The notes under the pieces were generated by a model that saw only the letters and a list, made by a program, of their open reading frames with translations, made no database searches and was not told where the DNA came from. Of a stretch of 64,000 nucleotides of DNA, positions 1 to 64,000 are shown one piece after another; position 1 is the first letter of the stretch, and each line of letters starts with the position of its first letter. The translations under genes and the position numbers were made by a program. Source of the DNA: Actinomadura graeca (lineage in GTDB: Bacteria > Actinomycetota > Actinomycetes > Streptosporangiales > Streptosporangiaceae); the NCBI RefSeq assembly GCF_019175365.1, contig NZ_CP059572.1:4774001-4838000 (forward strand), written 5' to 3'.

Positions 1-728
1 CCGGGATCGAACGCCGCCGGCCGGGCGTCCTCGCCGACGCCCTCCACCAGGCAGGACCGGCCGGTCCCGCCGGAGCGGGCCGGGCCCCGGGGCTCGGCGC
101 CGATCACGCGGACGCAGCCTCCGGAGACCTCCTTGAGGAAGCCGCCCGCGCCGGTGACGGTCCCGCCCGTCCCGATCCCGGCGACGAAGTGGGTCACCCG
201 CCCGTCGGTCTGCGCCCAGATCTCCGGGCCGGTCGTCTCGTAGTGCGACAGCGGATTGTGCGGGTTGGAGTACTGGTCCGGCCTCCACGCCCCGGACGTC
301 TGCCGGACGAGCCGGTCCGACACCGAGCGGCAGGACGCGGGATCACCGGGGGGCACGGCGGCCGGGCAGACGACGACCTCCGCCCCGTAGGCGCGCAGGG
401 TGCCGAGCCCGTCGGCGGAGATCGTGTCGGGGCATACCAGGAGGCACCGGTATCCGCGTTCCCGTGCCACGATCGCCAGCCCGATCCCGGTGTTGCCCGT
501 CGTGGCCTCGACGATGGCGCCGCCCTCCCGCAGGTCTCCCGCGCGCTCGGCGGCCTCGACCATCCGGACGGCGATGCGGTCCTTCACCGACCCGCCCGGA
601 TTGAAGTACTCGACCTTCGCGGCGACGAGCGGAGCGCCCCCGTCCCGGTGCCCGCCGCCGAGGACGCCGCGCAGCCGCAGCAGCGGGGTGCCGCCGACCA
701 GTCCGATGAGCGAGTCGGATACGTGCAC
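1..728 (-). CDS. Cysteine synthase / cystathionine beta-synthase family PLP enzyme (3' end outside window)
   Basis: Fold type II PLP enzyme of the CysK/CBS/SbnA group, expected to catalyse beta-replacement on O-acetyl- or O-phosphoserine. About 242 residues are visible and the family is usually 300-350, so the C-terminus is missing. The GGTPLLRL signature is at residues 12-19, the PLP Schiff-base lysine is K49 in NPGGSVKDR, the substrate/phosphate loop TTGNTG is at 76-81, and the glycine-rich GTGGT phosphate-binding loop is near residue 185. The start is GTG, chosen because a perfect AGGAGG sits six bases upstream. It lies 11 bp after a small membrane-protein gene and downstream of an ATP-grasp ligase on the same strand. 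That setting suggests supply of an unusual amino acid (for example a diaminopropionate- or cysteine-type unit) rather than housekeeping cysteine synthesis. The family call is firm; the substrate is inference. Confidence 0.9.
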   Translation of the reverse strand, partial: MHVSDSLIGLVGGTPLLRLRGVLGGGHRDGGAPLVAAKVEYFNPGGSVKDRIAVRMVEAAERAGDLREGGAIVEATTGNTGIGLAIVARERGYRCLLVCPDTISADGLGTLRAYGAEVVVCPAAVPPGDPASCRSVSDRLVRQTSGAWRPDQYSNPHNPLSHYETTGPEIWAQTDGRVTHFVAGIGTGGTVTGAGGFLKEVSGGCVRVIGAEPRGPARSGGTGRSCLVEGVGEDARPAAFDP

Positions 729-739
729 CGGGAGCCTCC

Positions 740-1135
740 TCAGCGAGCCGTTCCGGACTTCCCCGCCTCGACGGGCGCCGCGTCCCGCACGACCGCCCCG
801 TCCTGCACGATCACCTCGTCGGCCCCGGTCGCCGCCTCCCCGGCGGGCGGCGCGGCCGCCGGCGTCCCCGCGGCGGGGGCGGCGCGGGGACGCCGGTGGG
901 TTCCGCGCACCCGCCGGTGGGCCCCGCGGCTCCGGCGGCGGGCGGCTCCCTCCGCGCCGAGCGCGATCGCCCCGGCCATGGCGGCGAGCACGAGGGGAAG
1001 GGCGCCGAGGAAGGTGGAGGCGACGAGCATCGCGCCGCAGAGCACCAGGAACACCGGGGAGGCGTAGAGGCGGATCCCCGTGGGCCCTCGCCGCGCTCGC
1101 CCCGGGGCCTCGGCCCGGGGTGCCCGCCCGCTCAT
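740..1135 (-). CDS. Small membrane protein of unknown function
   Basis: 131 residues. A basic N-terminus is followed by a long hydrophobic stretch at about residues 27-60, enough for one long or two short membrane segments, and then an Arg/Ala/Pro-rich polar tail. The ATG overlaps the TGA of the upstream ATP-grasp gene (ATGA), and the next gene starts 11 bp after its stop, so it is translationally coupled inside the operon. I do not recognise the family. It may be a membrane anchor or a degenerate transporter piece for the pathway. Confidence 0.7.
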   Translation of the reverse strand: MSGRAPRAEAPGRARRGPTGIRLYASPVFLVLCGAMLVASTFLGALPLVLAAMAGAIALGAEGAARRRSRGAHRRVRGTHRRPRAAPAAGTPAAAPPAGEAATGADEVIVQDGAVVRDAAPVEAGKSGTAR

Positions 1136-2430
1136 CGCCGGGCCTCGAACGTCGCGACCGGGGTCGGCCGGATCCCCAGCAGGCCGCCGATCTCGGAGAG
1201 GAGCCGTTCGCACAGGTCCTCGGCCGCCGCGGGCGTCGCGGCGACGACGCGGACCATCCCCCGGACGTCGAGTTCGCCGCCCATCCCGCGCAGCCGCGTG
1301 CCGGGGGTGATGTCCGTCCAGCCCGAGTGCAGCCGGGGACGGATCGCCTCGAACCAGTCGGGGGACAGCCCGGCGGAGACGGCGCGGTCGTCGGCGGACG
1401 TGATGAACGAATGGCTGGCACCTCGCTCCGCAGGGAAGGGCACGGCCGGCCCGGCGGCTCCGGTGTGCAGGTCGACGAGCGTCGCGAACAGGTCGCGGTC
1501 GGTCGCCGCGCGCACGAGGTCGGGGACGGCGCCGCCCGCCATCCGCGGGTTCACCTCGATGAGGCGGGGCCCGCCTTCGGTGAGGACGGCCTCCACATGG
1601 AACAGGCCGAAGTCCAGCCCGAGCGCCTCGCAGACCTGGACCGCGTAGTCGCCGAGGAGCCGCTCGTCGCAGGCGCCCAGCCCGCAGGGCATCGTGGACC
1701 CGAGGTCCAGGATCGGGTTGTCGCGCCCGGACTTGCGGCGCACGATCACCAGGGGGGTCAGGGCGCCGCCGTCGCCGAGGACCACGATGGAGAACAGCGG
1801 GCCGACGGCCATCTCCTCCACGAGGAAACGACCGTCCAGCTCCTCGGCGACGCCCCGTTGGAGGGAGCCGGAGCGGGCGGCGATCTGAGTGAAATGCTCT
1901 TCGATGTCGTCCTGTGACCGGGCCACGGCCGTCAGCACCGCGCCGAACCCGCCCGGCGGCTTGACGACGACCGGGAAGCCGATGGACGTGGCCGCCGCCA
2001 CCGCCTCCGCCACCCCGGCGACCACGGCGAACCTCAGGTTCGGGATGGCCCGGTCGTCGAGGATCCGCCGGCACGCCCCCTTGTCCCTGGCCGCCGTGAT
2101 CGCATCCGGGGACGTCCCCTTGACACCGAGGCGCCGGGCGAGGTCGGCCGCGGGCAGGGCGCAGGCGTGGACGGTGCTGAGCACGGCGTCCACGCCCTCC
2201 ACATAGATCCCGGCCGCGCGCATGGCGCCGACCAGCGCGCCGATGTCGTGCGGGTCGTCGACCTCGATGCAGCGGTCGGCGAGCCGCCGCGCCTCCGCGC
2301 GCTGCCCCGGTGTGAGACAGAAGTCGTAGGCGGGCGCGTACAGCAGTGTCGTCTTGTGGCCGGAAGCCCTCGCGTACTCCAGCGCCTGGAGCCCGGGGCC
2401 CGTCGTCGCGACGAAGATCAGGTTGCTCAA
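1132..2430 (-). CDS. ATP-grasp carboxylate-amine ligase
   Basis: 432 residues, a full-length ATP-grasp enzyme of the type that joins a carboxylate to an amino group (L-amino-acid ligases, BacD/DdaF-like peptide ligases). The N-terminal preATP-grasp domain covers about residues 1-110. The central ATP-binding lysine segment (FPVVVKPPGGFG) is near residue 150, and the Mg-binding motif LIEVNPRMAGG is near residue 310. The start is TTG, preceded by AAGGA at six bases; no ATG or GTG fits as well. It is followed without a gap by the membrane protein and then the CysK-like enzyme. Known biosynthetic clusters pair such enzymes to make an unusual amino acid and couple it into a dipeptide or amide. The product here is unknown. 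Confidence 0.88.
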   Translation of the reverse strand: MSNLIFVATTGPGLQALEYARASGHKTTLLYAPAYDFCLTPGQRAEARRLADRCIEVDDPHDIGALVGAMRAAGIYVEGVDAVLSTVHACALPAADLARRLGVKGTSPDAITAARDKGACRRILDDRAIPNLRFAVVAGVAEAVAAATSIGFPVVVKPPGGFGAVLTAVARSQDDIEEHFTQIAARSGSLQRGVAEELDGRFLVEEMAVGPLFSIVVLGDGGALTPLVIVRRKSGRDNPILDLGSTMPCGLGACDERLLGDYAVQVCEALGLDFGLFHVEAVLTEGGPRLIEVNPRMAGGAVPDLVRAATDRDLFATLVDLHTGAAGPAVPFPAERGASHSFITSADDRAVSAGLSPDWFEAIRPRLHSGWTDITPGTRLRGMGGELDVRGMVRVVAATPAAAEDLCERLLSEIGGLLGIRPTPVATFEARR

Positions 2431-2460
2431 TGCCGGTCCTTAGCCAGTGCTCTTCCGCCC

Positions 2461-3032
2461 TCACGCCTGCGGACGGAACTCCTTCCACGCCCGTTCGCGG
2501 ACGGCGAGGGCGCGGTCGAGCCGCCGGAGGACGCCGATGGCCGTCTCCGGCAGCAGGTCGGGCCGCTCCCCGGCGATCGGGGCGACCATGTTGTCCAGCC
2601 GGCCCCGCGCGTGCCCGATGTCGATGGTCACGTGCTCGCGGAGGTGGCGCAGGTCCCGGTCGTCCAGCCCGAGTCGGCGCCACACGTCGAGCCGGCGGTC
2701 GGTCCGCCCGGGGACGGCCGGTTCCGTGGCCGTCAGCATGCCGGCGGCCTGCGGTGCCGGCCGCCGGTCCGCGACGGCCTTGAAGTGCGTGTTCGCCAGG
2801 CGCAGCTGTCGCGCCAGTGGGACGGCCACGGGTGCAGGATCCGGTGCGCGTTGATCTCGTAGCGGAAACGGTGGACGTCGAGTTCCGCGGCACTGTCGTC
2901 GTGGCCGAACCCGCGGACGACGGCGACCGGCCGGGAGGCTCCGTGCGGGTCCCGCTCCACGCGCCGGGCGTGAGCGGTCCCGTGATGTGCGCGGCGGGGT
3001 TCGGCTCCACCCCGCCCATCGCTCCATGTCAT
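2461..3032 (-). pseudogene. Remnant of an iron-containing redox enzyme (heme-oxygenase-like diiron) gene, apparently frameshifted
   Basis: The last ~110 codons (2461-2800) read cleanly as the C-terminal half of the iron-containing redox enzyme family (heme-oxygenase-like diiron oxidases). They include a helix of the pattern H-x3-D-x2-H (HVTIDIGH) and the downstream NMVAPI region. Upstream, family-like sequence (AELDVHRFRYEINAH) lies in a different frame, which then runs into a stop at about 2733. No single frame with a good start covers the whole gene. I read this as a broken gene with at least one frameshift around 2830; a sequencing error is possible. It would be the first gene of the operon that continues with the ATP-grasp ligase 30 bp downstream. 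Confidence 0.5.
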
Positions 3033-3754
3033 GGGAACTCCAGCTCATGACGATATGTCGCACTCGACAAAGCGGGGTATGCCTGAATGCACATGATGTG
3101 TCCGGTGCATCGGCAGCTCGGATACTGGCATGCTCTCTTTGTCCGGGCAAGCCTCGGATCAATGGCTTGACGCCGCCGTCCGCCTCTATTCGAGGGGCCG
3201 ACCAGCGCTTCCCGGATATTCTCGCTTCTCGGACTGGCCGGATCCGGCCTGTGGTTCATCCGTATTTACCGAAGCGGCGAACCGGTGATCATTTGAGTGG
3301 TGTTCCCGCAGGTGGGATCAGGTCGGTAGCGGCGGACGTGACGGGAGTGATCCTGGAATTACCCCGCGGCGTCGTCAGAGGTCCGGACGCCCGCGCAAGG
3401 TGCCGTGGAGGGGGTTACAGATCGGTGTATGGTCTATTTTATCGTGATGGTCCGTTCCATGGAACGGGACCATGAAAGATCGATCACACGGTTTTGGAAG
3501 CGCGTTGTTCAGGCGTCCGCAAGTGAAACTCCCGAGAGATTCGGGACGGTCGTGATCGCATTTTTCGGACAGAACAGTCGTCCCTGTCACGGGTGGCGGC
3601 ACGGGCCTCCGGCACGGTGCCCGGCGCCGCCACCGGTTCTTCCCACGAGACACAGCGGAGGGCAACCCGCGGGTAGGTGAATTCTGACCCTCGATATCCC
3701 CTCTCCTTGTGAGATCCGATTGCCCTTCCCGGCCGGGCGGCGCAGCATGGCAGG
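3033..3754. other. Intergenic region without a recognisable gene
   Basis: About 720 bp between the start side of the leftward operon and the rightward oxidoreductase gene. The base composition is visibly less GC-rich than the flanks, with AT-rich stretches near 3065-3130 and 3425-3445. Short open frames on both strands lack ribosome sites and family resemblance. It probably holds divergent promoters, and it contains the palindrome listed separately. Confidence 0.6.
3447..3473. promoter_or_regulatory. 27-bp imperfect palindrome, candidate operator
   Basis: A perfect 12-bp core GTTCCATGGAAC is flanked by ATGGTCC on the left and GGACCAT on the right, offset by one base. It sits next to AT-rich promoter-like sequence in the long intergenic region, about 280 bp before the oxidoreductase gene and 415 bp upstream of the leftward operon. 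The size and symmetry suit a dimeric repressor, but no cognate regulator is adjacent. Confidence 0.45.
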
Positions 3755-4606
3755 GTGAGGTTTTCGATCAACATCCCGAACTTCGGGGACTTCGCCGACG
3801 CCAAGACCGTCGCGGCCGTGGCCGAGGCCGCGGAGCGGACGGGCTGGGACGCGCTGTTCGTGTGGGACCACGTCGTGCACGTCAAAAGCCAGCGCAGGGC
3901 CTTCGGCGATCCCTGGATGCTCCTGACCGCGGCGGCGCTCGCGACGAAGCGGATCAAACTCGGCACACTCGTCACGCCGGTCGCCCGGCGGCGGCCCCAG
4001 CAGCTCGCCCGGCAGGTCGCCACGCTCGACGCGATCAGCGGCGGGCGCGTAATCTTCGGCGCCGGTCTCGGAGGCCCCGTCGAGGACGAGTACGGCTCCT
4101 TCGGGGAGCCGACCGACAACGTCGTCCTCGCCGAGCGCCTCGACGAGGGGCTCGACCTCCTCGCCCGCTACTGGACCGGCGAGCCGGTGACCCACAAGGG
4201 GAGCCACTACCAGGTCGACGACGTCGCGTTGCTGCCCCCCACGGTGCAGCACCCGCGGCCGCCGGTCTGGGTCGCCGGGTACTGGCCGAACAAGGCGCCG
4301 ATGCGCCGGGCGGCCCGCTGGGACGGCGCCGTCCCCCTGTTCGGCCACGAGTCGGGCCGGCGCCCGCCGTCCCCCGGCGAGGTCCGCGAGCTGACCGACT
4401 TCGTGACCGGGCAACGCGACGGCCGCGACGGCTTCGACATCGTGGTCGGCGGTGTCAGCCGCCCGTCCGACGGTCCCGACCTGCTGGCGTCGCTGGCCGA
4501 CGCCGGAGCCACATGGTGGGACGAGCGGCAGCCCGCCAACGGCCTCGGCAAGGACAGGCTCGCGCCCGTCCTCCGCCGCATCGAGCAGGGTCCGCCCCTC
4601 CTGTGA
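3755..4606 (+). CDS. LLM-class (luciferase-like) flavin/F420-dependent oxidoreductase
   Basis: 283 residues with the TIM-barrel signature of the bacterial luciferase superfamily. It opens with FSINIPNFGDF, then AEAAERTGWDALFVWDH near residues 25-40, the TKRIKLGTLVTP strand near 65-76, and a glycine-rich ISGGRVIFGAGLGG segment near 92-105 typical of F420- or FMN-binding members. Actinomycete members reduce or oxidise diverse metabolites; the substrate cannot be read from sequence. The start is GTG at the beginning of the conserved first strand; the ribosome site is weak. It stands alone, about 100 bp before aspartokinase on the same strand. Confidence 0.88.
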   Translation: MRFSINIPNFGDFADAKTVAAVAEAAERTGWDALFVWDHVVHVKSQRRAFGDPWMLLTAAALATKRIKLGTLVTPVARRRPQQLARQVATLDAISGGRVIFGAGLGGPVEDEYGSFGEPTDNVVLAERLDEGLDLLARYWTGEPVTHKGSHYQVDDVALLPPTVQHPRPPVWVAGYWPNKAPMRRAARWDGAVPLFGHESGRRPPSPGEVRELTDFVTGQRDGRDGFDIVVGGVSRPSDGPDLLASLADAGATWWDERQPANGLGKDRLAPVLRRIEQGPPLL

Positions 4607-4710
4607 GGAGCTGCCCGGCTCTGAAGAGTTACCTGCCTGTGACCCGGTTCCGGCGCCTCGGTAGACTCGGCGACCGATACGCCTGACCCCGATCCGAGGA
4701 GCGCCCACCC

Positions 4711-5985
4711 GTGGCCCTAGTCGTGCAGAAGTACGGTGGCTCCTCCGTCGCCGACGCCGAATGCGTCAAGCGGGTCGCCCAGCGCATCGTCGCAACGAAG
4801 AAGGCGGGCAACGACGTGGTCGTCGTGGTCTCCGCCATGGGCGACACGACGGATGATCTCATCGACATGGCCAAGCAGGTCAGCCCCCTGCCGCCGGGCC
4901 GCGAGCTGGACATGCTGCTCACCGCCGGCGAGCGGATCTCGATGGCGCTGCTGGCGATGGCCATCGCGAACCTCGGTCACGAGGCCCGCTCGTTCACCGG
5001 CTCCCAGGCCGGTGTCATCACCGACGGCTCGCACGGCCGGGCCAAGATCATCGACGTCACGCCCGGACGCATCCGCACGGCGCTGGACGAGGGCTCAATC
5101 TGCATCGTCGCCGGCTTCCAGGGCGTCTCCCAGGGGACCAAGGACATCACCACCCTCGGGCGCGGCGGCTCCGACACCACCGCCGTGGCGCTCGCCGCCG
5201 CGCTCGACGGCGACGTCTGCGAGATCTACTCCGACGTGGACGGCGTCTTCACCGCCGACCCCCGCATCGTCTCCCAGGCCCGCAAGCTCCCGAAGATCTC
5301 CTACGAGGAGATGCTGGAGATGGCGGCGAGCGGCGCCAAGATCCTGCACCTGCGCTGCGTGGAGTACGCGCGCCGCTACAACATCCCCATCCACGTGCGG
5401 TCCTCGTTCAGCCAGAAGGAAGGCACGTGGGTCGTCGACAGCAGCGACATCGAAGGGCACGACATGGAGCAGGCGATCATCTCCGGCGTCGCGCACGACC
5501 GGAGCGAGGCCAAGATCACCGTCGTGGGGGTGCCCGACAAGGTCGGTGAGGCCGCAACGATCTTCACGGTGCTGTCCGAGGCCGAGATCAACATCGACAT
5601 GATCGTGCAGAACGTGTCGGCGGCGTCCACCGGGCGCACCGACATCTCCTTCACCCTGCCCGCCAGCGACGGGCAGAGCGCCCTCACGGCCCTCAACAAG
5701 CTCCAGGAGCGCATCGGCTTCGAATCGCTGCGCTACGACGACCGGATCGGCAAGGTGTCGCTGATCGGCGCGGGCATGCGCTCGCACCCCGGCGTCACCG
5801 CGACGTTCTTCGCCGCCATCGCCGACGCCGGCGTGAACATCGAGATGATCTCCACCTCGGAGATCCGGATCTCGGTGGTCGTCGCCCAGGACGACATCGA
5901 CACCGCCGTCGCCGCAGCGCACCGCGCCTTCGACCTCGACGCCGACCAGGTCGAAGCCGTCGTCTACGGCGGCACCGGCCGCTGA
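4711..5985 (+). CDS. ask: Aspartate kinase
   Basis: 424 residues, matching the usual class of allosteric actinobacterial aspartokinases. It phosphorylates L-aspartate to 4-phospho-aspartate, the first step to diaminopimelate/lysine, threonine, methionine and isoleucine. The kinase domain opens with [12 protein letters not shown] (substrate/ATP motif), contains [15 protein letters not shown] near residue 150, and is followed by two ACT domains from about residue 265 to the end that bind feedback inhibitors. The start is GTG with GAGGAG nine bases upstream. As in other actinobacteria, an in-frame ATG near residue 252 (before [11 protein letters not shown]) could initiate the separate beta subunit consisting of the ACT domains alone. 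Unlike the usual ask-asd pair, asd lies 1.65 kb away behind an opposed gene. Confidence 0.97.
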
Positions 5986-6004
5986 ATTTATTCCAATCCC
6001 GGCC

Positions 6005-6115
6005 CGAGCGGGCTCGCCTGGCGGCTCGCCCGCTCGACCGTGCTTGGGGCGAGCGCGTCATCGCTTCGCGATCAGCCCGCGTGAGGCTCGCCTTCGGCTT
6101 TGCCTCACGCGGGCT
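6005..6115. terminator. Two inverted repeats between convergent ask and DUF2637 genes
   Basis: The first pair, CGAGCGGGC / GCCCGCTCG, is at 6005-6013 and 6028-6036. The second, AGCCCGCGTGAGGC / GCCTCACGCGGGCT, is at 6074-6087 and 6102-6115: a perfect 14-bp stem with a 14-nt loop. Both lie between the ends of two converging genes, so a bidirectional transcription terminator is the natural reading. There is no U-tract, as is common in actinomycetes. Confidence 0.7.
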
Positions 6116-6230
6116 GGTATCGCGCTCGCGTGCCACTTGAGGTCGTTTGTGCACCCGTCTTCCGCGTCCGCCGCGGCTGGCGCCGAGTCCCGGGGTGGCT
6201 GGTGTCTTCGCTACCTGGCTTCGGGCCTCT

Positions 6231-7355
6231 TCAGGGGGTTGGGCGGGTCAGGCGGTTCAGTAGGCGCTGGCCCTGGCGGGGGCTGAGCTGCAAACGTCTG
6301 CCCAGCTCGGCGCCGGTGATGCCCGGTTCCGCGGCCAGGATGATCTGTGCGCGCGCTTCCGTCCCCGCCGTTGTCGTGGTCAGGGCTGAGGCGCGGGTGG
6401 GGGGCGGTGCCGTCTGGCGGCCGCTGGGGGCTTGGGCGGGGGGTCTCGGTCCGCTCTGGGGGGCCGGGGGCGGCTTGTCTTCTGGGACGGGGTGGGGGGT
6501 GGGCTGCGCCGGGCGGGGATCGGGAGGGTGGCTTGGCGCGGGGGGCGGCGGGGGTGTCATGATCTCGGTGACGCGGGCCAGGGCCTGGTCCAGCATGACG
6601 CCGTCGGACAGCATCCACACCACGTCCGCTGGGGCCTGGCGTTTCCAGGTGCGGCCGTAGCGGTCGCGCAGCAGGGCCAGCGCGTGGCGGCGGCGCTGCT
6701 CGGCGACGAGTGCGCGCGGGTAGGACGTGATCTGCCACAGCACCATCCGCCTCCACAGGCAGAACGTCGAGAACGGGGCCAGGAGCCAGCGCGCGATCGG
6801 GATGCCCTCGCGGACGATCCCGGCGGCAATCCCCGCGCGGCGGCGGATCGCGTGCCGGACGGCCTCGACGAACGTCACGAACAGCACCGGCATCGCGGCG
6901 TGCATCACGACACCGGCCGGGTCGCCGTCGGCGGCCGACACGTTCAGCCACACGGTCGCGCCGGTGAAGGCCATCGCCATCCACCGCAGCGCCGGCATCG
7001 GCATGGCCAGCCATTCCAGGAGCAGGGCCACCGAGACGAGGGCGAGGATGCCGAGGTCCACCCCGGCCGGGACGATCCACGCCTGGCCGCCGAACCAGGG
7101 CTCGGCGACGTCCCGGACGGAGGCGAAGGAGCCGTAGCCGCCGAGCCCGGCGAGACCGGCGAAGAACACGCCGCCCACCGCGGCGAGGATCCGCTGGGAC
7201 CACGTCAGCGGCCGCATCGCCGGAGAGACCGGCTCCGGCGGGAGGGGCGGGGGCGGCGGGGGCACCGGAGGCGAGGGTGCCGACACCGGCGGCATAGGCG
7301 ATGGCGGGGCCGCGGGGCCGGAGCCCGCGGTCCTGTCCACGTCCACGGCGGTCAT
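6231..7355 (-). CDS. DUF2637 (SpdB-like) membrane protein with C-terminal winged-helix motif
   Basis: 374 residues. A Pro-rich N-terminus (to about residue 48) precedes a hydrophobic block with about four membrane segments between residues 55 and 165, matching DUF2637, a family known from spread genes (spdB) of Streptomyces plasmids and integrative elements. A cytoplasmic stretch, a Pro-rich linker (about 268-325) and a helix-turn-helix-like end follow (GITGAELGRRLQLSPRQGQRLL). Chromosomal copies exist in many actinomycetes without nearby transfer genes, and none is seen here. It separates ask from asd on the opposite strand, so it may be an insertion between them. The DNA-binding tail is inferred from pattern only. 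Confidence 0.78.
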   Translation of the reverse strand: MTAVDVDRTAGSGPAAPPSPMPPVSAPSPPVPPPPPPLPPEPVSPAMRPLTWSQRILAAVGGVFFAGLAGLGGYGSFASVRDVAEPWFGGQAWIVPAGVDLGILALVSVALLLEWLAMPMPALRWMAMAFTGATVWLNVSAADGDPAGVVMHAAMPVLFVTFVEAVRHAIRRRAGIAAGIVREGIPIARWLLAPFSTFCLWRRMVLWQITSYPRALVAEQRRRHALALLRDRYGRTWKRQAPADVVWMLSDGVMLDQALARVTEIMTPPPPPAPSHPPDPRPAQPTPHPVPEDKPPPAPQSGPRPPAQAPSGRQTAPPPTRASALTTTTAGTEARAQIILAAEPGITGAELGRRLQLSPRQGQRLLNRLTRPTP

Positions 7356-7634
7356 CGTTGTCCCTTTCCGCGCGCCCGGGCGGGGGCGATCGGTCGCTGA
7401 TCTCCATGGGACCGTAGCGTGGCGGCGCCCTTGATTCAGGGCAAAAACCCACGAATGGTGTAAAAGCGCCGGTCAGCGCCGGGCGGTCGGCAGTCCGCCG
7501 GGAGTGAGCCGCATGACGCAGACCGCACGGCGGAGCGGTGCCACGGTTGCCGCGTGGGAACCGGCCGCGTCCGGCAGGAGTTCAGGTGTGTGGACGGGCG
7601 GACGCGACTCGATGACGAGAGGGTGGGTGCGACC

Positions 7635-8735
7635 ATGGGCTCGACTACCGGGCCGGGCACCGCCAGAACAAGGGACGGGCGGGCGGGCAGGCCCACCCTC
7701 GCAGTCGTCGGCGCCACCGGAGCCGTCGGCGGCGTGATCCTCGACCTGTTGTCCACCCGCCGGAACGTGTACGGGGAGATCCGCCTGGTCTCCTCGCCCG
7801 GCTCGGCGGGGCGGAGGCTGTCCGTGCGCGGCGAGCCCGCCGAGGTGGTCGCCCTCGCGCCGGAGGTCTTCGACGGCGCCGCGATCGCGATGTTCGTCGT
7901 CCCGGACGAGGTGTCCGCCGCGTGGGCTCCGGTCGCGGCCGCGCGCGGCGCCGTGGTGGCGGACGACTCGAACGCGTTCCGGATGGCCCCGGACGTGCCG
8001 CTCGTCGTCCCCGAGGTGAACCCCGACCGGGTGCGCGACCGTCCGCGCGGCATCGTCGCGAGCCCCGGCTGCACCACGCTGGCGATGATCGTCGCGCTGG
8101 GCGCGCTGCACCGCCGGTACGGGCTGCGGGAGCTGGTCGTCTCGTCCTACCAGGCCGCGTCGGGGGCGGGCCAGGACGGCATCGACACCCTGTACGCGCA
8201 GATGGAGAAGGTGGGCGGCGACCGGGCGCTCGGCAACCGCGCGGGCGACGTCCGCGGTGCCGTCGGCGAGCTGGGACCGTTCCCGGCGCCGCTCGCGATG
8301 AACGTCGTGCCGTGGGCGGGCTCCCCGGCGGAGGGCGGCTGGAGCTCGGAGGAGCTCAAGATCCGCGACGAGGTGCGCAAGGTGCTCGGCGCCCCCGACC
8401 TGCGGGTGTCGGCGACGTGCGTCCGCGTCCCGGTGGTGAAGGCGCACTCCCTGTCGGTCCACGCGGTGTTCCGGGAGCGCGTGGAGCAGCGGGAAGCGCA
8501 GGCGATCCTGGCCGGGTCGCCCGGCGTCGTCCTCTGCGACAATCCCGAGCTGCACGAGTTCCCGACGCCCGCCGACGTCGTCGGGACCGACCCGACCTGG
8601 GCCGGGCGGGTCCGGCGCTCGCTGGACGACCCCCGGGCGCTCGACCTGTTCCTCTGCGGCGACAACCTCCGCAAGGGCGCGGCGCTCAACACCGTCCAGG
8701 TCGCCGAGCTGATCGCCGCGGAGCTCACGCCTTGA
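7635..8735 (+). CDS. asd: Aspartate-semialdehyde dehydrogenase
   Basis: 366 residues. It reduces aspartyl-4-phosphate with NADPH to aspartate-4-semialdehyde, the step after aspartokinase. The NADP loop VVGATGAVG is at residues 24-32, the catalytic cysteine is C146 in VASPGCTT, the family signature SSYQAASGAGQDGIDTL follows it, and the active-site histidine region RVPVVKAHSLSVH is near the C-terminus. The start chosen is the ATG 14-20 residues before the NADP loop; a longer frame has no better ribosome site. In canonical enzymes the nucleotide-domain segment around residues 87-95 reads FSAGGS-like, but here it reads FVVPDEVS. This may therefore be a divergent paralogue; the catalytic residues are intact. 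Confidence 0.93.
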   Translation: MGSTTGPGTARTRDGRAGRPTLAVVGATGAVGGVILDLLSTRRNVYGEIRLVSSPGSAGRRLSVRGEPAEVVALAPEVFDGAAIAMFVVPDEVSAAWAPVAAARGAVVADDSNAFRMAPDVPLVVPEVNPDRVRDRPRGIVASPGCTTLAMIVALGALHRRYGLRELVVSSYQAASGAGQDGIDTLYAQMEKVGGDRALGNRAGDVRGAVGELGPFPAPLAMNVVPWAGSPAEGGWSSEELKIRDEVRKVLGAPDLRVSATCVRVPVVKAHSLSVHAVFRERVEQREAQAILAGSPGVVLCDNPELHEFPTPADVVGTDPTWAGRVRRSLDDPRALDLFLCGDNLRKGAALNTVQVAELIAAELTP

Positions 8736-8823
8736 CCGCCGTTCCGGACACGGCGGTCACGTCCGGTGAGGGCGCGGTTCCCGGCGGGAGCAACCGGGCC
8801 CGGCGGGCTTTAGGCTGGCAGGC

Positions 8824-9492
8824 GTGACCGAGACGAAGGCCGTGAAGTCCGAGCAGACGCGCGCCCTGATCGTCGTGACCGCGCTGAAGCTGTTCCGCGA
8901 GCGCGGGTACGAGGCGACGACCATGCGGGCCATCGCCAAGGAGGCGGGCGTCTCGGTCGGCAACGCCTACTACTACTTCGGGTCCAAGGAAGAGCTGATC
9001 CAGGCGTACTACGACGAGCTCCAGGAGGAGCACGCCGCCGCCTGCCGCGCCGTCCTCGCCGCCGAGAAGGACTTCGCGCCCCGCCTGCTGGGCGTGCTGA
9101 AGGCCAGGGTGGACACGATGGTGCCCTACCACGAGTTCGCCGGGAAGTTCTTCAAGTTCGCCGCCGAGCCGACCAGCCCGCTCAACCCGTTCAGCTCCGA
9201 GTCCGGCCCGTCCCGCAACTCCGCCGTCCAGATCTACCGCGAGGTCGTCGACGGCTCCAGCCTCAAGATCGACAAGGAGTTCCGCAAGGAGCTGCCGGAG
9301 CTGCTGTGGCTGTACTCGATGGGAATCGTCCTGTACTGGGTGCACGATAACTCCCCGGGCTGCCGCAAGACCTACCTGCTCGTCGAGCGGACGGTCCCGC
9401 TGGTCAACCGCATGGTGTCGATGTCGCGCATCCCCGGCTTCAAGTCGGTGACGCGGGAGCTCGTCGACGTCATCCGCGACGTCCGCGCCTGA
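8824..9492 (+). CDS. TetR/AcrR family transcriptional regulator
   Basis: 222 residues. The N-terminal TetR helix-turn-helix covers about residues 10-55, with LIVVTALKLFRERGYEATTM, AIAKEAGVSVGNAYYYFGSKEELI and the canonical YYYF recognition-helix end. A helical ligand-binding domain follows. The GTG start gives the correct domain boundary. It follows asd by 88 bp and converges with a peptidase gene whose end is only 27 bp away. Ligand and targets are unknown; members like this often control transport or lipid genes. Confidence 0.93.
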   Translation: MTETKAVKSEQTRALIVVTALKLFRERGYEATTMRAIAKEAGVSVGNAYYYFGSKEELIQAYYDELQEEHAAACRAVLAAEKDFAPRLLGVLKARVDTMVPYHEFAGKFFKFAAEPTSPLNPFSSESGPSRNSAVQIYREVVDGSSLKIDKEFRKELPELLWLYSMGIVLYWVHDNSPGCRKTYLLVERTVPLVNRMVSMSRIPGFKSVTRELVDVIRDVRA

Positions 9493-9519
9493 GCGGGCCC
9501 CGGGCGCCGGGCGCCGGGC

Positions 9520-10218
9520 TCAGCGGAACAGGATGTCCCAATGGTCCTTTTCACGGGCGAACAGCGCGCCTGACGGCGCCTGGTACAGCTTCGCGCCGTC
9601 GCCCCGAACCCCCGCGAACCGGTAGCGCGTGATCGCGCGGTCGACGCAGCCGCCCGTCGCGATGTCGAGCTTGTACCCGTTCCCGTGGCTGTACTGCCCT
9701 CCCGCGTGGCCGTCCTCGGTGCCCCCGGTGACGGTGATCTCGCAGCCGCTCTCCTCGGCGAAGTCCAGCAGCCCCTTGAGCGAACTCCACCGGAGCCCCT
9801 CGAAGGACGTGCAGGTCGGCTTCGTCCGCTCGGAGCAGTGGCCGGTGGAGCGCCAGCCGATGCCGCTCCCGCGCAGCGCGTACTTCGCGAACTGCTGCTC
9901 CAGCCGCGGCGACGCGGGCATCTCCGGGACGTCCGAGCGCGGCGGGATCGTCCGCCCGTCCCGCCCGAGCGCCGGCGCCGTTCCCGTGCGGGGTGCCGCG
10001 GACGCGGAGGGCGTGCAGATGAAGAACACGGCGGTCGCGACGGCGAGGCCCGCCGCCAGCGCCGTCAGGCGGACCGGTGGACGGCCCGCCGGGGCGCCGT
10101 GCGGCTGCGTCGCGGCCGTCGTGGTGGTCGCGGCCGGTGCGCGCCGTCGTGTCGTGGTCGTCGCGTCCGGCGGTGGCGTGCCGGCCCGTCCGGGCATGGC
10201 GGTGGTACGGAGCGGCAT
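9520..10218 (-). CDS. Secreted peptidase M15-like (VanY/hedgehog-fold) protein
   Basis: 232 residues. A basic, Thr/Pro-rich leader and a hydrophobic core (TALAAGLAVATAVFFICT) followed by SASA suggest a signal peptide or anchor cleaved near residue 80. The C-terminal domain carries YSHGNGYKLDI, which fits the H-x2-G-x3-D zinc-ligand pattern of D,D-carboxypeptidase/M15 enzymes, and a distal DHWDI that supplies a second histidine. This implies a cell-wall hydrolase outside the membrane. The ATG at 10218 is chosen because of an upstream GGGGGA; an open frame extends further but lacks a start signal. The family call is by motif only. Confidence 0.72.
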   Translation of the reverse strand: MPLRTTAMPGRAGTPPPDATTTTRRRAPAATTTTAATQPHGAPAGRPPVRLTALAAGLAVATAVFFICTPSASAAPRTGTAPALGRDGRTIPPRSDVPEMPASPRLEQQFAKYALRGSGIGWRSTGHCSERTKPTCTSFEGLRWSSLKGLLDFAEESGCEITVTGGTEDGHAGGQYSHGNGYKLDIATGGCVDRAITRYRFAGVRGDGAKLYQAPSGALFAREKDHWDILFR

Positions 10219-10408
10219 CCGGTCCCCCCGGTTCGGCTCTCCGGCGCGGAGAGCGACGGTTCGAGCGCGCCGCCGCCTCGGACGGCGGCGCCGGGGGGCC
10301 ACCGGTCGTCCCGGACCGGTTCCTGCTCACTAGCGGCCGTTCGGAGGAATGCCCGCCCCTCCGATCTTGTAAACCCGGGGCGGGCCGCGCCGCGACGTCC
10401 CGTCCCAG

Positions 10409-12181
10409 TCAGGACATACGCAGATGCTTCCGGGCGAAGTCGATCTCGGCCGCCATCTGGGTGATCCTCTCCTCGACCACGAGCGAGCCGTGCCCGGCGT
10501 CGTACCGGTACACCTCGTGCGGCAGGCCCAGCTCGTCCAGCCGCGCCAGGTAGTTGTCGATCTGGCGGATCGGGCATCGCGGGTCGTTCTCCCCGGCCAG
10601 GATCAGCACCGGCGCCCTGACCCGCGACACGTAGGTGATCGGGGACGACTCGCGGTAGCGGTCCGGGACCTCGTCCGGCGACCCGCCGAACAGGGACCGG
10701 TCGAACGCCTGGAGACCCTCCATCTCGTCCTCGTAGGCGGCGACGTAGTCCGCGACGGGCACGGCCGCGACCGCGACCGTCCAGTCGTCCGGCTGCGTGC
10801 CGATGCCGAGCAGGGTGAGGAACCCTCCCCAGGACCCGCCGGTCAGGACGAGCCGTTCCGGGTCCGCCAGCCCCGAGGACACCGCCCAGTCGCGGACGGC
10901 CTTGACGTCCTCCAGCTCGGTCAGCCCGACGCGGCCCTCGATGGCGTCGCGCCACACCGAGCCGTAACCCGTCGAACCCCGGTAGTTGACCCGCACGACC
11001 GCGAACCCGTGGTCCACCCACGCCGCGACCGCCGGCGCGAACGAGTCGTCGTCCTGCGCGGTCGGGCCGCCGTGGACGTCGAACACCGTCGGGTGCGGGC
11101 CCTCCCCGCCCGGCCTGCTGACCAGCGCGTGGATCCGGCCGCCCGGACCGTCCACCCACGCGTCCACGACCGGCACCGACGGCGGCGCCGCCGGGCCGGG
11201 GGGCGTCATCACGATCTCCCCGGAGGTCGACCGGATCACCGGCGGTTCCGCGGCCGACGACCAGGAGAACTCGACCGTGCCGTCCGGGCGCACGTCCGCG
11301 CCGCCGATCACGCCGCGGGGCGTCTCGATCGGCAGGAGGGCGCCGGTGCCGAGGTCGTACCGGTACAGCTCGTCCCGCGCCTCGTGCGAGTGGGAGACCA
11401 GCAGCGCGGACCCGTCGGGGTACCAGCTCGCGCCGATCTCGCCGGGCAGGTCCAGGACGACCTCCCGTTCCGTGCCCGCGACCGGATCCCAGATCAGCAG
11501 CTCCTCCTTGCCGCGACGCTCGTGCCCGACGAGCAGCCGCGTGTCGCCGTGCACCGGCGCGAACCCGGCCCCGTAGACGCCCTTGCCCGGTCCGTCCCAC
11601 AGGTCCGCGACCGCCGTGCCGTCCGGGCGGACGACGCGCAGCGCCATGTGGCGGCTGTCGCCGTGCTCGCTGTGCCCGATCGCGATCAGCGCCTCGTCCC
11701 GGGAGAGCCCGGCCACGTGCGCGTCCTCGGCGTGGTGGTAGAGCACCTCGGGCTCCGCGCCGGGCCGGCACAGGTGCACCGTGGTCCCGCCGTCGGTCGT
11801 CCGCCCGACGGCGGCGAGGCCGCTCGCGCCGAGCGCCAGCCCGGACGGGTACGACGGCTCCAGCCCCGGCACCGCCGGAACGCTCTCGGTGCCCTCGGCC
11901 GCGCCGAACGCGACGCGCCTCCAGACGCCGAACTCGTCGCCGTCGGTGTCGGCGAACCACCACACCCACTCGCCGGACGGGTCGACGCCGCCCATCCACG
12001 TCCCGTTGGGCCGTTCGGTGACCTGCCTCCGCTCCCCGGACTCCCGGTCCCAGGTGTAGATCTCCCACGTCCCGGTGACGTTGGACCGGTAGATGCTGTG
12101 GTGCGGGGCGTCACGTGCCCAGCGGGGCAGGCTCATCCGGGCGGCACGGAACCGCGCCTTCCAGCGCTCTTCGTCGACCAT
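10409..12181 (-). CDS. S9 family prolyl oligopeptidase / acylaminoacyl peptidase
   Basis: 590 residues. An N-terminal beta-propeller (about 1-330, with repeated WD-like strands such as WEIYTWDRESGERRQV) precedes an alpha/beta-hydrolase domain. The nucleophile is in TGGSWGGF (Ser near residue 430), the Asp is in LAGENDPRCPI near 535 and the His is in DAGHGS near 570; HGGPTAQ gives the oxyanion region. It should cleave short peptides in the cytoplasm; no signal peptide is present. The start ATG opens the conserved region after MVDEERWKARF. It is followed 190 bp later by the secreted M15-like gene on the same strand. Confidence 0.92.
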   Translation of the reverse strand: MVDEERWKARFRAARMSLPRWARDAPHHSIYRSNVTGTWEIYTWDRESGERRQVTERPNGTWMGGVDPSGEWVWWFADTDGDEFGVWRRVAFGAAEGTESVPAVPGLEPSYPSGLALGASGLAAVGRTTDGGTTVHLCRPGAEPEVLYHHAEDAHVAGLSRDEALIAIGHSEHGDSRHMALRVVRPDGTAVADLWDGPGKGVYGAGFAPVHGDTRLLVGHERRGKEELLIWDPVAGTEREVVLDLPGEIGASWYPDGSALLVSHSHEARDELYRYDLGTGALLPIETPRGVIGGADVRPDGTVEFSWSSAAEPPVIRSTSGEIVMTPPGPAAPPSVPVVDAWVDGPGGRIHALVSRPGGEGPHPTVFDVHGGPTAQDDDSFAPAVAAWVDHGFAVVRVNYRGSTGYGSVWRDAIEGRVGLTELEDVKAVRDWAVSSGLADPERLVLTGGSWGGFLTLLGIGTQPDDWTVAVAAVPVADYVAAYEDEMEGLQAFDRSLFGGSPDEVPDRYRESSPITYVSRVRAPVLILAGENDPRCPIRQIDNYLARLDELGLPHEVYRYDAGHGSLVVEERITQMAAEIDFARKHLRMS

Positions 12182-12219
12182 GCCCTCAGTATCCCGCTCC
12201 CGCGGCGCCGCGGGCGGAC

Positions 12220-13143
12220 TCAGCGGCCGGGCGGGACCGAGCCGTCCGACATCTCCCACGCGTCGCTCGGCGTGCTCTCCGGCGCCGTCGGCCGCATGCC
12301 CGGGTTGAGGTCGCGGTGGACGGCGCGGGCGACGCGCTCGATCGTCTCGACGCCGTAGGCCATCGACGGCGTGTCCCGGGTCAGGACCACGATCATGTAG
12401 TCCGCGCCGCCGCCGTCGAACGCGCCGATGCTGTGGACGCGCCAGGAGCGCCCCTGGCGTGGCAGCCAGCCGTTCTTCACATGCCACGTGACGCCCGCCG
12501 GGCGCCCCGCCGGGGTGCCCCAGCGCTGGGACGCGACGACGCCGTTCATCAGCCTCAGGGCGTACGCGCGGGCCTCGTCGGACAGCAGCGTGTTCGACGC
12601 GGTGAAGCGGCCGAGCAGCCGGAGCTGGTCCCTCGCGGTGATCTGCGTCAGCCCCCAGTAGCCGGACGGGCCGAGCGTGGTCTGCGTCATGTCGGCCCCC
12701 GCCAGGAACCGGCCCAGGCGGGCGCGGCCCACCGAGCGCCACAGCGCGGACGCGGCGCCGTTGTCCGACCGCGCGATCATCTTGGTGGCCAGGGACTTCT
12801 CCGACGCGGTCAGCGGCCGTCCCTCGTCGGCGGCCTGGCGCAGCAGCGCGCCCAGGATGGTGGCCTTGACCACGCTCGCCGAGTCGTAGCGTCCGCCGTC
12901 CGCCACAGCGCAGCGGATGCCGCGCTTGCGGTCGTACACGGCGACCGACTCCGTCCCGGTGCGTCCGGACAGTGCGGCCTGGATCCGAGCGCCGAGCTTC
13001 TTCGCGATGCCGGGCTCCCCGGACGAGGCGCACGGCCCGGCGGACTCGGGCGATGCCTGGACGCCGGCCGCGTGCGTCATCATGGCGGCGAGGGCACCGG
13101 CGGCGAGGGCGATGAACAGGGGGCGGGAGCGGAGTCCTGTCAC
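12220..13143 (-). CDS. Secreted serine hydrolase of the class A beta-lactamase fold
   Basis: About 307 residues from a GTG that gives a classical signal peptide (basic start, then LFIALAAGALAAMM and a cleavage site after VQA). The serine beta-lactamase/PBP motifs are present in order: SxxK as SVVK in YDSASVVKATI, SDN in ARSDNGAASAL, and KTG-equivalent KNG in WHVKNGWLP. No clear Glu166 omega-loop is visible, so it may act as a D,D-peptidase-like or inert cell-wall hydrolase rather than a beta-lactamase. Longer starts at 13185 and 13194 are possible but put extra residues before the signal peptide. It ends 38 bp upstream of the S9 peptidase start. Confidence 0.85.
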   Translation of the reverse strand: MTGLRSRPLFIALAAGALAAMMTHAAGVQASPESAGPCASSGEPGIAKKLGARIQAALSGRTGTESVAVYDRKRGIRCAVADGGRYDSASVVKATILGALLRQAADEGRPLTASEKSLATKMIARSDNGAASALWRSVGRARLGRFLAGADMTQTTLGPSGYWGLTQITARDQLRLLGRFTASNTLLSDEARAYALRLMNGVVASQRWGTPAGRPAGVTWHVKNGWLPRQGRSWRVHSIGAFDGGGADYMIVVLTRDTPSMAYGVETIERVARAVHRDLNPGMRPTAPESTPSDAWEMSDGSVPPGR

Positions 13144-13247
13144 GCCCGCCACGGTAACGACCACCGGGCGGGAAGTCGCGGCCATGACCGGCAACGGTCC
13201 GATGATCTCTCAAGGCCGCCCCCCGGGACGGACACGGTACGGGACCG

Positions 13248-14009
13248 TCAGGATGCGGCCAGCCGCCCGAGGAACTCGTCGATCGCCGCGCGGACCTGCC
13301 GGTCCATCGCCCGCGCGAACCCGGCCTCGACCGTGACCTGGGCGCCGGGGCGCAGCCGCGCGAGGGTCCCGGTCAGCTCGCCGAGGTCCTGGTCGCCGAC
13401 GCGCCCGACGACGTGGGTCGCGATCAGCCGGACGAACACGGCGGCCAGGTCGTCCATGCTGCGCTGGAGGTCCCGCCCGACCGACAGCACCGCGTCCAGC
13501 GGGACCCCGGCGCGGACGAGCGTGGCGGTCGCGTCGAGCTGGCGGCGGCTCCAATGGGTGACGCGGTCGCCGTCCACCTCGATGACGCCGAGCGCGGCGG
13601 CCCGCTCCAGCGCGCCGGTCCCGTCCTCGTCCGGGAACAGCGCCTCCAGCTCGTCCCGCGACATGGTCACCGGGACCTCGTGGGACCACGGCGTCGTCAC
13701 CGCCTGCGCGACGCCGAGCACGGTCCCGATGTCGCGGCCCTGCTCCCACGCCGCCAGCAGCTCCCGGATGCCCTCCAGGGTGTGGCCGCGCTCCAGCAGG
13801 CCGCCGATCATGCGGAGGCGCGCCAGGTGCTCGTCGGAGTAGAGGCCGACGCGGCCCGAACGGCGCGGCGGCGGCAGCAGCTTGCGCTCCTGGTAGTAAC
13901 GCAGCGTCCGCACCGGGACGCCGGCGGCACGCGCGAGCTCGCCGATGCGGTATTCACGGATCCCGTCGTCCGGCGGGCCGCCCGGCCCGTCCGCCACCAC
14001 GTCGCTCAC
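13248..14009 (-). CDS. MerR family transcriptional regulator
   Basis: 253 residues. The MerR DNA-binding domain is near residues 18-85: YRIGELARAAGVPVRTLRYYQERKL, followed by the wing and LARLRMIGGLLERGHTLEGIRELL. The C-terminal part is helical and has no metal-binding cysteines, so an organic ligand or none is likely. The start is a GTG shortly before the domain; the ribosome site is weak. It stands divergent to the small lipoprotein gene at 14166, and the 156-bp gap probably holds both promoters. Confidence 0.9.
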   Translation of the reverse strand: MSDVVADGPGGPPDDGIREYRIGELARAAGVPVRTLRYYQERKLLPPPRRSGRVGLYSDEHLARLRMIGGLLERGHTLEGIRELLAAWEQGRDIGTVLGVAQAVTTPWSHEVPVTMSRDELEALFPDEDGTGALERAAALGVIEVDGDRVTHWSRRQLDATATLVRAGVPLDAVLSVGRDLQRSMDDLAAVFVRLIATHVVGRVGDQDLGELTGTLARLRPGAQVTVEAGFARAMDRQVRAAIDEFLGRLAAS

Positions 14010-14165
14010 GCCGCCAGCATAGTTCGCGGGCAGGCGCGTCCGCCGTGCCGCGCAGTGGCGGCCGCAGGGCATGCACGAGGGGAACGGCACCGCGATGCGC
14101 ACGTCGGAACCTGCGTTACCCTCGGCCGGGGCCGTGAACCCCCAGCCCAAGAAAGAGGCAGTTCG

Positions 14166-14372
14166 ATGTCGAAGACCCGTTCCACCCTGCTCGCCGCGGC
14201 CGTCCTGGTCGCCGGGCTCGGCCTCACCGGATGCTCGGAGAAGCGCTGGTGCGAGCACGACGCCACCGATACGAAGGTCAGCGACCGTTTCTGCAAGAAC
14301 AACACGCCCGGCTACGAATGGGAGTCGGGCAGCGGGCACAAGAAGAGCAAGAAGACCAAGAAGAAGCACTGA
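14166..14372 (+). CDS. Small lysine-rich lipoprotein
   Basis: 68 residues. The N-terminus is a lipoprotein signal: basic start, hydrophobic AAAVLVAGLG and lipobox LTGC, with the lipidated cysteine at residue 20. The mature part has two further cysteines and ends in a strongly basic KK-rich tail. AAAGAGG sits before the ATG. It is probably anchored to the outer face of the membrane with a positively charged end facing the wall. I do not recognise a family. Confidence 0.75.
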   Translation: MSKTRSTLLAAAVLVAGLGLTGCSEKRWCEHDATDTKVSDRFCKNNTPGYEWESGSGHKKSKKTKKKH

Positions 14373-14399
14373 TCCCGCGGCGCGGGACCGGGCGTGCGG

Positions 14400-14543
14400 C
14401 TAGGTGACGCGCCGCGCGTTCATGGTCTTGCGTGGTCGGCGGCGGCGCTGCTCGTCCGGTGCCTGCGCCGCCTCGGCGGCGATCAGGTCGCGGAGCGTGC
14501 GGGGGACGATGTCCTCGCGCCGGTCGGTGAACGGTGAACGCAT
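14400..14543 (-). CDS. Small arginine-rich protein (47 aa)
   Basis: Encodes 47 residues: MRSPFTDRREDIVPR at the start, an acidic helix-like middle and a very basic end (RRRRPRKTMNARR). The ATG is preceded by GGGAAG at about eight bases, and the reading frame has actinomycete-like third-position GC. It follows the 87-residue gene on the same strand by 71 bp. No family recognised. Support is from frame, start signal and position only. Confidence 0.4.
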   Translation of the reverse strand: MRSPFTDRREDIVPRTLRDLIAAEAAQAPDEQRRRRPRKTMNARRVT

Positions 14544-14614
14544 CGGATCTTCCCTTCCCGTGGAGTCTTCCGTGGCGTGCTCGTGGCCTGTCGGGTGGAC
14601 GGGGCGGCCGGCGC

Positions 14615-14878
14615 TCAGGCCGCCGCCGCGTACGCCGCGGACACGGTGCTGAGAGCCCAGCGCATCCTCGCGGCGTAGGACTCGGGGTGGTCACCGGCCT
14701 CCTGGGCGACCAGCGCGGCGCAGATGGAGCGATCCCCGTCGCAGGCGCAGAGGCAGGCGTAGATGGCGGTGCGGACCTGCTCGGGGGACGGGTGGTCGGA
14801 AGCCTGCAGCCCGGAGCTGAACAGGACCTGGGCCAGGTCGGAGTTGCTCATCGAGGCGAGGCTCAGCGTGTTCGACAT
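14615..14878 (-). CDS. Small conserved actinomycete protein (87 aa)
   Basis: 87 residues, cysteine-containing and helical, including YACLCACDGDRSICAALVAQE and an ARMRWALSTV helix near the end. It resembles small proteins of unknown function that recur in actinomycetes near XRE-family regulators. The ATG is preceded by AGGAAGAAGG. It lies 418 bp downstream of, and on the same strand as, the XRE regulator at 15297, and its upstream region carries a 17-bp palindrome. Confidence 0.68.
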   Translation of the reverse strand: MSNTLSLASMSNSDLAQVLFSSGLQASDHPSPEQVRTAIYACLCACDGDRSICAALVAQEAGDHPESYAARMRWALSTVSAAYAAAA

Positions 14879-15296
14879 CGTGTGCCTTCTTCCTGCGGAG
14901 GGGTCCTCATTCCCCCTTCTTGCTATCTACGACTCTGACGGCAGGCGGGACTCATCGCCATCGGGGAAAACCCCCATCCGTGGTGGAAACTTCCCCCTAG
15001 GGGACCCGTAGGGCTTACCCCACCCCTGATAACGGCGGTGCCCTCACCACGGCAGAACGGAATGATTCATTCCGCGTTGCTCTACTGTTCTGACCTGCTG
15101 GTCCAGGGATCTACCCGACCTCGGGACGCGAGAACGACGCGGCGTCCACAGGGGAGCCGCCCGAGGGTTGCGGCGGTATACGGACGCCTTCTATTCGAGA
15201 TTAGTACCGCACTGCAAATCCGCGTGGTGAAGGGTCCGCGGAGGGACGCGCGCCGCCCGGAGGCGGGGGACGCGCGCGCCTCCGAGCGGCGGCGGG
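14879..15296. promoter_or_regulatory. Regulatory gap with 17-bp palindrome (15058-15074)
   Basis: This 418-bp gap holds no gene. It contains CGGAATGA-T-TCATTCCG at 15058-15074, an exact inverted repeat around a single base, in a locally AT-richer stretch about 180 bp before the small-protein start. The palindrome would suit the XRE regulator encoded just to the right, which I infer but cannot show. Confidence 0.5.
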
Positions 15297-16181
15297 TCAG
15301 AGCCTTCGTAAGAGGTCCGCGAGCAGGGTCCGGCTCGCGGCCGGTGGCAGCGCCTCGCCCTCGAGCCGCCGCCACGTCCGTGCGAAGACCTCCATGTCGG
15401 CGGGTTTGTCGAGATAGAGCGCGGAGGTGAGCAGTTCGATGTAGACGACGTCCGGGAGGGTGCGCTGGTGGAAGCGCAGCACCGTGAACGGGCGCCCGGC
15501 CGAGACGATGGACGTCCGGCCCGCGGGGACGATCTTCAGCTCGACCGGGGCGGACTCGTCCACCCGCATCAGATGCTCCACCTGTGCGCGCATGAGGGTC
15601 TTCCCGCCGACGAAGCGCAGCAGGGCCGCCTCGTCCACGATCGCCGTGAGCGTCCGGCGCGGGGAGCGGGCGAACAGCCGCTGGCGCATGAGCCGGAGGG
15701 CGACCCTGCGCTCGGTCTCCGACCGCGCCGTCCCGCCCCGGATCTGGTCGCGGATCGTGAGGCTCGCGCGCGCGTACTCCTCGGTCTGCAACAGGTCGGG
15801 GATCTGGCAGGGATCGTAGGTGCGGATGGAACCGGCGGCCTCCTCCAGGTCCAGATAGGGATGGGCCCAGGACGGGATCACGTCGCTGTAGCGATGCCAC
15901 CACCCGCGCGCGTTGGCCTCCCGGGCGAGGCGGAGCAGCGCTCCGCGCTCCGCGTCGTCGGTGACCCCGTACAGGACGAGCAGGTCCGCCACGTCCCGTT
16001 CCTTGATCGCGGTACGTCCCAGCTCCATGCGGCTGATCTTGGAGTGGCTGCCGCGGATGGCGTACCCCGCGTCCTCGCGGGAGACCCCCTTGCGCTCGCG
16101 GAGCCGGCGCAGCCTCGCACCCAGCAGCATGCGCCTGACCGTCGGCCCCCGGACGTGGGCGGCCGGCCCCCCGTCTCTCAA
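15297..16181 (-). CDS. XRE family regulator with DUF5753 (Scr1-type) domain
   Basis: 294 residues. The N-terminal helix-turn-helix is near residues 18-75 (LLGARLRRLRERKGVSREDA, then SHSKISRMELGRTAIKERDVADLL). From residue 95 to the end it matches the large DUF5753 domain of Streptomyces Scr1-like regulators (WAHPYLDLEEAAGSIRTYDP, IPDLLQTEEYARA). Such proteins usually pair with a small partner gene; the 87- and 47-residue genes downstream may fill that role. The start is TTG, supported by GAGGAGG six bases upstream; the conserved HTH begins soon after. Confidence 0.92.
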   Translation of the reverse strand: MRDGGPAAHVRGPTVRRMLLGARLRRLRERKGVSREDAGYAIRGSHSKISRMELGRTAIKERDVADLLVLYGVTDDAERGALLRLAREANARGWWHRYSDVIPSWAHPYLDLEEAAGSIRTYDPCQIPDLLQTEEYARASLTIRDQIRGGTARSETERRVALRLMRQRLFARSPRRTLTAIVDEAALLRFVGGKTLMRAQVEHLMRVDESAPVELKIVPAGRTSIVSAGRPFTVLRFHQRTLPDVVYIELLTSALYLDKPADMEVFARTWRRLEGEALPPAASRTLLADLLRRL

Positions 16182-16309
16182 ACGCCCCTCCTCGGACTAG
16201 AGGTGGCACGTGCAGATGCACGTGCATCGGAACAAGCTTCGCACGTTCCGACGGATTCGGAAGGGTGTTTAGGGGTGGCCAGATCGCCGATCCATGGAAG
16301 AATCCGGCC

Positions 16310-17368
16310 ATGCACCGCGTCGTGGTCCTGGCCCTCGAAGGCGTGTACCCGTTCGAGCTGAGCATCCCGATCCGGATCTTCGGATCCGCCGAATCCGCGT
16401 CCGGAGAACCTCTCTACGAGGTCCTGACCTGCGGACTCGACGACGGGCCCGTCCGGGCCAAGGCCGACTTCTCCATTGCCGTCCACCACGGCGCCGAGGT
16501 GGTCGGCACCGCCGACACCCTGGTCATCCCGCCGTTCGGCCATGGCCCCGAGGACGAGATGGACTGGTACCCGCCGCCCCTCGCCGCCGCCCTCGCCCGC
16601 CTCCGCCCGGGGGCCCGCATCGTCTCGATCTGCACCGCCTCCTACGCCCTGGCCGCCGCCGGCCTGCTGGACGGCCGCCCGGCGACCACCCACTGGAACC
16701 AGGCGGCCCGCTTCCAGCGGATGTACCCCAAGGTCAAAGTCGATCCGGACGTCCTGTTCGTGGACGACGGCGACGTCCTCACCTCGGCCGGGGTCGCCGC
16801 CGGCATCGACCTGTGCATGCACATCGTCCGCCGCGACCACGGCAGCGAGGCCGCCAACCGGGTCGCGCGCCGCTGTGTCGTCCCCCCGTGGCGCGAGGGC
16901 GGGCAGGCCCAGTTCATCGAGCGTCCCGTCCCCGGGCCGTCCGCGGCCACGACGTCCGCGACCCGCGAATGGGCGCTCGCGCGCCTGCACCGGCCCCTCT
17001 CGCTCACCGAGCTGGCCGGTCACGCCCGCATGAGCGTCCGGACGTTCTCCCGGAGATTCCGGGACGAGGTGGGCATGACACCCGGCCAGTGGCTCACCCA
17101 GCAGCGCGTCGAGCTGGCACGCCGCCTGCTGGAGACCACCGACCTGCCGGTGGACCGCATCGCGGACGAGTCGGGCTTCGGCACGTCCGCCTCCCTCCGG
17201 CAGCACCTGGTCGCCACGATCGGTGTGCCGCCCTCGACGTACCGCCACACGTTCCGCGCCGTCCTGACGGACCGCGCCGACGGGACCGACCGTACCGACG
17301 GGACCGACCGTACCGACGAAACCGACCGCGCCGAGGAGCCCGTGAGGGCCGAGGAGCCCGTGAGGTAG
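16310..17368 (+). CDS. GlxA family regulator: DJ-1/PfpI domain plus AraC helix-turn-helix
   Basis: 352 residues. The N-terminal DJ-1/PfpI-like domain (about 1-180) has the conserved cysteine in IVSICTASYALAAAGLLDGR near residue 105. The C-terminal AraC domain (about 225-320) has MSVRTFSRRFRDEVGMTPGQWL and a second HTH with VDRIADESGFGTSASLRQHL. It probably activates metabolite-responsive genes. The ATG at 16310 begins the first strand of the DJ-1 fold. The last 30 residues are low complexity: tandem D-G-T-D-R-T units and a doubled R-A-E-E-P-V block coded by near-identical DNA repeats (17279-17368). Confidence 0.92.
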   Translation: MHRVVVLALEGVYPFELSIPIRIFGSAESASGEPLYEVLTCGLDDGPVRAKADFSIAVHHGAEVVGTADTLVIPPFGHGPEDEMDWYPPPLAAALARLRPGARIVSICTASYALAAAGLLDGRPATTHWNQAARFQRMYPKVKVDPDVLFVDDGDVLTSAGVAAGIDLCMHIVRRDHGSEAANRVARRCVVPPWREGGQAQFIERPVPGPSAATTSATREWALARLHRPLSLTELAGHARMSVRTFSRRFRDEVGMTPGQWLTQQRVELARRLLETTDLPVDRIADESGFGTSASLRQHLVATIGVPPSTYRHTFRAVLTDRADGTDRTDGTDRTDETDRAEEPVRAEEPVR

Positions 17369-17380
17369 GCGGCCCGCCGC

Positions 17381-17938
17381 TCACGGACGGGGGAACTGCG
17401 TGGTCCCACTCGTGATGGCCCACCGCTCGTGGTCCATCCACGTGCCATCGATACAGATGAAGTCCGGCGAATAGCCCTCATTGCGGAAATTCAGCCGCTT
17501 GACCAGATTCAATGAGGCGATGTTACCGGGCTGGATGTCGGCCTCGACCCGATGCAGCCGCAATTCTCCGAACGCATAGTCCAGGAGCAATCCGACGCCC
17601 TCGGTCATGTAACCCAGCCCGGCGGTGGACGCGAACGCCCCGTACCCGATCACCCCGCGATGGTAGGGGTGCCGGACGATCTCGTTGAGATTAACGAAAC
17701 CGACCATTTCCCCGCTCTGGCGGAGGCAAAGGACAAAGCCATCCGCCACGGTCTGATCGAACCGGGTCAGGTACGTGCGGAACTCGCCCGGCGTGCCGGG
17801 GACCACGATCCAGGGACGGTGCAGGGCCCGGCTCGCCTTGACACCCGCGATGAATTCGCCCTGGTCGGTGGCCGTCACCCGGCGGAGCGCGACCCTGTTC
17901 CCCTGACGCAGGTACGGGGCCTTCGTCTCCCTTCTCAC
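17381..17938 (-). CDS. GNAT acetyltransferase, RimJ/RimL type
   Basis: About 185 residues. It has the RimJ-like order: RVALRRVTATDQGEF at the start, the GVIGYGAFASTAGLGYMTEGV acetyl-CoA core near residues 95-115, and ADIQPGNIASLNLVKRLNFRNEG near the end. It should transfer an acetyl group to an N-terminal or small amine acceptor; the acceptor is unknown. The start is one of two GTG codons six bases apart (17938 or 17944), neither with a good ribosome site. It converges with the GlxA gene; the ends are 12 bp apart. Confidence 0.85.
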   Translation of the reverse strand: MRRETKAPYLRQGNRVALRRVTATDQGEFIAGVKASRALHRPWIVVPGTPGEFRTYLTRFDQTVADGFVLCLRQSGEMVGFVNLNEIVRHPYHRGVIGYGAFASTAGLGYMTEGVGLLLDYAFGELRLHRVEADIQPGNIASLNLVKRLNFRNEGYSPDFICIDGTWMDHERWAITSGTTQFPRP

Positions 17939-18255
17939 GGTCACAAAGGTACACCCGCGAGTATTCGACCGTCCGAGATGCTGCTTCCGACCACATTGCC
18001 CTGACGGCAAGCCCGGATGGCCACTGGCCACCCAAGAACACGACCGTCTCGCCGGAGTACCGCACAGCAGGACTTCCATAACCGTACGGCGAATATTCTG
18101 TCGTTGCCGAGGCCGTTTCTTTTCCCGTATGCGGCTACTTCGCGTCGGCTACCTCGGCGTCGGCGGCACCGTCCACGAGGCGCCGCCCGGGGTGATCACC
18201 GTCCCGCGTCCCGGCGAGCCGCCCCCCACCCCCCCCGAAACGACATCGGCGGGGG
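17939..18255. other. Intergenic region, no gene seen
   Basis: About 315 bp between the start of the acetyltransferase gene and the end of the stressosome operon, both on the minus strand. Less GC-rich around 17940-18130, which probably includes the acetyltransferase promoter. No open frame with a start signal or family likeness. Confidence 0.5.
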
Positions 18256-19833
18256 TCAGGCGGGGTCGCGGCGCAGCACGATGAGGGCGACGTCGTCCTC
18301 GCGGTGCCCGAACTCGTCCAGGACCTGGTCGCAGTATTTCTCCAGGTCGTCGTCCAGCGGCATCAGCCGCAGCCGCTCCAGGTTGTCGGTCAGCGGGACG
18401 TCGCGGTCCTCGATGAGGCCGTCGGTGAAGAGGGCGACCACGCCGCCGGGCGGGATCGCGGTGCGTTCGATCCGCACGTCGCTGAGCGGGAAGCCGAGCA
18501 GCACCCCGCCGCCCTCGCCGAACCAGGACCGTCCGCCGTCGTGGAACAGCGGCGGCAGGTGCCCCGCGCTGGCGATCTGGAGGTCGCCGGTGGCGGGGTC
18601 GAGCGTCATCAGGCAGACGGTCGCGGACTGGTCGTCGTGGTAGCGCTCGAACACGCTGTTGAGCCGGACGAGGATCGTCTCGGCGTCGTGCCCCTCGTCG
18701 GCGAAGGCGCGCAGCGCGTGCCTGACCTCGGCCATCACCGTCGCGGCCCGCAGCGAATGGCCCTGGACGTCGCCGATGGCGATCAGCACGTGGCCGCCGA
18801 AGTCCAGGACCTCGTAGAAGTCGCCGCCGATCTCGGCCTGGTCGCTGGCGGGCTCGTAGCGGACGGCGAACCTCCAGCCCGGCACGTGCGGCGACCGGGT
18901 CGGCAGCAGGCTGCGCTGGAGGGTCAGCGCGAGCGCGTGCTCCTCGGCGTAGGACCGCAGCGCCTCCACGGCCAGCGCGACGGTCTGGCCGAGCTGGCGG
19001 AGCAGGTTGGTCTCGTCCTCGCTCATCGCGTCGCGGCGCTGGATCCCGATGCAGATCGGCGGACGGCCGGACTTGGTCCGCGACAGGACGAGCACCACGT
19101 CGCCGTCCGCGGCGTTGTCCGGCAGGACGCTGACCAGGGACTCCTGCGCGACCGTCGCCACCGCCGACCCGGTGTCCTCCCCGAGGGGCACCAGCTCGCC
19201 GAGCCGCCGGAGCGTGTCCGGGGGGCTCGTCCTCGGCCACGGCGGCCTGCCGGGGTCCAGGCACACCGTCCGCCGGAGCCGCCCGTCCACCGGCAGGATG
19301 AACGAGGCCGCGGCCACGCCGAAGACCTCGGCGGCGCCCACCGCCGCGGCGGTCGCGAGCTGGTCGAACGTCTCGGCGGAGTTCACCGCGAGCGTCGTGC
19401 GGGTCAGGCTGGCCAGCCGCTCCGCCATCCTCTCGGCGCGCCGCCGGGCCAGGTAGTAGCGCAGCACCGCCGCGGTCGTGGCGAGGAACTCCTCGGGGTC
19501 GATCGGGTCGGTGAGATAGGCGTCGGCGCCCTGCTGGAGGCCGTAGGTGCGGTCGGACGTCGCGATCGCGGTGGCGGAGATGTGGATGACGGGCAGCGCC
19601 GCGGTCCGCGGGTCGGACTTGATCCGCTCGCAGACCTCGATTCCGCTCATGTCCGGCAGCCGGACGTCCAGGATCACCAGGCTGACGTCGTGCTCGGCCA
19701 GCTTCAGCCAGGTCTCGGCGGCCGACCCCGCCTCGATCACGGTGTGCCCGGCGCGGCGCAGCCAGCTGCTGATGATGTAGCGCTTGGCGGGGGTGTCGTC
19801 GACAACGAGGGCGGTCGCCCGGTCAGTGTCCAT
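18256..19833 (-). CDS. Response-regulator receiver - GAF - PP2C (RsbU/SpoIIE-type) phosphatase
   Basis: 525 residues. The receiver domain is at about 1-125 (VVDDTPAKRY, phospho-acceptor in LVILDVRLPDMSG, and a variant DPIDPEEFL end where KP is usual). A GAF-like domain (about 150-290) is followed by a PP2C/SpoIIE domain (about 300-525) with EIGGDFYEVLDF, GDVQGHSLRAATVMA and a REDDVALIVLRR end carrying the metal-binding aspartates. It should dephosphorylate a STAS anti-anti-sigma protein when activated. The start overlaps the preceding hybrid kinase gene by 11 bp, so it is the last gene of the stressosome operon and its likely output. Confidence 0.95.
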   Translation of the reverse strand: MDTDRATALVVDDTPAKRYIISSWLRRAGHTVIEAGSAAETWLKLAEHDVSLVILDVRLPDMSGIEVCERIKSDPRTAALPVIHISATAIATSDRTYGLQQGADAYLTDPIDPEEFLATTAAVLRYYLARRRAERMAERLASLTRTTLAVNSAETFDQLATAAAVGAAEVFGVAAASFILPVDGRLRRTVCLDPGRPPWPRTSPPDTLRRLGELVPLGEDTGSAVATVAQESLVSVLPDNAADGDVVLVLSRTKSGRPPICIGIQRRDAMSEDETNLLRQLGQTVALAVEALRSYAEEHALALTLQRSLLPTRSPHVPGWRFAVRYEPASDQAEIGGDFYEVLDFGGHVLIAIGDVQGHSLRAATVMAEVRHALRAFADEGHDAETILVRLNSVFERYHDDQSATVCLMTLDPATGDLQIASAGHLPPLFHDGGRSWFGEGGGVLLGFPLSDVRIERTAIPPGGVVALFTDGLIEDRDVPLTDNLERLRLMPLDDDLEKYCDQVLDEFGHREDDVALIVLRRDPA

Positions 19834-21556
19834 CCGTTCCCCTCGCGGACTCCACGGCCTGGTGGACGGCCTCGCTCAGAGCGTCGCGATCCAGCCGCGC
19901 CTTGTCCACCGTCGCGTCCGCCCGGTCCGCGCGGGGGTCACCGAGCACCCGCAGGTCCACGTCGGTGAGCAGGACGACCGGGATCCGCGGCGGCAGCCGG
20001 TCCAGCACGTAGAGCCCGTCGGTCTCGGGCATCCGCAGGTCGAGCAGCACCACGTCCGGAGGGTCGGCCTCCACGCGGGCCAGCGCGGCGCGGCCGCCGG
20101 ACGCCTCGCTGACGCGGGACGCCGACCCGGCCAGCAGGTCGCGCAGCGCGTTGCGGCCGTCCTCCTCGTCGTCCACGATCAGGACGTGGCCGACGTTGAG
20201 CTCGCGGCGGACCGGCGCCTGGCCGGCCGGCAGCCGCAGCGTCACCGTGGTGCCCTCGCCGAGGGTGCTGCGCAGGGCGAGGTCCCCGCCGAGCAGCTTC
20301 GCGAGCCGCAGCGCGTAGGGGAGGCCGAGTCCGGTGCCGCCCTGCGTGCCGGGCGTCTGGTAGAACTCCTCGAACACCCGCTGCTGGTGCTCGGGCGCGA
20401 TTCCCACGCCGGTGTCGGCGACATGGACGACCAGTTCAGAGTCCACGCTCTCAACGGTGACACGCACCTCACCCTCTGTGGTGAATCGGAGGGCGTTGCC
20501 GATGAGGTTCCGCAGAATCCGGGTGAGCATGTCCGGGTCGGTGGTCAGCCGCACCGGATCGGGCGGAAGGGCGATGTCCAGGGTGACCCCCGCTTGGGCG
20601 GCGGCCGGGCCGAGCTGGGCGGCGACCTCGTCGAGGACCGTCCGCGGATCGGTCTCCGCTGGCTTGGGCACGAGCGCCCCCCGCTCCGCCTTGGCGAAGT
20701 CGAGCAGCTCGTTGACCAGGCCCAGCAGCGTCTGCCCCGAGTCCGCGATCAGCTCCACCTGGTGGTGCTGCTCATCGCTCAGGGGGTCGGCCGAGCCGTC
20801 CAGCAGCAGCCGGGCCAGGCCGATGACCGAGTTGACGGGCGTCCGCAGCTCGTGGCTGACGTTGGACCAGAACCGCGTCCTGGCCTCACCGAGCTCACGG
20901 AGCTGCTCGCTCTTGTCGTCCAGCTCCGCGTAGAGGGCGACGACACCCCGGTTCGTCTCCTCCAGCTCGTTGGAAAGCTGGTTGTACAGGGCGAGCACGC
21001 CCCGGTTGGTCTCCTCCAGCTCGGCGTTGAGGACATGCAGCTCCTCACGCCGGCGCCGGACGTCGTCCAAGGCTTCGATCAGCTCGGCGTTCTGCGCCCG
21101 CAGCTCCTCGGCCGCCGAGATCGGCATCAGCTCGGTGAGCCTGGCCTGGACGGCGTTCAGCGCGTCCTCCGCCGGTGCGGGCAGGTCGGCTCGCAGCCGC
21201 TTGCGCAGCCGGACGACGGTCCGCCGCCCGCCGTCGTCCTCCTCCGCCTCCTCGACCGAGTCGACCAGCCGCCCCGCCGCGGCGGTGCCCTCGCCCGCCC
21301 GGCGCCCCCCGGCGGGCGAGCCGAACGCGAACTCCGCGACCAGCGTCGGCGACGGGACGGTCACGACCAGGAACCTGACGGCGACAGGGACCACCGCCGC
21401 CGTCAGCTCACGGCCGACCTCGCTGACAGCCGTGCCCATCCGGACCTGGTCGGAGGCGTCGAACCCGAGCGCCGCCGCGGCCTCCCGCCCGGCGCGCCGC
21501 ACCGTGGAGACGTCCTCGGGGTCGCGGATCTCGAAACGCCGCAGCTCGCGCTCCAC
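19823..21556 (-). CDS. Hybrid sensor histidine kinase with RsbT-like N-terminus and C-terminal receiver
   Basis: 577 residues from GTG. Residues 1-80 resemble an RsbT-type GHKL module (DVSTVRRAGREAAAALGF, TAVSEVGREL) without clear ATP-lid motifs. A coiled coil with duplicated LEETNRGV units (about 150-225) leads into a HisKA domain (SNVSHELRTPVNSVIGLARLL), an HATPase_c domain (ILRNLIGNALRFT, DTGVGIAPEHQQRVFEEFYQ, GTGLGLPYALRLAKLLGG) and a receiver (LIVDDEEDGRNALRDLL, VVLLDLRMPETDG). It has no membrane segment, so it is cytoplasmic. It starts 7 bp downstream of the stop of the RsbT-PP2C gene; a longer frame overlaps that gene. It probably relays stressosome state to the receiver-PP2C phosphatase next door. 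Confidence 0.93.
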   Translation of the reverse strand: MERELRRFEIRDPEDVSTVRRAGREAAAALGFDASDQVRMGTAVSEVGRELTAAVVPVAVRFLVVTVPSPTLVAEFAFGSPAGGRRAGEGTAAAGRLVDSVEEAEEDDGGRRTVVRLRKRLRADLPAPAEDALNAVQARLTELMPISAAEELRAQNAELIEALDDVRRRREELHVLNAELEETNRGVLALYNQLSNELEETNRGVVALYAELDDKSEQLRELGEARTRFWSNVSHELRTPVNSVIGLARLLLDGSADPLSDEQHHQVELIADSGQTLLGLVNELLDFAKAERGALVPKPAETDPRTVLDEVAAQLGPAAAQAGVTLDIALPPDPVRLTTDPDMLTRILRNLIGNALRFTTEGEVRVTVESVDSELVVHVADTGVGIAPEHQQRVFEEFYQTPGTQGGTGLGLPYALRLAKLLGGDLALRSTLGEGTTVTLRLPAGQAPVRRELNVGHVLIVDDEEDGRNALRDLLAGSASRVSEASGGRAALARVEADPPDVVLLDLRMPETDGLYVLDRLPPRIPVVLLTDVDLRVLGDPRADRADATVDKARLDRDALSEAVHQAVESARGTDGH

Positions 21557-21563
21557 CGGCCGC

Positions 21564-22601
21564 TCACCCGGCCCGGACCGCGACGATCGAGGCGTCGTCG
21601 TTGCGCACCCCGGCATCGCGCAGCAGGGTCGCGGTGACGAGCATCGGCCGCCGCGTGAACAGCCCCGGGTAGTCCACGGGGCTCCAGCGCTGGTTCAGAC
21701 CGTCCGAATGCAGCACCACCGTGGCGTCCGGCGGCAGGTCGTAGGCGTGCTCGCGGATCGTCCGGGCCTGGTGCCCGGCGATGCCGGGAACGGAGATCAT
21801 GCCCCGCCGGCGCTCGGGGTCGACGATCCACCCGGCGATGTTGCCCAGCCCCGCGTACCGCACCCGCCCCGCGGCGAAGTCGATCTCCGCGACCGCCACC
21901 GCCCCGCCCCGGGTCGGCGCAAGCCTCCGGTGGATCTGCGCGAGCATCGCGCCGGGCCCGGCCGCCAGATCACTCTGCCGCACCGCCCGGACGGCCTCCG
22001 CGGCGGCCCGCTCGGCGAGCGCGCCGTGGCCGAGGCCGTCACAGAGCATCACGTGGGTCACGCCGTCACCGGTGTGCACGGCGTACCCGTCGCCGCAGAC
22101 CTGCTCGCCGGGCTTCGGCTTGGTCAGCCCGGAGTGCCCGCCCGCGGTCTCGTGACCGGGCTCGACGGCGAACCGCGCGGTGAGCACCGACCCGCGCCGG
22201 GGGATCGAGTGCAGGTCGCTGCTGTCGGCGAGCCTGGAGATCGCCCCCAGTCCCAGGCCGAGCGTGCCGCTCGTGGAGTACCCGTCGAGCATCGACCGCG
22301 GCACGTCGGCGATCCCCGGGCCGCTGTCCACGCACACGAACTCGATCGCCGCGACCCCGCCCGCCCGGGCGACCCAGACCCCGATCATCCCATTGACGGC
22401 GTGTTTGTGCAGGTTGGACGCGGCCTCGCTGACCGCCAGCGCGATCTGCGCGAGCCGGTCCTCGGAGAACCCGAGCCGCCCGGCCAGCGCCGTGACCCGG
22501 CGGCGCACCCCCGCGACCGCGCTCAGCTCCTCCACCCGCAGCCACAGCGTCTCCTCGGCGGACGGGCTGACCGACCACCCGGCCCCGGTCAGCGGCGCCA
22601 T
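21564..22601 (-). CDS. RsbT-like ATPase fused to PP2C (RsbX-like) phosphatase
   Basis: 345 residues with two domains. The GHKL kinase (about 15-150) has IALAVSEAASNLHKHA, DSGPGIAD and GTLGLGLGAISRLADS. The PP2C/SpoIIE-type domain (about 165-345) has GDGYAVHTGDGVTHVMLCDGLGHG, with paired aspartates, and RNDDASIVAVR at the end. Known stressosome sets use separate RsbT (switch kinase) and RsbX (reset phosphatase) proteins. Here an RsbT-like ATPase is joined to the RsbX-like phosphatase. The ATG overlaps the rsbT stop by 13 bp. Confidence 0.93.
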   Translation of the reverse strand: MAPLTGAGWSVSPSAEETLWLRVEELSAVAGVRRRVTALAGRLGFSEDRLAQIALAVSEAASNLHKHAVNGMIGVWVARAGGVAAIEFVCVDSGPGIADVPRSMLDGYSTSGTLGLGLGAISRLADSSDLHSIPRRGSVLTARFAVEPGHETAGGHSGLTKPKPGEQVCGDGYAVHTGDGVTHVMLCDGLGHGALAERAAAEAVRAVRQSDLAAGPGAMLAQIHRRLAPTRGGAVAVAEIDFAAGRVRYAGLGNIAGWIVDPERRRGMISVPGIAGHQARTIREHAYDLPPDATVVLHSDGLNQRWSPVDYPGLFTRRPMLVTATLLRDAGVRNDDASIVAVRAG

Positions 22602-22999
22602 TTGGTCACCGTGACCGTGGTGCCGACGCCGACGGAGGTCTCCAGTTCGAAGGCGTCCACCAGCCGCCGCGCGCCCGCCAGCCCGAGCCCCAGGCCCTGG
22701 CCGCTCGTCCAGCCGTCGGTCAGCGCGAGATCCACGTCCGGGATGCCCGGCCCGTCGTCGTGGAAGACGATGCGGACCCCGGCCTTGCCGCGCTCGTCGG
22801 TCACCTGGCTCACCCGCGCGACACCGCCCCCGCCGTAGACCAGCGTGTTGCGGGCCAGCTCGCTGGCGGCGGTCACCACCTTGGTCTGGTCGACCAGCGA
22901 CAGCCGCGCGGCGCCGGCGGCGGCCCGGGCCGCCTGCCGCACCCGCACCACGTCGTCGCCGGTCTCGATGGGGATCTCGGTGTCGCCGGACGCGGTCAC
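22589..22999 (-). CDS. rsbT: RsbT-type switch protein serine kinase
   Basis: 136 residues. It is a single GHKL ATPase domain with the N-box VTAASELARNTLVYG, the G1 box FHDDGPGIPDVD and the G2 box GLGLGLAGARRLVD. In stressosomes RsbT phosphorylates RsbR and RsbS, is released, and activates the downstream phosphatase. The GTG start overlaps the rsbS stop (GTGA), giving translational coupling. Confidence 0.95.
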   Translation of the reverse strand: MTASGDTEIPIETGDDVVRVRQAARAAAGAARLSLVDQTKVVTAASELARNTLVYGGGGVARVSQVTDERGKAGVRIVFHDDGPGIPDVDLALTDGWTSGQGLGLGLAGARRLVDAFELETSVGVGTTVTVTKWRR

Positions 23000-23385
23000 C
23001 GAAGGTCTCGCAGGGCCTTGGCGGTCCTGCTCACGCCCCGGGAGTTCAGCAGCACCAGGCCCTTCTCCAGGTCCAGCGCGGTACGCACACCGCCCAGCGA
23101 CAGCCCGAGCTCCACCAGGGTGATCGCCACGGCCGGCCGCATGCCGACCACGACCGTCTCGGCGTCCAGCAGCCGCGACATGGAGGCGATGGTGGCGAAC
23201 ATCCGCCCGATGAACGAATCGACGATCTCCACGGCGGTGATGTCGATGATGACCCCGCGGGCGCCGGTCGTCACGATCCGCTCGGCCAGATCCTCCTGGA
23301 GCGCCAGCACGGACTGGTCCTGCAGGTCGATCTGGATCGACACCAGCAGGATGTCCCCGATCTTCAGAATGGGCACACGGTCCAT
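22996..23385 (-). CDS. rsbS: RsbS-type STAS scaffold protein of the stressosome
   Basis: 129 residues, a lone STAS domain. The phosphorylatable serine is S57 in DITAVEIVDSFIGRM, at the position of Bacillus Ser59. It forms the stressosome core with RsbR and binds RsbT when unphosphorylated. The ATG overlaps the rsbR stop by one base. Confidence 0.95.
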   Translation of the reverse strand: MDRVPILKIGDILLVSIQIDLQDQSVLALQEDLAERIVTTGARGVIIDITAVEIVDSFIGRMFATIASMSRLLDAETVVVGMRPAVAITLVELGLSLGGVRTALDLEKGLVLLNSRGVSRTAKALRDLR

Positions 23386-24236
23386 CAGCCCCGGCCTCCG
23401 ATGACCAGCTCGACCCCGCTCTCCCGCAGGGCGTGCGCGAGCGCGTCCGCCAGCGTCGCCTTGGTGACGATGTCGGCGAACTCGATGCCCAGCGTCACGA
23501 TCGTGTGCGCGATCTGCGGCCGGATGCCCGAGATCACGCATTCGGCGCCCATCAACCGGGCCGCGACCACCGTCTTGAGCAGATGCTGCGCCACCTCGGT
23601 GTCGACCGCCGCGACCCCCGTGATGTCGATGACGGCGTAACTGGACCCGGTCTCCACCAGCGTCTGGAGCAGCGTCTCCATCACCACCTGCGTGCGCGCG
23701 GAGTCCAGCGTGCCGATCAGCGGCACCGCGACGATCCCGTCCCAGAGCTTCACCACCGGCGTGGACAGCTCCAGCAGGCTCTCCGCCTGGTCGGTGATGA
23801 CCTGCTCACGGGCCGCCGCGAAGGTCTCGAACGTGTGCAGCCCCAGATCGTCCAGGACCTTCGAGAACAGGACGAACTCCCGGTACGCCTCGGCGTCCGC
23901 CTCGGTGGCGTCCTCCAGCACCGCGAAAACTGCCTGCTTCAGGGCGAAGATGCTGATCGCTGTCTCGGTCGGGCTGAAACCCTGCCGGGCCCGCGACCTC
24001 GACAGATCCGCGAGGACGGGCCGCAACTCCTCTGCCGCGGCACCCCCGCCCCCCTCAGCCGCCTGCCGCGTGACGAGCTCGTACAACTCCCCGAGCTCCT
24101 GGCGCAACTCCCGCTCGGTGATACGGCCGCGCACCGAGGAGCCGACCTCGTCCACCCAGCGCCCGAGCACGTCGTCCCGATGCTCGGCAAGCAGCTGCGC
24201 GATCCGCGCCTGTCCCGCTGAACCCGACTGGGTCAC
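23385..24236 (-). CDS. rsbR: RsbR-type stressosome sensor protein
   Basis: About 283 residues from a GTG preceded by GGGGG at six bases (a frame extends to an ATG at 24260). The N-terminal helical domain (about 1-150) resembles the RsbRD/RsbR sensory module, with WVDEVGSSVRGRITERELRQEL. The C-terminal STAS domain starts at VVKLWDGIVAVPLIGTLDSAR, which holds the first phospho-threonine position, and continues to VIDITGVAAVDTEVAQHL, which holds the second. No heme or flavin motif is visible, so the signal is unknown. It is the first gene of the six-gene operon. Confidence 0.94.
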   Translation of the reverse strand: MTQSGSAGQARIAQLLAEHRDDVLGRWVDEVGSSVRGRITERELRQELGELYELVTRQAAEGGGGAAAEELRPVLADLSRSRARQGFSPTETAISIFALKQAVFAVLEDATEADAEAYREFVLFSKVLDDLGLHTFETFAAAREQVITDQAESLLELSTPVVKLWDGIVAVPLIGTLDSARTQVVMETLLQTLVETGSSYAVIDITGVAAVDTEVAQHLLKTVVAARLMGAECVISGIRPQIAHTIVTLGIEFADIVTKATLADALAHALRESGVELVIGGRG

Positions 24237-24728
24237 TGAGTTCCCCCATATAGTCATCAACCGCCCAAGACGTAAAAGAGACTAGCGTCTCGCCCAAAAC
24301 CCCGCCCACCACCAGACCCGCCACCCCCCCCGCCACGCAAATGATCACCAAGTCTCAGCCACGCCCCTAGGACCGCCCTACGGGAACACCTCACATGCCG
24401 GTCGGCCGCCGACCGACCGAACGGAGCACCCCGCACCAAGACCCTCACCTGGAGGCCACTCGTGCTGAAGGTGCGGCCGCTGGGGGCATCAAAACAAAGG
24501 TGACCTGCTAAGACGCGGGGAAAGATGCTTCCGAGAGGCCGCCACCCAGACCGCTCCGGCAGACCGGCCCGCGCATCCGCGAGGCGGTGGGACGGGGCCC
24601 GGCTTCATCATCCAAGAAGCAAGGTGGCCGGATGATGACATTTGCCCGAGAGCGCGTGAACGGTCCACGGGCAACAGGCGTCTCACATGCACCGTCAATT
24701 TCGACTTCTGCAATGGGAGGCCCAAAGC
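24237..24728. other. Intergenic region upstream of the stressosome operon and Excalibur gene
   Basis: About 490 bp between divergent genes. The first part has long runs of C on the plus strand; no conserved frame is seen. It should hold the rsbR promoter on the minus strand and the promoter of the Excalibur gene. Confidence 0.5.
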
Positions 24729-25154
24729 GTGTATCCGCCGCCATCTCCACAGATGCCGCCACCCCGCCAGCAGCATCACATTCCCGCCACTGGAGTCATT
24801 GTCCTCGCTGCGATGTGTCTGTTCGGTGGTATCGGGATCGGCGTGAGCAGTTGCGGATCGGACAACGGGACAGCGGTTTCCGCCGACTCACCGGTAACAC
24901 CTGTAACGGTCACGGTGACCAGGACAGTGACGATGAAGTCGGCCGGTCTCCCATCGGAAGTGCCGACGACGCGGAAGCCGAAGCCGCGTCCCAAGCCGAA
25001 GGTGACCCACACGCCCGTAGCACCGAAAACCGACCCGCGGTTCGGGACGTGCACGGCGGCGAAAGCGCGCGGATATGGCCCGTACGTCGAGGGCGTGGAC
25101 CCCGAATACCACTGGTACATCGACCGGGATAGCGACGGAACCGTCTGCGAGTAA
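24729..25154 (+). CDS. Membrane-anchored Excalibur calcium-binding domain protein
   Basis: About 141 residues from a GTG with GGGAGG seven bases upstream. A short Pro/Gln-rich start precedes a transmembrane or signal-anchor helix (GVIVLAAMCLFGGIGIGV), a Val/Thr-rich and then Lys/Pro-rich linker, and a C-terminal Excalibur domain. That domain has the invariant pattern: FGTCTAAKARGYGPY at its start and DRDSDGTVCE at its end, with two cysteines and the Ca-binding DxDxDG motif. It is probably extracellular, near the cell wall. Confidence 0.88.
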   Translation: MYPPPSPQMPPPRQQHHIPATGVIVLAAMCLFGGIGIGVSSCGSDNGTAVSADSPVTPVTVTVTRTVTMKSAGLPSEVPTTRKPKPRPKPKVTHTPVAPKTDPRFGTCTAAKARGYGPYVEGVDPEYHWYIDRDSDGTVCE

Positions 25155-25310
25155 GGACCCAGCAAAACCCTCGTCCAAGAGGACTTGGAGCTCGGATCAA
25201 ACCAGCGAGCGATCAACGCAGCTTTCAGCATCTGCCCGGAAGGGGTCCCGCGCCCGCATAACAGGTTGCCGTCGTAGCACTTCCCGGCCGACCCGGCGAA
25301 GAGAAGAGCC

Positions 25311-25679
25311 ATGCTCCGATCGACCTCGGCATCGCTGGTGGTGCTCGTCCTGGTCGGCTGTGGTTCCTCGGACGGTGGCGAACCGGTACCTGCGATGGCC
25401 GCCGACGGCACGAACGTGCGCACCTGCCACGACCTGAAGTGCGAGGTCTTCGTGCCGAGCCCGGTGACCTTCCCGATCGACTGAGGTTCGGCCCCGACAA
25501 GTTGAGCATCTCGGTGGTCGGTCCCACACGGTGACGGTCAAGGCCACCGGCGCGGGCCTGCGGCTGAGGGCGCTGCTCGACCGCAAGGTGCCCAGGGTGC
25601 TCAACGGCATCGAGATCCACCTCATGAAGGTCACCAAGGGCGCGGCACTGCTGCGCGTCTTAAACTCCATGACGAACGA
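25311..25679 (+). pseudogene. Frameshifted lipoprotein gene
   Basis: An ATG with an upstream AG-rich ribosome site opens a lipoprotein leader (SLVVLVLVGC) and about 58 codons ending in PSPVTFPID and a stop at 25482. The next frame continues with RFGPDKLSISVVGP. A third frame continues with TVTVKATGAGLRLRALL and ends after a VTKGAALLRVLN-like strand. Joined, these pieces resemble small secreted proteins of actinomycetes with a CxxGxCEV-type start and repeated beta strands. Two frameshifts within about 100 bp indicate a pseudogene or assembly errors. Confidence 0.55.
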
Positions 25680-26241
25680 CGCGACCCAACATCGTCCAGA
25701 ACACCGCCGAGCCGACCCCCCTTGCGACTTTGCCCTGGGCGGTGCGACCGGGCGCCGAGCGCAGTGAGGACGGCCGTCACAAGAGCATCCCGGCGTCACA
25801 CTCAGGGCCGTCCGCCGCCGAACCTACTTGTCGGCTTACCGATGGGTCTTTCGAATACCGCGTCGCTGATCTGGTCGAGCCGCTCCGCGACAAGGAGGAG
25901 GTCATCCTCCTGGACTACACCACCAACGGCGACATCACCGATCCCGTCAGCCCGCTCTCCCACGCCGCGCTCATCCAACTTCACATAGAAGACCGCTGGC
26001 CCCCAGGAGACGACACAGAGGCTTCCGGAACAGTCAGTGATCGAAAGGCAAGACTGATCCACGGGGCTGCCGCGCTGCTGTTCACGTCGGAGGCGTTTTT
26101 GGTCATGACGGCCCTGCGGCCGGGACGGCACGGTCAGTACATCGAAAGGTGCACCCCTCACCAGGTCTTTCACCGCATTTAGGGCTCGAACCGACGCCAT
26201 CTTGGACTCGGCCGTGCCGGTCGCTATCGTTTGGTCTTCGC
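25680..26241. other. Gap with only doubtful open frames
   Basis: About 560 bp. A plus-strand frame (25730-26182) contains a protein-like middle (YRVADLVEPLRDKEEVILL) but has no ribosome site, and its ends look non-coding. The opposite strand is open over the same stretch. I read it as decayed sequence; a short real gene cannot be excluded. Confidence 0.4.
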
Positions 26242-26709
26242 TCAGATGCGCTCGCCGTGTTCGAGATACCGGGTACTGCCGTCGCTGCGCGCGGCGTGGG
26301 CGTGGAGAAGACGGCGAGCAAGACGCGGGATGGTCAGGTCGTGGATCTGGGCGATGTCGTGGAATTGGCAGCCGACCAATTCGCCGGGTTCAAGGCGGAG
26401 GGCATCGAGTTGCTCGGTGGTGAGGACGCCGCCGTCGAAGAGGAAGAGGACCTTGTCGCCCTCAGCCGGGTTGGGGGCCCAGTCGGCGACCAGGAGTCGT
26501 CCGATCTCCGGGCGGATGCATAGTTCTTCAGCGACTTCGCGCTTGGCGGCCTGGTAGGGGGTCTCGCCGCGCTCGACGTAGCCGCCGGGGATGTCGCGGT
26601 AGTCCTTGTAGGACGGCTCGACCAGCATGATGTGGTCTTGATCGTTGAAGAACAGGACACCTGCCGCCGCTCGAGCGTGGGCGAAGGTTGCCGCCGGGTC
26701 ATCGGTCAC
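26242..26709 (-). CDS. NUDIX hydrolase
   Basis: 155 residues. The Nudix box runs from GGYVERGETP to AAKREVAEELCI near residues 42-65, with the catalytic REVxEE glutamates intact; the glycine after EE is replaced. It hydrolyses a nucleoside diphosphate linked to some moiety, substrate unknown. The start is GTG. It lies 24 bp downstream of the XRE-TPR regulator on the same strand, so the two are likely cotranscribed, divergent from the radical SAM gene. Confidence 0.9.
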   Translation of the reverse strand: MTDDPAATFAHARAAAGVLFFNDQDHIMLVEPSYKDYRDIPGGYVERGETPYQAAKREVAEELCIRPEIGRLLVADWAPNPAEGDKVLFLFDGGVLTTEQLDALRLEPGELVGCQFHDIAQIHDLTIPRLARRLLHAHAARSDGSTRYLEHGERI

Positions 26710-26733
26710 GGGAGTTGAGCGTAGGAGATTGGG

Positions 26734-27960
26734 CTAGATGATGCTCATCCGGCGAGCGAGATCAGCCAGGAGGCGGCTTCTCTTGCCGGTAGTAGTGCCG
26801 CGGAGTTGGTGGACGAGGTGGCGGCTCATGACGTGGGCGTGGACCTGTTCGGCGGCCCGGCGCTCAGCGGCGAGCAGTTCACTGATGGCCTCATCGACCT
26901 TGTTACGGGCCCGGTAGACGTCGACGACTTCAAGGCTGTGGCGGACCGAGCGTTCGACGGGTAGGTGGGTGGTGGTGATACCTGGAATGAGGTCGAGTGC
27001 GGTGGGGACATCACCCAGCGCCATGGCTACAGTGACGCGGTGGATGCGCACGTTCGTGGGGCCAAACGCCGTCCACAGGTGGTTGGCGTCCGCGCCGAGT
27101 GCGTCGGCCAGCTGCTCGGCTCGTTTCACGTAGCCCATTGCATCGGCGCGGTGGTGGGCGCGGGCAGCGGCGACGGCTCCGGTGAGTAGCAGCGTTCCGT
27201 GGATCGACAGCAGCGTAGGCGAGAGATCAGCATGCTGGTGCTGTAGGTATCGCGACGCGTGTTGGGCCATTGTCGCTGCCTCGTCGAAGCGGCCTTGGGA
27301 GTGCAGTGCGTGGATCACCGAGCGGAACAGCGACCCAATGATCGTGGGGTCTGCGGTGCGTTCGGCCGCTGTAAGTCCGCGCTGAGCGGCGATCCAGGCC
27401 AGGTCGGCCTCACCGAGCTTGGTGAGCAGCATCGCGGCCGACTGGTTGGCAAGGGCGGCGAGCCGATCGGCGTTAGGCCGCTGGTGCCCGCGGGCTTCCC
27501 TGGCAGCGAGGTGGGTCTGGGTGAGCAGCGTGGGCAGGCGGGCGAGCAGCTGTCCGTAGCGTGAATGCTGGTAGGCGGCCATCACTATTGCCACATCGCG
27601 ACGAAGTACCTCCAGCCGGGGCGGTTCGGGCTCTGCTTCGATCGCTGCCAGCAGTGGGGACAGTTGCCGGTAGTCGGCGAGCGTAGAACGGACGGCGCTG
27701 ACGTCCAAGTGGGACGGCTCACGACGCATCGACTCGGCAGGCTGTGGGCCGATGATGTCGAAGACGGAGATGCACAGGGCATCGGCGAGTGCCCTGATGA
27801 TCGAGAGTCTGTCCAAAGCTGCACGGTCATTTTCGATCTTACTGAGCCAGTCTTCGGTCCGACCGACCAGGCCGGCCAAGACCTCTTGGGAGATGCCCCG
27901 CCGGACGCGGTGCCAGGCCACGCGCTGCCCCGGTGATAGGTGCTGCAAGTGATCGGACAT
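26734..27960 (-). CDS. XRE family regulator with TPR-like C-terminal domain
   Basis: 408 residues. The N-terminal helix-turn-helix (about 10-65) reads LSPGQRVAWHRVRRGISQEV, VGRTEDWLSKIENDRAALDRL. The remaining 300 residues are all helical, with TPR-like repeats (AAQRGLTAAERTADPTIIGS and similar). The architecture recalls regulators that sense a peptide or small molecule through TPRs. The ATG at 27960 is preferred to the adjacent GTG because AGGAGG is five bases upstream. It is divergent from the radical SAM gene; the 153-bp gap contains two exact 20-bp direct repeats that are the obvious candidate binding sites. Confidence 0.9.
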   Translation of the reverse strand: MSDHLQHLSPGQRVAWHRVRRGISQEVLAGLVGRTEDWLSKIENDRAALDRLSIIRALADALCISVFDIIGPQPAESMRREPSHLDVSAVRSTLADYRQLSPLLAAIEAEPEPPRLEVLRRDVAIVMAAYQHSRYGQLLARLPTLLTQTHLAAREARGHQRPNADRLAALANQSAAMLLTKLGEADLAWIAAQRGLTAAERTADPTIIGSLFRSVIHALHSQGRFDEAATMAQHASRYLQHQHADLSPTLLSIHGTLLLTGAVAAARAHHRADAMGYVKRAEQLADALGADANHLWTAFGPTNVRIHRVTVAMALGDVPTALDLIPGITTTHLPVERSVRHSLEVVDVYRARNKVDEAISELLAAERRAAEQVHAHVMSRHLVHQLRGTTTGKRSRLLADLARRMSII

Positions 27961-28033
27961 CACAGCCTCCTGTCAGGCGACCCCGGAATTTCTTTCCGGG
28001 TCGCATCCCTCTTGCGGTTTTAATGTCTTGGAC

Positions 28034-28094
28034 GTTGCGCAGCAACGCGTCCGACGGATTCGAGTCGAGGCGATCGGATTCGAGTCGAGGCGAT
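28034..28094. promoter_or_regulatory. Tandem 20-bp direct repeat and small inverted repeat before the radical SAM gene
   Basis: CGGATTCGAGTCGAGGCGAT occurs twice without a gap, at 28055-28074 and 28075-28094, ending 19 bp before the radical SAM start codon. Just upstream is GTTGC-GCA-GCAAC (28034-28046). A -10-like TATGTA directly follows the second copy. The arrangement suits cooperative binding of the divergent XRE-TPR regulator close to the promoter. Confidence 0.6.
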
Positions 28095-28113
28095 ATGTAA
28101 CGGGACGGGCCAG

Positions 28114-29229
28114 ATGTACCAATTAATCGCAAGTCCATTCCTAGGCGGCTTCCTGGTACTGATGCCGGGGGAGACCCGAGGAATCAAGATTTCGCAGGCG
28201 GCCTACCGGGCACTTGCCGACGCCGAAGTACTTCCTGATTGGCTGACGGCAGCCGCCCGGACCACCTGGGGGATCGACCTTCGCGGGCAGCGGTCCGGCG
28301 ATCACCTGCTCCTTCGCTGCGAGTCGAACCACGGGTTCGGTAAGGCGACCTATGAGCTGAATCTTGGCTGCAACTACGACTGCGAGCACTGCTACCTCGG
28401 CCTCAAGACCTTCGATGGGATGGGCTGGCCCGAGCGTGAGCGCTTGCTGGAGGCGATCCGGGATGCCGGCGTCTTGTGGCTCCAGCTCACAGGTGGGGAG
28501 CCGATGGTGGATCGGCTGTTCGCCGCCGTCCACACCAAGGCCTACGAACTGGGCATGATGGTGGAGATCTTGACCAACGGCTCCCGGCTGGCCGACCCCA
28601 AAATGCTCGACCTGCTGACGACCCACAGGCCGAGCAAGATGAGCCTGAGCGTCTATGGCGCTACAGCGGAGACCTACGACGGCCTCACCCGACGGCCAGG
28701 CTCCTTCCGCAAGTTCATGCGCGGGCTGTCGGCGGCGCACGAGGCCGGCCTCCAACTGGATCTGAGCCTGATCATCACCAACCGCAATGCCCATGAACTC
28801 CACCTCATGCGCCAACTGAGCGAAAGGTTTGGGCTACGACATCGCGAGTACGCCAACATCTCCCCGACCATCCACGGCGGTGCTGAGAGCCTGCCGTCCC
28901 AGTCACCCCAGTTCCTGAGCAAGCGGGCACCCTTTACCGGCTGCGACGCCGGACACACGTCGTTCCACGTCGACCCGTTGGGCCGGGCGAGCATCTGCAA
29001 GATCGGCCGTGACCCCAACATCGACCTGGTACGCGAGGGACCACAAGGGCTCCAACGCCTGGGCGGCATCAGCGACGACCTGCTGCGCCGCCGGGGCGGA
29101 TGCACAGGCTGCACGCTCCAGGGCACATGTGGGACGTGCATGCCGCTGGTACAGCTCTACCGCAATGCCAAAGCCCCGCTGGCCACCTACTGCCAGCACC
29201 AAGAGCCCCGAGAGGAGCTACCCCGGTGA
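28114..29229 (+). CDS. Radical SAM/SPASM enzyme, likely peptide maturase
   Basis: 371 residues. The N-terminal 75 residues (MYQLIASPFLGGFLVL onward) precede the radical SAM core and could be a peptide-recognition segment. The [4Fe-4S]/SAM cysteines are C86, C90 and C93 in LGCNYDCEHCYLG, and the GGEP motif is at 127-130. The C-terminal SPASM region has C277 and C295 in the C-x12-G-x4-C pattern, then C330, C333, C339, C342 and C360, enough for auxiliary clusters. SPASM enzymes typically cross-link or otherwise modify ribosomal peptides. The next gene, overlapping by GTGA, encodes a 43-residue cysteine-containing peptide, the obvious substrate. Confidence 0.93.
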   Translation: MYQLIASPFLGGFLVLMPGETRGIKISQAAYRALADAEVLPDWLTAAARTTWGIDLRGQRSGDHLLLRCESNHGFGKATYELNLGCNYDCEHCYLGLKTFDGMGWPERERLLEAIRDAGVLWLQLTGGEPMVDRLFAAVHTKAYELGMMVEILTNGSRLADPKMLDLLTTHRPSKMSLSVYGATAETYDGLTRRPGSFRKFMRGLSAAHEAGLQLDLSLIITNRNAHELHLMRQLSERFGLRHREYANISPTIHGGAESLPSQSPQFLSKRAPFTGCDAGHTSFHVDPLGRASICKIGRDPNIDLVREGPQGLQRLGGISDDLLRRRGGCTGCTLQGTCGTCMPLVQLYRNAKAPLATYCQHQEPREELPR

Positions 29230-29357
29230 GCATCACGATCGAGGTGCAGGACGGCCCCGCGACAGAGGAAGCAGTCGTCGAGATCGTCGAAGATGTCAAC
29301 GACGCAGCCGAATACGCGATCGGCCTTGGCTGCGGCGACGACAACCCTTACCAATGA
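29226..29357 (+). CDS. Candidate RiPP precursor peptide (43 aa)
   Basis: Starts at GTG overlapping the stop of the radical SAM gene and ends ATGA-style at the next possible start. The 43 residues split into an acidic, helix-prone leader (VQDGPATEEAVVEIVEDVND at 7-26) and a Gly/polar C-terminus GLGCGDDNPYQ with a single cysteine at 36 and an aromatic Tyr at 42. This leader/core contrast, size and coupling to a SPASM radical SAM enzyme fit a ribosomally made, modified peptide. The single Cys next to Asp/Asn/Tyr suggests a thioether or C-C cross-link; the chemistry is unknown. I do not recognise it as a member of a described RiPP class. Confidence 0.75.
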   Translation: MSITIEVQDGPATEEAVVEIVEDVNDAAEYAIGLGCGDDNPYQ

Positions 29358-29380
29358 CGACGCGTAGGGCACCGCAGCAC

Positions 29381-29412
29381 GGCCCCTCGCCCATCCCCGT
29401 AGGCGAGGGGCC
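29381..29412. terminator. Hairpin between precursor peptide and kinase
   Basis: GGCCCCTCGCC (29381-29391) and GGCGAGGGGCC (29402-29412) form a perfect 11-bp stem with a 10-nt loop. It begins 24 bp after the peptide stop codon. RiPP precursor genes are often followed by such a hairpin, which acts as a partial terminator or mRNA stabiliser so that the peptide is made in excess over the enzymes. Confidence 0.65.
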
Positions 29413-29431
29413 CCTCCAGTACGGTTCCGAT

Positions 29432-30193
29432 GTGACCGAACGGCTCCCCTGGCACCAGGCGCAGGCACTGATCGAGAAGCACACTGGGCCGGTGATCACT
29501 GCTCGCCCGGTCAGCGAGGGCTTCAACTCCGAGATCGCCGTGGTCATCAACGACACCACATTCGTCAAAGGACTGCGCATCGATCACCCGCGCGCCTGGA
29601 CCCAAGAACGTGAACGCCGGATCAACCCGCACATCCAAAACGTCTCGGCTCCGCTTCGATGGACGGAGATCACAGGTGGCTGGGACCTCAACGGGTTCGG
29701 CTTCATCGACGGCCGTCCTGCATCCTACGAGCCGTCCAGCCTCGACCTCGACCTCATCATCGCCATGATGGCTCACTGTCCACACGCCCCTGACGGTGTC
29801 GAACTCAAGCGAGCCGAGCAACGCTGGTCGAGCTACAGCGACCAAGCCGAAGAGTTCGCCGGCGACTGGCTCTCGCACACCGACTGGTCACCCGCCAACA
29901 TCCTCATCGGCAGTGACAAGCGGGCATATATGCTCGATTGGGCCTGGCCCACCAGAGGGGCTCGCTGGATCGACTCTGCCTGCTGGATCATCTGGCTCAT
30001 CGCCTGCGGACACCATCCGGCGCAAGCACAGGCCTGGGCGTCCAAGATTCCGTTCTTCGCCGCCGCACCCGCCGACGCGGTGACAGCTTTCGCCAAAGCA
30101 CAGGCCGCGATGTGGGAAGACATCGGCGACCACGCACCCCATCCCGGGCTTGCCGCAGCAGCAACTAGCTGGGTCAAGCACCGAACCACCTAA
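29432..30193 (+). CDS. Aminoglycoside-phosphotransferase-fold kinase
   Basis: About 253 residues. It has the APH/choline kinase fold: an N-terminal lysine strand (TTFVKGLRI, K46), the catalytic loop HTDWSPAN at 149-156 with Asp151, and the metal-binding Asp169 in YMLDWAWP. The start is placed at GTG after the hairpin, but an ATG overlapping the peptide stop (29354) would add 26 residues. Next to a radical SAM enzyme and its peptide, it may phosphorylate the peptide or a partner metabolite, or give self-protection. An unrelated resistance kinase is also possible. Confidence 0.85.
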   Translation: MTERLPWHQAQALIEKHTGPVITARPVSEGFNSEIAVVINDTTFVKGLRIDHPRAWTQERERRINPHIQNVSAPLRWTEITGGWDLNGFGFIDGRPASYEPSSLDLDLIIAMMAHCPHAPDGVELKRAEQRWSSYSDQAEEFAGDWLSHTDWSPANILIGSDKRAYMLDWAWPTRGARWIDSACWIIWLIACGHHPAQAQAWASKIPFFAAAPADAVTAFAKAQAAMWEDIGDHAPHPGLAAAATSWVKHRTT

Positions 30194-30311
30194 CGCACCC
30201 CCTTAACCCGGTGCGCCAAGAACGCTGGAAGGACACATGGCCCTCTAGGTCCATCCCTCGACAACACTGGTTCCTCCTCACCGCGAGGAAGCGGTCCTCA
30301 TCGACAACGCC

Positions 30312-30686
30312 ATGGTCGACCTCGTCCGTGCCATCTGGGCGAGGCGCTGGCAAACCGCTGCCTGCTGCCAGGACACAGGCGAGGCGGTCGAAGCCGAACG
30401 CAACGCTGTAGAGCCTGTCGGCGAGCCGACGGGCAACTCTGGTTTCATCGAGTACTACCGCGGGTGGGCCTGGCTCAAGATGCCGCGCGGCGATGCGCTT
30501 GCCCTCCTCAGCGATCTGGCGGCCGATGACCAGTTCCGCGAGTTCGTCACCACCCGATGGGCCCAGGGCTCCTGGCGTCTCCACACGCCCGTCGTCTGGA
30601 TGGGCGAGCGATTCACGACAGCCGCCTTCGTCCAGATCTACTTCCCGTCGAATCAGATCATCGCTCTGACGAAGGTACTCATCTGA
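30312..30686 (+). CDS. Conserved protein of unknown function
   Basis: 124 residues. MVDLVRAIWARRWQTAACCQD at the start and the IEYYRGWAWLKMP and FREFVTTRWAQGSWRLHTPV segments look like a conserved soluble actinomycete family in which CCQD recurs. Residues before the ATG in the same frame (HREEAVLIDNA) also look family-like but are cut by an upstream TAG, so the N-terminus may be truncated. No function can be assigned. It lies 118 bp after the kinase and may belong to the same transcript. Confidence 0.6.
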   Translation: MVDLVRAIWARRWQTAACCQDTGEAVEAERNAVEPVGEPTGNSGFIEYYRGWAWLKMPRGDALALLSDLAADDQFREFVTTRWAQGSWRLHTPVVWMGERFTTAAFVQIYFPSNQIIALTKVLI

Positions 30687-31343
30687 ACGAATGATGCATC
30701 AACCGCCTGCGTGGGCGCTGGACGGCAGTGAGCGGCTCACCTTGGGGGCTTGCGGCGTCTCCCGTGTTCAGTTACTTCGACTTCCTCCTGTTCGACTTCC
30801 ATAGCGCCCTCATCCACGACTACGGGCCCGGACCCGTCGGCTGCCAGACCGGCGGCTGACACACCCACGCCCCCATGACACTGCACGTATTGGCGGAGAT
30901 CGTCACCGACTTGCGTATTCAGGGCGAGCAGGCGTGACCGCTGGACGGAATCCCAAATGGGTACTCGGCCAGTGGCGTGTGCGGTGGCCGGATCAGGGTT
31001 GGACTTCTCATCAGCAGCCGAGAGACGCTCCCCACGGTGGTGGACGACGGGGCCACCTCCGCCCGAGAAGGACGAGGACGTCGATCCTGCCGAGCACGGC
31101 CGTGGCTTGGTTCTGGCCGACGCGTACGCCGGCGAGACCGACCAGGATGAACGCACCGACGGCCACGCCGCCTGGGCCCTGATCAATTACTGAGACCAGG
31201 ATGCGCGCTGCACGCCCTGGTGCGCGTCCTATACCGACATTCCTAGTCGGCAGTCGTGCGTCCGTGGCTCGTCTCCCCGGAACGCACCGGCGCACGACAC
31301 CTCATCCAGCCGCCCTGACCCGGCTGCGCCGCCTTAATGCCTT
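30687..31343. other. Gap without recognisable gene
   Basis: About 650 bp between the unknown protein and the tRNA terminator. Open frames exist on both strands (30737-31186 minus, 30934-31182 plus) but show no ribosome sites or family features. It is probably the decayed edge of the accessory island next to the tRNA gene. Confidence 0.5.
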
Positions 31344-31375
31344 GAGGCCGGTCTCCTGGAGGGAGAACCGGCCTC
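31344..31375 (-). terminator. Terminator hairpin of tRNA-Pro
   Basis: GAGGCCGGT (31344-31352) pairs perfectly with ACCGGCCTC (31367-31375), and the loop adds CTCC/GGAG pairing. It begins 17 bp after the tRNA 3' end in the direction of transcription. Confidence 0.75.
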
Positions 31376-31392
31376 TGACTTGCATCTTTGTG

Positions 31393-31466
31393 TCGGGGTG
31401 GCGGGATTTGAACCCACGACCTCTTCGTCCCGAACGAAGCGCGCTGCCAAGCTGCGCTACACCCCG
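31393..31466 (-). tRNA. tRNA-Pro (anticodon CGG)
   Basis: 74 nt without encoded CCA. The acceptor stem CGGGGTG pairs with CACCCCG and is followed by discriminator A. The anticodon stem is CTTCG/CGAAG with loop TTCGGGA, giving anticodon CGG for codon CCG. The T arm contains GGTTCAAATCC. It sits at the boundary between the accessory island and core genes, a usual place for integration of mobile DNA. Confidence 0.95.
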
Positions 31467-31513
31467 GTGGTGGCTGCCCGGGAGTCGTACGTGCTCCCGG
31501 CGCCTCAACCACC

Positions 31514-32152
31514 TTAGCGGATGCTTGGGGGTGGTGCGTCCTCAATATTGGCCGGCTTGAGGGCTGTGAAGCCGGTCACGGCGCCGCTGGGGGTGAGGCG
31601 GATGTCGGTGAGGCCGGAGGAGGTGAGCCATCCGCGCAGGTCGGCGGTGGTGCCGCCGGGGCCGAAGAAGGAGTGGCCCTGGAGCATGGTGATCAGGCGG
31701 TCGCGGCCGGCGCCGCGGACGACGGTGGTGCCGCGGAGGGTGCCGCCGGGGCGGAGGACGCGGGTGAGTTCGCGGACGGCGTTCTCAGGGTCGGGCAGGC
31801 AGTGGAGGCCGTTGTAGGTGACGCAGAGGTCGAAGGTGCCCGTGGGGAAGGGGAGGTGGTCGATGTCGGCCTGGACGAGGGCGGCGCCGCGGCCGCGGGC
31901 TCGGTCGAGCATGGTGCGGGAAAGGTCTGCGGCCACGTGGCGGGGGTTGTCGCGGATGGCCAGTCCGCCACCGGACGGGATGTCGAGGGTGAGGGCGTCG
32001 GGGTCCAGCGCCTCGATGCTCCTGCGGAGGTGCCTGATGTCGTAACCCCAGATCAAGCGGGCGGCGACGCGGGAGATGGGGCCGTTCTGGACGGCGAAGT
32101 CGTAGATCGCGGCGGGTAAGCGGTCGGTCTTCCAGCGTTCGCGGATGTCCAT
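31514..32152 (-). CDS. Class I SAM-dependent methyltransferase
   Basis: 212 residues. SAM motif I is LTLDIPSGGGLAI near residue 50, the acidic-loop region is ALVQADIDHLPFPTGTFDLCV near 85-105, and CLPDPENAVRELTRVLRPGG is the motif III region near 115-135. It resembles UbiE/Methyltransf_11 members acting on small molecules or quinones. The ATG overlaps the stop of the phosphoesterase gene by one base, so the two are coupled. Confidence 0.9.
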   Translation of the reverse strand: MDIRERWKTDRLPAAIYDFAVQNGPISRVAARLIWGYDIRHLRRSIEALDPDALTLDIPSGGGLAIRDNPRHVAADLSRTMLDRARGRGAALVQADIDHLPFPTGTFDLCVTYNGLHCLPDPENAVRELTRVLRPGGTLRGTTVVRGAGRDRLITMLQGHSFFGPGGTTADLRGWLTSSGLTDIRLTPSGAVTGFTALKPANIEDAPPPSIR

Positions 32153-33048
32153 CAGCGTGGCACCAGGGTGAGGAGGGTCGCCTCGGGTGGGCAGCAGAAG
32201 CGCATGGGGGCCATCGGGGACGTTCCAAGGCCGCCTGAGACGTGCAGCCAGGAGCCTTGGTGCCGGTGGAGGCCCTTGACGCGGGGACGGTCGATGCCGC
32301 AGTTGGTGGCCAGGGCTCCGTAGAAGGGGACGCATACCTGGCCGCCGTGGGTATGGCCGGCGAGGAGGAGGTCGTAGCCGTCGGCGGCGAAACGGTCCAG
32401 GTTGCGGGGTTCCGGGGAGTGCATGACGCCGAGGTGGACGTCCGCCTGGGGGTCGACTGGGCCCGCCACTTTGTCGTAGCGGTCGCGGTTGATGTGGGAG
32501 TCGTCGATGCCGCCGAACTCGACGTCGAGCTCGCCCACCTTGAGGCGGCCGATGCGGTTGTCGAGGTCGAGCCAGCCTGCGGCCTGGAGGGACGAGCCGA
32601 GCTCGCGGTACGGGAGGTCGGGTTCGCGGGGGCTGCGCTTGTAATCGGACTTGCTCGTCCGCCAGATGTAGCGGAGGGGGTTCTTGAAGACCGGCGAGTA
32701 GAGGTCGTTGGAGCCGTACACGAAGACGCCGGGACGGTCGAGGAGGGGCCCCAGCGCCTCCAGGAAGGGGCCGATCGCGTCGCGGTGGGAGATGGAGTCG
32801 CCGGTGTTGACCACAAGGTCGGGTTCGAGCGCGTCCAGGGATCGGACCCAGCGGATCAGGCGTGACCGGCCGGGCGTGAGGTGCGCGTCCGAAATGTGCA
32901 GGATCTTTACCGACGGGCGGCCCGGCGGCAGCACCGGCACGTCGAAGCGGCGGAGACGGAACCAGTTCCGCTCGATCACCGAGGCGTACCCGAAGGTCGC
33001 GGCGCCCGCGCCCAGGAGGCCCAGCGGCACGGCGTAGATCTTTCGCAC
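32152..33048 (-). CDS. Calcineurin-like metallophosphoesterase (YkuE/YaeI type), membrane-anchored
   Basis: 298 residues from GTG with AAGGGAG six bases upstream. An N-terminal hydrophobic helix (YAVPLGLLGAGAATFGYA) probably anchors it in the membrane. Metal motifs: HISDAHL, LVVNTGDSIS, GSND in FVYGSNDLYSP (where the family usually has GNHD) and LLLAGHTHGGQ. The Asn-His to Ser-Asn change is common in the actinomycete subgroup. Substrate unknown; cell-surface phosphoesters are likely. Confidence 0.9.
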   Translation of the reverse strand: MRKIYAVPLGLLGAGAATFGYASVIERNWFRLRRFDVPVLPPGRPSVKILHISDAHLTPGRSRLIRWVRSLDALEPDLVVNTGDSISHRDAIGPFLEALGPLLDRPGVFVYGSNDLYSPVFKNPLRYIWRTSKSDYKRSPREPDLPYRELGSSLQAAGWLDLDNRIGRLKVGELDVEFGGIDDSHINRDRYDKVAGPVDPQADVHLGVMHSPEPRNLDRFAADGYDLLLAGHTHGGQVCVPFYGALATNCGIDRPRVKGLHRHQGSWLHVSGGLGTSPMAPMRFCCPPEATLLTLVPR

Positions 33049-33141
33049 TGTTCTCCCTTCCCAGGACTCCATGGTTCCAGACAGGGGCACCCCACGGTAA
33101 TCCTGATGAGGCAAGTGGGCCGGGACGGGCATGATGTGACC

Positions 33142-33597
33142 ATGAGCGCCCTGAAGGAGAAGCTGGAGACCGATCTGTCGGCCGCGATGAAGGCCCGCGA
33201 CGAGGTGCGCACGCGCACCCTGCGGATGGCCCTCACCGCGGTGAAGAACGAGGAGGTCGCCGGCAGGCAGGCCCGCGAGCTCTCCGACGACGAGGTCGTC
33301 AAGGTGCTCACCCGGGAGGCGAAGAAGCGCCGGGAGGCGGCCACCGCGTTCGGCGACGCGGGACGGGCGGAGCAGGCGCAGGCCGAGCGGGACGAGGGGG
33401 CCGTCCTGGAGGAGTACCTGCCGGCCCAGCTGGGCGACGAGGAGCTGACCGCGCTGGTCGCGGACGCGATCGCCGCGACGGGCGCCGCGGGCCCGCGGGC
33501 GATGGGGCAGGTCATGAAGGAGGTCAACCCGAAGGTCGCCGGACGCGCCGAGGGCGGCCGCGTGGCCGCGGAGGTGAAGCGGCAGCTCGCCACCTGA
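33142..33597 (+). CDS. GatB/YqeY domain protein
   Basis: 151 residues, matching the length of YqeY. It has LKEKLETDLSAAMKARDEVRTRTLRM at the start, LTREAKKRREAATAF near 55-70 and EEYLPAQLGDEEL near 92-104. The GatB/YqeY fold resembles the tRNA-binding tail of the amidotransferase GatB; the cellular role is not settled. The gene is divergent from the phosphoesterase and followed by a strong terminator. Confidence 0.93.
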   Translation: MSALKEKLETDLSAAMKARDEVRTRTLRMALTAVKNEEVAGRQARELSDDEVVKVLTREAKKRREAATAFGDAGRAEQAQAERDEGAVLEEYLPAQLGDEELTALVADAIAATGAAGPRAMGQVMKEVNPKVAGRAEGGRVAAEVKRQLAT

Positions 33598-33610
33598 CCT
33601 GCGAGACGAA

Positions 33611-33638
33611 GAAGGGCCCGGCTGATGCCGGGCCCTTC
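33611..33638. terminator. Bidirectional terminator between yqeY-type gene and PBP
   Basis: GAAGGGCCCGGC (33611-33622) and GCCGGGCCCTTC (33627-33638) form a perfect 12-bp stem with a TGAT tetraloop between two converging genes whose stops are 13 bp before and 5 bp after. Confidence 0.9.
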
Positions 33639-33642
33639 GTCG

Positions 33643-35967
33643 TCAGTTGGGCCAGGGCCAGCCGCCGCCGTCCGGCGGACCGTGGGCGTCGCCCTTCTTG
33701 CGGCCGTTGCTCACGTAGAGGATGACGGTGGTGCCGGGCGGGACCTCGGTGCCCGCGTCCGGGGAGGTGGACACGACCGTGCCCTTCGGCTGGTCGGAGT
33801 CGACGGATCCGGAGGCGACCTTGACGGTGAGGTCCGCCTCCTTGAGCTTGGCGGTCGCGGCGGCGACCGTCTCGCCCTTGACCTTCGGGACGCGGGTGGT
33901 GTCGCCGAAGTCGCGGGACGGGGTGCTGAAGCTCGGCGCGGGCGTCCCGGCCAGCGCGTTGCGCATGCTCTGCTGCCACATCCCGCCGGGGATGTCGGCG
34001 CCGTAGACGCCGTAGACCTTGTACTGCCAGGGGCCGCGGAAGTCCCAGTAGGCGGTGGCGGCGGCGAGGGTCGGGGTGAAGCCGGCGAAGACGGCGCAGG
34101 TGAACTCCTCGCAGGTGCCGGTCTTGCCCGCGGCCGGGCGGCCCAGGCTGCGGCCCGCGGCGGTGCCCTTGGTGAGGACGCCCTGGAGGATCGAGTTCAC
34201 CTTGTCGGCGACCGCCTCGTCCACGGCCTGGTGACAGTCCTGTTTGGGCAGCTTGACCTTCTTGCCGTCGGCGTCGATGACCTCGGTCACCGAGAGGGGC
34301 GCGCAGTACTTGCCGCGGGCGGCGAAGCCGGCGTACGCGGCGGCGAGGTGCACCATGTCGATGTCGTTGGTGCCGAGCACCTGGGACGGCGCCGGGTACA
34401 GGGCGTTGCCGTTGCCCTGCTTCATCCCGAACTTCTCGGCCATCTTGACGGCGTTGCAGACGCCGACGCGCTTCTCCAGCTGGGCGTAGAAGGTGTTGAC
34501 CGAGTGCCAGGTCGCCGACTTGAGGTTGAAGTTCCCGGCCTCGCTGTCACCGGCGTTGGACAGCGTCCAGTTGCCGCCGCCCGCCATGTCGTTGTCGTAC
34601 TTCTTGCCCTGGTACGTCCCGGTGTACTTGCAGGGGGCGAAGCCGTTGACGCTCGTCGTCTGCGGGGAGTTGATGCTGGTGTTGACCGGGATGCCCTGGT
34701 TGAGCGCGGCCGCCAGCGTGAAGACCTTGAACGTCGAGCCCGCCGACACGCCGTTGCCGCCGCCGTGCAGCGCGTCCGCCGGGAGGTTGATGGTGGTGCG
34801 GCCCTTGCCCGCGCCGAACCGCTTGCTCAGCCCGATCGCGCGGATCCTGCCCGTGCCGGGCTCGACCATCGCCTCGGCGCCGACGCGGTTGCCGCCCGGC
34901 GGGACGTGCCCGCGCAGGGACTGGTCGACGGCGCGCTGGTCGTCCATGTCCAGGGTGGTGCGGATCGTGTAACCGCCGCGGTTGAGCTTGTTGACGACGT
35001 CCTGCCGCTGCTTCGGCTTCAGCTCCCAGTACTTGCCGTTGGACAGGATGTTGAGCATGTCGTACTTCACGTACTCGCAGAAGTACGGCGCCTTGCTGGA
35101 CTCACAGCCGCCCACCGGGTCGGTGCGGTTCAGCAGGATCGGCTTCGCGGCCTCCTGGTCGGCCTGCGTCTTGGTGATGTGCTTGAGCTCCGCCATCCGG
35201 TACAGGACGGTGTCGCGTCGCTTCCGCGCGTCCTTGGGGTTCCGGATGGGGTCGTACGCGGTGGGGTTCTGGGTGATGCCCGCGAGCAGCGCGGCCTCGC
35301 CGAGGGTCAGCTTGGACGCGGGCTTGCTGAAGTAGCGCTTGGACGCGGCCTGCACGCCGTACGCGCCGGCGCTGAAGTAGGCCACGTTCATGTAGCCCTC
35401 AAGGATCTGGTCCTTGGTCATGCGCTGCTCGATGTCGAGCGCGTAGCGCAGCTCGCGGAGCTTGCGCGCGACGGTCGGCGCGGTGACCTCGCGGTACTCC
35501 TCCTGCGTCTTGGCGCTGTCGACGAGCAGGTTCTTGACGTACTGCTGGGTCAGCGTCGAGCCGCCCTGCGTCTGCTCGGACTCGACGTTGGACGCCAGCG
35601 CGCGGATGGTGCCCTTCAGGTCCAGCGCGCCGTGCTCGTAGAACCGCGAGTCCTCGATGTCGACCATCGCCGTCCGCATGATGGGCGCGACCTGGTCGAG
35701 GCGGACGGACTCGCGGTACTTGTCGAAGAACGTGGCGACGGGCTTGCCCGAGGCGTCGTACATCACCGTCTTCTCGGACGGTGGTGTCGTCCTGAGTCGG
35801 CTGTCCATGTCCTCGAAGTTGTTCGCGGCGTCGCGCGCGGTCAGTCCCGCGCTGCCGACGCCCGGCAACGCGATGAACGCGACCAGGACGCCTGCGACGA
35901 CACCCGCCCCCAGCAGCCGGACGAGCGTGGAGAGGGCCTTACCCCGATCTGTCTTCGCATCGAGCAC
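33643..35967 (-). CDS. Class A penicillin-binding protein with PASTA domain
   Basis: 774 residues. Order: short cytoplasmic start, one membrane helix (LLGAGVVAGVLVAFIALPG, near 20-40), glycosyltransferase GT51 (EDSRFYEHGALD with the catalytic Glu, and GGSTLTQQYVKN), transpeptidase with SxxK in AGSTFKVFTL, SxN in SVNTFY and KTG in AGKTGTCEEF, then one PASTA domain (TRVPKVKGETVAAATAKL to GTTVILYVSNG) and a short polar tail. It polymerises and cross-links peptidoglycan outside the membrane; PASTA binds wall fragments. The GTG start is tentative because the ribosome site is poor. In Streptomyces relatives the same gene stands next to wblA. Confidence 0.95.
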   Translation of the reverse strand: MLDAKTDRGKALSTLVRLLGAGVVAGVLVAFIALPGVGSAGLTARDAANNFEDMDSRLRTTPPSEKTVMYDASGKPVATFFDKYRESVRLDQVAPIMRTAMVDIEDSRFYEHGALDLKGTIRALASNVESEQTQGGSTLTQQYVKNLLVDSAKTQEEYREVTAPTVARKLRELRYALDIEQRMTKDQILEGYMNVAYFSAGAYGVQAASKRYFSKPASKLTLGEAALLAGITQNPTAYDPIRNPKDARKRRDTVLYRMAELKHITKTQADQEAAKPILLNRTDPVGGCESSKAPYFCEYVKYDMLNILSNGKYWELKPKQRQDVVNKLNRGGYTIRTTLDMDDQRAVDQSLRGHVPPGGNRVGAEAMVEPGTGRIRAIGLSKRFGAGKGRTTINLPADALHGGGNGVSAGSTFKVFTLAAALNQGIPVNTSINSPQTTSVNGFAPCKYTGTYQGKKYDNDMAGGGNWTLSNAGDSEAGNFNLKSATWHSVNTFYAQLEKRVGVCNAVKMAEKFGMKQGNGNALYPAPSQVLGTNDIDMVHLAAAYAGFAARGKYCAPLSVTEVIDADGKKVKLPKQDCHQAVDEAVADKVNSILQGVLTKGTAAGRSLGRPAAGKTGTCEEFTCAVFAGFTPTLAAATAYWDFRGPWQYKVYGVYGADIPGGMWQQSMRNALAGTPAPSFSTPSRDFGDTTRVPKVKGETVAAATAKLKEADLTVKVASGSVDSDQPKGTVVSTSPDAGTEVPPGTTVILYVSNGRKKGDAHGPPDGGGWPWPN

Positions 35968-36281
35968 GGGATCTAGAGTACGCGGGACGACCAGTGCAAT
36001 CAGGACAGGTCCCCCTCGGGTGCACCGATCGGCGCTCGTCCGTCCGTTCTGTCCCCGTCGTGACAACCTGCGCCATGTCTGGCGCGTCAACTACAGGTAA
36101 CTAGTCCGTTCCGGCGGTATGGCCCCGGTGGGCTATATCGAGAATGGGCCCATCGGGGACTGTTGAATCGTCCCTCGCTTCCGTAAGTTCTTCCCCACGG
36201 CTTTCGTTTGGCGGCCTGACGTCCGCGCCCGTCCGGCCAAGGAGCGCAAATCGACACAGACCCTAGGGGAGTGGGGCCAAG
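35968..36281. promoter_or_regulatory. Divergent promoter region between PBP and wblA
   Basis: About 314 bp between divergent genes. AT-richer stretches near 36085-36130 and 36160-36215 are suitable promoters. No open frame is convincing. wblA genes typically have long, heavily regulated upstream regions. Confidence 0.5.
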
Positions 36282-36593
36282 ATGTGGATCACGGATTGGA
36301 CCGCCCGCGCCGCCTGCCGTAACGCGGATCCTGACGCCCTGTTCGTGCAGGGAGCTGCGCAGAACCGAGCCAAGCTCATCTGCCGTGGCTGCCCGGTGCG
36401 CACGGAGTGTCTCGCCGACGCCCTCGACAACAGGATCGAGTTCGGCGTCTGGGGCGGGATGACCGAGCGGGAACGCCGCGCGCTGCTGCGCAGGCGGCCG
36501 GACGTGCAATCGTGGCGCGAGCTGCTGGAGACCGCGAAGGACGAGTACGAGCGGTCCGTGGACGTCGACGAGGAGGAACTCGTCGCCAGCTGA
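36282..36593 (+). CDS. wblA: WhiB-family regulator WblA
   Basis: 103 residues. The four iron-sulfur cysteines are C12, C34, C37 and C43 (C-x21-C-x2-C-x5-C). The Wbl motif GVWGGMTERERRALLRRRP follows. ALFVQGAAQNRAK and CLADALDN are characteristic of the WblA/WhiB4 branch. WblA is a [4Fe-4S] redox-sensitive regulator that in Streptomyces controls the switch from growth to sporulation and represses antibiotic production. GGGAG precedes the ATG. Neighbours (class A PBP on one side, two ArsA-like ATPases on the other) match the Streptomyces wblA locus, which supports orthology. Confidence 0.93.
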   Translation: MWITDWTARAACRNADPDALFVQGAAQNRAKLICRGCPVRTECLADALDNRIEFGVWGGMTERERRALLRRRPDVQSWRELLETAKDEYERSVDVDEEELVAS

Positions 36594-37278
36594 CCCGGCC
36601 CCCGGCGGCCGACCCGTCCGGTGGTCGGGCCGTTCCGGTGGCCGGTCGGTTTCTCAGGTGGTCGGGCCGTGCAGTGGCGGCCTGGTGCAGGTGGTCGGCT
36701 CGTCCGGTTGGTCGGCCATCTTGGTGGTGCGCGACGTCCGGGTGCTGGACATGCCCGGACGATTCGTCGTGCGCGCGTGCGGACCTGCCCATATCGTCAC
36801 GGCGTCAGGTGCGCCGGGCCGGTCCGGGTCAGGTCGGCGACGGTGTGCTGCCCTGTTCAGGCGGCCGCCGGTTCGCCCGAGCCGTCCGGCCGGTTTCTGT
36901 GCGGCGGCCGTCGTTCGTGTGTGACGCGCGCCGATGCTGGGCGGAGTCGTTGTGGATATGCACCGTTCCAAGCGTGGACGTGCGGTATGTCCGGGTGATG
37001 TCGGTGCCGTTCAGCGGCTCCGATGCTCCATTTCCGGACGGCCGTAGGCGCAAATCCGTCCCGTCCCTGACCGCTTTCTTCTGGCCCGGCACCACCGCGC
37101 CCGGTGAACATCGCGGTCACGCAGCCGGGACTCGCCGTCTGATCAACAGTGTTGATGTGTATTCGCGCAGGTCAGCGCTTCTTCGTGTGGCCGCGAAGAA
37201 CCGTTCGGCCGTGCAGGTCAGACGTCCACGCGGGGCGAGGCGGTCGCGCGGGGTCGGGCGCCACGTGGGGCGAACGGG
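36594..37278. other. 685-bp gap after wblA, no gene
   Basis: The first half is made of imperfect repeats of G/T-rich words (GGTCGG, CCGGTCGG, GGTGGTCGG) and is open in several frames for that reason. The second half is more AT-rich. No ribosome sites or protein-like segments. It may be a long 3' untranslated region of wblA or a decayed insertion. Confidence 0.5.
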
Positions 37279-38436
37279 TCAGGCGGCAGCGCTGGGCGCG
37301 GGCGGCGCGGCCAAATCCTCACCCACCCGCCGCAGCCCCTCCAGGTCGTGGACGTCCTCGGCCTGGGCCGGGACCGCGGTGACCGGGACCGTCGGATGCG
37401 TGGACGCGAAGTGGTCGCGCAGGCGTTCCTCGCGCGCGGCCAGCTGCATGCGGTCGGTGTGCAGGCGGAGCAGGGCCGCGGTCAGCGTGTGCTCGCCGCG
37501 CTCCTCCAGCGTCTCGGCCGCCGCCTGGCTGCGCGCCGCGGACGGGCTCGCGGACGCCGCCTCGTGGACGCGGTTGACGACCAGCCCGGCGAGCGGCATC
37601 CGTTCCTCGGCGAGACGCTCCACGAAGTAGGACGCCTCCCGGAGCGCGTCCGGCTCGGGCGCGGCCACCACCAGGAACGCGGTGCCGGGCGTCTGCAGCA
37701 GCTCGAACGTCTTCTCGGCGCGCTCGCGGAACCCGCCGAACATCGTGTCGAACGCCGCGACGAAGGTCTGGACGTCCCGCAGCAGCTGCACGCCGATGAC
37801 CTTGTTGACCACGCCGGTGAACATGCCGAACCCGGCACTGATGACCTTGACGCCGAAGCGGCCGCCGGTCTTCGCCGGGGCGGCGAGGATCCGCATGAAG
37901 CGGCCGTCGAGGAAACGGCCCATCCGCTCGGGCGCGTCGAGGAAGTCCAGCGCGTTCCGCGACGGCGGGGTGTCGACGACGATCAGGTCCCACGCGCCGG
38001 AGCGGTGCAGCTGGCCGAGCTTCTCCATCGCCATGTACTCCTGGGTGCCGGAGAGGCTGGAGGACAGCGACTGGTAGAAGGGGTTCGCGAGGATCTGCTT
38101 GGCCCGGTCGGGGTCGGCGTGCGCCTCGACGATCTCGTCGAACGTCCGCTTCATGTCGAGCATCATCGCGTGCAGCTCGCCATCGCCCTCGACGTCGATC
38201 CGGCGCGGGTTGTTGTCCAGCTCGGAGAGGCCCATCGACTGGGCGAGCCTGCGGGCGGGGTCCACCGTCAGGACGACCACGTCGCGTCCCCGCTCGGCGG
38301 CGCGGACACCGAGGGCCGCGGCCGTCGTGGTCTTGCCCACCCCGCCGGAGCCGCAGCACACGATGATCTTCGTGCGGGGGTCGTCGAGCAGCGCGTCCAC
38401 GTCCAGGACGGGCGGGATCTTGCCGGTCGGGCTCAT
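37279..38436 (-). CDS. ArsA/Get3-like P-loop ATPase (second of pair)
   Basis: 385 residues. Deviant Walker A CCGSGGVGKTTTAAALG at 27-43, switch region TVDPARRLAQSMGL, and DLIVVDTPPSRNALDFLDAP near residue 155. These are hallmarks of anion-transporting ATPase/Get3 homologues. In actinobacteria two such genes are always paired and likely form a heterodimer; the client is unknown and arsenic transport is unlikely without arsB. GGGGGAG precedes the ATG. It is 64 bp downstream of its partner. Confidence 0.92.
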   Translation of the reverse strand: MSPTGKIPPVLDVDALLDDPRTKIIVCCGSGGVGKTTTAAALGVRAAERGRDVVVLTVDPARRLAQSMGLSELDNNPRRIDVEGDGELHAMMLDMKRTFDEIVEAHADPDRAKQILANPFYQSLSSSLSGTQEYMAMEKLGQLHRSGAWDLIVVDTPPSRNALDFLDAPERMGRFLDGRFMRILAAPAKTGGRFGVKVISAGFGMFTGVVNKVIGVQLLRDVQTFVAAFDTMFGGFRERAEKTFELLQTPGTAFLVVAAPEPDALREASYFVERLAEERMPLAGLVVNRVHEAASASPSAARSQAAAETLEERGEHTLTAALLRLHTDRMQLAAREERLRDHFASTHPTVPVTAVPAQAEDVHDLEGLRRVGEDLAAPPAPSAAA

Positions 38437-38500
38437 CGGGTCGTCTCCCCCGTTCGGGACGCGGTTCCGGAGGGTGTGCCGGACGGGTGCTGGAAGCGCG

Positions 38501-39508
38501 TCATGCGGCACCTTGCGCGCGCAGGGCGGCGGCCAGGTCGTACAGGCCGGCGAGGTCCATGCCGTCCGAGAGGAGGGGAAGGGTGTAGCGCGGACGGTCG
38601 ATCGACTCCAGGCGCTCCTTCTCACGGCGTTGCAGGGCCGTGCGCCGGGCGTGCTCGGCGGCCTCCGAGGCGAGGACGGCCGCGATGGCCTCGGCGTCGT
38701 GCTCGAGCCCGGCGGCCTTGACGCCGCGCAGGATCCCGTCGGCGTCCAGGTCGCCCGCCGCGGCGGCGGCGAGGTCGTCCTCGTCCAGGACGGGAGGGTG
38801 CTCCATGTTGACGATCACTCCGCCGATGGGCAGGCCGACCTCGGTGAGGTCGTGGATGCCGTCCATCGTCTCCTGGACGGGCATCTCCTCCAGGAGTGTC
38901 ACGAAATGCACGGCCGTCTCGGGACTGCGCAGCACCTTCATCACGGTGTCGGCGTGGTTGCGGACCGGCCCGACCTTCGCGAGCCCGGAGACCTCGTCGT
39001 TGACGTTCAGGAACTTGGTGATGCGCCCGGTGGGCGGGGCGTCCATGACGACGGCGTCGTAGATGAACGAGCCGTCCTTCTTCTTGCGGCGGACGGACTC
39101 GCTGGTCTTCCCGGTGAGGATCACGTCGCGCAGCCCCGGCGCGATGGTCGTCACGAAGTCGACGATGCCGAGCTTGGACATCGCCTTCCCGGCGCGCTTG
39201 AGGCTGTAGAACATCTCCAGGTACTCGATGAGCGCCTCTTCGGTGTCGACGGCGAGCGCGTAGACGTCCCCGCCGTCCGGCGCGACGGCCACCCGGCGCT
39301 CCTCGTACGGCAGGGGCGGGCAGTCGAAGAGCTGGGCGATGCCCTGCCGCCCCTCGACCTCGACCAGCAGGACCTTCCGGCCGCCGGCGGCCAGGGCCAG
39401 GGCGAGTGCGGCCGCGACGGTGGTCTTGCCGGTGCCGCCCTTGCCCGTGACCACGTGCAGGCGCACGCCGTCCCAGTCGGTGTCTCTCGCGCTCACCTGA
39501 TCGACCAT
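38501..39508 (-). CDS. ArsA/Get3-like P-loop ATPase (first of pair)
   Basis: 335 residues. Walker A GKGGTGKTT is at 22-30 and VLLVEVEGRQGIAQLFD follows. The switch II-type DAVVMDAPPTGRITKFLNV is near residue 155. It is shorter and more acidic than its partner downstream and probably its heterodimer half. The ATG at 39508 is used; a GTG five codons later is also possible. It is divergent from the slipin gene across about 190 bp. Confidence 0.92.
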   Translation of the reverse strand: MVDQVSARDTDWDGVRLHVVTGKGGTGKTTVAAALALALAAGGRKVLLVEVEGRQGIAQLFDCPPLPYEERRVAVAPDGGDVYALAVDTEEALIEYLEMFYSLKRAGKAMSKLGIVDFVTTIAPGLRDVILTGKTSESVRRKKKDGSFIYDAVVMDAPPTGRITKFLNVNDEVSGLAKVGPVRNHADTVMKVLRSPETAVHFVTLLEEMPVQETMDGIHDLTEVGLPIGGVIVNMEHPPVLDEDDLAAAAAGDLDADGILRGVKAAGLEHDAEAIAAVLASEAAEHARRTALQRREKERLESIDRPRYTLPLLSDGMDLAGLYDLAAALRAQGAA

Positions 39509-39700
39509 ATCGTTCGCTCGGCAAGGACTTCAGAGGGCGTCCTCGGGGATGCAAGTGATCCCTGACACGATGCCGTCCCAGGTCCCGATGCCGTTGTTTC
39601 CTCCGTGACCGCGAGGTTAGCTGGAAACCGAGACCGGTCTGCGGGCCGGGCCGTCCGGGCCTCGGGGACCCGGGCTTTCCACGCGAGAAAGGTGCCCGTG

Positions 39701-40795
39701 ATGGAAGCGGTAGCCCTAGTCATCTTGCTCGTCGTCGTGGTGGGCGGGCTGCTCACCCTGGCGTCGTCGCTCCGCGTCGTCCAGCAGTTCGAGCACGGGA
39801 TCGTGTTCCGGTTCGGGCAGGTGCAGCGCGGTGGCGAGTTGCGCCCGGGGGCGGTCCGGAGCCCCGGCTTGACCGTGATTTTGCCGATCGCCGAGCGGAT
39901 GCAGAAAGTCAACCAGCAGACGGTCACGATGGGGGTGCCCGCCCAGGAGGGCATCACGCAGGACAACGTGAGCGTCCGCGTCGACGCGGTCGTCTACTTC
40001 AGGGTGATCGATCCCGTGAAGGCGATCGTCAACGTCCAGAACTACGGGTACGCGGTCTCGCAGGTGGCGCAGACGTCGCTGCGGTCCGTCATCGGGCAGG
40101 CCGACATGCAGGAACTGCTCGGCGAGCGCGAGAAGATCAACGCGCGGCTCCGGACGATCATCGACGAGATCACGCAGGATCCGTGGGGCCTGCTGATCGA
40201 GCGGGTCGAGATCAAGGACGTGTCGCTGCCCGAGGGCATGAAGCGGTCGATGGCCCGGCAGGCGGAGGCCGAGCGCGAGCGCCGTGCCCGCATCATCACC
40301 GCGGACGGCGAGTTCCAGGCGTCCAAGCGGCTCGCGGCGGCGGCGGAGATCATGTCGCAGGACCCGGCCGCCCTCCAGCTGCGCCTGCTGCAGACGGTCG
40401 TGGAAGTGTCCGCCGAGAAGAACAGCACGCTGGTCATGCCGCTCCCGGTGGAGATCCTGCGGTTCTTCGACCGTGCGGCGGGCGCCGCGTCCGAACCGTC
40501 CGGCAAGGACGACCAGGCCAAGCCGGATCTCGGCGAACGGCTCGCCAAGGCGGAGGAGGAGCTGGCCAAGGCGGCGGAGCAGCCGTCCACGCTGCAGTCC
40601 GCCGAGGACGTCCCGCCCGTGATCGGGCTCGACGATCCCCAGCGGCACCACGGCCTGGACGAGGCCGAGCGGCCCCACGAGGTCTCCGGCCCGCCGGACG
40701 ACCAGCCGCGCGGCATCTCCGGCGGCGAGGGCCCGTCCGCGGAGGGGACGCGGGAAGGCGGCACCCCGGGCGCGGACGGGCGGAACGGCGTGTGA
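39701..40795 (+). CDS. SPFH/band 7 protein (slipin)
   Basis: 364 residues. One N-terminal membrane helix (VALVILLVVVVGGLLTLA) is followed by an SPFH domain: VVQQFEHGIVFRFG, VRVDAVVYFRVIDPVKA, RSVIGQADMQELLGER and the coiled-coil MARQAEAERERRARIITADGE. The C-terminal 90 residues are acidic, Pro/Gly-rich and probably disordered. Slipins build scaffolds on the inner membrane and often tune proteases. AAAGG precedes the ATG. Confidence 0.92.
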   Translation: MEAVALVILLVVVVGGLLTLASSLRVVQQFEHGIVFRFGQVQRGGELRPGAVRSPGLTVILPIAERMQKVNQQTVTMGVPAQEGITQDNVSVRVDAVVYFRVIDPVKAIVNVQNYGYAVSQVAQTSLRSVIGQADMQELLGEREKINARLRTIIDEITQDPWGLLIERVEIKDVSLPEGMKRSMARQAEAERERRARIITADGEFQASKRLAAAAEIMSQDPAALQLRLLQTVVEVSAEKNSTLVMPLPVEILRFFDRAAGAASEPSGKDDQAKPDLGERLAKAEEELAKAAEQPSTLQSAEDVPPVIGLDDPQRHHGLDEAERPHEVSGPPDDQPRGISGGEGPSAEGTREGGTPGADGRNGV

Positions 40796-40954
40796 CCGGC
40801 GCCGTCCACCGCCGAAACCGGAGCGCGCGGCCCGTGTCGCCCCGTCGTTACTCGCCGGATCATTTGTGCATCCCCGGCGCCACCCTTCTCTGAACGCACC
40901 GTCGGAGGGCGGTTCGGAACGGCCGGGCATGCGCCGATCGCTAGGGTGAGGGCC

Positions 40955-41113
40955 ATGACGAAGTGGGAGTACGCGACCGTTCCGCTGCTGGTGCACGCGA
41001 CCAAGCAGATCCTCGACAATTGGGGCCAGGACGGGTGGGAGCTCGTCACCGTCCTGCCGGGGCCGAACCCGGAGAACCTTGTGGCGTACTTCAAGCGTGA
41101 GGTCCAGTCCTGA
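40955..41113 (+). CDS. DUF4177 small protein
   Basis: 52 residues, MTKWEYATVPLLVHATKQIL at the start and NWGQDGWELVTVLPGP in the middle, the typical WEYxxVP...GWELV pattern of DUF4177. GGTGAGG precedes the ATG. It is found in the same position, before RidA, in many actinomycetes. Function unknown. Confidence 0.88.
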   Translation: MTKWEYATVPLLVHATKQILDNWGQDGWELVTVLPGPNPENLVAYFKREVQS

Positions 41114-41228
41114 TCCACCCGCGGCCTGGCGTGGGGGCCGCGGCGGGCGGCGCCCGTCCCGTCCGCGCTGTGCGAAGCTTGATCGGTAAGCGGGCCGCCG
41201 GGTCCGCGTCGCCTGGGAGGGAGTGGCC

Positions 41229-41690
41229 ATGAGTACGCCCGAGGAGCGGATCGGCGAACTCGGACTGGAGCTGCCGGAGGTCGTCGCACCGCTGGCGTCC
41301 TACGTTCCCACGGCGCGGACGGGCTCGCTCGTCTACACGGCCGGGCAGGTCCCGATGGTCAAGGGCGAGCTGACCCTGACCGGCAAGGTCGGGGCGGACG
41401 TCACCGCGGAGCAGGCGGCCGAGCAGGCCCGGATCTGCGCGCTCAACGCCATCGCCGCCCTCAAGGCCGAGGTGGGAGAGCTGTCCAGGATCGTGAGGAT
41501 CGTCAAGGTGGTCGGGTTCGTGGCCAGTTCCCCCGACTTCCACGGTCAGCCGCAGGTGATCAACGGGGCGAGCGACCTGCTGGGCGAGGTGTTCGGCGAC
41601 GCGGGGAAACACGCCCGCAGCGCCGTGGGCGTCGCCGTCCTCCCGCGCGACGCGGTCGTGGAGGTCGAGGTCATCGCCGAGGTCGCCTGA
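41229..41690 (+). CDS. RidA family (YjgF/YER057c) protein
   Basis: 153 residues. The RidA fold motifs are present: YVPTARTGSLVYTAGQVP near 28-45, EQARICALNAIAALKAEVG near 68-86 and the C-terminal HARSAVGVAVLPRDAVVEVE with the active-site Arg region. This longer, actinobacterial subgroup may deaminate reactive enamines, though activity is not proved for it. The start is the ATG with GGAGG at eight bases; a GTG six bases earlier is poorly spaced. Confidence 0.92.
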   Translation: MSTPEERIGELGLELPEVVAPLASYVPTARTGSLVYTAGQVPMVKGELTLTGKVGADVTAEQAAEQARICALNAIAALKAEVGELSRIVRIVKVVGFVASSPDFHGQPQVINGASDLLGEVFGDAGKHARSAVGVAVLPRDAVVEVEVIAEVA

Positions 41691-41754
41691 GCGGGGACCG
41701 GGTTGACGGAACGTCATTCGGTATTCCCGGATGTCACGCCATGAGGATCACGAG

Positions 41755-42627
41755 GTGCCCGAGCGCGGCCGGACGGCGATGACCGGCCTGCTGCGGCTCC
41801 CGGCGGAGTTGCGGGACAGGGTCGAGGACGTCCTGGCCGGCCGGGCGGAACCGGTCCCCGCCCGGCACGCGGCCACGGTGGTGGTGCTCCGCGATCACGA
41901 GGAGCACGGCCTCCAGGCGTTCATGCTGCGGCGGGTCCGGTCGATGGCGTTCGCGCCCGGCGCGTACGTCTTCCCCGGCGGCGCGGTCGACCCGCGCGAC
42001 GGGGAGGCGGCATTGGCCTGGGCCGGGCCGTCCCCTGCCGAGTGGGGTGCGGCGTTCAAGGCGGACGAGACGCTCGCGCGTGAACTGGTCTGCGCGGCCG
42101 TCCGGGAGACGTTCGAGGAGAGTCTCGTCCTGCTGGCGGGGCCGACGGGCTCGTCCGTCGTGGACGACACGCGAGGGGACGCGTGGGAAGCGGACCGCCA
42201 GGCCCTTCTGGGCCGCTCCCAGTCGTTCGGTGAGTTCCTCCACCGGCGTGGTCTCGTCCTACGGTCGGACTTGCTCAGGCCATGGGCCCACTGGGTGACG
42301 CCCGCTGTCGAGCCGAAACGCTACGACACGCGGTTCTTCGTCGCAGCGATCCCGGAGGGACAGCGCGCCGGGGACGTCAGCACCGAGGCCGACCAGGCGG
42401 CGTGGGTGCGTCCGGCCGAAGCCGCCGAGCGGGGGCGCAGGGGAGAGTGGCCCATGCTGCCGCCGACCGTGGCCACGCTCTCGGAGCTGTCCGCGTTCGA
42501 GACGGTCGCGGACGCCCTGGCCTCACCGCGGGAGATCGTCGTCTACGAGCCCGCGGCGGTGATCGTCGACGGCGAGCCGTACCTCGTCCTGCCCGAAGAC
42601 ATCGCGCAGCACTACGCGTCCGGGTGA
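41755..42627 (+). CDS. NUDIX hydrolase (large actinobacterial type)
   Basis: About 290 residues. AYVFPGGAVDPRDGE and LVCAAVRETFEESLVLLAG form an extended Nudix box in which the REUxEE sequence reads RETFEES. It belongs to the longer subgroup with inserted helices between the halves of the box, as in mammalian Nudt19-like acyl-CoA diphosphatases. The GTG start with GAGGA upstream is preferred; an ATG eight codons later is possible. It is followed directly by the metallo-hydrolase gene. Confidence 0.88.
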   Translation: MPERGRTAMTGLLRLPAELRDRVEDVLAGRAEPVPARHAATVVVLRDHEEHGLQAFMLRRVRSMAFAPGAYVFPGGAVDPRDGEAALAWAGPSPAEWGAAFKADETLARELVCAAVRETFEESLVLLAGPTGSSVVDDTRGDAWEADRQALLGRSQSFGEFLHRRGLVLRSDLLRPWAHWVTPAVEPKRYDTRFFVAAIPEGQRAGDVSTEADQAAWVRPAEAAERGRRGEWPMLPPTVATLSELSAFETVADALASPREIVVYEPAAVIVDGEPYLVLPEDIAQHYASG

Positions 42628-42772
42628 CGTGGCCGTGTCGCCGAGCCGGAGGCTGCACCTGTCCAGGGCCGTGATGCGGCTGCTCGCGGGCACGTCGGCG
42701 CTGCGCCACATGGAACGGCTGGGCTGGAACCCGCTCCGCCACCCCGATCGCGCCTCGGGCAGGATGGGGGAG

Positions 42773-43585
42773 ATGAGCGATATCGACGGGATGGGGACGG
42801 AACGGGCAACCTGTGTGCTTGCCCCGAATCCGTCCGCGATGACGCTGGACGGGACGAACACCTGGATCATCGGCGAGCCCGGCGCCGAGGAGGTCGTGGT
42901 CGTCGACCCCGGCCCGAAGGACGGCGCCCATCTGCGCCGCGTCGTGGACATCGTCGCGTCCCAGGGGCGGCATGTCGGCCTCGTCCTGCTCACACACGGT
43001 CACCCCGATCACGCCGCGGGCGCCGAGAAGTTCGCTGGCCTCGCGGGTCATGGGGGTCTTGGGGGCTCCGGCGGCGGGCGGGTCAAGGTGCGGGCGCTCG
43101 ATCCGCGGCACCGGCTCGGCGACGAAGGACTGTCCGAGGGCGACGTGATCACCACGGGCGGCCTGGAGCTGCGCGTGATGGAGACGCCCGGCCACACCGA
43201 CGACTCGCTCACGTTCTGGCTGCCGGCCGACCGCGCCGTCCTCACCGGCGACACCGTCCTCGGGTACGGGACGACCGTCCTGGAGGGCAGGCTGGGCGAC
43301 TATCTGAGTTCCCTGGACAGGCTCCGCGCGTTCTCCGCCGACAGGGACGCCGCCACGATCCTGCCCGGCCACGGGCCGAAGCTGGACGACCCGCTCGCCG
43401 TCCTCGACCACTACATCGACCACCGGCGCGAGCGCCTCGCCCAGGTGGAGGCCGCCGTCGCCGCGGGCGCCTCGACCGCACGGGAGGTCGTGGAGCGGGT
43501 TTACGCCGATGTGGACAAGTCACTGTGGCCCGCGGCGGAGTGGTCCGTCCAGTCGCAGCTGGACTATCTCAGGACCCGCGACTGA
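42773..43585 (+). CDS. Metallo-beta-lactamase fold hydrolase
   Basis: About 270 residues. The N-terminal TLDGTNTWIIGEPG strand is followed by the metal motif LTHGHPDHAAGA, ETPGHTDDSLTF, LTGDTVLGYG and ILPGHGP, all zinc ligands of the glyoxalase II/LACTB2-like group. A C-terminal winged-helix-like domain resembles LACTB2 (RERLAQVEAAVAAGAST). The start is uncertain: AGGA eight bases before this ATG supports it, but the frame is open back to 42629. Confidence 0.9.
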   Translation: MSDIDGMGTERATCVLAPNPSAMTLDGTNTWIIGEPGAEEVVVVDPGPKDGAHLRRVVDIVASQGRHVGLVLLTHGHPDHAAGAEKFAGLAGHGGLGGSGGGRVKVRALDPRHRLGDEGLSEGDVITTGGLELRVMETPGHTDDSLTFWLPADRAVLTGDTVLGYGTTVLEGRLGDYLSSLDRLRAFSADRDAATILPGHGPKLDDPLAVLDHYIDHRRERLAQVEAAVAAGASTAREVVERVYADVDKSLWPAAEWSVQSQLDYLRTRD

Positions 43586-43918
43586 CCCCCACAAGCGCGC
43601 GCGGGGCCGTCTAAGCGCGCGCGGGGGGCATGTCGGCAATGGGCATGTTCTTGCGCGAGACCGCGGCGCAGGGCCGCAAGTCGCGGTTCAGAGGGTTTCG
43701 TGGGGTGGCGCGCTCACGTGGGCGCCCATCTCGGACGCGGCGTGGGCGAGAGGGTGGTCGGGGTAGAGCCCGGGCCCGGCGGGGGCGGGCGGCGTCCAAG
43801 GGTCGTGCGAGGGGTGGTCTGGGACGGTCGTGCGAGGGGTGGTGGGCGCGGGGTGAGAAGCGTGTGGTGCCGGCCGCACGATCACGGCGCCGGTGGCGTG
43901 ATCGTGCCGGCCTTCCCG
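43586..43918. repeat. Gap with short direct repeats
   Basis: AAGCGCGCGCGGGG occurs at 43593-43606 and 43613-43626. GGTCGTGCGAGGGGTGGT occurs at 43801-43818 and 43826-43843. The gap lies between converging genes and holds no convincing coding frame. Confidence 0.6.
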
Positions 43919-44605
43919 TTACTTGGAGCGCTTGCGGAGCCGGTCGATGTCGAGGATCACCACGGCCCTGGCCTCGATCCGCAGCCAGTTGCGCTGGGCG
44001 AAGTCGGCGAGCGCCTTGTTGACCGTCTCGCGGGACGCGCCGACGAGCTGCGCCAGCTCCTCCTGCGTGAGGTCGTGGTGGACGTGCAGCCCGGCCTCGG
44101 ACGGCTGCCCGAACCGCTCGGCGAGGTCGAGCAGCGCCTTGGCGACACGCCCGGGCACGTCCGTGAACACCAGGTCGGCCATCACGTCGTTGGTCTTGCG
44201 CAGCCGCTGGGCCAGCGCGCGCAGTAGCTGGACCGCCACTTCAGGGTGGCCGGTGAGCCAGGGACGTAGATCGTCGTGGCCGAGTCCGGCGAGCCGGCAC
44301 TCGGTCACCGCGATGGCGCTGGCGGTCCGGGGACGGGGGTCGAACAGCGACAGCTCGCCGAACATCTCGCTCGGGCCGAGCACGCTGAGCAGGTTCTCCC
44401 TGCCGTCCGGCGCGGTCCGGGTCAGCTTGATCTTGCCTTCCAGGACGACGTACAGCCGGTCGCCCGTCTCCCCCTCGCTGAAGAGCGTCTGGCCCCGTGC
44501 GAGCCGCACCTCGGTCACGTTGGCGCGCAGCGCCTTGGCGCCCTGCTCGTCGAGGGCCTCGAAGAGCGGGGCTCTGCTCAGAACGTCCACGTCGCGGTCG
44601 GTCAC
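43919..44605 (-). CDS. crp: Crp/Fnr family cAMP-responsive regulator
   Basis: 228 residues. The cNMP-binding domain (about 8-120) has GQTLFSEGETGDRLYVVLEGKI and FGELSLFDPRPRTASAIA, with the Glu and Arg-Thr that contact cyclic nucleotide. The C-terminal HTH_Crp domain has DLTQEELAQLVGASRETVNKAL. It is close to Streptomyces Crp, which controls germination and secondary metabolism. GTG start with GGAGGAG upstream. A near-perfect Crp-type palindrome sits just upstream of its own start, implying autoregulation. It is divergent from nth, as in Streptomyces. Confidence 0.95.
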   Translation of the reverse strand: MTDRDVDVLSRAPLFEALDEQGAKALRANVTEVRLARGQTLFSEGETGDRLYVVLEGKIKLTRTAPDGRENLLSVLGPSEMFGELSLFDPRPRTASAIAVTECRLAGLGHDDLRPWLTGHPEVAVQLLRALAQRLRKTNDVMADLVFTDVPGRVAKALLDLAERFGQPSEAGLHVHHDLTQEELAQLVGASRETVNKALADFAQRNWLRIEARAVVILDIDRLRKRSK

Positions 44606-44635
44606 GCTTCTCCTCCTCGAACACCTACATGCATA

Positions 44636-44653
44636 GTGTGACGTACGTCCCAC
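44636..44653. promoter_or_regulatory. Crp-type operator between crp and nth
   Basis: GTGTGACGTACGTCCCAC is an 18-bp palindrome with a single mismatched pair. It fits the GTGNGA...TCNCAC pattern bound by actinobacterial Crp proteins. It lies 31-48 bp before the crp start codon and overlaps the likely -35 of crp (a TATGCAT -10 lies next to it). It is also about 65-80 bp before nth. Confidence 0.7.
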
Positions 44654-44717
44654 CGCGTACGTGAAGGTAGGGTCACGGCGCGCCGAAACGCGGGACCGAA
44701 CACGTACCCTTGCCCAC

Positions 44718-45473
44718 GTGTCTCGCAACGGTAGTCCCGCCCCCGCGGCGGCGCCCCGCCAGCCCAGCCGGCCCCGGGCCGAGACGCGGCTCGCCCTCGT
44801 CCGCCGTTCCCGGCGGATCAACCGCGAGCTCGCCGCGCTCTACCCCGACGCCCACTGCGAGCTGGACTTCACGAACCCACTTGAGCTGTTGGTCGCCACG
44901 ATCCTGTCCGCCCAGTGTACGGACCGGCGGGTGAATGCAGTCACACCGGCTCTCTTCGCCCGTTACCGGACCGCCGAGGACTACGCCGCGGCCGATCGGG
45001 AGGAGCTGGAGGCGATCATCCAGTCGACCGGTTTCTTCCGGGCGAAGGCGAACAACATCATGAAACTGGGCCATGACCTGAGCGAGCGTTACGGCGGTGA
45101 CGTCCCGGGGCGGCTGAGCGACCTCGTCACGCTCCCGGGCGTCGGGCGCAAGACCGCCAACGTCGTCCTCGGCAACGCCTTCGACGTCCCGGGGATCACG
45201 GTCGACACCCATTTCGGCCGCCTCGCCCGGCGTTTCGGCTGGACGGACGAGACCGACCCGGTCAAGGTCGAGAAGGAGGTCGGCGAGCTGATCCCCCGCA
45301 AGGACTGGACGATGTTGTCGCACCGGCTCATCTGGCACGGCCGCCGCATCTGCCATTCGCGCCGTCCCGCGTGCGGCGCCTGCCCGCTCGCCCGGCTGTG
45401 CCCGGCGTTCGGCGAGGGGCCCACCGACGAGCCCACCGCTCGCAAACTGGTCAAGACCGGGCCGTTCTCCTGA
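44718..45473 (+). CDS. nth: Endonuclease III
   Basis: 251 residues. A bifunctional DNA glycosylase/AP lyase for oxidised pyrimidines. Helix-hairpin-helix [12 protein letters not shown] carries the catalytic Lys145; the catalytic Asp163 is in GITVDTHF. The [4Fe-4S] ligands are C212, C219, C222 and C228 (C-x6-C-x2-C-x5-C). A 25-residue basic extension precedes the fold. The GTG start lacks a ribosome site and follows a weak -10 (TACCCT) by seven bases, so the mRNA may be leaderless. Confidence 0.95.
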
Positions 45474-45557
45474 GCGGGCGGACGGCGGAGACCTGGCCGG
45501 TATCCGAACAGATATCTGACGGGGAAGGAATGTGACCGTATCGGAGTTGGGACAGGC

Positions 45558-46217
45558 GTGACCGAGACAGCACCCCCTTCCCCGCCGTGGCTCGATCGTT
45601 TCCGTGCCACGGCGCCGCGGTTGACGGTGCCGTCGTTCTTCGAGCCGCCCCCGGACGCGCGCGCCGCCGCGGTGCTGATCCTCTTCGGCGAGGGGGCCGA
45701 CGGTCCGGACATCCTGCTCACCGAGCGGGCCGCCACCCTCAACAAGCACGCGGGCCAGCCCGCCTTCCCCGGCGGCCGCATCGACCCCGAGGACGACGGC
45801 CCCGTCGCGGCGGCGCTGCGGGAGGCGTGGGAGGAGGCGGGCGTCGAGCCGTCCGGCGTGGACGTGCTGTGCTCGCTGCCGGAGCTGTACCTGTCGCGCA
45901 GTGAGCACCGGGTCACCCCCGTCGCCGGGTGGTGGCGCGAGCCGTCGGAGATCGCGCCCGGCCACCCCGGGGAGGTCGCGATGGTGGCGCGGGTGCCGAT
46001 CGCGGAACTGGTCGACCCGGCGAACCGGCTGACGGTCCGGCACCCGTCGGGTCTCAAGCTGGGGCCCGCGTTCCGCGTCCGCGAGATGCTCGTGTGGGGG
46101 TTCACCGGGATGCTGCTCACCGAGGTGCTGGAGGCCGGCGGCTGGGACCGTCCCTGGGACGCGGAACGCGTCGAGGACCTGCCGCAGGACGTCCTGGACC
46201 TCGCGTCCCGCGACTGA
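45558..46217 (+). CDS. NUDIX hydrolase, CoA diphosphatase type (NudL-like)
   Basis: 219 residues. The Nudix box is FPGGRIDPEDDG...AALREAWEEAGV near residues 71-96, preceded by LTERAATLNKHAGQPAFPGG, the UPF0035/NudL signature that marks CoA pyrophosphatases. It should cleave CoA or acyl-CoA to phosphopantetheine and 3',5'-ADP. GTG start. It lies in the conserved run crp, nth, NUDIX, marP. Confidence 0.92.
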   Translation: MTETAPPSPPWLDRFRATAPRLTVPSFFEPPPDARAAAVLILFGEGADGPDILLTERAATLNKHAGQPAFPGGRIDPEDDGPVAAALREAWEEAGVEPSGVDVLCSLPELYLSRSEHRVTPVAGWWREPSEIAPGHPGEVAMVARVPIAELVDPANRLTVRHPSGLKLGPAFRVREMLVWGFTGMLLTEVLEAGGWDRPWDAERVEDLPQDVLDLASRD

Positions 46218-46349
46218 CAGACGGAGTACGCGGCACGCTACGGGACGGAAGATGGAGCGCTCCGGGACAGGTCCGCAGGTCAGCCGCCCGGGATCGTCTT
46301 GAGCCCGTCCTGAGCGCGTCCTGAGCCCGTTCCGGGGCCGTTCTGAGCG

Positions 46350-46366
46350 CGTACGGTGACCGTACG
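46350..46366. promoter_or_regulatory. 17-bp palindrome upstream of marP
   Basis: CGTACGGT-G-ACCGTACG is exact around one central base and lies 88-104 bp before the marP start. It follows a stretch with four TGAGC-ending short repeats (46298-46350). It resembles a dimeric operator; the regulator is unknown. Confidence 0.5.
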
Positions 46367-46453
46367 GCATCGCACCGGGCGGCTACCCAAGCCGTCACAA
46401 TCTGGTACAGCGAGGGGACGTACACGGAGCCCCCGGCCCTATACGGTGAAGCG

Positions 46454-47650
46454 GTGCTGCACGACCACATTCTCGATCTCATCCTGCTCGTGCTCGTCGT
46501 GTTGTTCGGGATCTCGGGGTACCGGCAGGGCTTCATCGTCAGCCTGCTGAGCTTCGTCGGGTTCGTCGGCGGCGGGGTCGTGGGAGTGCTGGTCGCGCCG
46601 CCGATCGCCGGGACGGCCGTGAACGGCGGCGCGCAGCAGGCGCTGCTGGCCATCGTGATCGCGTTCCTGGCGGCCACGTTCGGGCAGCTCATGGCGTCGT
46701 CGGTGGGCGCGGTGCTGCGCAACCGCGTGACCGGGATGAACGCGCGCACCGCCGACACCGTCGGGGGCCCCTTCGTCAGCGCGCTGTCGCTGCTGATCGT
46801 CGCGTGGTTCTTCGGCCACCTGGTGGACGAGTCGGAGTTCAAGCCCCTGCGCACCCAGGTCAAGGGCTCCACGATCATCAACGGCATCAACGACGTGATG
46901 CCCACGGAGGCGCAGGGCTGGTTCTCCTCGTTCGAGGGGTTCGTGCGGAACAGCGAGTTCCCGCAGGTCTTCAACGGCCTCGGTGGCGAGTCGGTGGTGC
47001 AGGTGCCGCCGCCGGACGACTCCATCCTCAACACCGGCGCGCTGCGGAACGTCCGGCGCAGCATCGTCAAGGTCGTCAGCACGGCGCCGCAGTGCCAGCG
47101 CAGGATCGAGGGCACCGGCTTCGTGTTCGCGCCGGAGCACATCATGACCAACGCGCATGTCGTGGCGGGCGCGCGCGGGTCGTCGGTGGTGCAGTCGCTG
47201 AACGGCGCGAACGACCGCGGCCGGGTCGTCCTGTACGACCCGAAGCGGGACGTCGCGATCCTGTACGTGCCGGGGCTGGAGGCGCCGCCGCTGAAGTTCG
47301 CCGAGTCGGCCCGCGTCCGCGACAACGCGATCATCGCCGGTTTCCCGAAGAACCAGCCGTTCCGGGCCGGTGCCGCGCGGATCCGCGCCCGGCAGACCGC
47401 CAAGGGGCCGGACATCTACCACAGCGGCCAGGTCAGCCGTGAGATCTACGCCATCCGCGGGACGGTCGAGCCGGGCAACTCCGGGGGCCCGCTGCTGTCG
47501 ACGGACGGACGCGTCTACGGCGTCATCTTCGCCGCCGCCCTCGACACGCCCTCCACCGGTTACGCGCTCACCGCCGAAGAGGTCGCCGCCGACGCGCGCA
47601 CGGGCGCGACCCTCACCAATCCTGTCTCGACCCAGAGTTGCTCAGACTGA
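46454..47650 (+). CDS. marP: MarP-type membrane serine protease (CvpA domain plus trypsin fold)
   Basis: 398 residues. Four hydrophobic segments in a CvpA-like domain (about 5-125) precede a periplasmic chymotrypsin-like domain. The catalytic triad is His235 in MTNAHVV, Asp266 in PKRDVAIL and Ser343 in GNSGGPL. Cys214 and a C-terminal cysteine at 396 can form the disulfide known from Mycobacterium tuberculosis MarP, whose catalytic residues fall at nearly the same numbers. MarP protects mycobacteria against acid and oxidative stress by processing a wall hydrolase. The start is GTG. Confidence 0.93.
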   Translation: MLHDHILDLILLVLVVLFGISGYRQGFIVSLLSFVGFVGGGVVGVLVAPPIAGTAVNGGAQQALLAIVIAFLAATFGQLMASSVGAVLRNRVTGMNARTADTVGGPFVSALSLLIVAWFFGHLVDESEFKPLRTQVKGSTIINGINDVMPTEAQGWFSSFEGFVRNSEFPQVFNGLGGESVVQVPPPDDSILNTGALRNVRRSIVKVVSTAPQCQRRIEGTGFVFAPEHIMTNAHVVAGARGSSVVQSLNGANDRGRVVLYDPKRDVAILYVPGLEAPPLKFAESARVRDNAIIAGFPKNQPFRAGAARIRARQTAKGPDIYHSGQVSREIYAIRGTVEPGNSGGPLLSTDGRVYGVIFAAALDTPSTGYALTAEEVAADARTGATLTNPVSTQSCSD

Positions 47651-47667
47651 ACCCACCGTCCCCTTGC

Positions 47668-47727
47668 GCGACCCGTCTACGGCGACCCGTCTCCAGGGGC
47701 TCGTCTACGGCGACCCGTCTACGGGGA
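47668..47727. repeat. Short tandem GACCCGTCTACGGC repeats
   Basis: Three nearly identical 14-bp words, plus a degenerate one, lie between the converging marP and DUF309 genes and reach into the last codons of the latter. Confidence 0.6.
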
Positions 47728-48174
47728 CTTGAGTTGAAGACGCACAGGGCCCTCGCTAGGACGATCGTCGACGAGAGCGCGTACCTGCTGAACGACCCCC
47801 CGGACATCTAGGCCGTGCGGGGGAGCGGTCTTGTACGGCTCCAGCCGGTCCGCCGAACGGCTGAGCAGAGCCACGGCGCCCTTGACGTTTCCACGGCGCA
47901 AGTGGGTGATGCCCACGGCCACCTGCGCGAGACCCCGCCACAGCTCCCGCTCGTCCTCGGGAGCGGCCTTCCAGACGGCTTCGAGTACCTCATGGGCGTG
48001 GAACGGACGATCGTCGTCCAGCAGGCGTTGCGCTTCGACGAGCGCCTCGTCCGGTTCCATGTCGAGGTCGTCGGGCATCGTCGGTATCCCGGTCGTGCCA
48101 TGAGGCAGCGGACGGCCGTAGGCGTCGCGTGGGCGCGCGTTGCGTGGCCGTCCCGACTCGTCCCGATCCCGCAT
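47719..48174 (-). CDS. DUF309 family protein
   Basis: 151 residues. The conserved basic start GRPRNARPRDAYGRPLP is followed by the DUF309 signature RPFHAHEVLEAVWKAAPEDERELW and QVAVGITHLRRGN. DUF309 proteins are helical with conserved His/Glu that may bind metal; function unproved. The ATG follows GGAGGA almost directly; later starts would lose the conserved N-terminus. Confidence 0.9.
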   Translation of the reverse strand: MRDRDESGRPRNARPRDAYGRPLPHGTTGIPTMPDDLDMEPDEALVEAQRLLDDDRPFHAHEVLEAVWKAAPEDERELWRGLAQVAVGITHLRRGNVKGAVALLSRSADRLEPYKTAPPHGLDVRGVVQQVRALVDDRPSEGPVRLQLKSP

Positions 48175-48229
48175 TCCTCCACCGTACGCGGGCTCGCATA
48201 CGGGCTCACCTTGCGGCGAACCCACTCGG

Positions 48230-49153
48230 TCAGTGTTCCGGCTCCGGGTCGGCCAGCCAGCCGAGCAACTGGGAGTCGAACGCGCGGGGGCGTTCCTCAT
48301 GGGGGAAGTGTCCTGCCCCTTCGATGAGCTTCCACCGGTACGGGGCCGCGACGTACCGTCCCGATCCCTGGGCGCTGCCAGGGAGGGTGCATGTGTCGAG
48401 TGCACCGTGCAGTTGGAGTGTCGGCGCGTGGATCGGCGTGCGCATGCGGTGCGCGTACCGGATACCGTCCGGACGAGGCTGGGAGCGGACCAGCCACCGG
48501 TGATACTCCAGAGCGCAGTGCACCGTACCGGGGATCTGCACGGCGCGCCGGAAGAGTCGTTCCGCGCGCTCGTCCGGCCAGCCCGGACCCGACCACTTGT
48601 GCAGAAGGCGGCCCACCATGGCCGCGTCATCGCGAACAAGGCGCCGCTCCGGCCACATGGGCAGCTGGAAGCCGAGCATGTGGCGTGTCGCCCATCCCTG
48701 GCCGCGGAGATCGCCCCGGACGGCCTGCCGCAGCCGCAGCGGATGCGGGGCGCCCACCACGGCCAGCCGCTGGACGACCTTCGGGTGGTAGACCGCCATC
48801 GTCCAGGCCAGCAGCCCGCCCCAGTCGTGCCCGACCACGATCGCGTTGGCCTCGCCCAGGGCGCGGACGAGCCCGGCGGCGTCCCCGGCCAGCGTGACCA
48901 GGTCGTAGCCGCGCGGCGGCTTGTCGCTGCCGCCGTAGCCCCGCAGGTCCGCCGCGGCCGCGCGGTACCCCGCGGCGGCGAGCGACACCAGCTGGTTGTG
49001 CCAGGACCACCAGAACTCGGGGAAGCCGTGCAGCAGCAGCACGAGCGGCCCCTCGCCGGCCTCGGCGACGTGGAAGCGCGTCCCGCCCGCGCTGACCGCC
49101 CGGTGCGTCCAGGGGCCGTCCACCTCGACCAGCGACGTGTCGTGCCCGGCCAT
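48230..49153 (-). CDS. Alpha/beta hydrolase, epoxide-hydrolase-like
   Basis: 307 residues. LLLHGFPEFWWSWHNQL (oxyanion HGFP), DLRGYGGSDKP, the nucleophile elbow VGHDWGG with Asp as nucleophile, and GAGHFPHEE with the catalytic His identify the soluble epoxide hydrolase/haloalkane dehalogenase group. An Asp nucleophile with a Tyr-rich cap points to an epoxide hydrolase. The ATG lies only 5 bp after the holin-like gene, so both are probably cotranscribed. Confidence 0.9.
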   Translation of the reverse strand: MAGHDTSLVEVDGPWTHRAVSAGGTRFHVAEAGEGPLVLLLHGFPEFWWSWHNQLVSLAAAGYRAAAADLRGYGGSDKPPRGYDLVTLAGDAAGLVRALGEANAIVVGHDWGGLLAWTMAVYHPKVVQRLAVVGAPHPLRLRQAVRGDLRGQGWATRHMLGFQLPMWPERRLVRDDAAMVGRLLHKWSGPGWPDERAERLFRRAVQIPGTVHCALEYHRWLVRSQPRPDGIRYAHRMRTPIHAPTLQLHGALDTCTLPGSAQGSGRYVAAPYRWKLIEGAGHFPHEERPRAFDSQLLGWLADPEPEH

Positions 49154-49158
49154 GGCGC

Positions 49159-49593
49159 TCAGCCCTTGAGAGCGGGGGTGTCGTCCGAGTCGCCGCGGTG
49201 CCGCAGCATGGTGATGTCGTCCTTCAGCGTCCTGCGTGTCCGCTTCGCCCCGTCGATCTTGCGGATGCGCAGGTAGCCGATCCCGATCAGCCCGAGGGCG
49301 AGCAGCAGGTAGACGCCGGAGACGATGAGGAACGCGGCCCAGTGCCAGATGCCGAGCGCGACCAGCCCGTACGCCGCCGCCATCGAGAGCAGGATGACGA
49401 TCAGCCCGGCGATCAGCGCGGCGATGCCGAACATCGCACTGCCGAGCGCGGCCTTCTTGGCGTCGGCCTTCAGCTCCAGCTTGGCCAGGTCCATCTCCGC
49501 CCTGACCAGGTTGGAGACGTTGCTGGACGCCAGCGCGACCAGCTCGCCGAGGGATTTCTCCTCGACGCGCTCGCCCGGCAATGCCTCGGACAT
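49159..49593 (-). CDS. Phage holin family protein (PF07332/DUF1469 type)
   Basis: 144 residues. A soluble amphipathic N-terminus (LGELVALASSNVSNLVRAEMDLAKLELKA) precedes two membrane helices (FGIAALIAGLIVILLSMAAAYGL and FLIVSGVYLLLALGLIGIGYL) and a basic tail. Despite the family name, chromosomal members are common in actinomycetes without prophage and have no known lytic role. AAGGAG is placed correctly before the ATG. Confidence 0.88.
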   Translation of the reverse strand: MSEALPGERVEEKSLGELVALASSNVSNLVRAEMDLAKLELKADAKKAALGSAMFGIAALIAGLIVILLSMAAAYGLVALGIWHWAAFLIVSGVYLLLALGLIGIGYLRIRKIDGAKRTRRTLKDDITMLRHRGDSDDTPALKG

Positions 49594-49682
49594 ATCGCTT
49601 TCTCCTTCCAGAGCCCCCCGGCCGCCATGCTTGCCCAAGCCTGGCAGTCGGGCGGACCGTCCGGCCACCCGGTGTCACGACG

Positions 49683-50969
49683 TCAGTCCAGGCGCGCGCG
49701 CTGACGCACCCTTCTGCGGAAGACGACGGTCGCGGCCGCCGAGGCGATCACGCTCGCGATCAGGACCGCAGTCGTCACTCTCTCGAATTGTGACGGGTCG
49801 GTATAGGCCAAACCGCCGATCAGCAGGGAAACGGTGAAACCGACCCCGGCGAGCATCGCGACTCCGGCGATCTCACGCCAGTGCAGTTCCTCCCCCAGCG
49901 TCGCCAGGCCGACCCGTACGGCCGCCCAGGCGCCGCCGAGGACGCCCACGAACTTACCGATCACCAGACCCGCGATCACGCCGAGGGCCACCCGATCGCC
50001 GAAAACCGCTCCCAGCGCCGATCCGCCCAGCGTCACTCCGGCCGACAGGAACGCGAACACGGGAACGCAGAATCCCGCAGAGAACGGCCTGAGGACGTGG
50101 TCCGCGCGTTCGGCGTTCGTGGGCCTCTCGTCCGGTGTCTCATGCGGACTGGTCAGCATTCCCAATGCCACACCGGCGACCGTGGCGTGTATCCCGCTTC
50201 GCTGGACGCAATACCAGGCGAGGAGGGCCAGCGGCACGTACACCCATGGCGAGCGGACGTTCCTGGACTGCAGCAGCCCGTACACCGCGATGAGCACCAC
50301 TCCGAGCAGGAGCGGAACCCAGCTGGGACTCTCGGTGTAGAAGACCGCGATGATCGTGATGGCGATCAGGTCGTCCACCACGGCGAGGGTCAGCAGGAAC
50401 GCGCGCAACGGCGCCGGGCACGCCGAGAACGTCACGGCCAACACCGCCAGCGCGAACGCGATGTCGGTGGCGGTCGGCACCGCCCAGCCCTTCGCCGCCC
50501 CGGGCTCCCCGGCGCTGACCAGCAGGAAGATTAGCGCGGGCACCACCACCCCCGCGGCCGCCGCGATCACCGGCAGCGCCGCGTCCCGCGCGTTTCGCAG
50601 TTCGCCGTGCGTCAGCTCCTCGCGCAGCTCAAGTCCGGCGATGAAGAAGAACACCGCCAGCAGCCCGCTCGACGCCCAGTGCTGCATGTCCATGTGGCCG
50701 ATGTGCATCCAGTGCGGGCTGAGCCCGTACTCCCGCAGATCGGTGTACGACGCCGCCCACGGCGTGTTCGCCCAGGCCAGCGCCGCCACCGCCGCGACGA
50801 GCATGATCACGCCGCCGACCGTCTCGGTGCGCAGCGCCTGCGTGACCTGCCGGCCGTAGCGGACCGTGGGCCGGAACGGCCAGCTCGCGGCGACCCGGCG
50901 CGGCGCGGACCGGTCGTTTCGGCCGTGCGGCGGCTGGTGGTCACGGCGTGGCGCGGGCTGGCGCGGCAT
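49683..50969 (-). CDS. nhaA: Na+/H+ antiporter NhaA
   Basis: 428 residues with about twelve membrane helices. The two ion-binding aspartates are in the VVDDLIAI motif, and PTATDIAFALAVLAV, a signature of NhaA, precedes it. It exports sodium in exchange for protons. The ATG begins a basic, hydrophilic N-terminal extension of about 45 residues that is longer than in E. coli. Ends 90 bp before the holin-like start on the same strand. Confidence 0.94.
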   Translation of the reverse strand: MPRQPAPRRDHQPPHGRNDRSAPRRVAASWPFRPTVRYGRQVTQALRTETVGGVIMLVAAVAALAWANTPWAASYTDLREYGLSPHWMHIGHMDMQHWASSGLLAVFFFIAGLELREELTHGELRNARDAALPVIAAAAGVVVPALIFLLVSAGEPGAAKGWAVPTATDIAFALAVLAVTFSACPAPLRAFLLTLAVVDDLIAITIIAVFYTESPSWVPLLLGVVLIAVYGLLQSRNVRSPWVYVPLALLAWYCVQRSGIHATVAGVALGMLTSPHETPDERPTNAERADHVLRPFSAGFCVPVFAFLSAGVTLGGSALGAVFGDRVALGVIAGLVIGKFVGVLGGAWAAVRVGLATLGEELHWREIAGVAMLAGVGFTVSLLIGGLAYTDPSQFERVTTAVLIASVIASAAATVVFRRRVRQRARLD

Positions 50970-51307
50970 TGGAGGCACCCCCGGGAAGACGAACGGACGA
51001 CTGAGACCAACCCGCGTCCGGCCACGGGAAAGACCCCTGCCGACCAGACTTCCCGGCGCACCTGGATCCCACCCTACCTGCAAGATCCCATGCGCCCCTC
51101 GCACGCCCTGGGGCCGTCCTCCGCGCGCGCTACCCGCGTGACCCGGAGCGCCCTTCTGGCGGCCCTGGGCGGTCGCGCGAGGGGCCGGCTGGGGCTCGAC
51201 GAGGGGTCCGCCCCTGCGCCGGACGTGCGACGGCCCGCGTTCAGGACGAGAAACGTTGTTTCCGTCCAGACGCGGGCCGCCGCCTCACACCGTGCCGGTC
51301 GTGCTGG

Positions 51308-53272
51308 TCAGTCCTCGGACTTGGCGCTGGGCAGCTTCTCGGAGATCAGGTCCATCACCGTGCTGTCCGCGAGGGTGGTGACGTCCCCGATGCTGCGGTT
51401 CTCGGCGACATCGCGCAGCAGCCGCCGCATGATCTTGCCGGAGCGCGTCTTGGGCAGCTCCGGCACGATCATGATCTGGCGGGGCTTGGCGATCGGGCCG
51501 AGCGTCCTCGCGACGTGGTCGCGCAGCTCCTTGAGGAAGTCCGCGCCCTCGACGTCGCCCGCGCTGCCGCGGGGGATGACGAACGCCACGATGGCCTGCC
51601 CGGTCAGCGGGTCGGTCGCGCCCACGACCGCCGCCTCCGCCACCTTCGGGTGCGAGACCAGCGCCGACTCCACCTCCGTGGTGGAGATGTTGTGCCCGGA
51701 CACCAGCATCACGTCGTCGACCCGGCCGAGCAGCCACAGATCGCCGTCGTCGTCCTTCTTGGCGCCGTCACCGGCGAAGTACAGGCCGTCGAACCGCGAC
51801 CAGTACGTCTTGACGTACCGCTCATCGTCGCCCCAGATGGTGCGGAGCATCGACGGCCACGGCTCCTTGACCACGAGGAACCCGCCGCCGCCGTCCGGCA
51901 CCGCGTTGCCCTGGTCGTCCACCACGTCCGCCACGATCCCCGGCAGCGGCCGCATCGCCGCACCCGGCTTCCCGGCCGTCACGCCCGGAAGCGGGCTGAT
52001 CATGATGCCGCCGGTCTCCGTCTGCCACCACGTGTCGACCACGGGGGCCTTGCCCCCGCCGATGTGCTCGCGGTACCAGACGTACGCCTCGGGGTTGATC
52101 GGCTCACCGACGCTCCCCAGAACGCGCAGGGACGACAGGTCGAACCGGGCGGGGATGTCGTCGCCCCACTTCATGAACGTGCGGATCGCCGTGGGCGCCG
52201 TATAGAAGATGGAGACCTTGTACTTCTGGATGAGTTCCCACCAGCGACCCTGGTGCGGCGTGTCCGGAGTGCCCTCGTACATTACGCTGGTGGCGCCGTT
52301 GGCGAGCGGCCCGTACACGATGTAGGAGTGGCCCGTCACCCACCCGATGTCGGCCGAGCACCAGTACACGTCCTTCTCGGGCTTCAGGTCGAACACCGCA
52401 TGGTGCGTGTAGGCGATCTGGGTCAGATACCCACCGGTGGTGTGCAGGATGCCCTTCGGCTTACCCGTCGTACCGGACGTGTAGAGGATGTACAGAGGGT
52501 GCTCCGAGTCCATGGGCTCGGCGGTGTGCTCCTCACTCTGCCGCTCCACCACGTCCTGCCACCACACGTCGCGCTCGTTCTCGGCGACCTCCTCGCCTGT
52601 GCGGCGCACGACGAGGACGTTCTCCACGGTCGGCGTCTGGGCGACGGCCTCGTCCACGGTCGGCTTCAGGGCGGACGGCTTGCCGCGCCTGTACCCGCCG
52701 TCGGCCGTGATGACGAGCTTGGCCTGCGCGTCATCGATGCGGGTGCGGAGCGCGTCCGCGGAGAAGCCGCCGAACACCACCGAGTGCGTCGCGCCGATGC
52801 GCGCGCACGCGAGCATCGAGATCGGCAGCTCGGGGATCATCGGCAGGTAGATCGCGACCCGGTCGCCCTTGCGGATGCCGAGCTCCAGCAGCGCGTTCGC
52901 CGCCTTGCCCACCTCCCGCTGCAGGTCGGCGTACGTGAGCGTCCGGGTGTCCCCCGGCTCGCCCTCCCAGTGGAAGGCGATCTTCGCGCCGCGGCCGGCC
53001 TCCACGTGCCGGTCCACGCAGTTGTAGGCGACGTTCAGCTCGCCGCCCACGAACCACTTGGCGAACGGCGGGTTGCTCCAGTCGAGGACCTCGTCCCAGC
53101 GCTTGGACCAAGTCAGCCGGTCCGCCTGCCGGGCCCAGAAGCCCAGACGATCTTCGGACGCCTCGTCGTACGCCTCGGCCTTGACGTTCGCCGACTCGGC
53201 GAGCTCGGCCGGAGGTGCGAAACGCCGCGTCTCCTGAAGGAGGTTCGACAGTGTCTCTTGGCTCTGGCTCAA
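51308..53272 (-). CDS. acs: Acetyl-CoA synthetase
   Basis: 654 residues, the usual length. AMP-forming ligase motifs: [11 protein letters not shown] (P-loop), [31 protein letters not shown] (hinge) and [11 protein letters not shown] with the acetylatable catalytic lysine. It makes acetyl-CoA from acetate, ATP and CoA. The start is TTG, supported by AAGGAG at six bases; no ATG is placed better. The upstream region is a 21-bp minisatellite that may separate the promoter from the gene on its right. Confidence 0.97.
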
Positions 53273-53440
53273 CGCGTGCTCCTTGCTAGCTGACGGGGGT
53301 CGCCCGGTGTGCCCACTCCACCAGGAAAGGTCACGCCCGCACAAGACCGCTTCCCACGTGTTGAGCAGGAACGCACCCAGCGCTCATGGCTCCTGACGAT
53401 GCTATGTGATGCTCCGCACAGGCCCCCGTCCCGGTATGCA

Positions 53441-53760
53441 AGACGCCCCCGCACCGCCCGCTCTGGCGCCCCGCACCGCCCGATCCGGCGCCCGCACCAC
53501 CCGGTCTGGGCGCGCGCGCAGCCCCGGCCAGGCACCCGCACCGCCCGGCCAGGCACCCGCGTCGCCCGTCCTGGCGCCCGCACAGCTCGGCCTGGCGCCC
53601 GCACCGCCCGTCCTGGCGCCCGCACCGCCCGTCCTGGCGTCCGCACCGCCCGTCCTGGCGTCCGCACCGCCCGTCCTGGCGTCCGCACCGCCCGTCCTGG
53701 CGTCCGCATCGCCCGGTCGGGCCGCGCGTCGCCCAGTCGGGCCCCTGCGCCGCCCAGTCC
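53441..53760. repeat. 21-bp tandem repeat array (minisatellite)
   Basis: The unit CTGGCGTCCGCACCGCCCGTC and its one- to four-base variants recur every 21 bp. At least nine units run from 53529 to 53717, with four consecutive exact copies between 53634 and 53717 and decayed units on both sides. Because 21 is a multiple of three, all frames are open and code for heptapeptide repeats, but no start signal or conserved protein is evident. It lies between divergent acs and the Fic-like gene. Confidence 0.85.
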
Positions 53761-53787
53761 GGCGCGGCGACCGCATAGGGTCGGGCC

Positions 53788-54579
53788 GTGACCGATGCCT
53801 TTGCCGATGTGGCGAACCTCCCCGGCGTGGCGGATGCCGTCGCCAGCGCGCGCGCCGCCGTGGACCGCCTGCTGGGCCACCGCGTCCTGCGGCGGCGGAG
53901 CGCTGAGGTTTCCACCGAGTCCGCCCTACGCGGCGCCAGGGCGTCAGCCGTCCTCGAAGGCTCTCCGGTCACTCTGGACGCCCTGCGAGTCAGCGACCCC
54001 CCGGCCGACCCCGTCGTGCAGGGGGCGCTGCGGGTGTCGGCCGAACTGGGCGCCCTGTCCGAGACATGGCGGCAGGCGCCCCGGCAGGTTCTCGCACGCC
54101 TTTACGTCCTCGCGGCAGCGGACGCCATCGAGACTGAGGAACTCGGCCGTCCGCGCATGGACGACCGTCCTGTGAAGGACATCCTCGGGCTGGGCGAACC
54201 GCCGTCCCCAGCCGAGGTGGCGACACGACTGGACGCTCTTAGCGGGCTCCTGACCCGCCCCACCAAGGCCCCGGCGCTCGTCGTCGCCGCCATCGTGCAC
54301 GGGGAACTGCTGGCGCTGCGTCCGTTCGGCTGGGGAGACGGCATCGTCGCCCGTGCCGCCCAGCGTGTCACCCTTGTCTCCCGTGGGCTCGACCCCAAAT
54401 CCTTGACCGCCCCTGAAGTCGGCCACGCCGAACTCGCCGGAGAGTACGCCGAGGCGATCCGCGGCTACGCGTCCGGCACGTCCGAGGGCGTGGCCGCCTG
54501 GATCGCCCATTGCGCCGCCGCCACCGCCGCTGCGGCCCGCGATTCGCAGGCGATCTGTGAGGCGTTCCTCCGGGGCTGA
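53788..54579 (+). CDS. Fic-like protein with degenerate active-site motif
   Basis: 263 residues, all helical. RGARASAVLEGSPVTLDAL near 48-66 resembles the inhibitory helix/loop region of Fic proteins. HGELLALRPFGWGDGIVARAAQR near 170-192 aligns with the Fic core HPFxxGNGRxxR, except that the catalytic His is replaced by Arg and GNGR reads GDGI. It is therefore probably not an AMP transferase. The GTG start has no ribosome site and follows TAGGGT by a few bases, so it may be leaderless. Similar proteins stand next to acs in other actinomycetes. Confidence 0.72.
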   Translation: MTDAFADVANLPGVADAVASARAAVDRLLGHRVLRRRSAEVSTESALRGARASAVLEGSPVTLDALRVSDPPADPVVQGALRVSAELGALSETWRQAPRQVLARLYVLAAADAIETEELGRPRMDDRPVKDILGLGEPPSPAEVATRLDALSGLLTRPTKAPALVVAAIVHGELLALRPFGWGDGIVARAAQRVTLVSRGLDPKSLTAPEVGHAELAGEYAEAIRGYASGTSEGVAAWIAHCAAATAAAARDSQAICEAFLRG

Positions 54580-54614
54580 GGTCGTCTGTCGGTGGGATGC
54601 GTCATGGTGAGGCC

Positions 54615-55232
54615 ATGGCAGATCGCAAGCACGCGCGTCCTGCGGCGCCCACGGACACCACCGTCTCTTCCGCCGACTGGGACTCCCGTGATCTGACGGG
54701 TGAGCAGCACGAACGCGTGCTGTTCGTGGACGTGGACATGACCGAGGCCGGTGGCGTCGGGGCGGTGTTCACCGACTGCACGTTCCGCGGCGTCCGCTTC
54801 AACGCGTCGACGCACACCGACTCCGCGTTCGTGAACTGCACCTTCGTCCGCTGCCGTCTCTTCGACGCGACGTTCAGCGGCTGCAAGCTCGTCGGCAGCA
54901 TGTTCGACGGCTGCACCTACGATCTGCTGAAGGTCAAAGGCGGCGACTGGTCGTTCACCGGCCTTCCCGGAGCGGACCTGCGCCGGGCCTCGTTCGAGGA
55001 CGTCCGCATGCGCGAGGCCGATCTCACCGGCGCCCAGTGCGCCGGAGCCACGATCCGTGGTGTCGACCTGTCGGGCGCATGGTTGCATAAGGCGGACCTC
55101 ACGCGATGCGACCTCCGCGGAAGTGACCTTTCCGCCATCGATCCACTGACCGTCGAACTGAGACAAGCGGTGATCGATCCGTTCCAGGCCGTCGTGATAG
55201 CCACCGCGCTGGGTTTGGACGTACGCGACTGA
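54615..55232 (+). CDS. Pentapeptide repeat protein
   Basis: 205 residues. From about residue 45 on, A(D/N)LxX-type pentapeptides recur: VFTDCTFRGVRFNAS, SAFVNCTFVRCRLFDATFSGC, GADLRRASFEDVRMREADLTGA, and so on. This predicts a right-handed quadrilateral beta-helix. It is related to QnrB/MfpA-like folds but with no evidence for gyrase binding. The ATG at 54615 is preferred over one six codons earlier. It follows the Fic-like gene by 35 bp. Confidence 0.9.
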   Translation: MADRKHARPAAPTDTTVSSADWDSRDLTGEQHERVLFVDVDMTEAGGVGAVFTDCTFRGVRFNASTHTDSAFVNCTFVRCRLFDATFSGCKLVGSMFDGCTYDLLKVKGGDWSFTGLPGADLRRASFEDVRMREADLTGAQCAGATIRGVDLSGAWLHKADLTRCDLRGSDLSAIDPLTVELRQAVIDPFQAVVIATALGLDVRD

Positions 55233-55240
55233 CATAGCGA

Positions 55241-55265
55241 ACGGCGTCCCTCTACGAGACGCCGT
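55241..55265 (+). terminator. Terminator after the pentapeptide gene
   Basis: ACGGCGTC and GACGCCGT form an 8-bp perfect stem around a 9-nt loop, beginning 8 bp after the stop codon. Confidence 0.7.
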
Positions 55266-55959
55266 CGCCAGTCACGTCACACCGGGTTACCAAGCGTGCA
55301 CCTCGTATTCGTCGGAGCGGGTCAAGCCCGTCTCGACGCGCCTCCCGCGGCTGGTCGCGCGTGGGTGCCCGGCTGCCGTGCTCGGACACATGGTCCGTAT
55401 GTTCTGTCTACGCCTCGTTTGTCCGGATGACAACCCCCCATTGGCAAAACCGATGCGGCAATGCGGGGCGCCGCCGGACGATCCCGCCGCTGGTCATGGC
55501 GTCAAAGTAGCGCGGAATGCACCATTCCGGACTAAGCGCGGCCACCACCCCGATCGGGGATACCGATCACGCACTGTGATCATTTCTTTTTGGTGGCGAC
55601 CCGGAAAGATCTTTAGTTCTGCTGTACGCTCCGACTTCCGTCCCGTTGCGCAAGACCGGATCGGACGGGGGCGCCGCCGCGCCTCCGGGCGGGGCGGGTT
55701 CGTCCGCAGCAGATGAGAAAAAACAGTGCAGCCAGGGCGAGTTTGCGGCTCGACGGAACTCGCGACGATCGGGCAGCATATGTTGTATCCACCTAGACTG
55801 GAGACGGCGAGTTTGCCTCTTCTATAGATCGAACTTGCGTACGCCCAGCCCGATCTCCTCTGAGACTTTCTTGGGAAAACGGGCCGGCTCTACCCCCCCG
55901 GAGCCGGACCGTTCTGGCGACCCCCGCTCTCCCCCCCGGCGGGGGTCGCCCAGCCGTGA
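55266..55959. other. Long intergenic region before the Tad locus
   Basis: About 690 bp, AT-richer between 55380 and 55660 and again around 55740-55880. Open frames lack ribosome sites. It probably contains the promoter of the Tad operon. No tRNA or conserved RNA was recognised. Confidence 0.5.
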
Positions 55960-56023
55960 CGCGGCCGGGCGGTGGCACTGCCACCGCCCGGCCGCGAAAA
56001 CCTGGCGGGGGAGGTTATCCACA
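55960..56023. promoter_or_regulatory. 37-bp perfect palindrome followed by TTATCCACA
   Basis: At 55960-55996 an 18-bp arm (CGCGGCCGGGCGGTGGCA) is mirrored exactly around one base, followed by AAAA. It could be a terminator/attenuator hairpin or a protein site. At 56015-56023 the nonamer TTATCCACA, identical to the E. coli DnaA box, occurs 74 bp before ssd. The same nonamer recurs at 62522-62530 before the pilin gene. Confidence 0.6.
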
Positions 56024-56096
56024 GTTGGCGGGACCCCTTCCAGTCGCCGGTGGCGGGGTCGCAAGGTGGAGTCCTCCGGAGGATGAGGGGGATCCG

Positions 56097-57176
56097 ATGA
56101 ACCTTGCCGCGCTGATCGTCACGAGTGACCCTGCCCTGGCCGACGACCTGCTCCGCCTGGCGGCGGCCGCCGACGCCCACGCCGATGTCGCCCACGGAAC
56201 CGACGAGGCGAGGACCGCCTGGACCTGGCCCGCCCTCGTTCTCGTGGGAGCCGACGTGGCGGAGGAAGTGGCATCGGCGGCCCTTCAGCGCCGCCAAGGC
56301 GTCGTCCTGGTCACGAGCGCGGACGCCACCCCGGAGACCTACCGCAAGGCGGTCGAGGTCGGTGCCCAGGACGTCGCGATCCTGCCCGACCACGAGGACT
56401 GGCTGATCAACGCCTTCGCCGCCGCGGCCGAACCCGACGGCAACCTCGGCGCGACGGTCTGCGTCGTCGGCTCACGCGGCGGCGCCGGGGCCAGCGCCTT
56501 CGCCGCCGCCTTCGGGCTGAGCGCCGCGGGCACGGGCCTGCGCACGCTGCTCGTCGACGCCGACCCTTTCGGCGGCGGAATCGACCTGCTGCTCGGGCTG
56601 GAAGGCCACGAGGGCGTCCGCTGGCACGATTTGGCGGAGCGGCGCGGCCGCCTCAACCCCGTCGGCCTCCGCGATTCCCTTCCCCACACCGGGGACCTGT
56701 CCGTCCTGTCCTGGCGCCGTGGCGAGCCCGTACCCGTCACCCAAGAGGCGACCCTCACCCTCCTCGACGCCGCCGTACGCGGTTTCGACCTGGTTGTCGC
56801 GGACGTCCCGCGCTACCCGGGCGACATGGGTCGCGCCGCCCTCCGCGCCGCCGATGTCACCTACCTGCTCGTCCCGGCCGAGGTCCGCGCAACCGTGGCC
56901 GCCGACGGCCTCGCGACGGCCCTCCGCCGTGACACCGCCGACCTCCGCGTCATCGTCCAAGGCCCGGCTCCAGGCGGGCTGACATCCGAGATGGTCGCCC
57001 AAGCCCTGGACGTCCGGCTCGCCGGGACCTTCGAACGCGACCGCCGGTTCCCCACCGCCATGGATGAGGGCACCCTCCCGCGAGTGTCCCGCCGAGGTCC
57101 CCTGGCCGACCTCTGCGCCCACATCCTCGCCGACCTCTCCCTGCAGCCCCACGCCTACCGGGAGGAGGCCGCGTGA
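56097..57176 (+). CDS. ssd: Septum-site-determining protein Ssd / CpaE-TadZ-like
   Basis: 359 residues. An N-terminal receiver-like domain without phospho-acceptor (about 1-115) is followed by a MinD/ParA-type ATPase domain with deviant P-loop VVGSRGGAGASAFAAAFG near 123-140 and LLVDADPFGGGIDLLLGLE. In Tad systems CpaE/TadZ places the pilus machine at the pole. In actinobacteria the homologue Ssd also affects septum placement. GGGGGA precedes the ATG. It heads the Tad gene run. Confidence 0.9.
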   Translation: MNLAALIVTSDPALADDLLRLAAAADAHADVAHGTDEARTAWTWPALVLVGADVAEEVASAALQRRQGVVLVTSADATPETYRKAVEVGAQDVAILPDHEDWLINAFAAAAEPDGNLGATVCVVGSRGGAGASAFAAAFGLSAAGTGLRTLLVDADPFGGGIDLLLGLEGHEGVRWHDLAERRGRLNPVGLRDSLPHTGDLSVLSWRRGEPVPVTQEATLTLLDAAVRGFDLVVADVPRYPGDMGRAALRAADVTYLLVPAEVRATVAADGLATALRRDTADLRVIVQGPAPGGLTSEMVAQALDVRLAGTFERDRRFPTAMDEGTLPRVSRRGPLADLCAHILADLSLQPHAYREEAA

Positions 57177-58195
57177 TGCCCAACAGCGCCACCCCAGCCC
57201 CCTCTCCACAACACTCACCCCACCTCCAGAAGGCGATTCCAGGAGCCAACCCCGCCGCCCCCAAGGGACCCCCGTCCCAAGCCGCACACCCCAACTCGCA
57301 CACCACCACCCACAAAACCGGGGCCACCCCACCCCCGGAGCTCCGTCGCTACCACCCCCGGCCCTCCGGCCCTGCCGCCCCGGACATCCACAGGGGCCAA
57401 GTCGTGTCCCCTTGGCCCCTACCGCCCGCCGCCGGTCCATCCCGAAGCCAGCGTCCTCTACCTCAGGACTCACACCCCGAGAGCCGGACGCGCATCAATC
57501 GCGCAACCGCCGTCCTCTCGCTCAGGAAGCCCCCGCCTTCGCAGCCTCGGACATCCCTTGAGCCGCAGCCGCTGCTACCACGCCGCAGAGTCCGGGCCCT
57601 CCCAGGCCAGACGTCCACTGCCCTCCGAGGCTGGCGTCGCTCTTCTTCGAGGTCCTACACACCCCGGCGTCGGACATGGAGCGAGCTCGCAGCCAGCGCT
57701 CCGCTCAAGGCGTGCCCCTATCAAGTGAGTTTCCAGCGAGGCCGCTCCCACCCTGCCGCGACAACCGGGTCCTCCGAGATCGGACACCCAACGCACTCCG
57801 AACCTGGCTCACGCTCCTCAAGTTCCATGCTTCCCGGCACCGCACACACGCACCGAACCGGCAACCAGTGCCCTCCTTCAGGCATGCATTGCCCTACCGG
57901 GTTCGACCTCCCGAGCGGACGGGGCAGCACCATGCCGCACGATGCAGCCCCTTTCACACCTGGACGTTCACCGCCCTCGAAGCCAGCACCTTCCGCCCTC
58001 AAGGGCGCCAGCCATCGCCGGATATGCATCGACCCGCAATCACCGCTCCTTTCCCAGGCTTCAGATCCTCGCGAACGAGTCCTCCACCAGCTTCGCAGGC
58101 TCATGAGTGACGGCCAGCCACGCCCGGCCAACGCCTCCTACCTGCGGCAAGAGGGGCAATTCGGACCGCGACCTATGCCACAACTGGAGGTGTGA
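57173..58195 (+). CDS. Proline/serine/arginine-rich open frame between ssd and tadA (doubtful gene)
   Basis: 340 codons open, starting ATG/GTG over the ssd stop and ending 1 bp before the tadA ATG. Composition is extreme: mostly Pro, Ser, Arg, His and Thr with no hydrophobic core, no domain and no membrane segment. Third codon positions are much less GC-biased than in the neighbours, with many CCT, TCA and CGA codons, so real coding is questionable. Words like GCCCTC-N2-AGGC recur irregularly. In relatives ssd and tadA are normally adjacent; here 1 kb of low-complexity DNA has been inserted or has expanded. Alternatives are a disordered protein, or a non-coding insert that happens to stay open. 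Confidence 0.3.
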   Translation: MMPNSATPAPSPQHSPHLQKAIPGANPAAPKGPPSQAAHPNSHTTTHKTGATPPPELRRYHPRPSGPAAPDIHRGQVVSPWPLPPAAGPSRSQRPLPQDSHPESRTRINRATAVLSLRKPPPSQPRTSLEPQPLLPRRRVRALPGQTSTALRGWRRSSSRSYTPRRRTWSELAASAPLKACPYQVSFQRGRSHPAATTGSSEIGHPTHSEPGSRSSSSMLPGTAHTHRTGNQCPPSGMHCPTGFDLPSGRGSTMPHDAAPFTPGRSPPSKPAPSALKGASHRRICIDPQSPLLSQASDPRERVLHQLRRLMSDGQPRPANASYLRQEGQFGPRPMPQLEV

Positions 58196-58196
58196 A

Positions 58197-59357
58197 ATGA
58201 CAAAGCTCTCCGATGCCGTGCGCGGCCGTCTCGCGGACAAGGGAGACGAACCCACCGCCGGACGGGTCGCGGCGGCTCTGCGCGCCGAGGAGCGCCTGCT
58301 CGGGGACCGTGAAATCCTGTCGTTAACCGATGAACTGCGTGCCGAGTTCGTCGGAGCAGGCCCGCTGGAACCGCTGTTGCGCTCCCCGGACGTCACGGAC
58401 GTCCTCGTGAACGGGCCTCACGAAGTCTGGGTGGACGCAGGGGCCGGCCTCGTCCGCACCTCTCTGCGTTTTCAGGACGAAGCCACGCTTCGCCGCCTCG
58501 CCCAACGACTCACAGCAGCCGCCGGGCGCCGCCTCGACGACGCTTCGCCCTATGCCGACGCGCGGCTTCCAGGCGGAGTGCGCCTGCACGCCGTCCTTCC
58601 ACCGGTCGCGGCGAGCGGTACCTGTCTCTCCCTGCGACTTCCTCGGCGCCGCGCCTTCACCCTCGACGAACTGATCCGGACAGGCACTGTTCCGCCGGAA
58701 GGCGCGACCCTGCTCTCAGCCCTCATCGAGACCCGCGCGGCGTTCCTCATCACGGGCGGGACGGGCACCGGCAAGACCACGCTTCTCAGCAGCCTTCTCA
58801 GTCTGGCCGATCCGGCCGAACGACTCCTTCTAGTGGAGGACTCCGCTGAACTGAGACCAGACCACCCCCACGTGGTCCGTCTGGAGGCACGTCCGCCGAA
58901 CGTCGAAGGTGCAGGAGGCGTCACCCTGAACGACCTCGTCCGTCAAGCCCTCCGCATGCGACCCGATCGTTTGGTCGTCGGAGAGGTGCGCGGTCAGGAG
59001 GTGGTCGTTCTCCTGCAGGCGCTCAACACGGGCCACGAAGGGGGTTGCGGAACACTCCACGCCAACACCGCCGCAGACGTCCCGGCCCGGCTGGAGGCCC
59101 TGGCCTGCGCCGCCGGGCTCAGTCGCGAGGCGGTGCACAGCCAACTCGCCGCCGCTCTGGACATCGTCGTCCACCTCGTCCGCGAACCGGCGGGCGGCCG
59201 CCGACGCGTAGCCGAGATCTGCCTCCTCCGCCGCGCCGCCGACGGCTTGGTCGGCGTAGTCCCCGCTGTCACGTTCACCGCAAACGGCGAGCTGATCGCC
59301 GCGACAGGAGCACAAGCTCTCGCGACCCGGCTGTCAGGCCGGTGGAGCCCATCATGA
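58197..59357 (+). CDS. tadA: TadA/CpaF family secretion ATPase
   Basis: 386 residues. The N-terminal domain (VGAGPLEPLLRSPDVTDVLVNGP near 52-74) is followed by the ATPase core: Walker A GGTGTGKTT at 187-195, the Asp box near LLLVEDSAELR, Walker B RLVVGEVRG and the His box GCGTLHANT. It powers assembly of the pilus or secretion pseudopilus from the cytoplasm. GGAGG sits six bases before the ATG. Confidence 0.96.
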   Translation: MTKLSDAVRGRLADKGDEPTAGRVAAALRAEERLLGDREILSLTDELRAEFVGAGPLEPLLRSPDVTDVLVNGPHEVWVDAGAGLVRTSLRFQDEATLRRLAQRLTAAAGRRLDDASPYADARLPGGVRLHAVLPPVAASGTCLSLRLPRRRAFTLDELIRTGTVPPEGATLLSALIETRAAFLITGGTGTGKTTLLSSLLSLADPAERLLLVEDSAELRPDHPHVVRLEARPPNVEGAGGVTLNDLVRQALRMRPDRLVVGEVRGQEVVVLLQALNTGHEGGCGTLHANTAADVPARLEALACAAGLSREAVHSQLAAALDIVVHLVREPAGGRRRVAEICLLRRAADGLVGVVPAVTFTANGELIAATGAQALATRLSGRWSPS

Positions 59358-60157
59358 TCGACGCGACGGGCCTGGCGGCACTGTTCTCCTCGGCGGCTGT
59401 CTGGACGCTGCTGACCCCGTCCCGCACCGCCCAGCGCCTTGACCGCCTGTTCGCTCCCACGCGACCACCGGCGACGACCAAGTTCACGACCTTGATCGAG
59501 GATTTCAAGGAGCGCAGGAGCCGCCCCCACCGGTGGCGCACCGCGGTGATCGAACTCTGCGACGGCATGGCGGCCGAGCTCGCCGCCGGCCGTACACCAC
59601 ACGAAGCCTTCAGGAACTCCGCAACCGTCCTCGACCCGTACATATCCACAACACTTCTCAAGACCCCGCGATCCCCACCAGAAGCGGAAATCCCCTCCTA
59701 CCTGGATGCCCTTGCTGGAACGCCAGGCGCTGAAGGGCTCCGCCTCCTGGCGGCCTGCTGGCGCATCGGCTCCGAACGCGGCGGCACCTTGGCCACCGTC
59801 CTGGACGGACTGGCCGCCGCTCTCCGCGACGAGGAGGCCCAGCGCCAAGATGTGGCCGTCCAACTGGCCGGTCCGCGCGCCACCGCACGGCTCCTGGCAG
59901 CCCTGCCTCTAGTGGGAGTCGCAATGGCCGCTGCTCTCGGCGCGCATCCGGTGGCCTTCCTCTGCGGCTCCCTCCCCGGCCTGGCCTGCTTGATCGCAGG
60001 CGTAGGGCTCAACGCGACGGGCCTCTGGTGGACCCGCCACCTCGCCAGATCGGCCGAAGCTCCCACCCATCCTCAACGAAGGCGAAGCACATGCAGCCAG
60101 TCCTGCCCCCAACCCTGGGCCACAGACCACAATCCCAACCCGCTGACCGCCCCATGA
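59354..60157 (+). CDS. tadB: TadB-like type II secretion F-domain membrane protein
   Basis: 267 residues. ATGA overlap with tadA. The T2SSF domain (VIELCDGMAAELAAGRTPHEAF near 65-86, LRLLAACWRIGSERGGTLATVLDGLA near 135-160) is followed by two membrane helices (LLAALPLVGVAMAAALGA and FLCGSLPGLACLIAGVGLNATGLW). The last ~26 residues read into the first copy of the downstream 82-bp repeat and look non-native, so the original stop may have been lost. Confidence 0.9.
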   Translation: MIDATGLAALFSSAAVWTLLTPSRTAQRLDRLFAPTRPPATTKFTTLIEDFKERRSRPHRWRTAVIELCDGMAAELAAGRTPHEAFRNSATVLDPYISTTLLKTPRSPPEAEIPSYLDALAGTPGAEGLRLLAACWRIGSERGGTLATVLDGLAAALRDEEAQRQDVAVQLAGPRATARLLAALPLVGVAMAAALGAHPVAFLCGSLPGLACLIAGVGLNATGLWWTRHLARSAEAPTHPQRRRSTCSQSCPQPWATDHNPNPLTAP

Positions 60158-60714
60158 GAGAGCGCACCCACGAGACGTGTCCTGTGGTCGAGTGTCCGCC
60201 GCCATGTTCGTTGATTCAGCCTGCTGACCGCCCTCCATAGCGAGCGCACCGACGAAACCGGTCCTGTGGCCGAGTGTCTGCCGCCGAGTTCGTCAATCCA
60301 CCTACTGACCGCCCTCGACAGAGGACGCAGCCGCAGACTTGTCGTGTGTCCGAGTCCGCGCCGTCGAACTCGTCAACTTCCACCTGTTGACCGGCCCCCA
60401 TAGGGAGCGCGCCGACGATACGTGTCTGTGGCTGAGTGCGCGCCGCCGAGTTCGTCAACCCCAACCTGTTGTACCGCCTTCCATAAAGGACGCACCCACA
60501 AGACGTGGCCTGTGACTGATTGTCTGCCGCCGAGGTCGTCGATCCGACCCGCTGACCGCCCTCTGTGGAGAGCAAAGCCGCAAGGCGTGGCCTGTGATCG
60601 AGTATCCGCTACCGAGTTCGTCAATCCACCTGCTGACCGCCGTTGAGAGGACGCACCACAAGACTTGTTGTGTGGCCGAGTGTCCGCCGCCGAGTGCCTC
60701 GGTGTGAAAGGAGG
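60143..60714. repeat. Seven degenerate tandem repeats of ~82 bp
   Basis: Units start at 60143, 60224, 60305, 60387, 60469, 60552 and 60633 (spacing 81-83 bp). Each begins CTGACCGCC or a close variant and contains CTGTGGCCGAGTGTC and CCGCCGAGTTCGTCAA. Copies differ from one another by roughly 15-30 per cent. The unit length is not a multiple of three, so the array is not a coding repeat. It lies between tadB and tadC. Confidence 0.85.
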
Positions 60715-61462
60715 TGCACTCAATGCGAGCTGGGGCTGCCCATGAACCCGCTAGCTTCCAGATCCTCGAACCCGATCTCCCGATCGCGCGACGCACGTCG
60801 ACACCCGCCTCATGAACTAGCAACGATCTACGGCTTCGTAGGTCTGGTTGGGGGCGGTGGGCGTGTAACTCAACGTCTTCCTGGCGCTGGACGGACGGGG
60901 AGCTGCCGCTGCGGGTAGCGGCGGCCGTGACCCTCATGATGGTGGGCGACGCCGAGGCGCTGCGCCGGCTGATCGGCGGCGACGGCCGGGGAGGCGCCAG
61001 ATGGGGAAGGTGAGGACGCGCCCGGCCGACCCGCGGGACCTGCGCCCCGGACGATGGCCGAGATGCCACGCCCGTCTCATAGCTGCCTTTGCAGGAGCAG
61101 AGCAGCATGTGAGTCCTTCGCCAGGACCCGAATAGCCCCTCAGGGCGCTCACTAGCCATGTCCCACGACTCGCGATGTGCAAGCTCAGCAGCATGCCTGA
61201 GGAGCGTAGGCATATGGGACGCCTGAGGATGTGGACTTACCGGTACGCGACAACCTCCGGGATTGGTGGGTGTCTTGGTAAGGCCCGGTGTGCGTGGCAC
61301 CTCCGGAAACGAGTGGGGTGAGCCTCTTCGGCGAACTGGGTCACGCCGGGGCGGCCAGAGGAGACGAGGTAACGGATGACCGTCGTGCCCCGGGTCTGGG
61401 CGGTTGTTCATTGAAGATCGCGTCCGCATAAGGCGCTTTAAGTCTCGAAATCTGGAGGTGTG
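60715..61462. other. Gap between repeat array and tadC
   Basis: About 750 bp. A short protein-like stretch on the plus strand (LRVAAAVTLMMVGDAEALRRL, 60902-60965) has no start or family match and looks like a remnant. The rest is non-coding in appearance. A ribosome site GGAGG precedes tadC at 61454. Confidence 0.45.
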
Positions 61463-62437
61463 ATGGCAATGCTCGGAACGGTCCTGTGTGCCGCTGTGGC
61501 GGGCTTCCTCTTGCCGAAGGGAACCGGTGCCGCAACGCGACGGCTGGCCGGTGCGATACCTCGGGCGTCGCCTAGACATGCGGTTTCGCGAGGACCGCTC
61601 GGACGGTGGCGGGGCGCACCGCAAACCCGGTGCAGTGGACCTTGTGAAGGACGGCCCCAAGCGTGCAGGCGCGGAGAAGAGAGTCAAGGGCGGCGACCTG
61701 GAGGGGGCAGCGGGGACGCTACCAACCAGGTAGGACGAACCGGTGGTGGCAGCAGGGGCGGTGGATGGTGGGTTGCCGCCTCTGGTGCCAGAGAGGAAGG
61801 CTTGGTCGGCGACGTAGGCGCCGTGGCTGAGCGACGTGACCGTCTGATGCGGCGCGGCGCATCGGGTGCGGCGGGTCTGCTGTGCGCTGTCGTGCTGGGC
61901 GGCCTGCTCGGGGTCGTGACCGGTGGCCTGGTCGCAATGGCGGTCTGGCATTCGTTCAGTCGGCTGGGAAGTGCTGAACGTAAGCGGGAACAGGCGCGGC
62001 TCGTCGCCGATCTGCCTGTGGCGGTGGACCTCCTCGCCGCCTGCCTGCGAGGGGGAACGCCTTGGCATGACGCGGTAGAGGCGGTCGCAGACGCCGTCGG
62101 CGGTCCGCTCGGGGACGCACTACGTGGCGTCGCCGTTCAGATCCGGCTCGGTGCTGATCCCGCTGACGCGTGGCTGGTGTTGGCGAAGGATCCGGTGCTT
62201 GCGCCCCTGGCGCGTGCCGCGGTCCGCGGAGTGTCCAGCGGTGCCGCGCTGGCCCCGTCTCTCAGTCGTCTCGCCCGTGACCAGCGGAGAATTGCGCGGA
62301 CGACTGCCGCTGCACGGGCCCGCGCAGCTGGCATACGCGCGCTCGCTCCGTTGGGCCTGTGTTTCCTACCGGCTTTCGTGCTCCTCGGAGTGGTGCCGGC
62401 GATCGCCGGTATCGCCTCGACGATCCTCATCCCCTAG
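61463..62437 (+). CDS. tadC: TadC-like type II secretion F-domain membrane protein
   Basis: About 324 residues. One N-terminal hydrophobic segment (LGTVLCAAVAGFLL), a long Arg/Gly-rich low-complexity stretch (about 25-125), a second helix (GLLCAVVLGGLLGVVTGGLVAMAVW), the T2SSF domain (LPVAVDLLAACLRGGTPWHDAVEAV, AAVRGVSSGAALAPSLSRLA) and a C-terminal helix (FLPAFVLLGVVPAIAGIASTI). GGAGG precedes the ATG. The central low-complexity region is longer than expected, in line with the expansion seen elsewhere in this locus; a shorter start at a GTG near 61803 would omit it. Confidence 0.85.
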   Translation: MAMLGTVLCAAVAGFLLPKGTGAATRRLAGAIPRASPRHAVSRGPLGRWRGAPQTRCSGPCEGRPQACRRGEESQGRRPGGGSGDATNQVGRTGGGSRGGGWWVAASGAREEGLVGDVGAVAERRDRLMRRGASGAAGLLCAVVLGGLLGVVTGGLVAMAVWHSFSRLGSAERKREQARLVADLPVAVDLLAACLRGGTPWHDAVEAVADAVGGPLGDALRGVAVQIRLGADPADAWLVLAKDPVLAPLARAAVRGVSSGAALAPSLSRLARDQRRIARTTAAARARAAGIRALAPLGLCFLPAFVLLGVVPAIAGIASTILIP

Positions 62438-62521
62438 CGCGGCGATGATGGCGTCGCCCTGCACGACGAAGAACAGGCAGGACGAGGGGACTGTGTCGGG
62501 CTCCGACGCCTCGATTCAGGG

Positions 62522-62530
62522 TTATCCACA
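62522..62530. promoter_or_regulatory. Second TTATCCACA nonamer
   Basis: TTATCCACAG, matching the E. coli DnaA-box consensus, lies 92 bp before the DUF4244 gene. The first copy is before ssd (56015). Two single copies are not an origin; they may be DnaA-controlled promoters or chance. Confidence 0.4.
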
Positions 62531-62621
62531 GAACGCCGTTCGGCTGTTGCTCGGGGGCGCGTCATCGCAGGCTTGCAGTAGACGCGTTGAGGCGTCCTGG
62601 CCAAGCAACAGAGGAGGCGTC

Positions 62622-62816
62622 ATGCGGGTGATGGATGCGGTGGTGCGGCGATGGCGCGAAACGGACAGAGAAGAAGGAATGTCGACGGCGGAGTACGCCG
62701 TCGGCACCATCGCCGCGGCGGCCTTCGCCGGTCTGCTTTTCAAGATCGTCACGAGTTCGGAGGTGAAGACCTTGCTGACGGGAGTGATCAAGAGAGCGCT
62801 CCAGCTCGCAGGCTGA
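62622..62816 (+). CDS. DUF4244 Flp-type pilin-like protein
   Basis: 64 residues. A basic N-terminus is followed by the pilin-like cleavage/helix segment EEGMSTAEYAVGTIAAAAFAG and a short polar C-terminus. In actinobacterial Tad loci this DUF4244 protein takes the place of the Flp pilin subunit. GAGGAGG precedes the ATG at five bases. Confidence 0.92.
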   Translation: MRVMDAVVRRWRETDREEGMSTAEYAVGTIAAAAFAGLLFKIVTSSEVKTLLTGVIKRALQLAG

Positions 62817-62842
62817 GCGATCGGGCGGAACGCGAACGTGGG

Positions 62843-63184
62843 ATGGCGACGGTCGAGATAGCCGTGGCCCTACCCAGTCTGGTTCTGATCACGGCCCTGG
62901 CGCTCTGGGGGGTGACGGTCGCGTCTGTCCAACTCACATGCACGGATGCCGCCCGGACCGGGGCGCGTGCAGCTGCGCGAGGAGAATCCCTATCGGCTGT
63001 GCGTGACACGGTCGCCCGGGCACTCCCCGCCGGGGCCATGGTGAAGGTGCGGCGCGATGCGGCGGCGGTGCGGGTCGATATCTCCGCTGAGGTTCAGGCA
63101 CCAGCGGCGGCTGGACTTCCTCCGCTGGTCGTCCAGGCCCACGCGGTCGCCGTGACCGAGCCGGGCGTCGGAGATGAAGGCTGA
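62843..63184 (+). CDS. TadE-like minor pilin
   Basis: 113 residues. It begins MATVEIAVALPSLVLITALAL, the TadE-type prepilin helix, followed by a small extracytoplasmic domain with one Cys (TCTDAARTGARAAARGE). The ATG is the only canonical start in frame; similar proteins carry about ten residues more, which here would need a CTG. It follows DUF4244 by 26 bp. Confidence 0.9.
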   Translation: MATVEIAVALPSLVLITALALWGVTVASVQLTCTDAARTGARAAARGESLSAVRDTVARALPAGAMVKVRRDAAAVRVDISAEVQAPAAAGLPPLVVQAHAVAVTEPGVGDEG

Positions 63185-63186
63185 CA

Positions 63187-63225
63187 GCCGCGTCTTCGGC
63201 GGTGGCCAACCGCCGAAGACGCGGC
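63187..63225 (+). terminator. Strong hairpin terminator after TadE
   Basis: GCCGCGTCTTCGGCGGT and ACCGCCGAAGACGCGGC form a perfect 17-bp stem with loop GGCCA, starting 2 bp after the stop codon. Confidence 0.9.
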
Positions 63226-63826
63226 GTCCGCAGAGCGACCCGGGAGATGGGAGCTTGCTCGCTCCTTGTCGGCAGGTTGTCGTTGCTCTGAGCATTCGCT
63301 GACGACCTCTGCAGCTGCGGCTCGGCAGGAGCCGGAGGGCGGAATCGGCAGGAGCCGGAGGGCGGAATCGGCAGGAGCTGGAGGGAAGAATCGGCAGGAG
63401 TCGGAGGGAGAAAGGAAGTAGTAGCGGGTGATGCCGGCGGTCGTGAGACGGCGTGTGGGATATCGGCCGACGTGGGCTGTCTTGCCTAGGCTTCCGCGAC
63501 CTTGGCCAGCCCACCGGGCTCACCGCGCATCCGGTGGCCACCGGCCCGTGGGCGGCACCCTCATGACGACCTGCCGCTGGCGCGGTCCCACAACTATTCC
63601 GAGCGGCTCGCCGACCGGGGCGTCGGTGAGCAGTGGCCCGGACCGCTGCGCTGGGCGATAACCGGTTCATGCGCCAGCGCGCCTGGCCGCTCTGAAGTGG
63701 GGGTCGGTGATGGTCGTTGACGTGGCCGGACATCGCAGGGCCGGTTCTTGTGCTGGGGCGGCCCGGGGACGGACGCCAACCGTGGCCGATGTGAAGGGAA
63801 TCAACTGAAGCGTTGAGGAGGGCAGG
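63226..63826. repeat. Gap with four 23-bp tandem repeats (63324-63415)
   Basis: GGCAGGAGCCGGAGGGCGGAATC occurs exactly twice (63324, 63347), followed by two degenerate copies (63370, 63393). The rest of the 600-bp gap has no convincing gene. It separates TadE from the last TadE-like gene, which are normally adjacent. Confidence 0.75.
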
Positions 63827-64000
63827 ATGCGGAAGTGGCTGCGGATCGGGGAGCGGGATCGAGGATCCGGGACGCTGTGGGTGGTGGCCTTCACTTCGAT
63901 CATCTGGCTGGGCGGAGTGACCGCCATGGCCGTTGGCGGAGTGCGGACGGCCCGGCATCGAGGGGACGCCGCGGCTGATCTCGCGGCACTGGCCGGGGCG
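63827..64000 (+). CDS. TadE/Rv3655c-like pilus-associated protein (3' end outside window)
   Basis: 58 residues visible. A basic start (MRKWLRIGERDRGSGT) precedes a hydrophobic helix (LWVVAFTSIIWLGGVTAMAVGG) and then RHRGDAAADLAALAGA. This GSGT-helix-AADLAALA pattern is typical of the helicase/secretion-neighbourhood TadE-like protein that closes actinobacterial Tad loci. GAGGAGG precedes the ATG. Confidence 0.85.
   Translation, partial: MRKWLRIGERDRGSGTLWVVAFTSIIWLGGVTAMAVGGVRTARHRGDAAADLAALAGA

Follow-up and report, generated by a model that had tools for sequence, protein, structure and literature searches.

A conserved radical SAM enzyme and peptide gene pair with an adjoining APH-fold kinase in actinomycetes: a putative tyrosine-phosphorylated RiPP family

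The locus in Actinomadura graeca

The window considered here is a stretch of 64,000 nucleotides from Actinomadura graeca (contig NZ_CP059572.1). A sequence-only reading had described five genes in it, for a NUDIX hydrolase, an XRE-TPR regulator, a radical SAM (rSAM) enzyme, a small peptide and an APH-like kinase. All five are found where it had placed them.

The NUDIX hydrolase gene (26242-26709, minus strand) matches PF00293. Next to it lies the gene for an XRE regulator (26734-27963, minus strand), which matches Pfam HTH_31 and is divergent from the enzyme gene, an order kept in the nearest kin. The TPR-like C-terminal part of this regulator is seen in weak profile matches only. NUDIX next to the XRE regulator recurs in close kin, and another NUDIX cluster sits beside an XRE regulator in several Streptomyces loci and two others. 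NUDIX was considered as a core gene and rejected: of 81 loci whose flanks were scanned, 17 gave a profile match, a minority, and the gene is therefore classed as accessory. XRE regulators are common (within 4 kb in 23 of 26 wide loci) but belong to several types. The proposal that the five genes make up one system is thus not borne out in its original form.

Between the divergent genes lies the inverted repeat CCCGGAA-TTTCT-TTCCGGG (27982-28000). It is found in all six close loci compared and is a candidate operator. The other candidate was a direct repeat of 20 nt at 28055-28094, ahead of the rSAM gene. It is not doubled in the five kin compared, and the inverted repeat is therefore preferred.

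The presumed maturase, a 371-residue protein with an RRE-like N-terminal domain followed by radical SAM and SPASM parts, is encoded at 28114-29229 on the plus strand. The peptide gene (29226-29357, plus strand) has 43 codons, and its GTG start overlaps the stop codon of the enzyme gene (VSITIEVQDGPATEEAVVEIVEDVNDAAEYAIGLGCGDDNPYQ). The core of its product is GLGCGDDNPYQ. The APH-fold kinase gene (29432-30193, plus strand; 253 residues from a start position that we chose) comes next. Downstream of it, at 30312-30686 on the plus strand, a small protein of family F7 is encoded, whose start is uncertain in the window. F7 genes are often found 3' of the kinase in single-Cys loci. The family has no Pfam match, as judged from two relatives.

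A strong RNA hairpin with an 11-bp outer stem (29381-29412, plus strand) lies between the peptide and kinase genes. Such hairpins are present behind the peptide gene at 172 of the 191 loci, whereas the counts for three control regions are 3, 18 and 2 out of 191, and close kin show paired changes. It has no Rfam match at the gathering score; one snoRNA hit below threshold, which overlaps the peptide gene, was taken as chance. As a candidate attenuator or stabiliser, the hairpin would favour the precursor and probably keep it in excess over the tailoring enzyme. Neither it nor the recurrent downstream gene family appears in the earlier description of the locus.

The enzyme, its peptide and the kinase

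The window enzyme matches Pfam Radical_SAM. It carries the CxxxCxxC motif and seven SPASM-type cysteines, and in an alignment of 23 sequences six of the seven are invariant and the last nearly so. The N-terminal domain is predicted to have a beta-beta-beta-alpha-alpha, RRE-like arrangement. When the whole protein was used as the query, the top structural matches were SkfB and SuiB, with an alignment reaching into this domain. Both of these enzymes carry an RRE/PqqD-like domain for leader recognition. Among three rSAM proteins scanned, no curated NCBIfam maturase model scored above its cut-off: the mycofactocin MftC equivalog reached 63.4 bits (cut-off 265), StsB 61.8 (cut-off 625) and AlbA 38.9 (cut-off 850). 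Matches to the gene at E 1e-40 or better occur in 31 of the 297 genomes sampled from the window's order, and matches at E 1e-60 or better in 71 of the 394 sampled from the family to which a Kitasatospora belongs.

The 43-codon gene is genuine and not a chance reading frame, as judged from two kinds of sequence comparison. First, all codon differences between the window peptide and its two nearest relatives (9 and 7) are synonymous. Second, at 159 of the 168 distinct loci a profile search finds a peptide homologue 3' of the rSAM gene. Of the nine others, five lie at a contig end, two have a broken rSAM frame but still encode the peptide by motif match, one has an rSAM fragment and one a remote protein of 25% identity. 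Likewise, the peptide stands beside the enzyme in 33 of 33 held-out loci. Six leftover loci gave four intact peptides, one broken core (L333) and one case with too little sequence (L263). The profile was trained on peptides picked by the motif P[YFWHL] near their end, and it still found the held-out peptides that have Asn there. The idea that a SPASM enzyme and a tiny coupled gene form a unit is thus borne out across the family. Neither of the two observations named beforehand as speaking against it was made: the enzyme genes do not consistently lack the small gene, and its C-terminus is conserved.

The peptides share an acidic leader, with the consensus xEIEFVxDLDxL, and a conserved end. This end consists of a Cys motif followed by roughly [GSND]DDxP-X, where X is the residue after Pro; one or two residues follow X in 49 of 158 loci. 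Cys is present in all 158 cores. The single Cys noted in the window is the arrangement in 53 of them, and the other 105 have CxC.

The kinase usually belongs to the enzyme-peptide unit, as had been supposed. PF01636 is matched at E 0.1 or better by 10 of 18 members of the kinase family; the window kinase itself has no Pfam match. Its predicted structure (pLDDT 95) resembles APH(2''), LicA and CcrZ in Foldseek (E about 1e-7), and K46, E61, H149, D151, N156 and D169 are invariant across the 18 kinases. On the predicted model it is an APH-fold kinase, with the catalytic Lys, Glu, HxD, Asn and Asp present. The family is not tied to this peptide: paralogues scoring about 160-270 bits are found in other places, in some cases next to a different rSAM protein. 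One close relative is fused to DUF218.

The core tyrosine and the kinase gene

Residue X is kept as Tyr almost only where a kinase gene adjoins. Across 158 loci that offer 1.4 kb or more of downstream sequence, X is Tyr in 129, and a kinase gene follows in 126 of these; the three exceptions are L065, L109 and L120. In the remaining 29 loci X is Phe or His. None of these has the kinase, and 28 have a GNAT gene. With profiles unchanged, held-out loci have the kinase in 24 of 24 cases with Tyr and 0 of 9 without, although these loci come from one genus sample and many are related to loci already seen. X is Asn in two of them, which speaks against a cyclophane needing an aromatic residue at the last position. 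The leftover loci follow the same rule (2 of 2 with Tyr, 0 of 2 without). The X column carries 0.597 of the 0.727 bits on kinase presence, and the runner-up among 26 columns carries 0.270. Where Phe/His genomes encode members of the kinase family, these lie away from the Phe/His locus; in five genomes they adjoin a second locus of the Tyr type.

Such a distribution suggests that the kinase phosphorylates this Tyr. The sequence-only reading had proposed phosphorylation of the peptide; comparison now supports that idea and narrows it to a single residue. In the model that we judge probable, the locus represents a RiPP family whose peptide is modified by the rSAM enzyme, perhaps at Cys, and then O-phosphorylated at Tyr, with a differing GNAT branch. 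The enzyme would bind the acidic leader through its RRE-like domain and modify the C-terminal core, most likely at the invariant Cys. A thioether from Cys to the nearby Asp or Asn would be a guess. The kinase would then act on the hydroxyl of the Tyr following Pro. Lineages without the kinase would drop the constraint on Tyr, having Phe, His or Asn instead and nearly always a gene for a GNAT acyltransferase where the kinase gene would stand.

Another model keeps the kinase acting on Tyr but makes it, like the GNAT enzyme, a means of self-protection that inactivates the finished product. Resistance kinases and acetyltransferases inactivate antibiotics in this way, and here enzymes of these types replace each other between lineages. 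This model explains the association with Tyr equally well. However, a protection gene need not trail the precursor gene so regularly, and no toxicity or target is known for the product. We regard self-protection as unlikely.

A third possibility is that the link between Tyr and kinase is a by-product of shared ancestry, in which a few lineages lost the kinase and changed the residue by chance. On the enzyme tree, Tyr and non-Tyr states switch about four times, together with the kinase. With so few events a pairwise sign test cannot reach significance, and it does not (p 0.125 and 0.25). On the other hand, a Pagel-type test on one tree associates Tyr with the kinase (LR 33.6, p 9e-7), whereas for CxC (p 0.58) and Asn before Pro (p 0.095) the same tree gives no such association. 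Among 181 rows, X changes 0 times in the 140 with the kinase and five times in the 41 without it. The kinase-bearing share of pure-clade branch length is 79%, and the chance of five of five changes falling outside it is 4.5e-4, or 0.01 when the count is restricted to the three within pure clades. Moreover, loci of differing type within one genome each keep the rule. Shared ancestry is therefore an improbable explanation.

The GNAT gene complicates this picture. In one clade the Tyr sisters L056, L059 and L060 have both GNAT and kinase, and the Phe sisters L061 and L113 have only GNAT. Both genes are absent from L143 (Phe, single Cys). In tree tests, GNAT presence is associated with X (p 0.008) and also with absence of the kinase (p 0.001), and the two effects are in part confounded. 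Asn precedes Pro in all GNAT loci (38 of 38, with the weak match L055 included, and 9 of 9 held-out). On the tree this gives p 0.075, and no GNAT substrate is therefore proposed.

Alternatively, the kinase might phosphorylate Ser or Thr, with elimination to dehydro-residues, as a class V lanthipeptide or thioamitide phosphotransferase. The precedent is sprPT, a phosphotransferase of the same Pfam family, PF01636, next to the HopA1-like sprH3 in a RiPP locus (PMC7794033). Many CxC cores do contain Ser. However, 34 of the 126 kinase loci, that of the window among them, have neither Ser nor Thr between the eighth residue before Pro and the C-terminus; kinase presence tracks Tyr; and no lyase-like partner was noticed among the 24 largest neighbour clusters. 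This role is very unlikely. Just as doubtful is a cofactor source like PqqA or MftA, with Tyr converted to a small redox molecule: the SPASM enzyme, a Tyr near the C-terminus and the weak likeness to the mycofactocin model would fit, but Phe, His or Asn can replace Tyr, one or two residues follow X in 49 of 158 loci, and the 24 largest clusters include no peptidase.

Under the preferred model of Tyr phosphorylation, the product may have an intracellular role or leave through an exporter encoded elsewhere, since neither a peptidase nor a common transporter was seen among those 24 clusters and an XRE regulator usually lies close by. A bolder version can be offered tentatively: a widespread actinomycete RiPP with O-phosphotyrosine on an rSAM-crosslinked core and a GNAT-acylated sister branch, possibly serving as an intracellular signal sensed by the adjacent XRE regulator.

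Significance and relation to known systems

A radical SAM gene without a name can now be placed in a system that is open to experiment and has a specified substrate residue. If the proposal is true, APH-fold enzymes would gain a role as peptide-tyrosine kinases, and actinomycetes an unusual kind of natural peptide. To our knowledge, a phosphotyrosine RiPP is without precedent. The kinase and GNAT branches are ready natural variants, and the Phe, His and Asn forms separate the part of the core serving the rSAM enzyme from the part serving the kinase. A full-text literature search confined to motif strings gave no match.

The closest relatives in architecture are the sactipeptide/ranthipeptide and streptide maturases SkfB, SuiB, StsB and AlbA. 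They share the rSAM core, the SPASM cysteine set, an N-terminal domain and a short precursor beside the enzyme. Here, in contrast, a kinase or GNAT gene follows, and the NCBIfam scores lie far below the cut-offs. Like sactipeptides and ranthipeptides, the present peptides have Cys in every core, and they might carry a Cys-to-carbon thioether. We know of no motif that the core shares with those systems or with streptide.

Class V lanthipeptide and thioamitide loci, with sprPT and its kin, likewise have an APH-family kinase inside a RiPP locus (PMC7794033). In the present family, by contrast, the kinase tracks Tyr, no lyase partner was noticed among the 24 largest neighbour clusters, and the rSAM enzyme is the presumed first modifier. 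Mycofactocin and PQQ systems also pair a SPASM enzyme with a tiny precursor that has a Tyr close to its end. Here, however, the scores stay below the equivalog cut-offs, and the Tyr is replaceable. Lasso peptide kinases of the paeninodin type are HPr-kinase-like and act on Ser. They share with the proposed system the tailoring of a RiPP by phosphorylation, and differ from it in fold and target residue.

The peptide gene and its conserved core

The locus lies in a genome of 8.98 Mb, and its five genes stand where the sequence-only reading had placed them. A NUDIX gene (26242-26709) and an XRE-TPR regulator gene (26734-27963) are on the minus strand. They are followed on the plus strand by a radical SAM gene (28114-29229), a 43-codon peptide gene (29226-29357) and an APH-like kinase gene (29432-30193). 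The start of the peptide gene overlaps the radical SAM stop, and 74 bases separate the peptide stop from the kinase start that we chose. The radical SAM enzyme has a PF04055 match, a CxxxCxxC motif and a SPASM-type set of cysteines, and reached the cut-off of no NCBIfam model (25 best models shown). Its closest named homologue is from Actinomadura mexicana (95%). Its predicted structure has a mean pLDDT of 75, with values below 50 at 87-99, 248-281, 327-346 and 352-371. Just 5' of the radical SAM start is a perfect tandem duplication of 20 nt (28055-28094), which does not occur doubled in the five close relatives printed.

Homologous loci were taken from named genomes (67 loci) and from overlapping samples: the window's order (31/297 genomes), two families (71/394 and 18/297), the phylum (5/346), another order (2/200) and genera (2/2, 16/70 and 46/256). 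Removing duplicates left a first set of 168 loci. The pairing of radical SAM gene and small peptide gene, proposed from the window, holds in this set: a profile recovers the peptide at 159 of the 168, and a motif adds two with broken radical SAM frames. In 88 of the 159, the peptide start overlaps or abuts the radical SAM stop. The window peptide differs from its two nearest relatives in 9 and 7 codons, synonymously without exception; a more distant pair (loci L036 and L070) shows 4 synonymous and 7 non-synonymous changes. The window peptide has no match in Pfam or NCBIfam, nor do six other family members in NCBIfam.

The cores were aligned on a proline near the C-terminal end (n=158). Relative to it, 105 have CxC at -9/-7 and 53 have a single cysteine at -5. 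Position -4 is Gly, Ser, Asn or Asp; aspartate occupies -3 in 143 and -2 in 149, and Asn or Gln occupies -1 in 151. The residue after the proline is Tyr (129), His (19) or Phe (10), and 49 cores extend one or two residues further. In the window core, GLGCGDDNPYQ, this tyrosine is the sole hydroxyl residue.

A hairpin follows the peptide gene. Within 130 bases of the peptide stop, one with a net score of 11 or more occurs in 172/191 loci, compared with 3/191 and 18/191 further downstream and 2/191 inside the radical SAM gene. Perfect stems of 10 or more are found in 91/191 loci versus 0/191, and paired bases co-vary in close relatives. Such an element would set expression of the precursor above that of the tailoring enzymes.

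Tyrosine and the downstream kinase

The residue after the proline goes almost always with the type of gene downstream. In the first set, a kinase gene follows 126 of 129 Tyr loci, 116 with the kinase alone and 10 also with a GNAT call; in one of these ten, L055, the GNAT match is weak (58 bits) and further away. Phe/His loci have the kinase in 0/29 and GNAT in 28/29, locus L143 having neither. L143 retains the gene of a downstream small-protein family of about 150 residues with an ACCQD/TCCQD-like motif and no Pfam match; the window copy (30211-30686) appears shortened at its N-terminus.

Once the rule was fixed, a single genus sample supplied 34 more places, and the 33 that remained after removal of one duplicate were scored with the profiles left as they were. 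The kinase was present in 24/24 Tyr loci and in 0/9 non-Tyr loci (six His, one Phe, two Asn), all nine with GNAT. In the six loci left over, most of them partial, the kinase accompanied Tyr in 2/2 and His in 0/2, both His loci having GNAT; L333 has a broken core and a GNAT gene, and the sequence of L263 ends too early. Pooled, the kinase accompanies 152/155 Tyr and 0/40 non-Tyr loci.

The rule is asymmetric: every kinase locus has Tyr (152/152), while three Tyr loci are without the kinase, L065 (also without GNAT), L109 and L120 (both with GNAT). This is the pattern predicted for a kinase substrate, since loss of the kinase can come first, as at L109 and L120, leaving the residue to drift afterwards.

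Shared ancestry was considered with quick LG+G4 trees of the radical SAM enzyme, in which some branches are weak. There are four Tyr/non-Tyr changes and six in kinase presence. In tree pairs differing in Tyr, the kinase differs in the same direction or, in rare cases, is unchanged, the pairs being too few for a sign test. A Pagel-type likelihood test on one tree links Tyr with kinase (p 9e-7), Tyr with GNAT (p 0.008) and kinase with GNAT (p 0.001); CxC (p 0.58) and Asn at -1 (p 0.095) were compared with the kinase likewise. Residue changes number 0 within 140 kinase-bearing rows and five within 41 kinase-free rows, to be weighed against the 79% of pure-clade branch length that the kinase-bearing rows hold.

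Kinase family and neighbouring genes

The window kinase has no match in Pfam; of 18 family members, 10 hit PF01636 with an E-value no higher than 0.1. Its model (pLDDT 95) resembles APH(2''), choline kinase LicA and CcrZ. Lys46, Glu61, His149, Asn156 and Asp169 are invariant in 57/57, and Asp151 occurs in 91%; a wider set has 127 readable members, of which 119 carry Asp at the HxD position and 8 carry Glu. The family was sought throughout 31 genomes, 28 with Phe/His loci and three with Tyr exceptions. At E 1e-15, 13 have some match and 18 none. By coordinates, none of the matches listed lies at a Phe/His locus, and strong ones in five genomes (G116, G368, G369, G375, G514) adjoin a second, Tyr-type locus.

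A close relative (388 bits) in genome G406 (region L243, 6706-8160, minus strand) is fused to a C-terminal DUF218 domain, and no radical SAM or peptide gene was found nearby. The window's own genome, too, has paralogues of about 160-260 bits, four in number. A second system pairs a kinase paralogue with a shorter radical SAM gene directly 5' of it, as in regions L002 and L260 (window's own genome, C1:4449030-4450613) and in L245, L248, L252 and L254. Its radical SAM protein has a Cys/Pro-rich, often acidic C-terminus ending like CSPGFPGSGCSPRN, a tail that could represent either a core fused to the enzyme or an atypical SPASM end.

The genes used for neighbour clustering were called by a simple GC3-based method, which small or unusual genes can escape. 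The three GNAT proteins scanned match PF00583. An XRE regulator lies within 4 kb in 23/26 wide loci, from which its profiles were built, so that distances are informative and detection is not; 16 of 33 XRE reading frames lie in the 2 kb directly upstream. NUDIX-profile matches occur at 17/81 loci in three sequence clusters, the one scanned being PF00293. Among the 24 largest clusters no peptidase was seen, and an ABC ATPase is near four loci. A PCMT-like (protein-isoaspartate) O-methyltransferase gene near 6/81 loci (L042, L045, L060, L066, L084, L105) could encode a further tailoring enzyme, given the conserved Asp-Asp. A tRNA-Pro (cgg) gene (31392-31466, minus strand), about 1.2 kb past the kinase gene, could mark an island edge, given the patchy distribution of the locus. 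An integrase/recombinase-like gene, judged by eye, recurs near five loci (L060, L061, L101, L122, L127), in keeping with horizontal spread.

Proposed pathway and known systems

The leader probably binds the RRE-like domain of the radical SAM enzyme, which would then act on the Cys-bearing core. The APH-fold kinase would probably phosphorylate the core tyrosine, and in the sister branch a GNAT enzyme would probably acylate in place of this step. Of this scheme, the gene pair, the conserved core, the Tyr-kinase rule and the hairpin are shown, whereas all of the chemistry is inferred.

A RiPP precedent for a PF01636 kinase is found in class V lanthipeptides. In PMC7794033, sprPT is a PF01636 protein with a HopA1-like partner, and both are proposed for dehydration/cyclisation. 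The predicted structure of the radical SAM enzyme aligns with SkfB and SuiB across most of the chain. We place the locus among radical SAM RiPPs, and class it as neither a sactipeptide nor a mycofactocin system.
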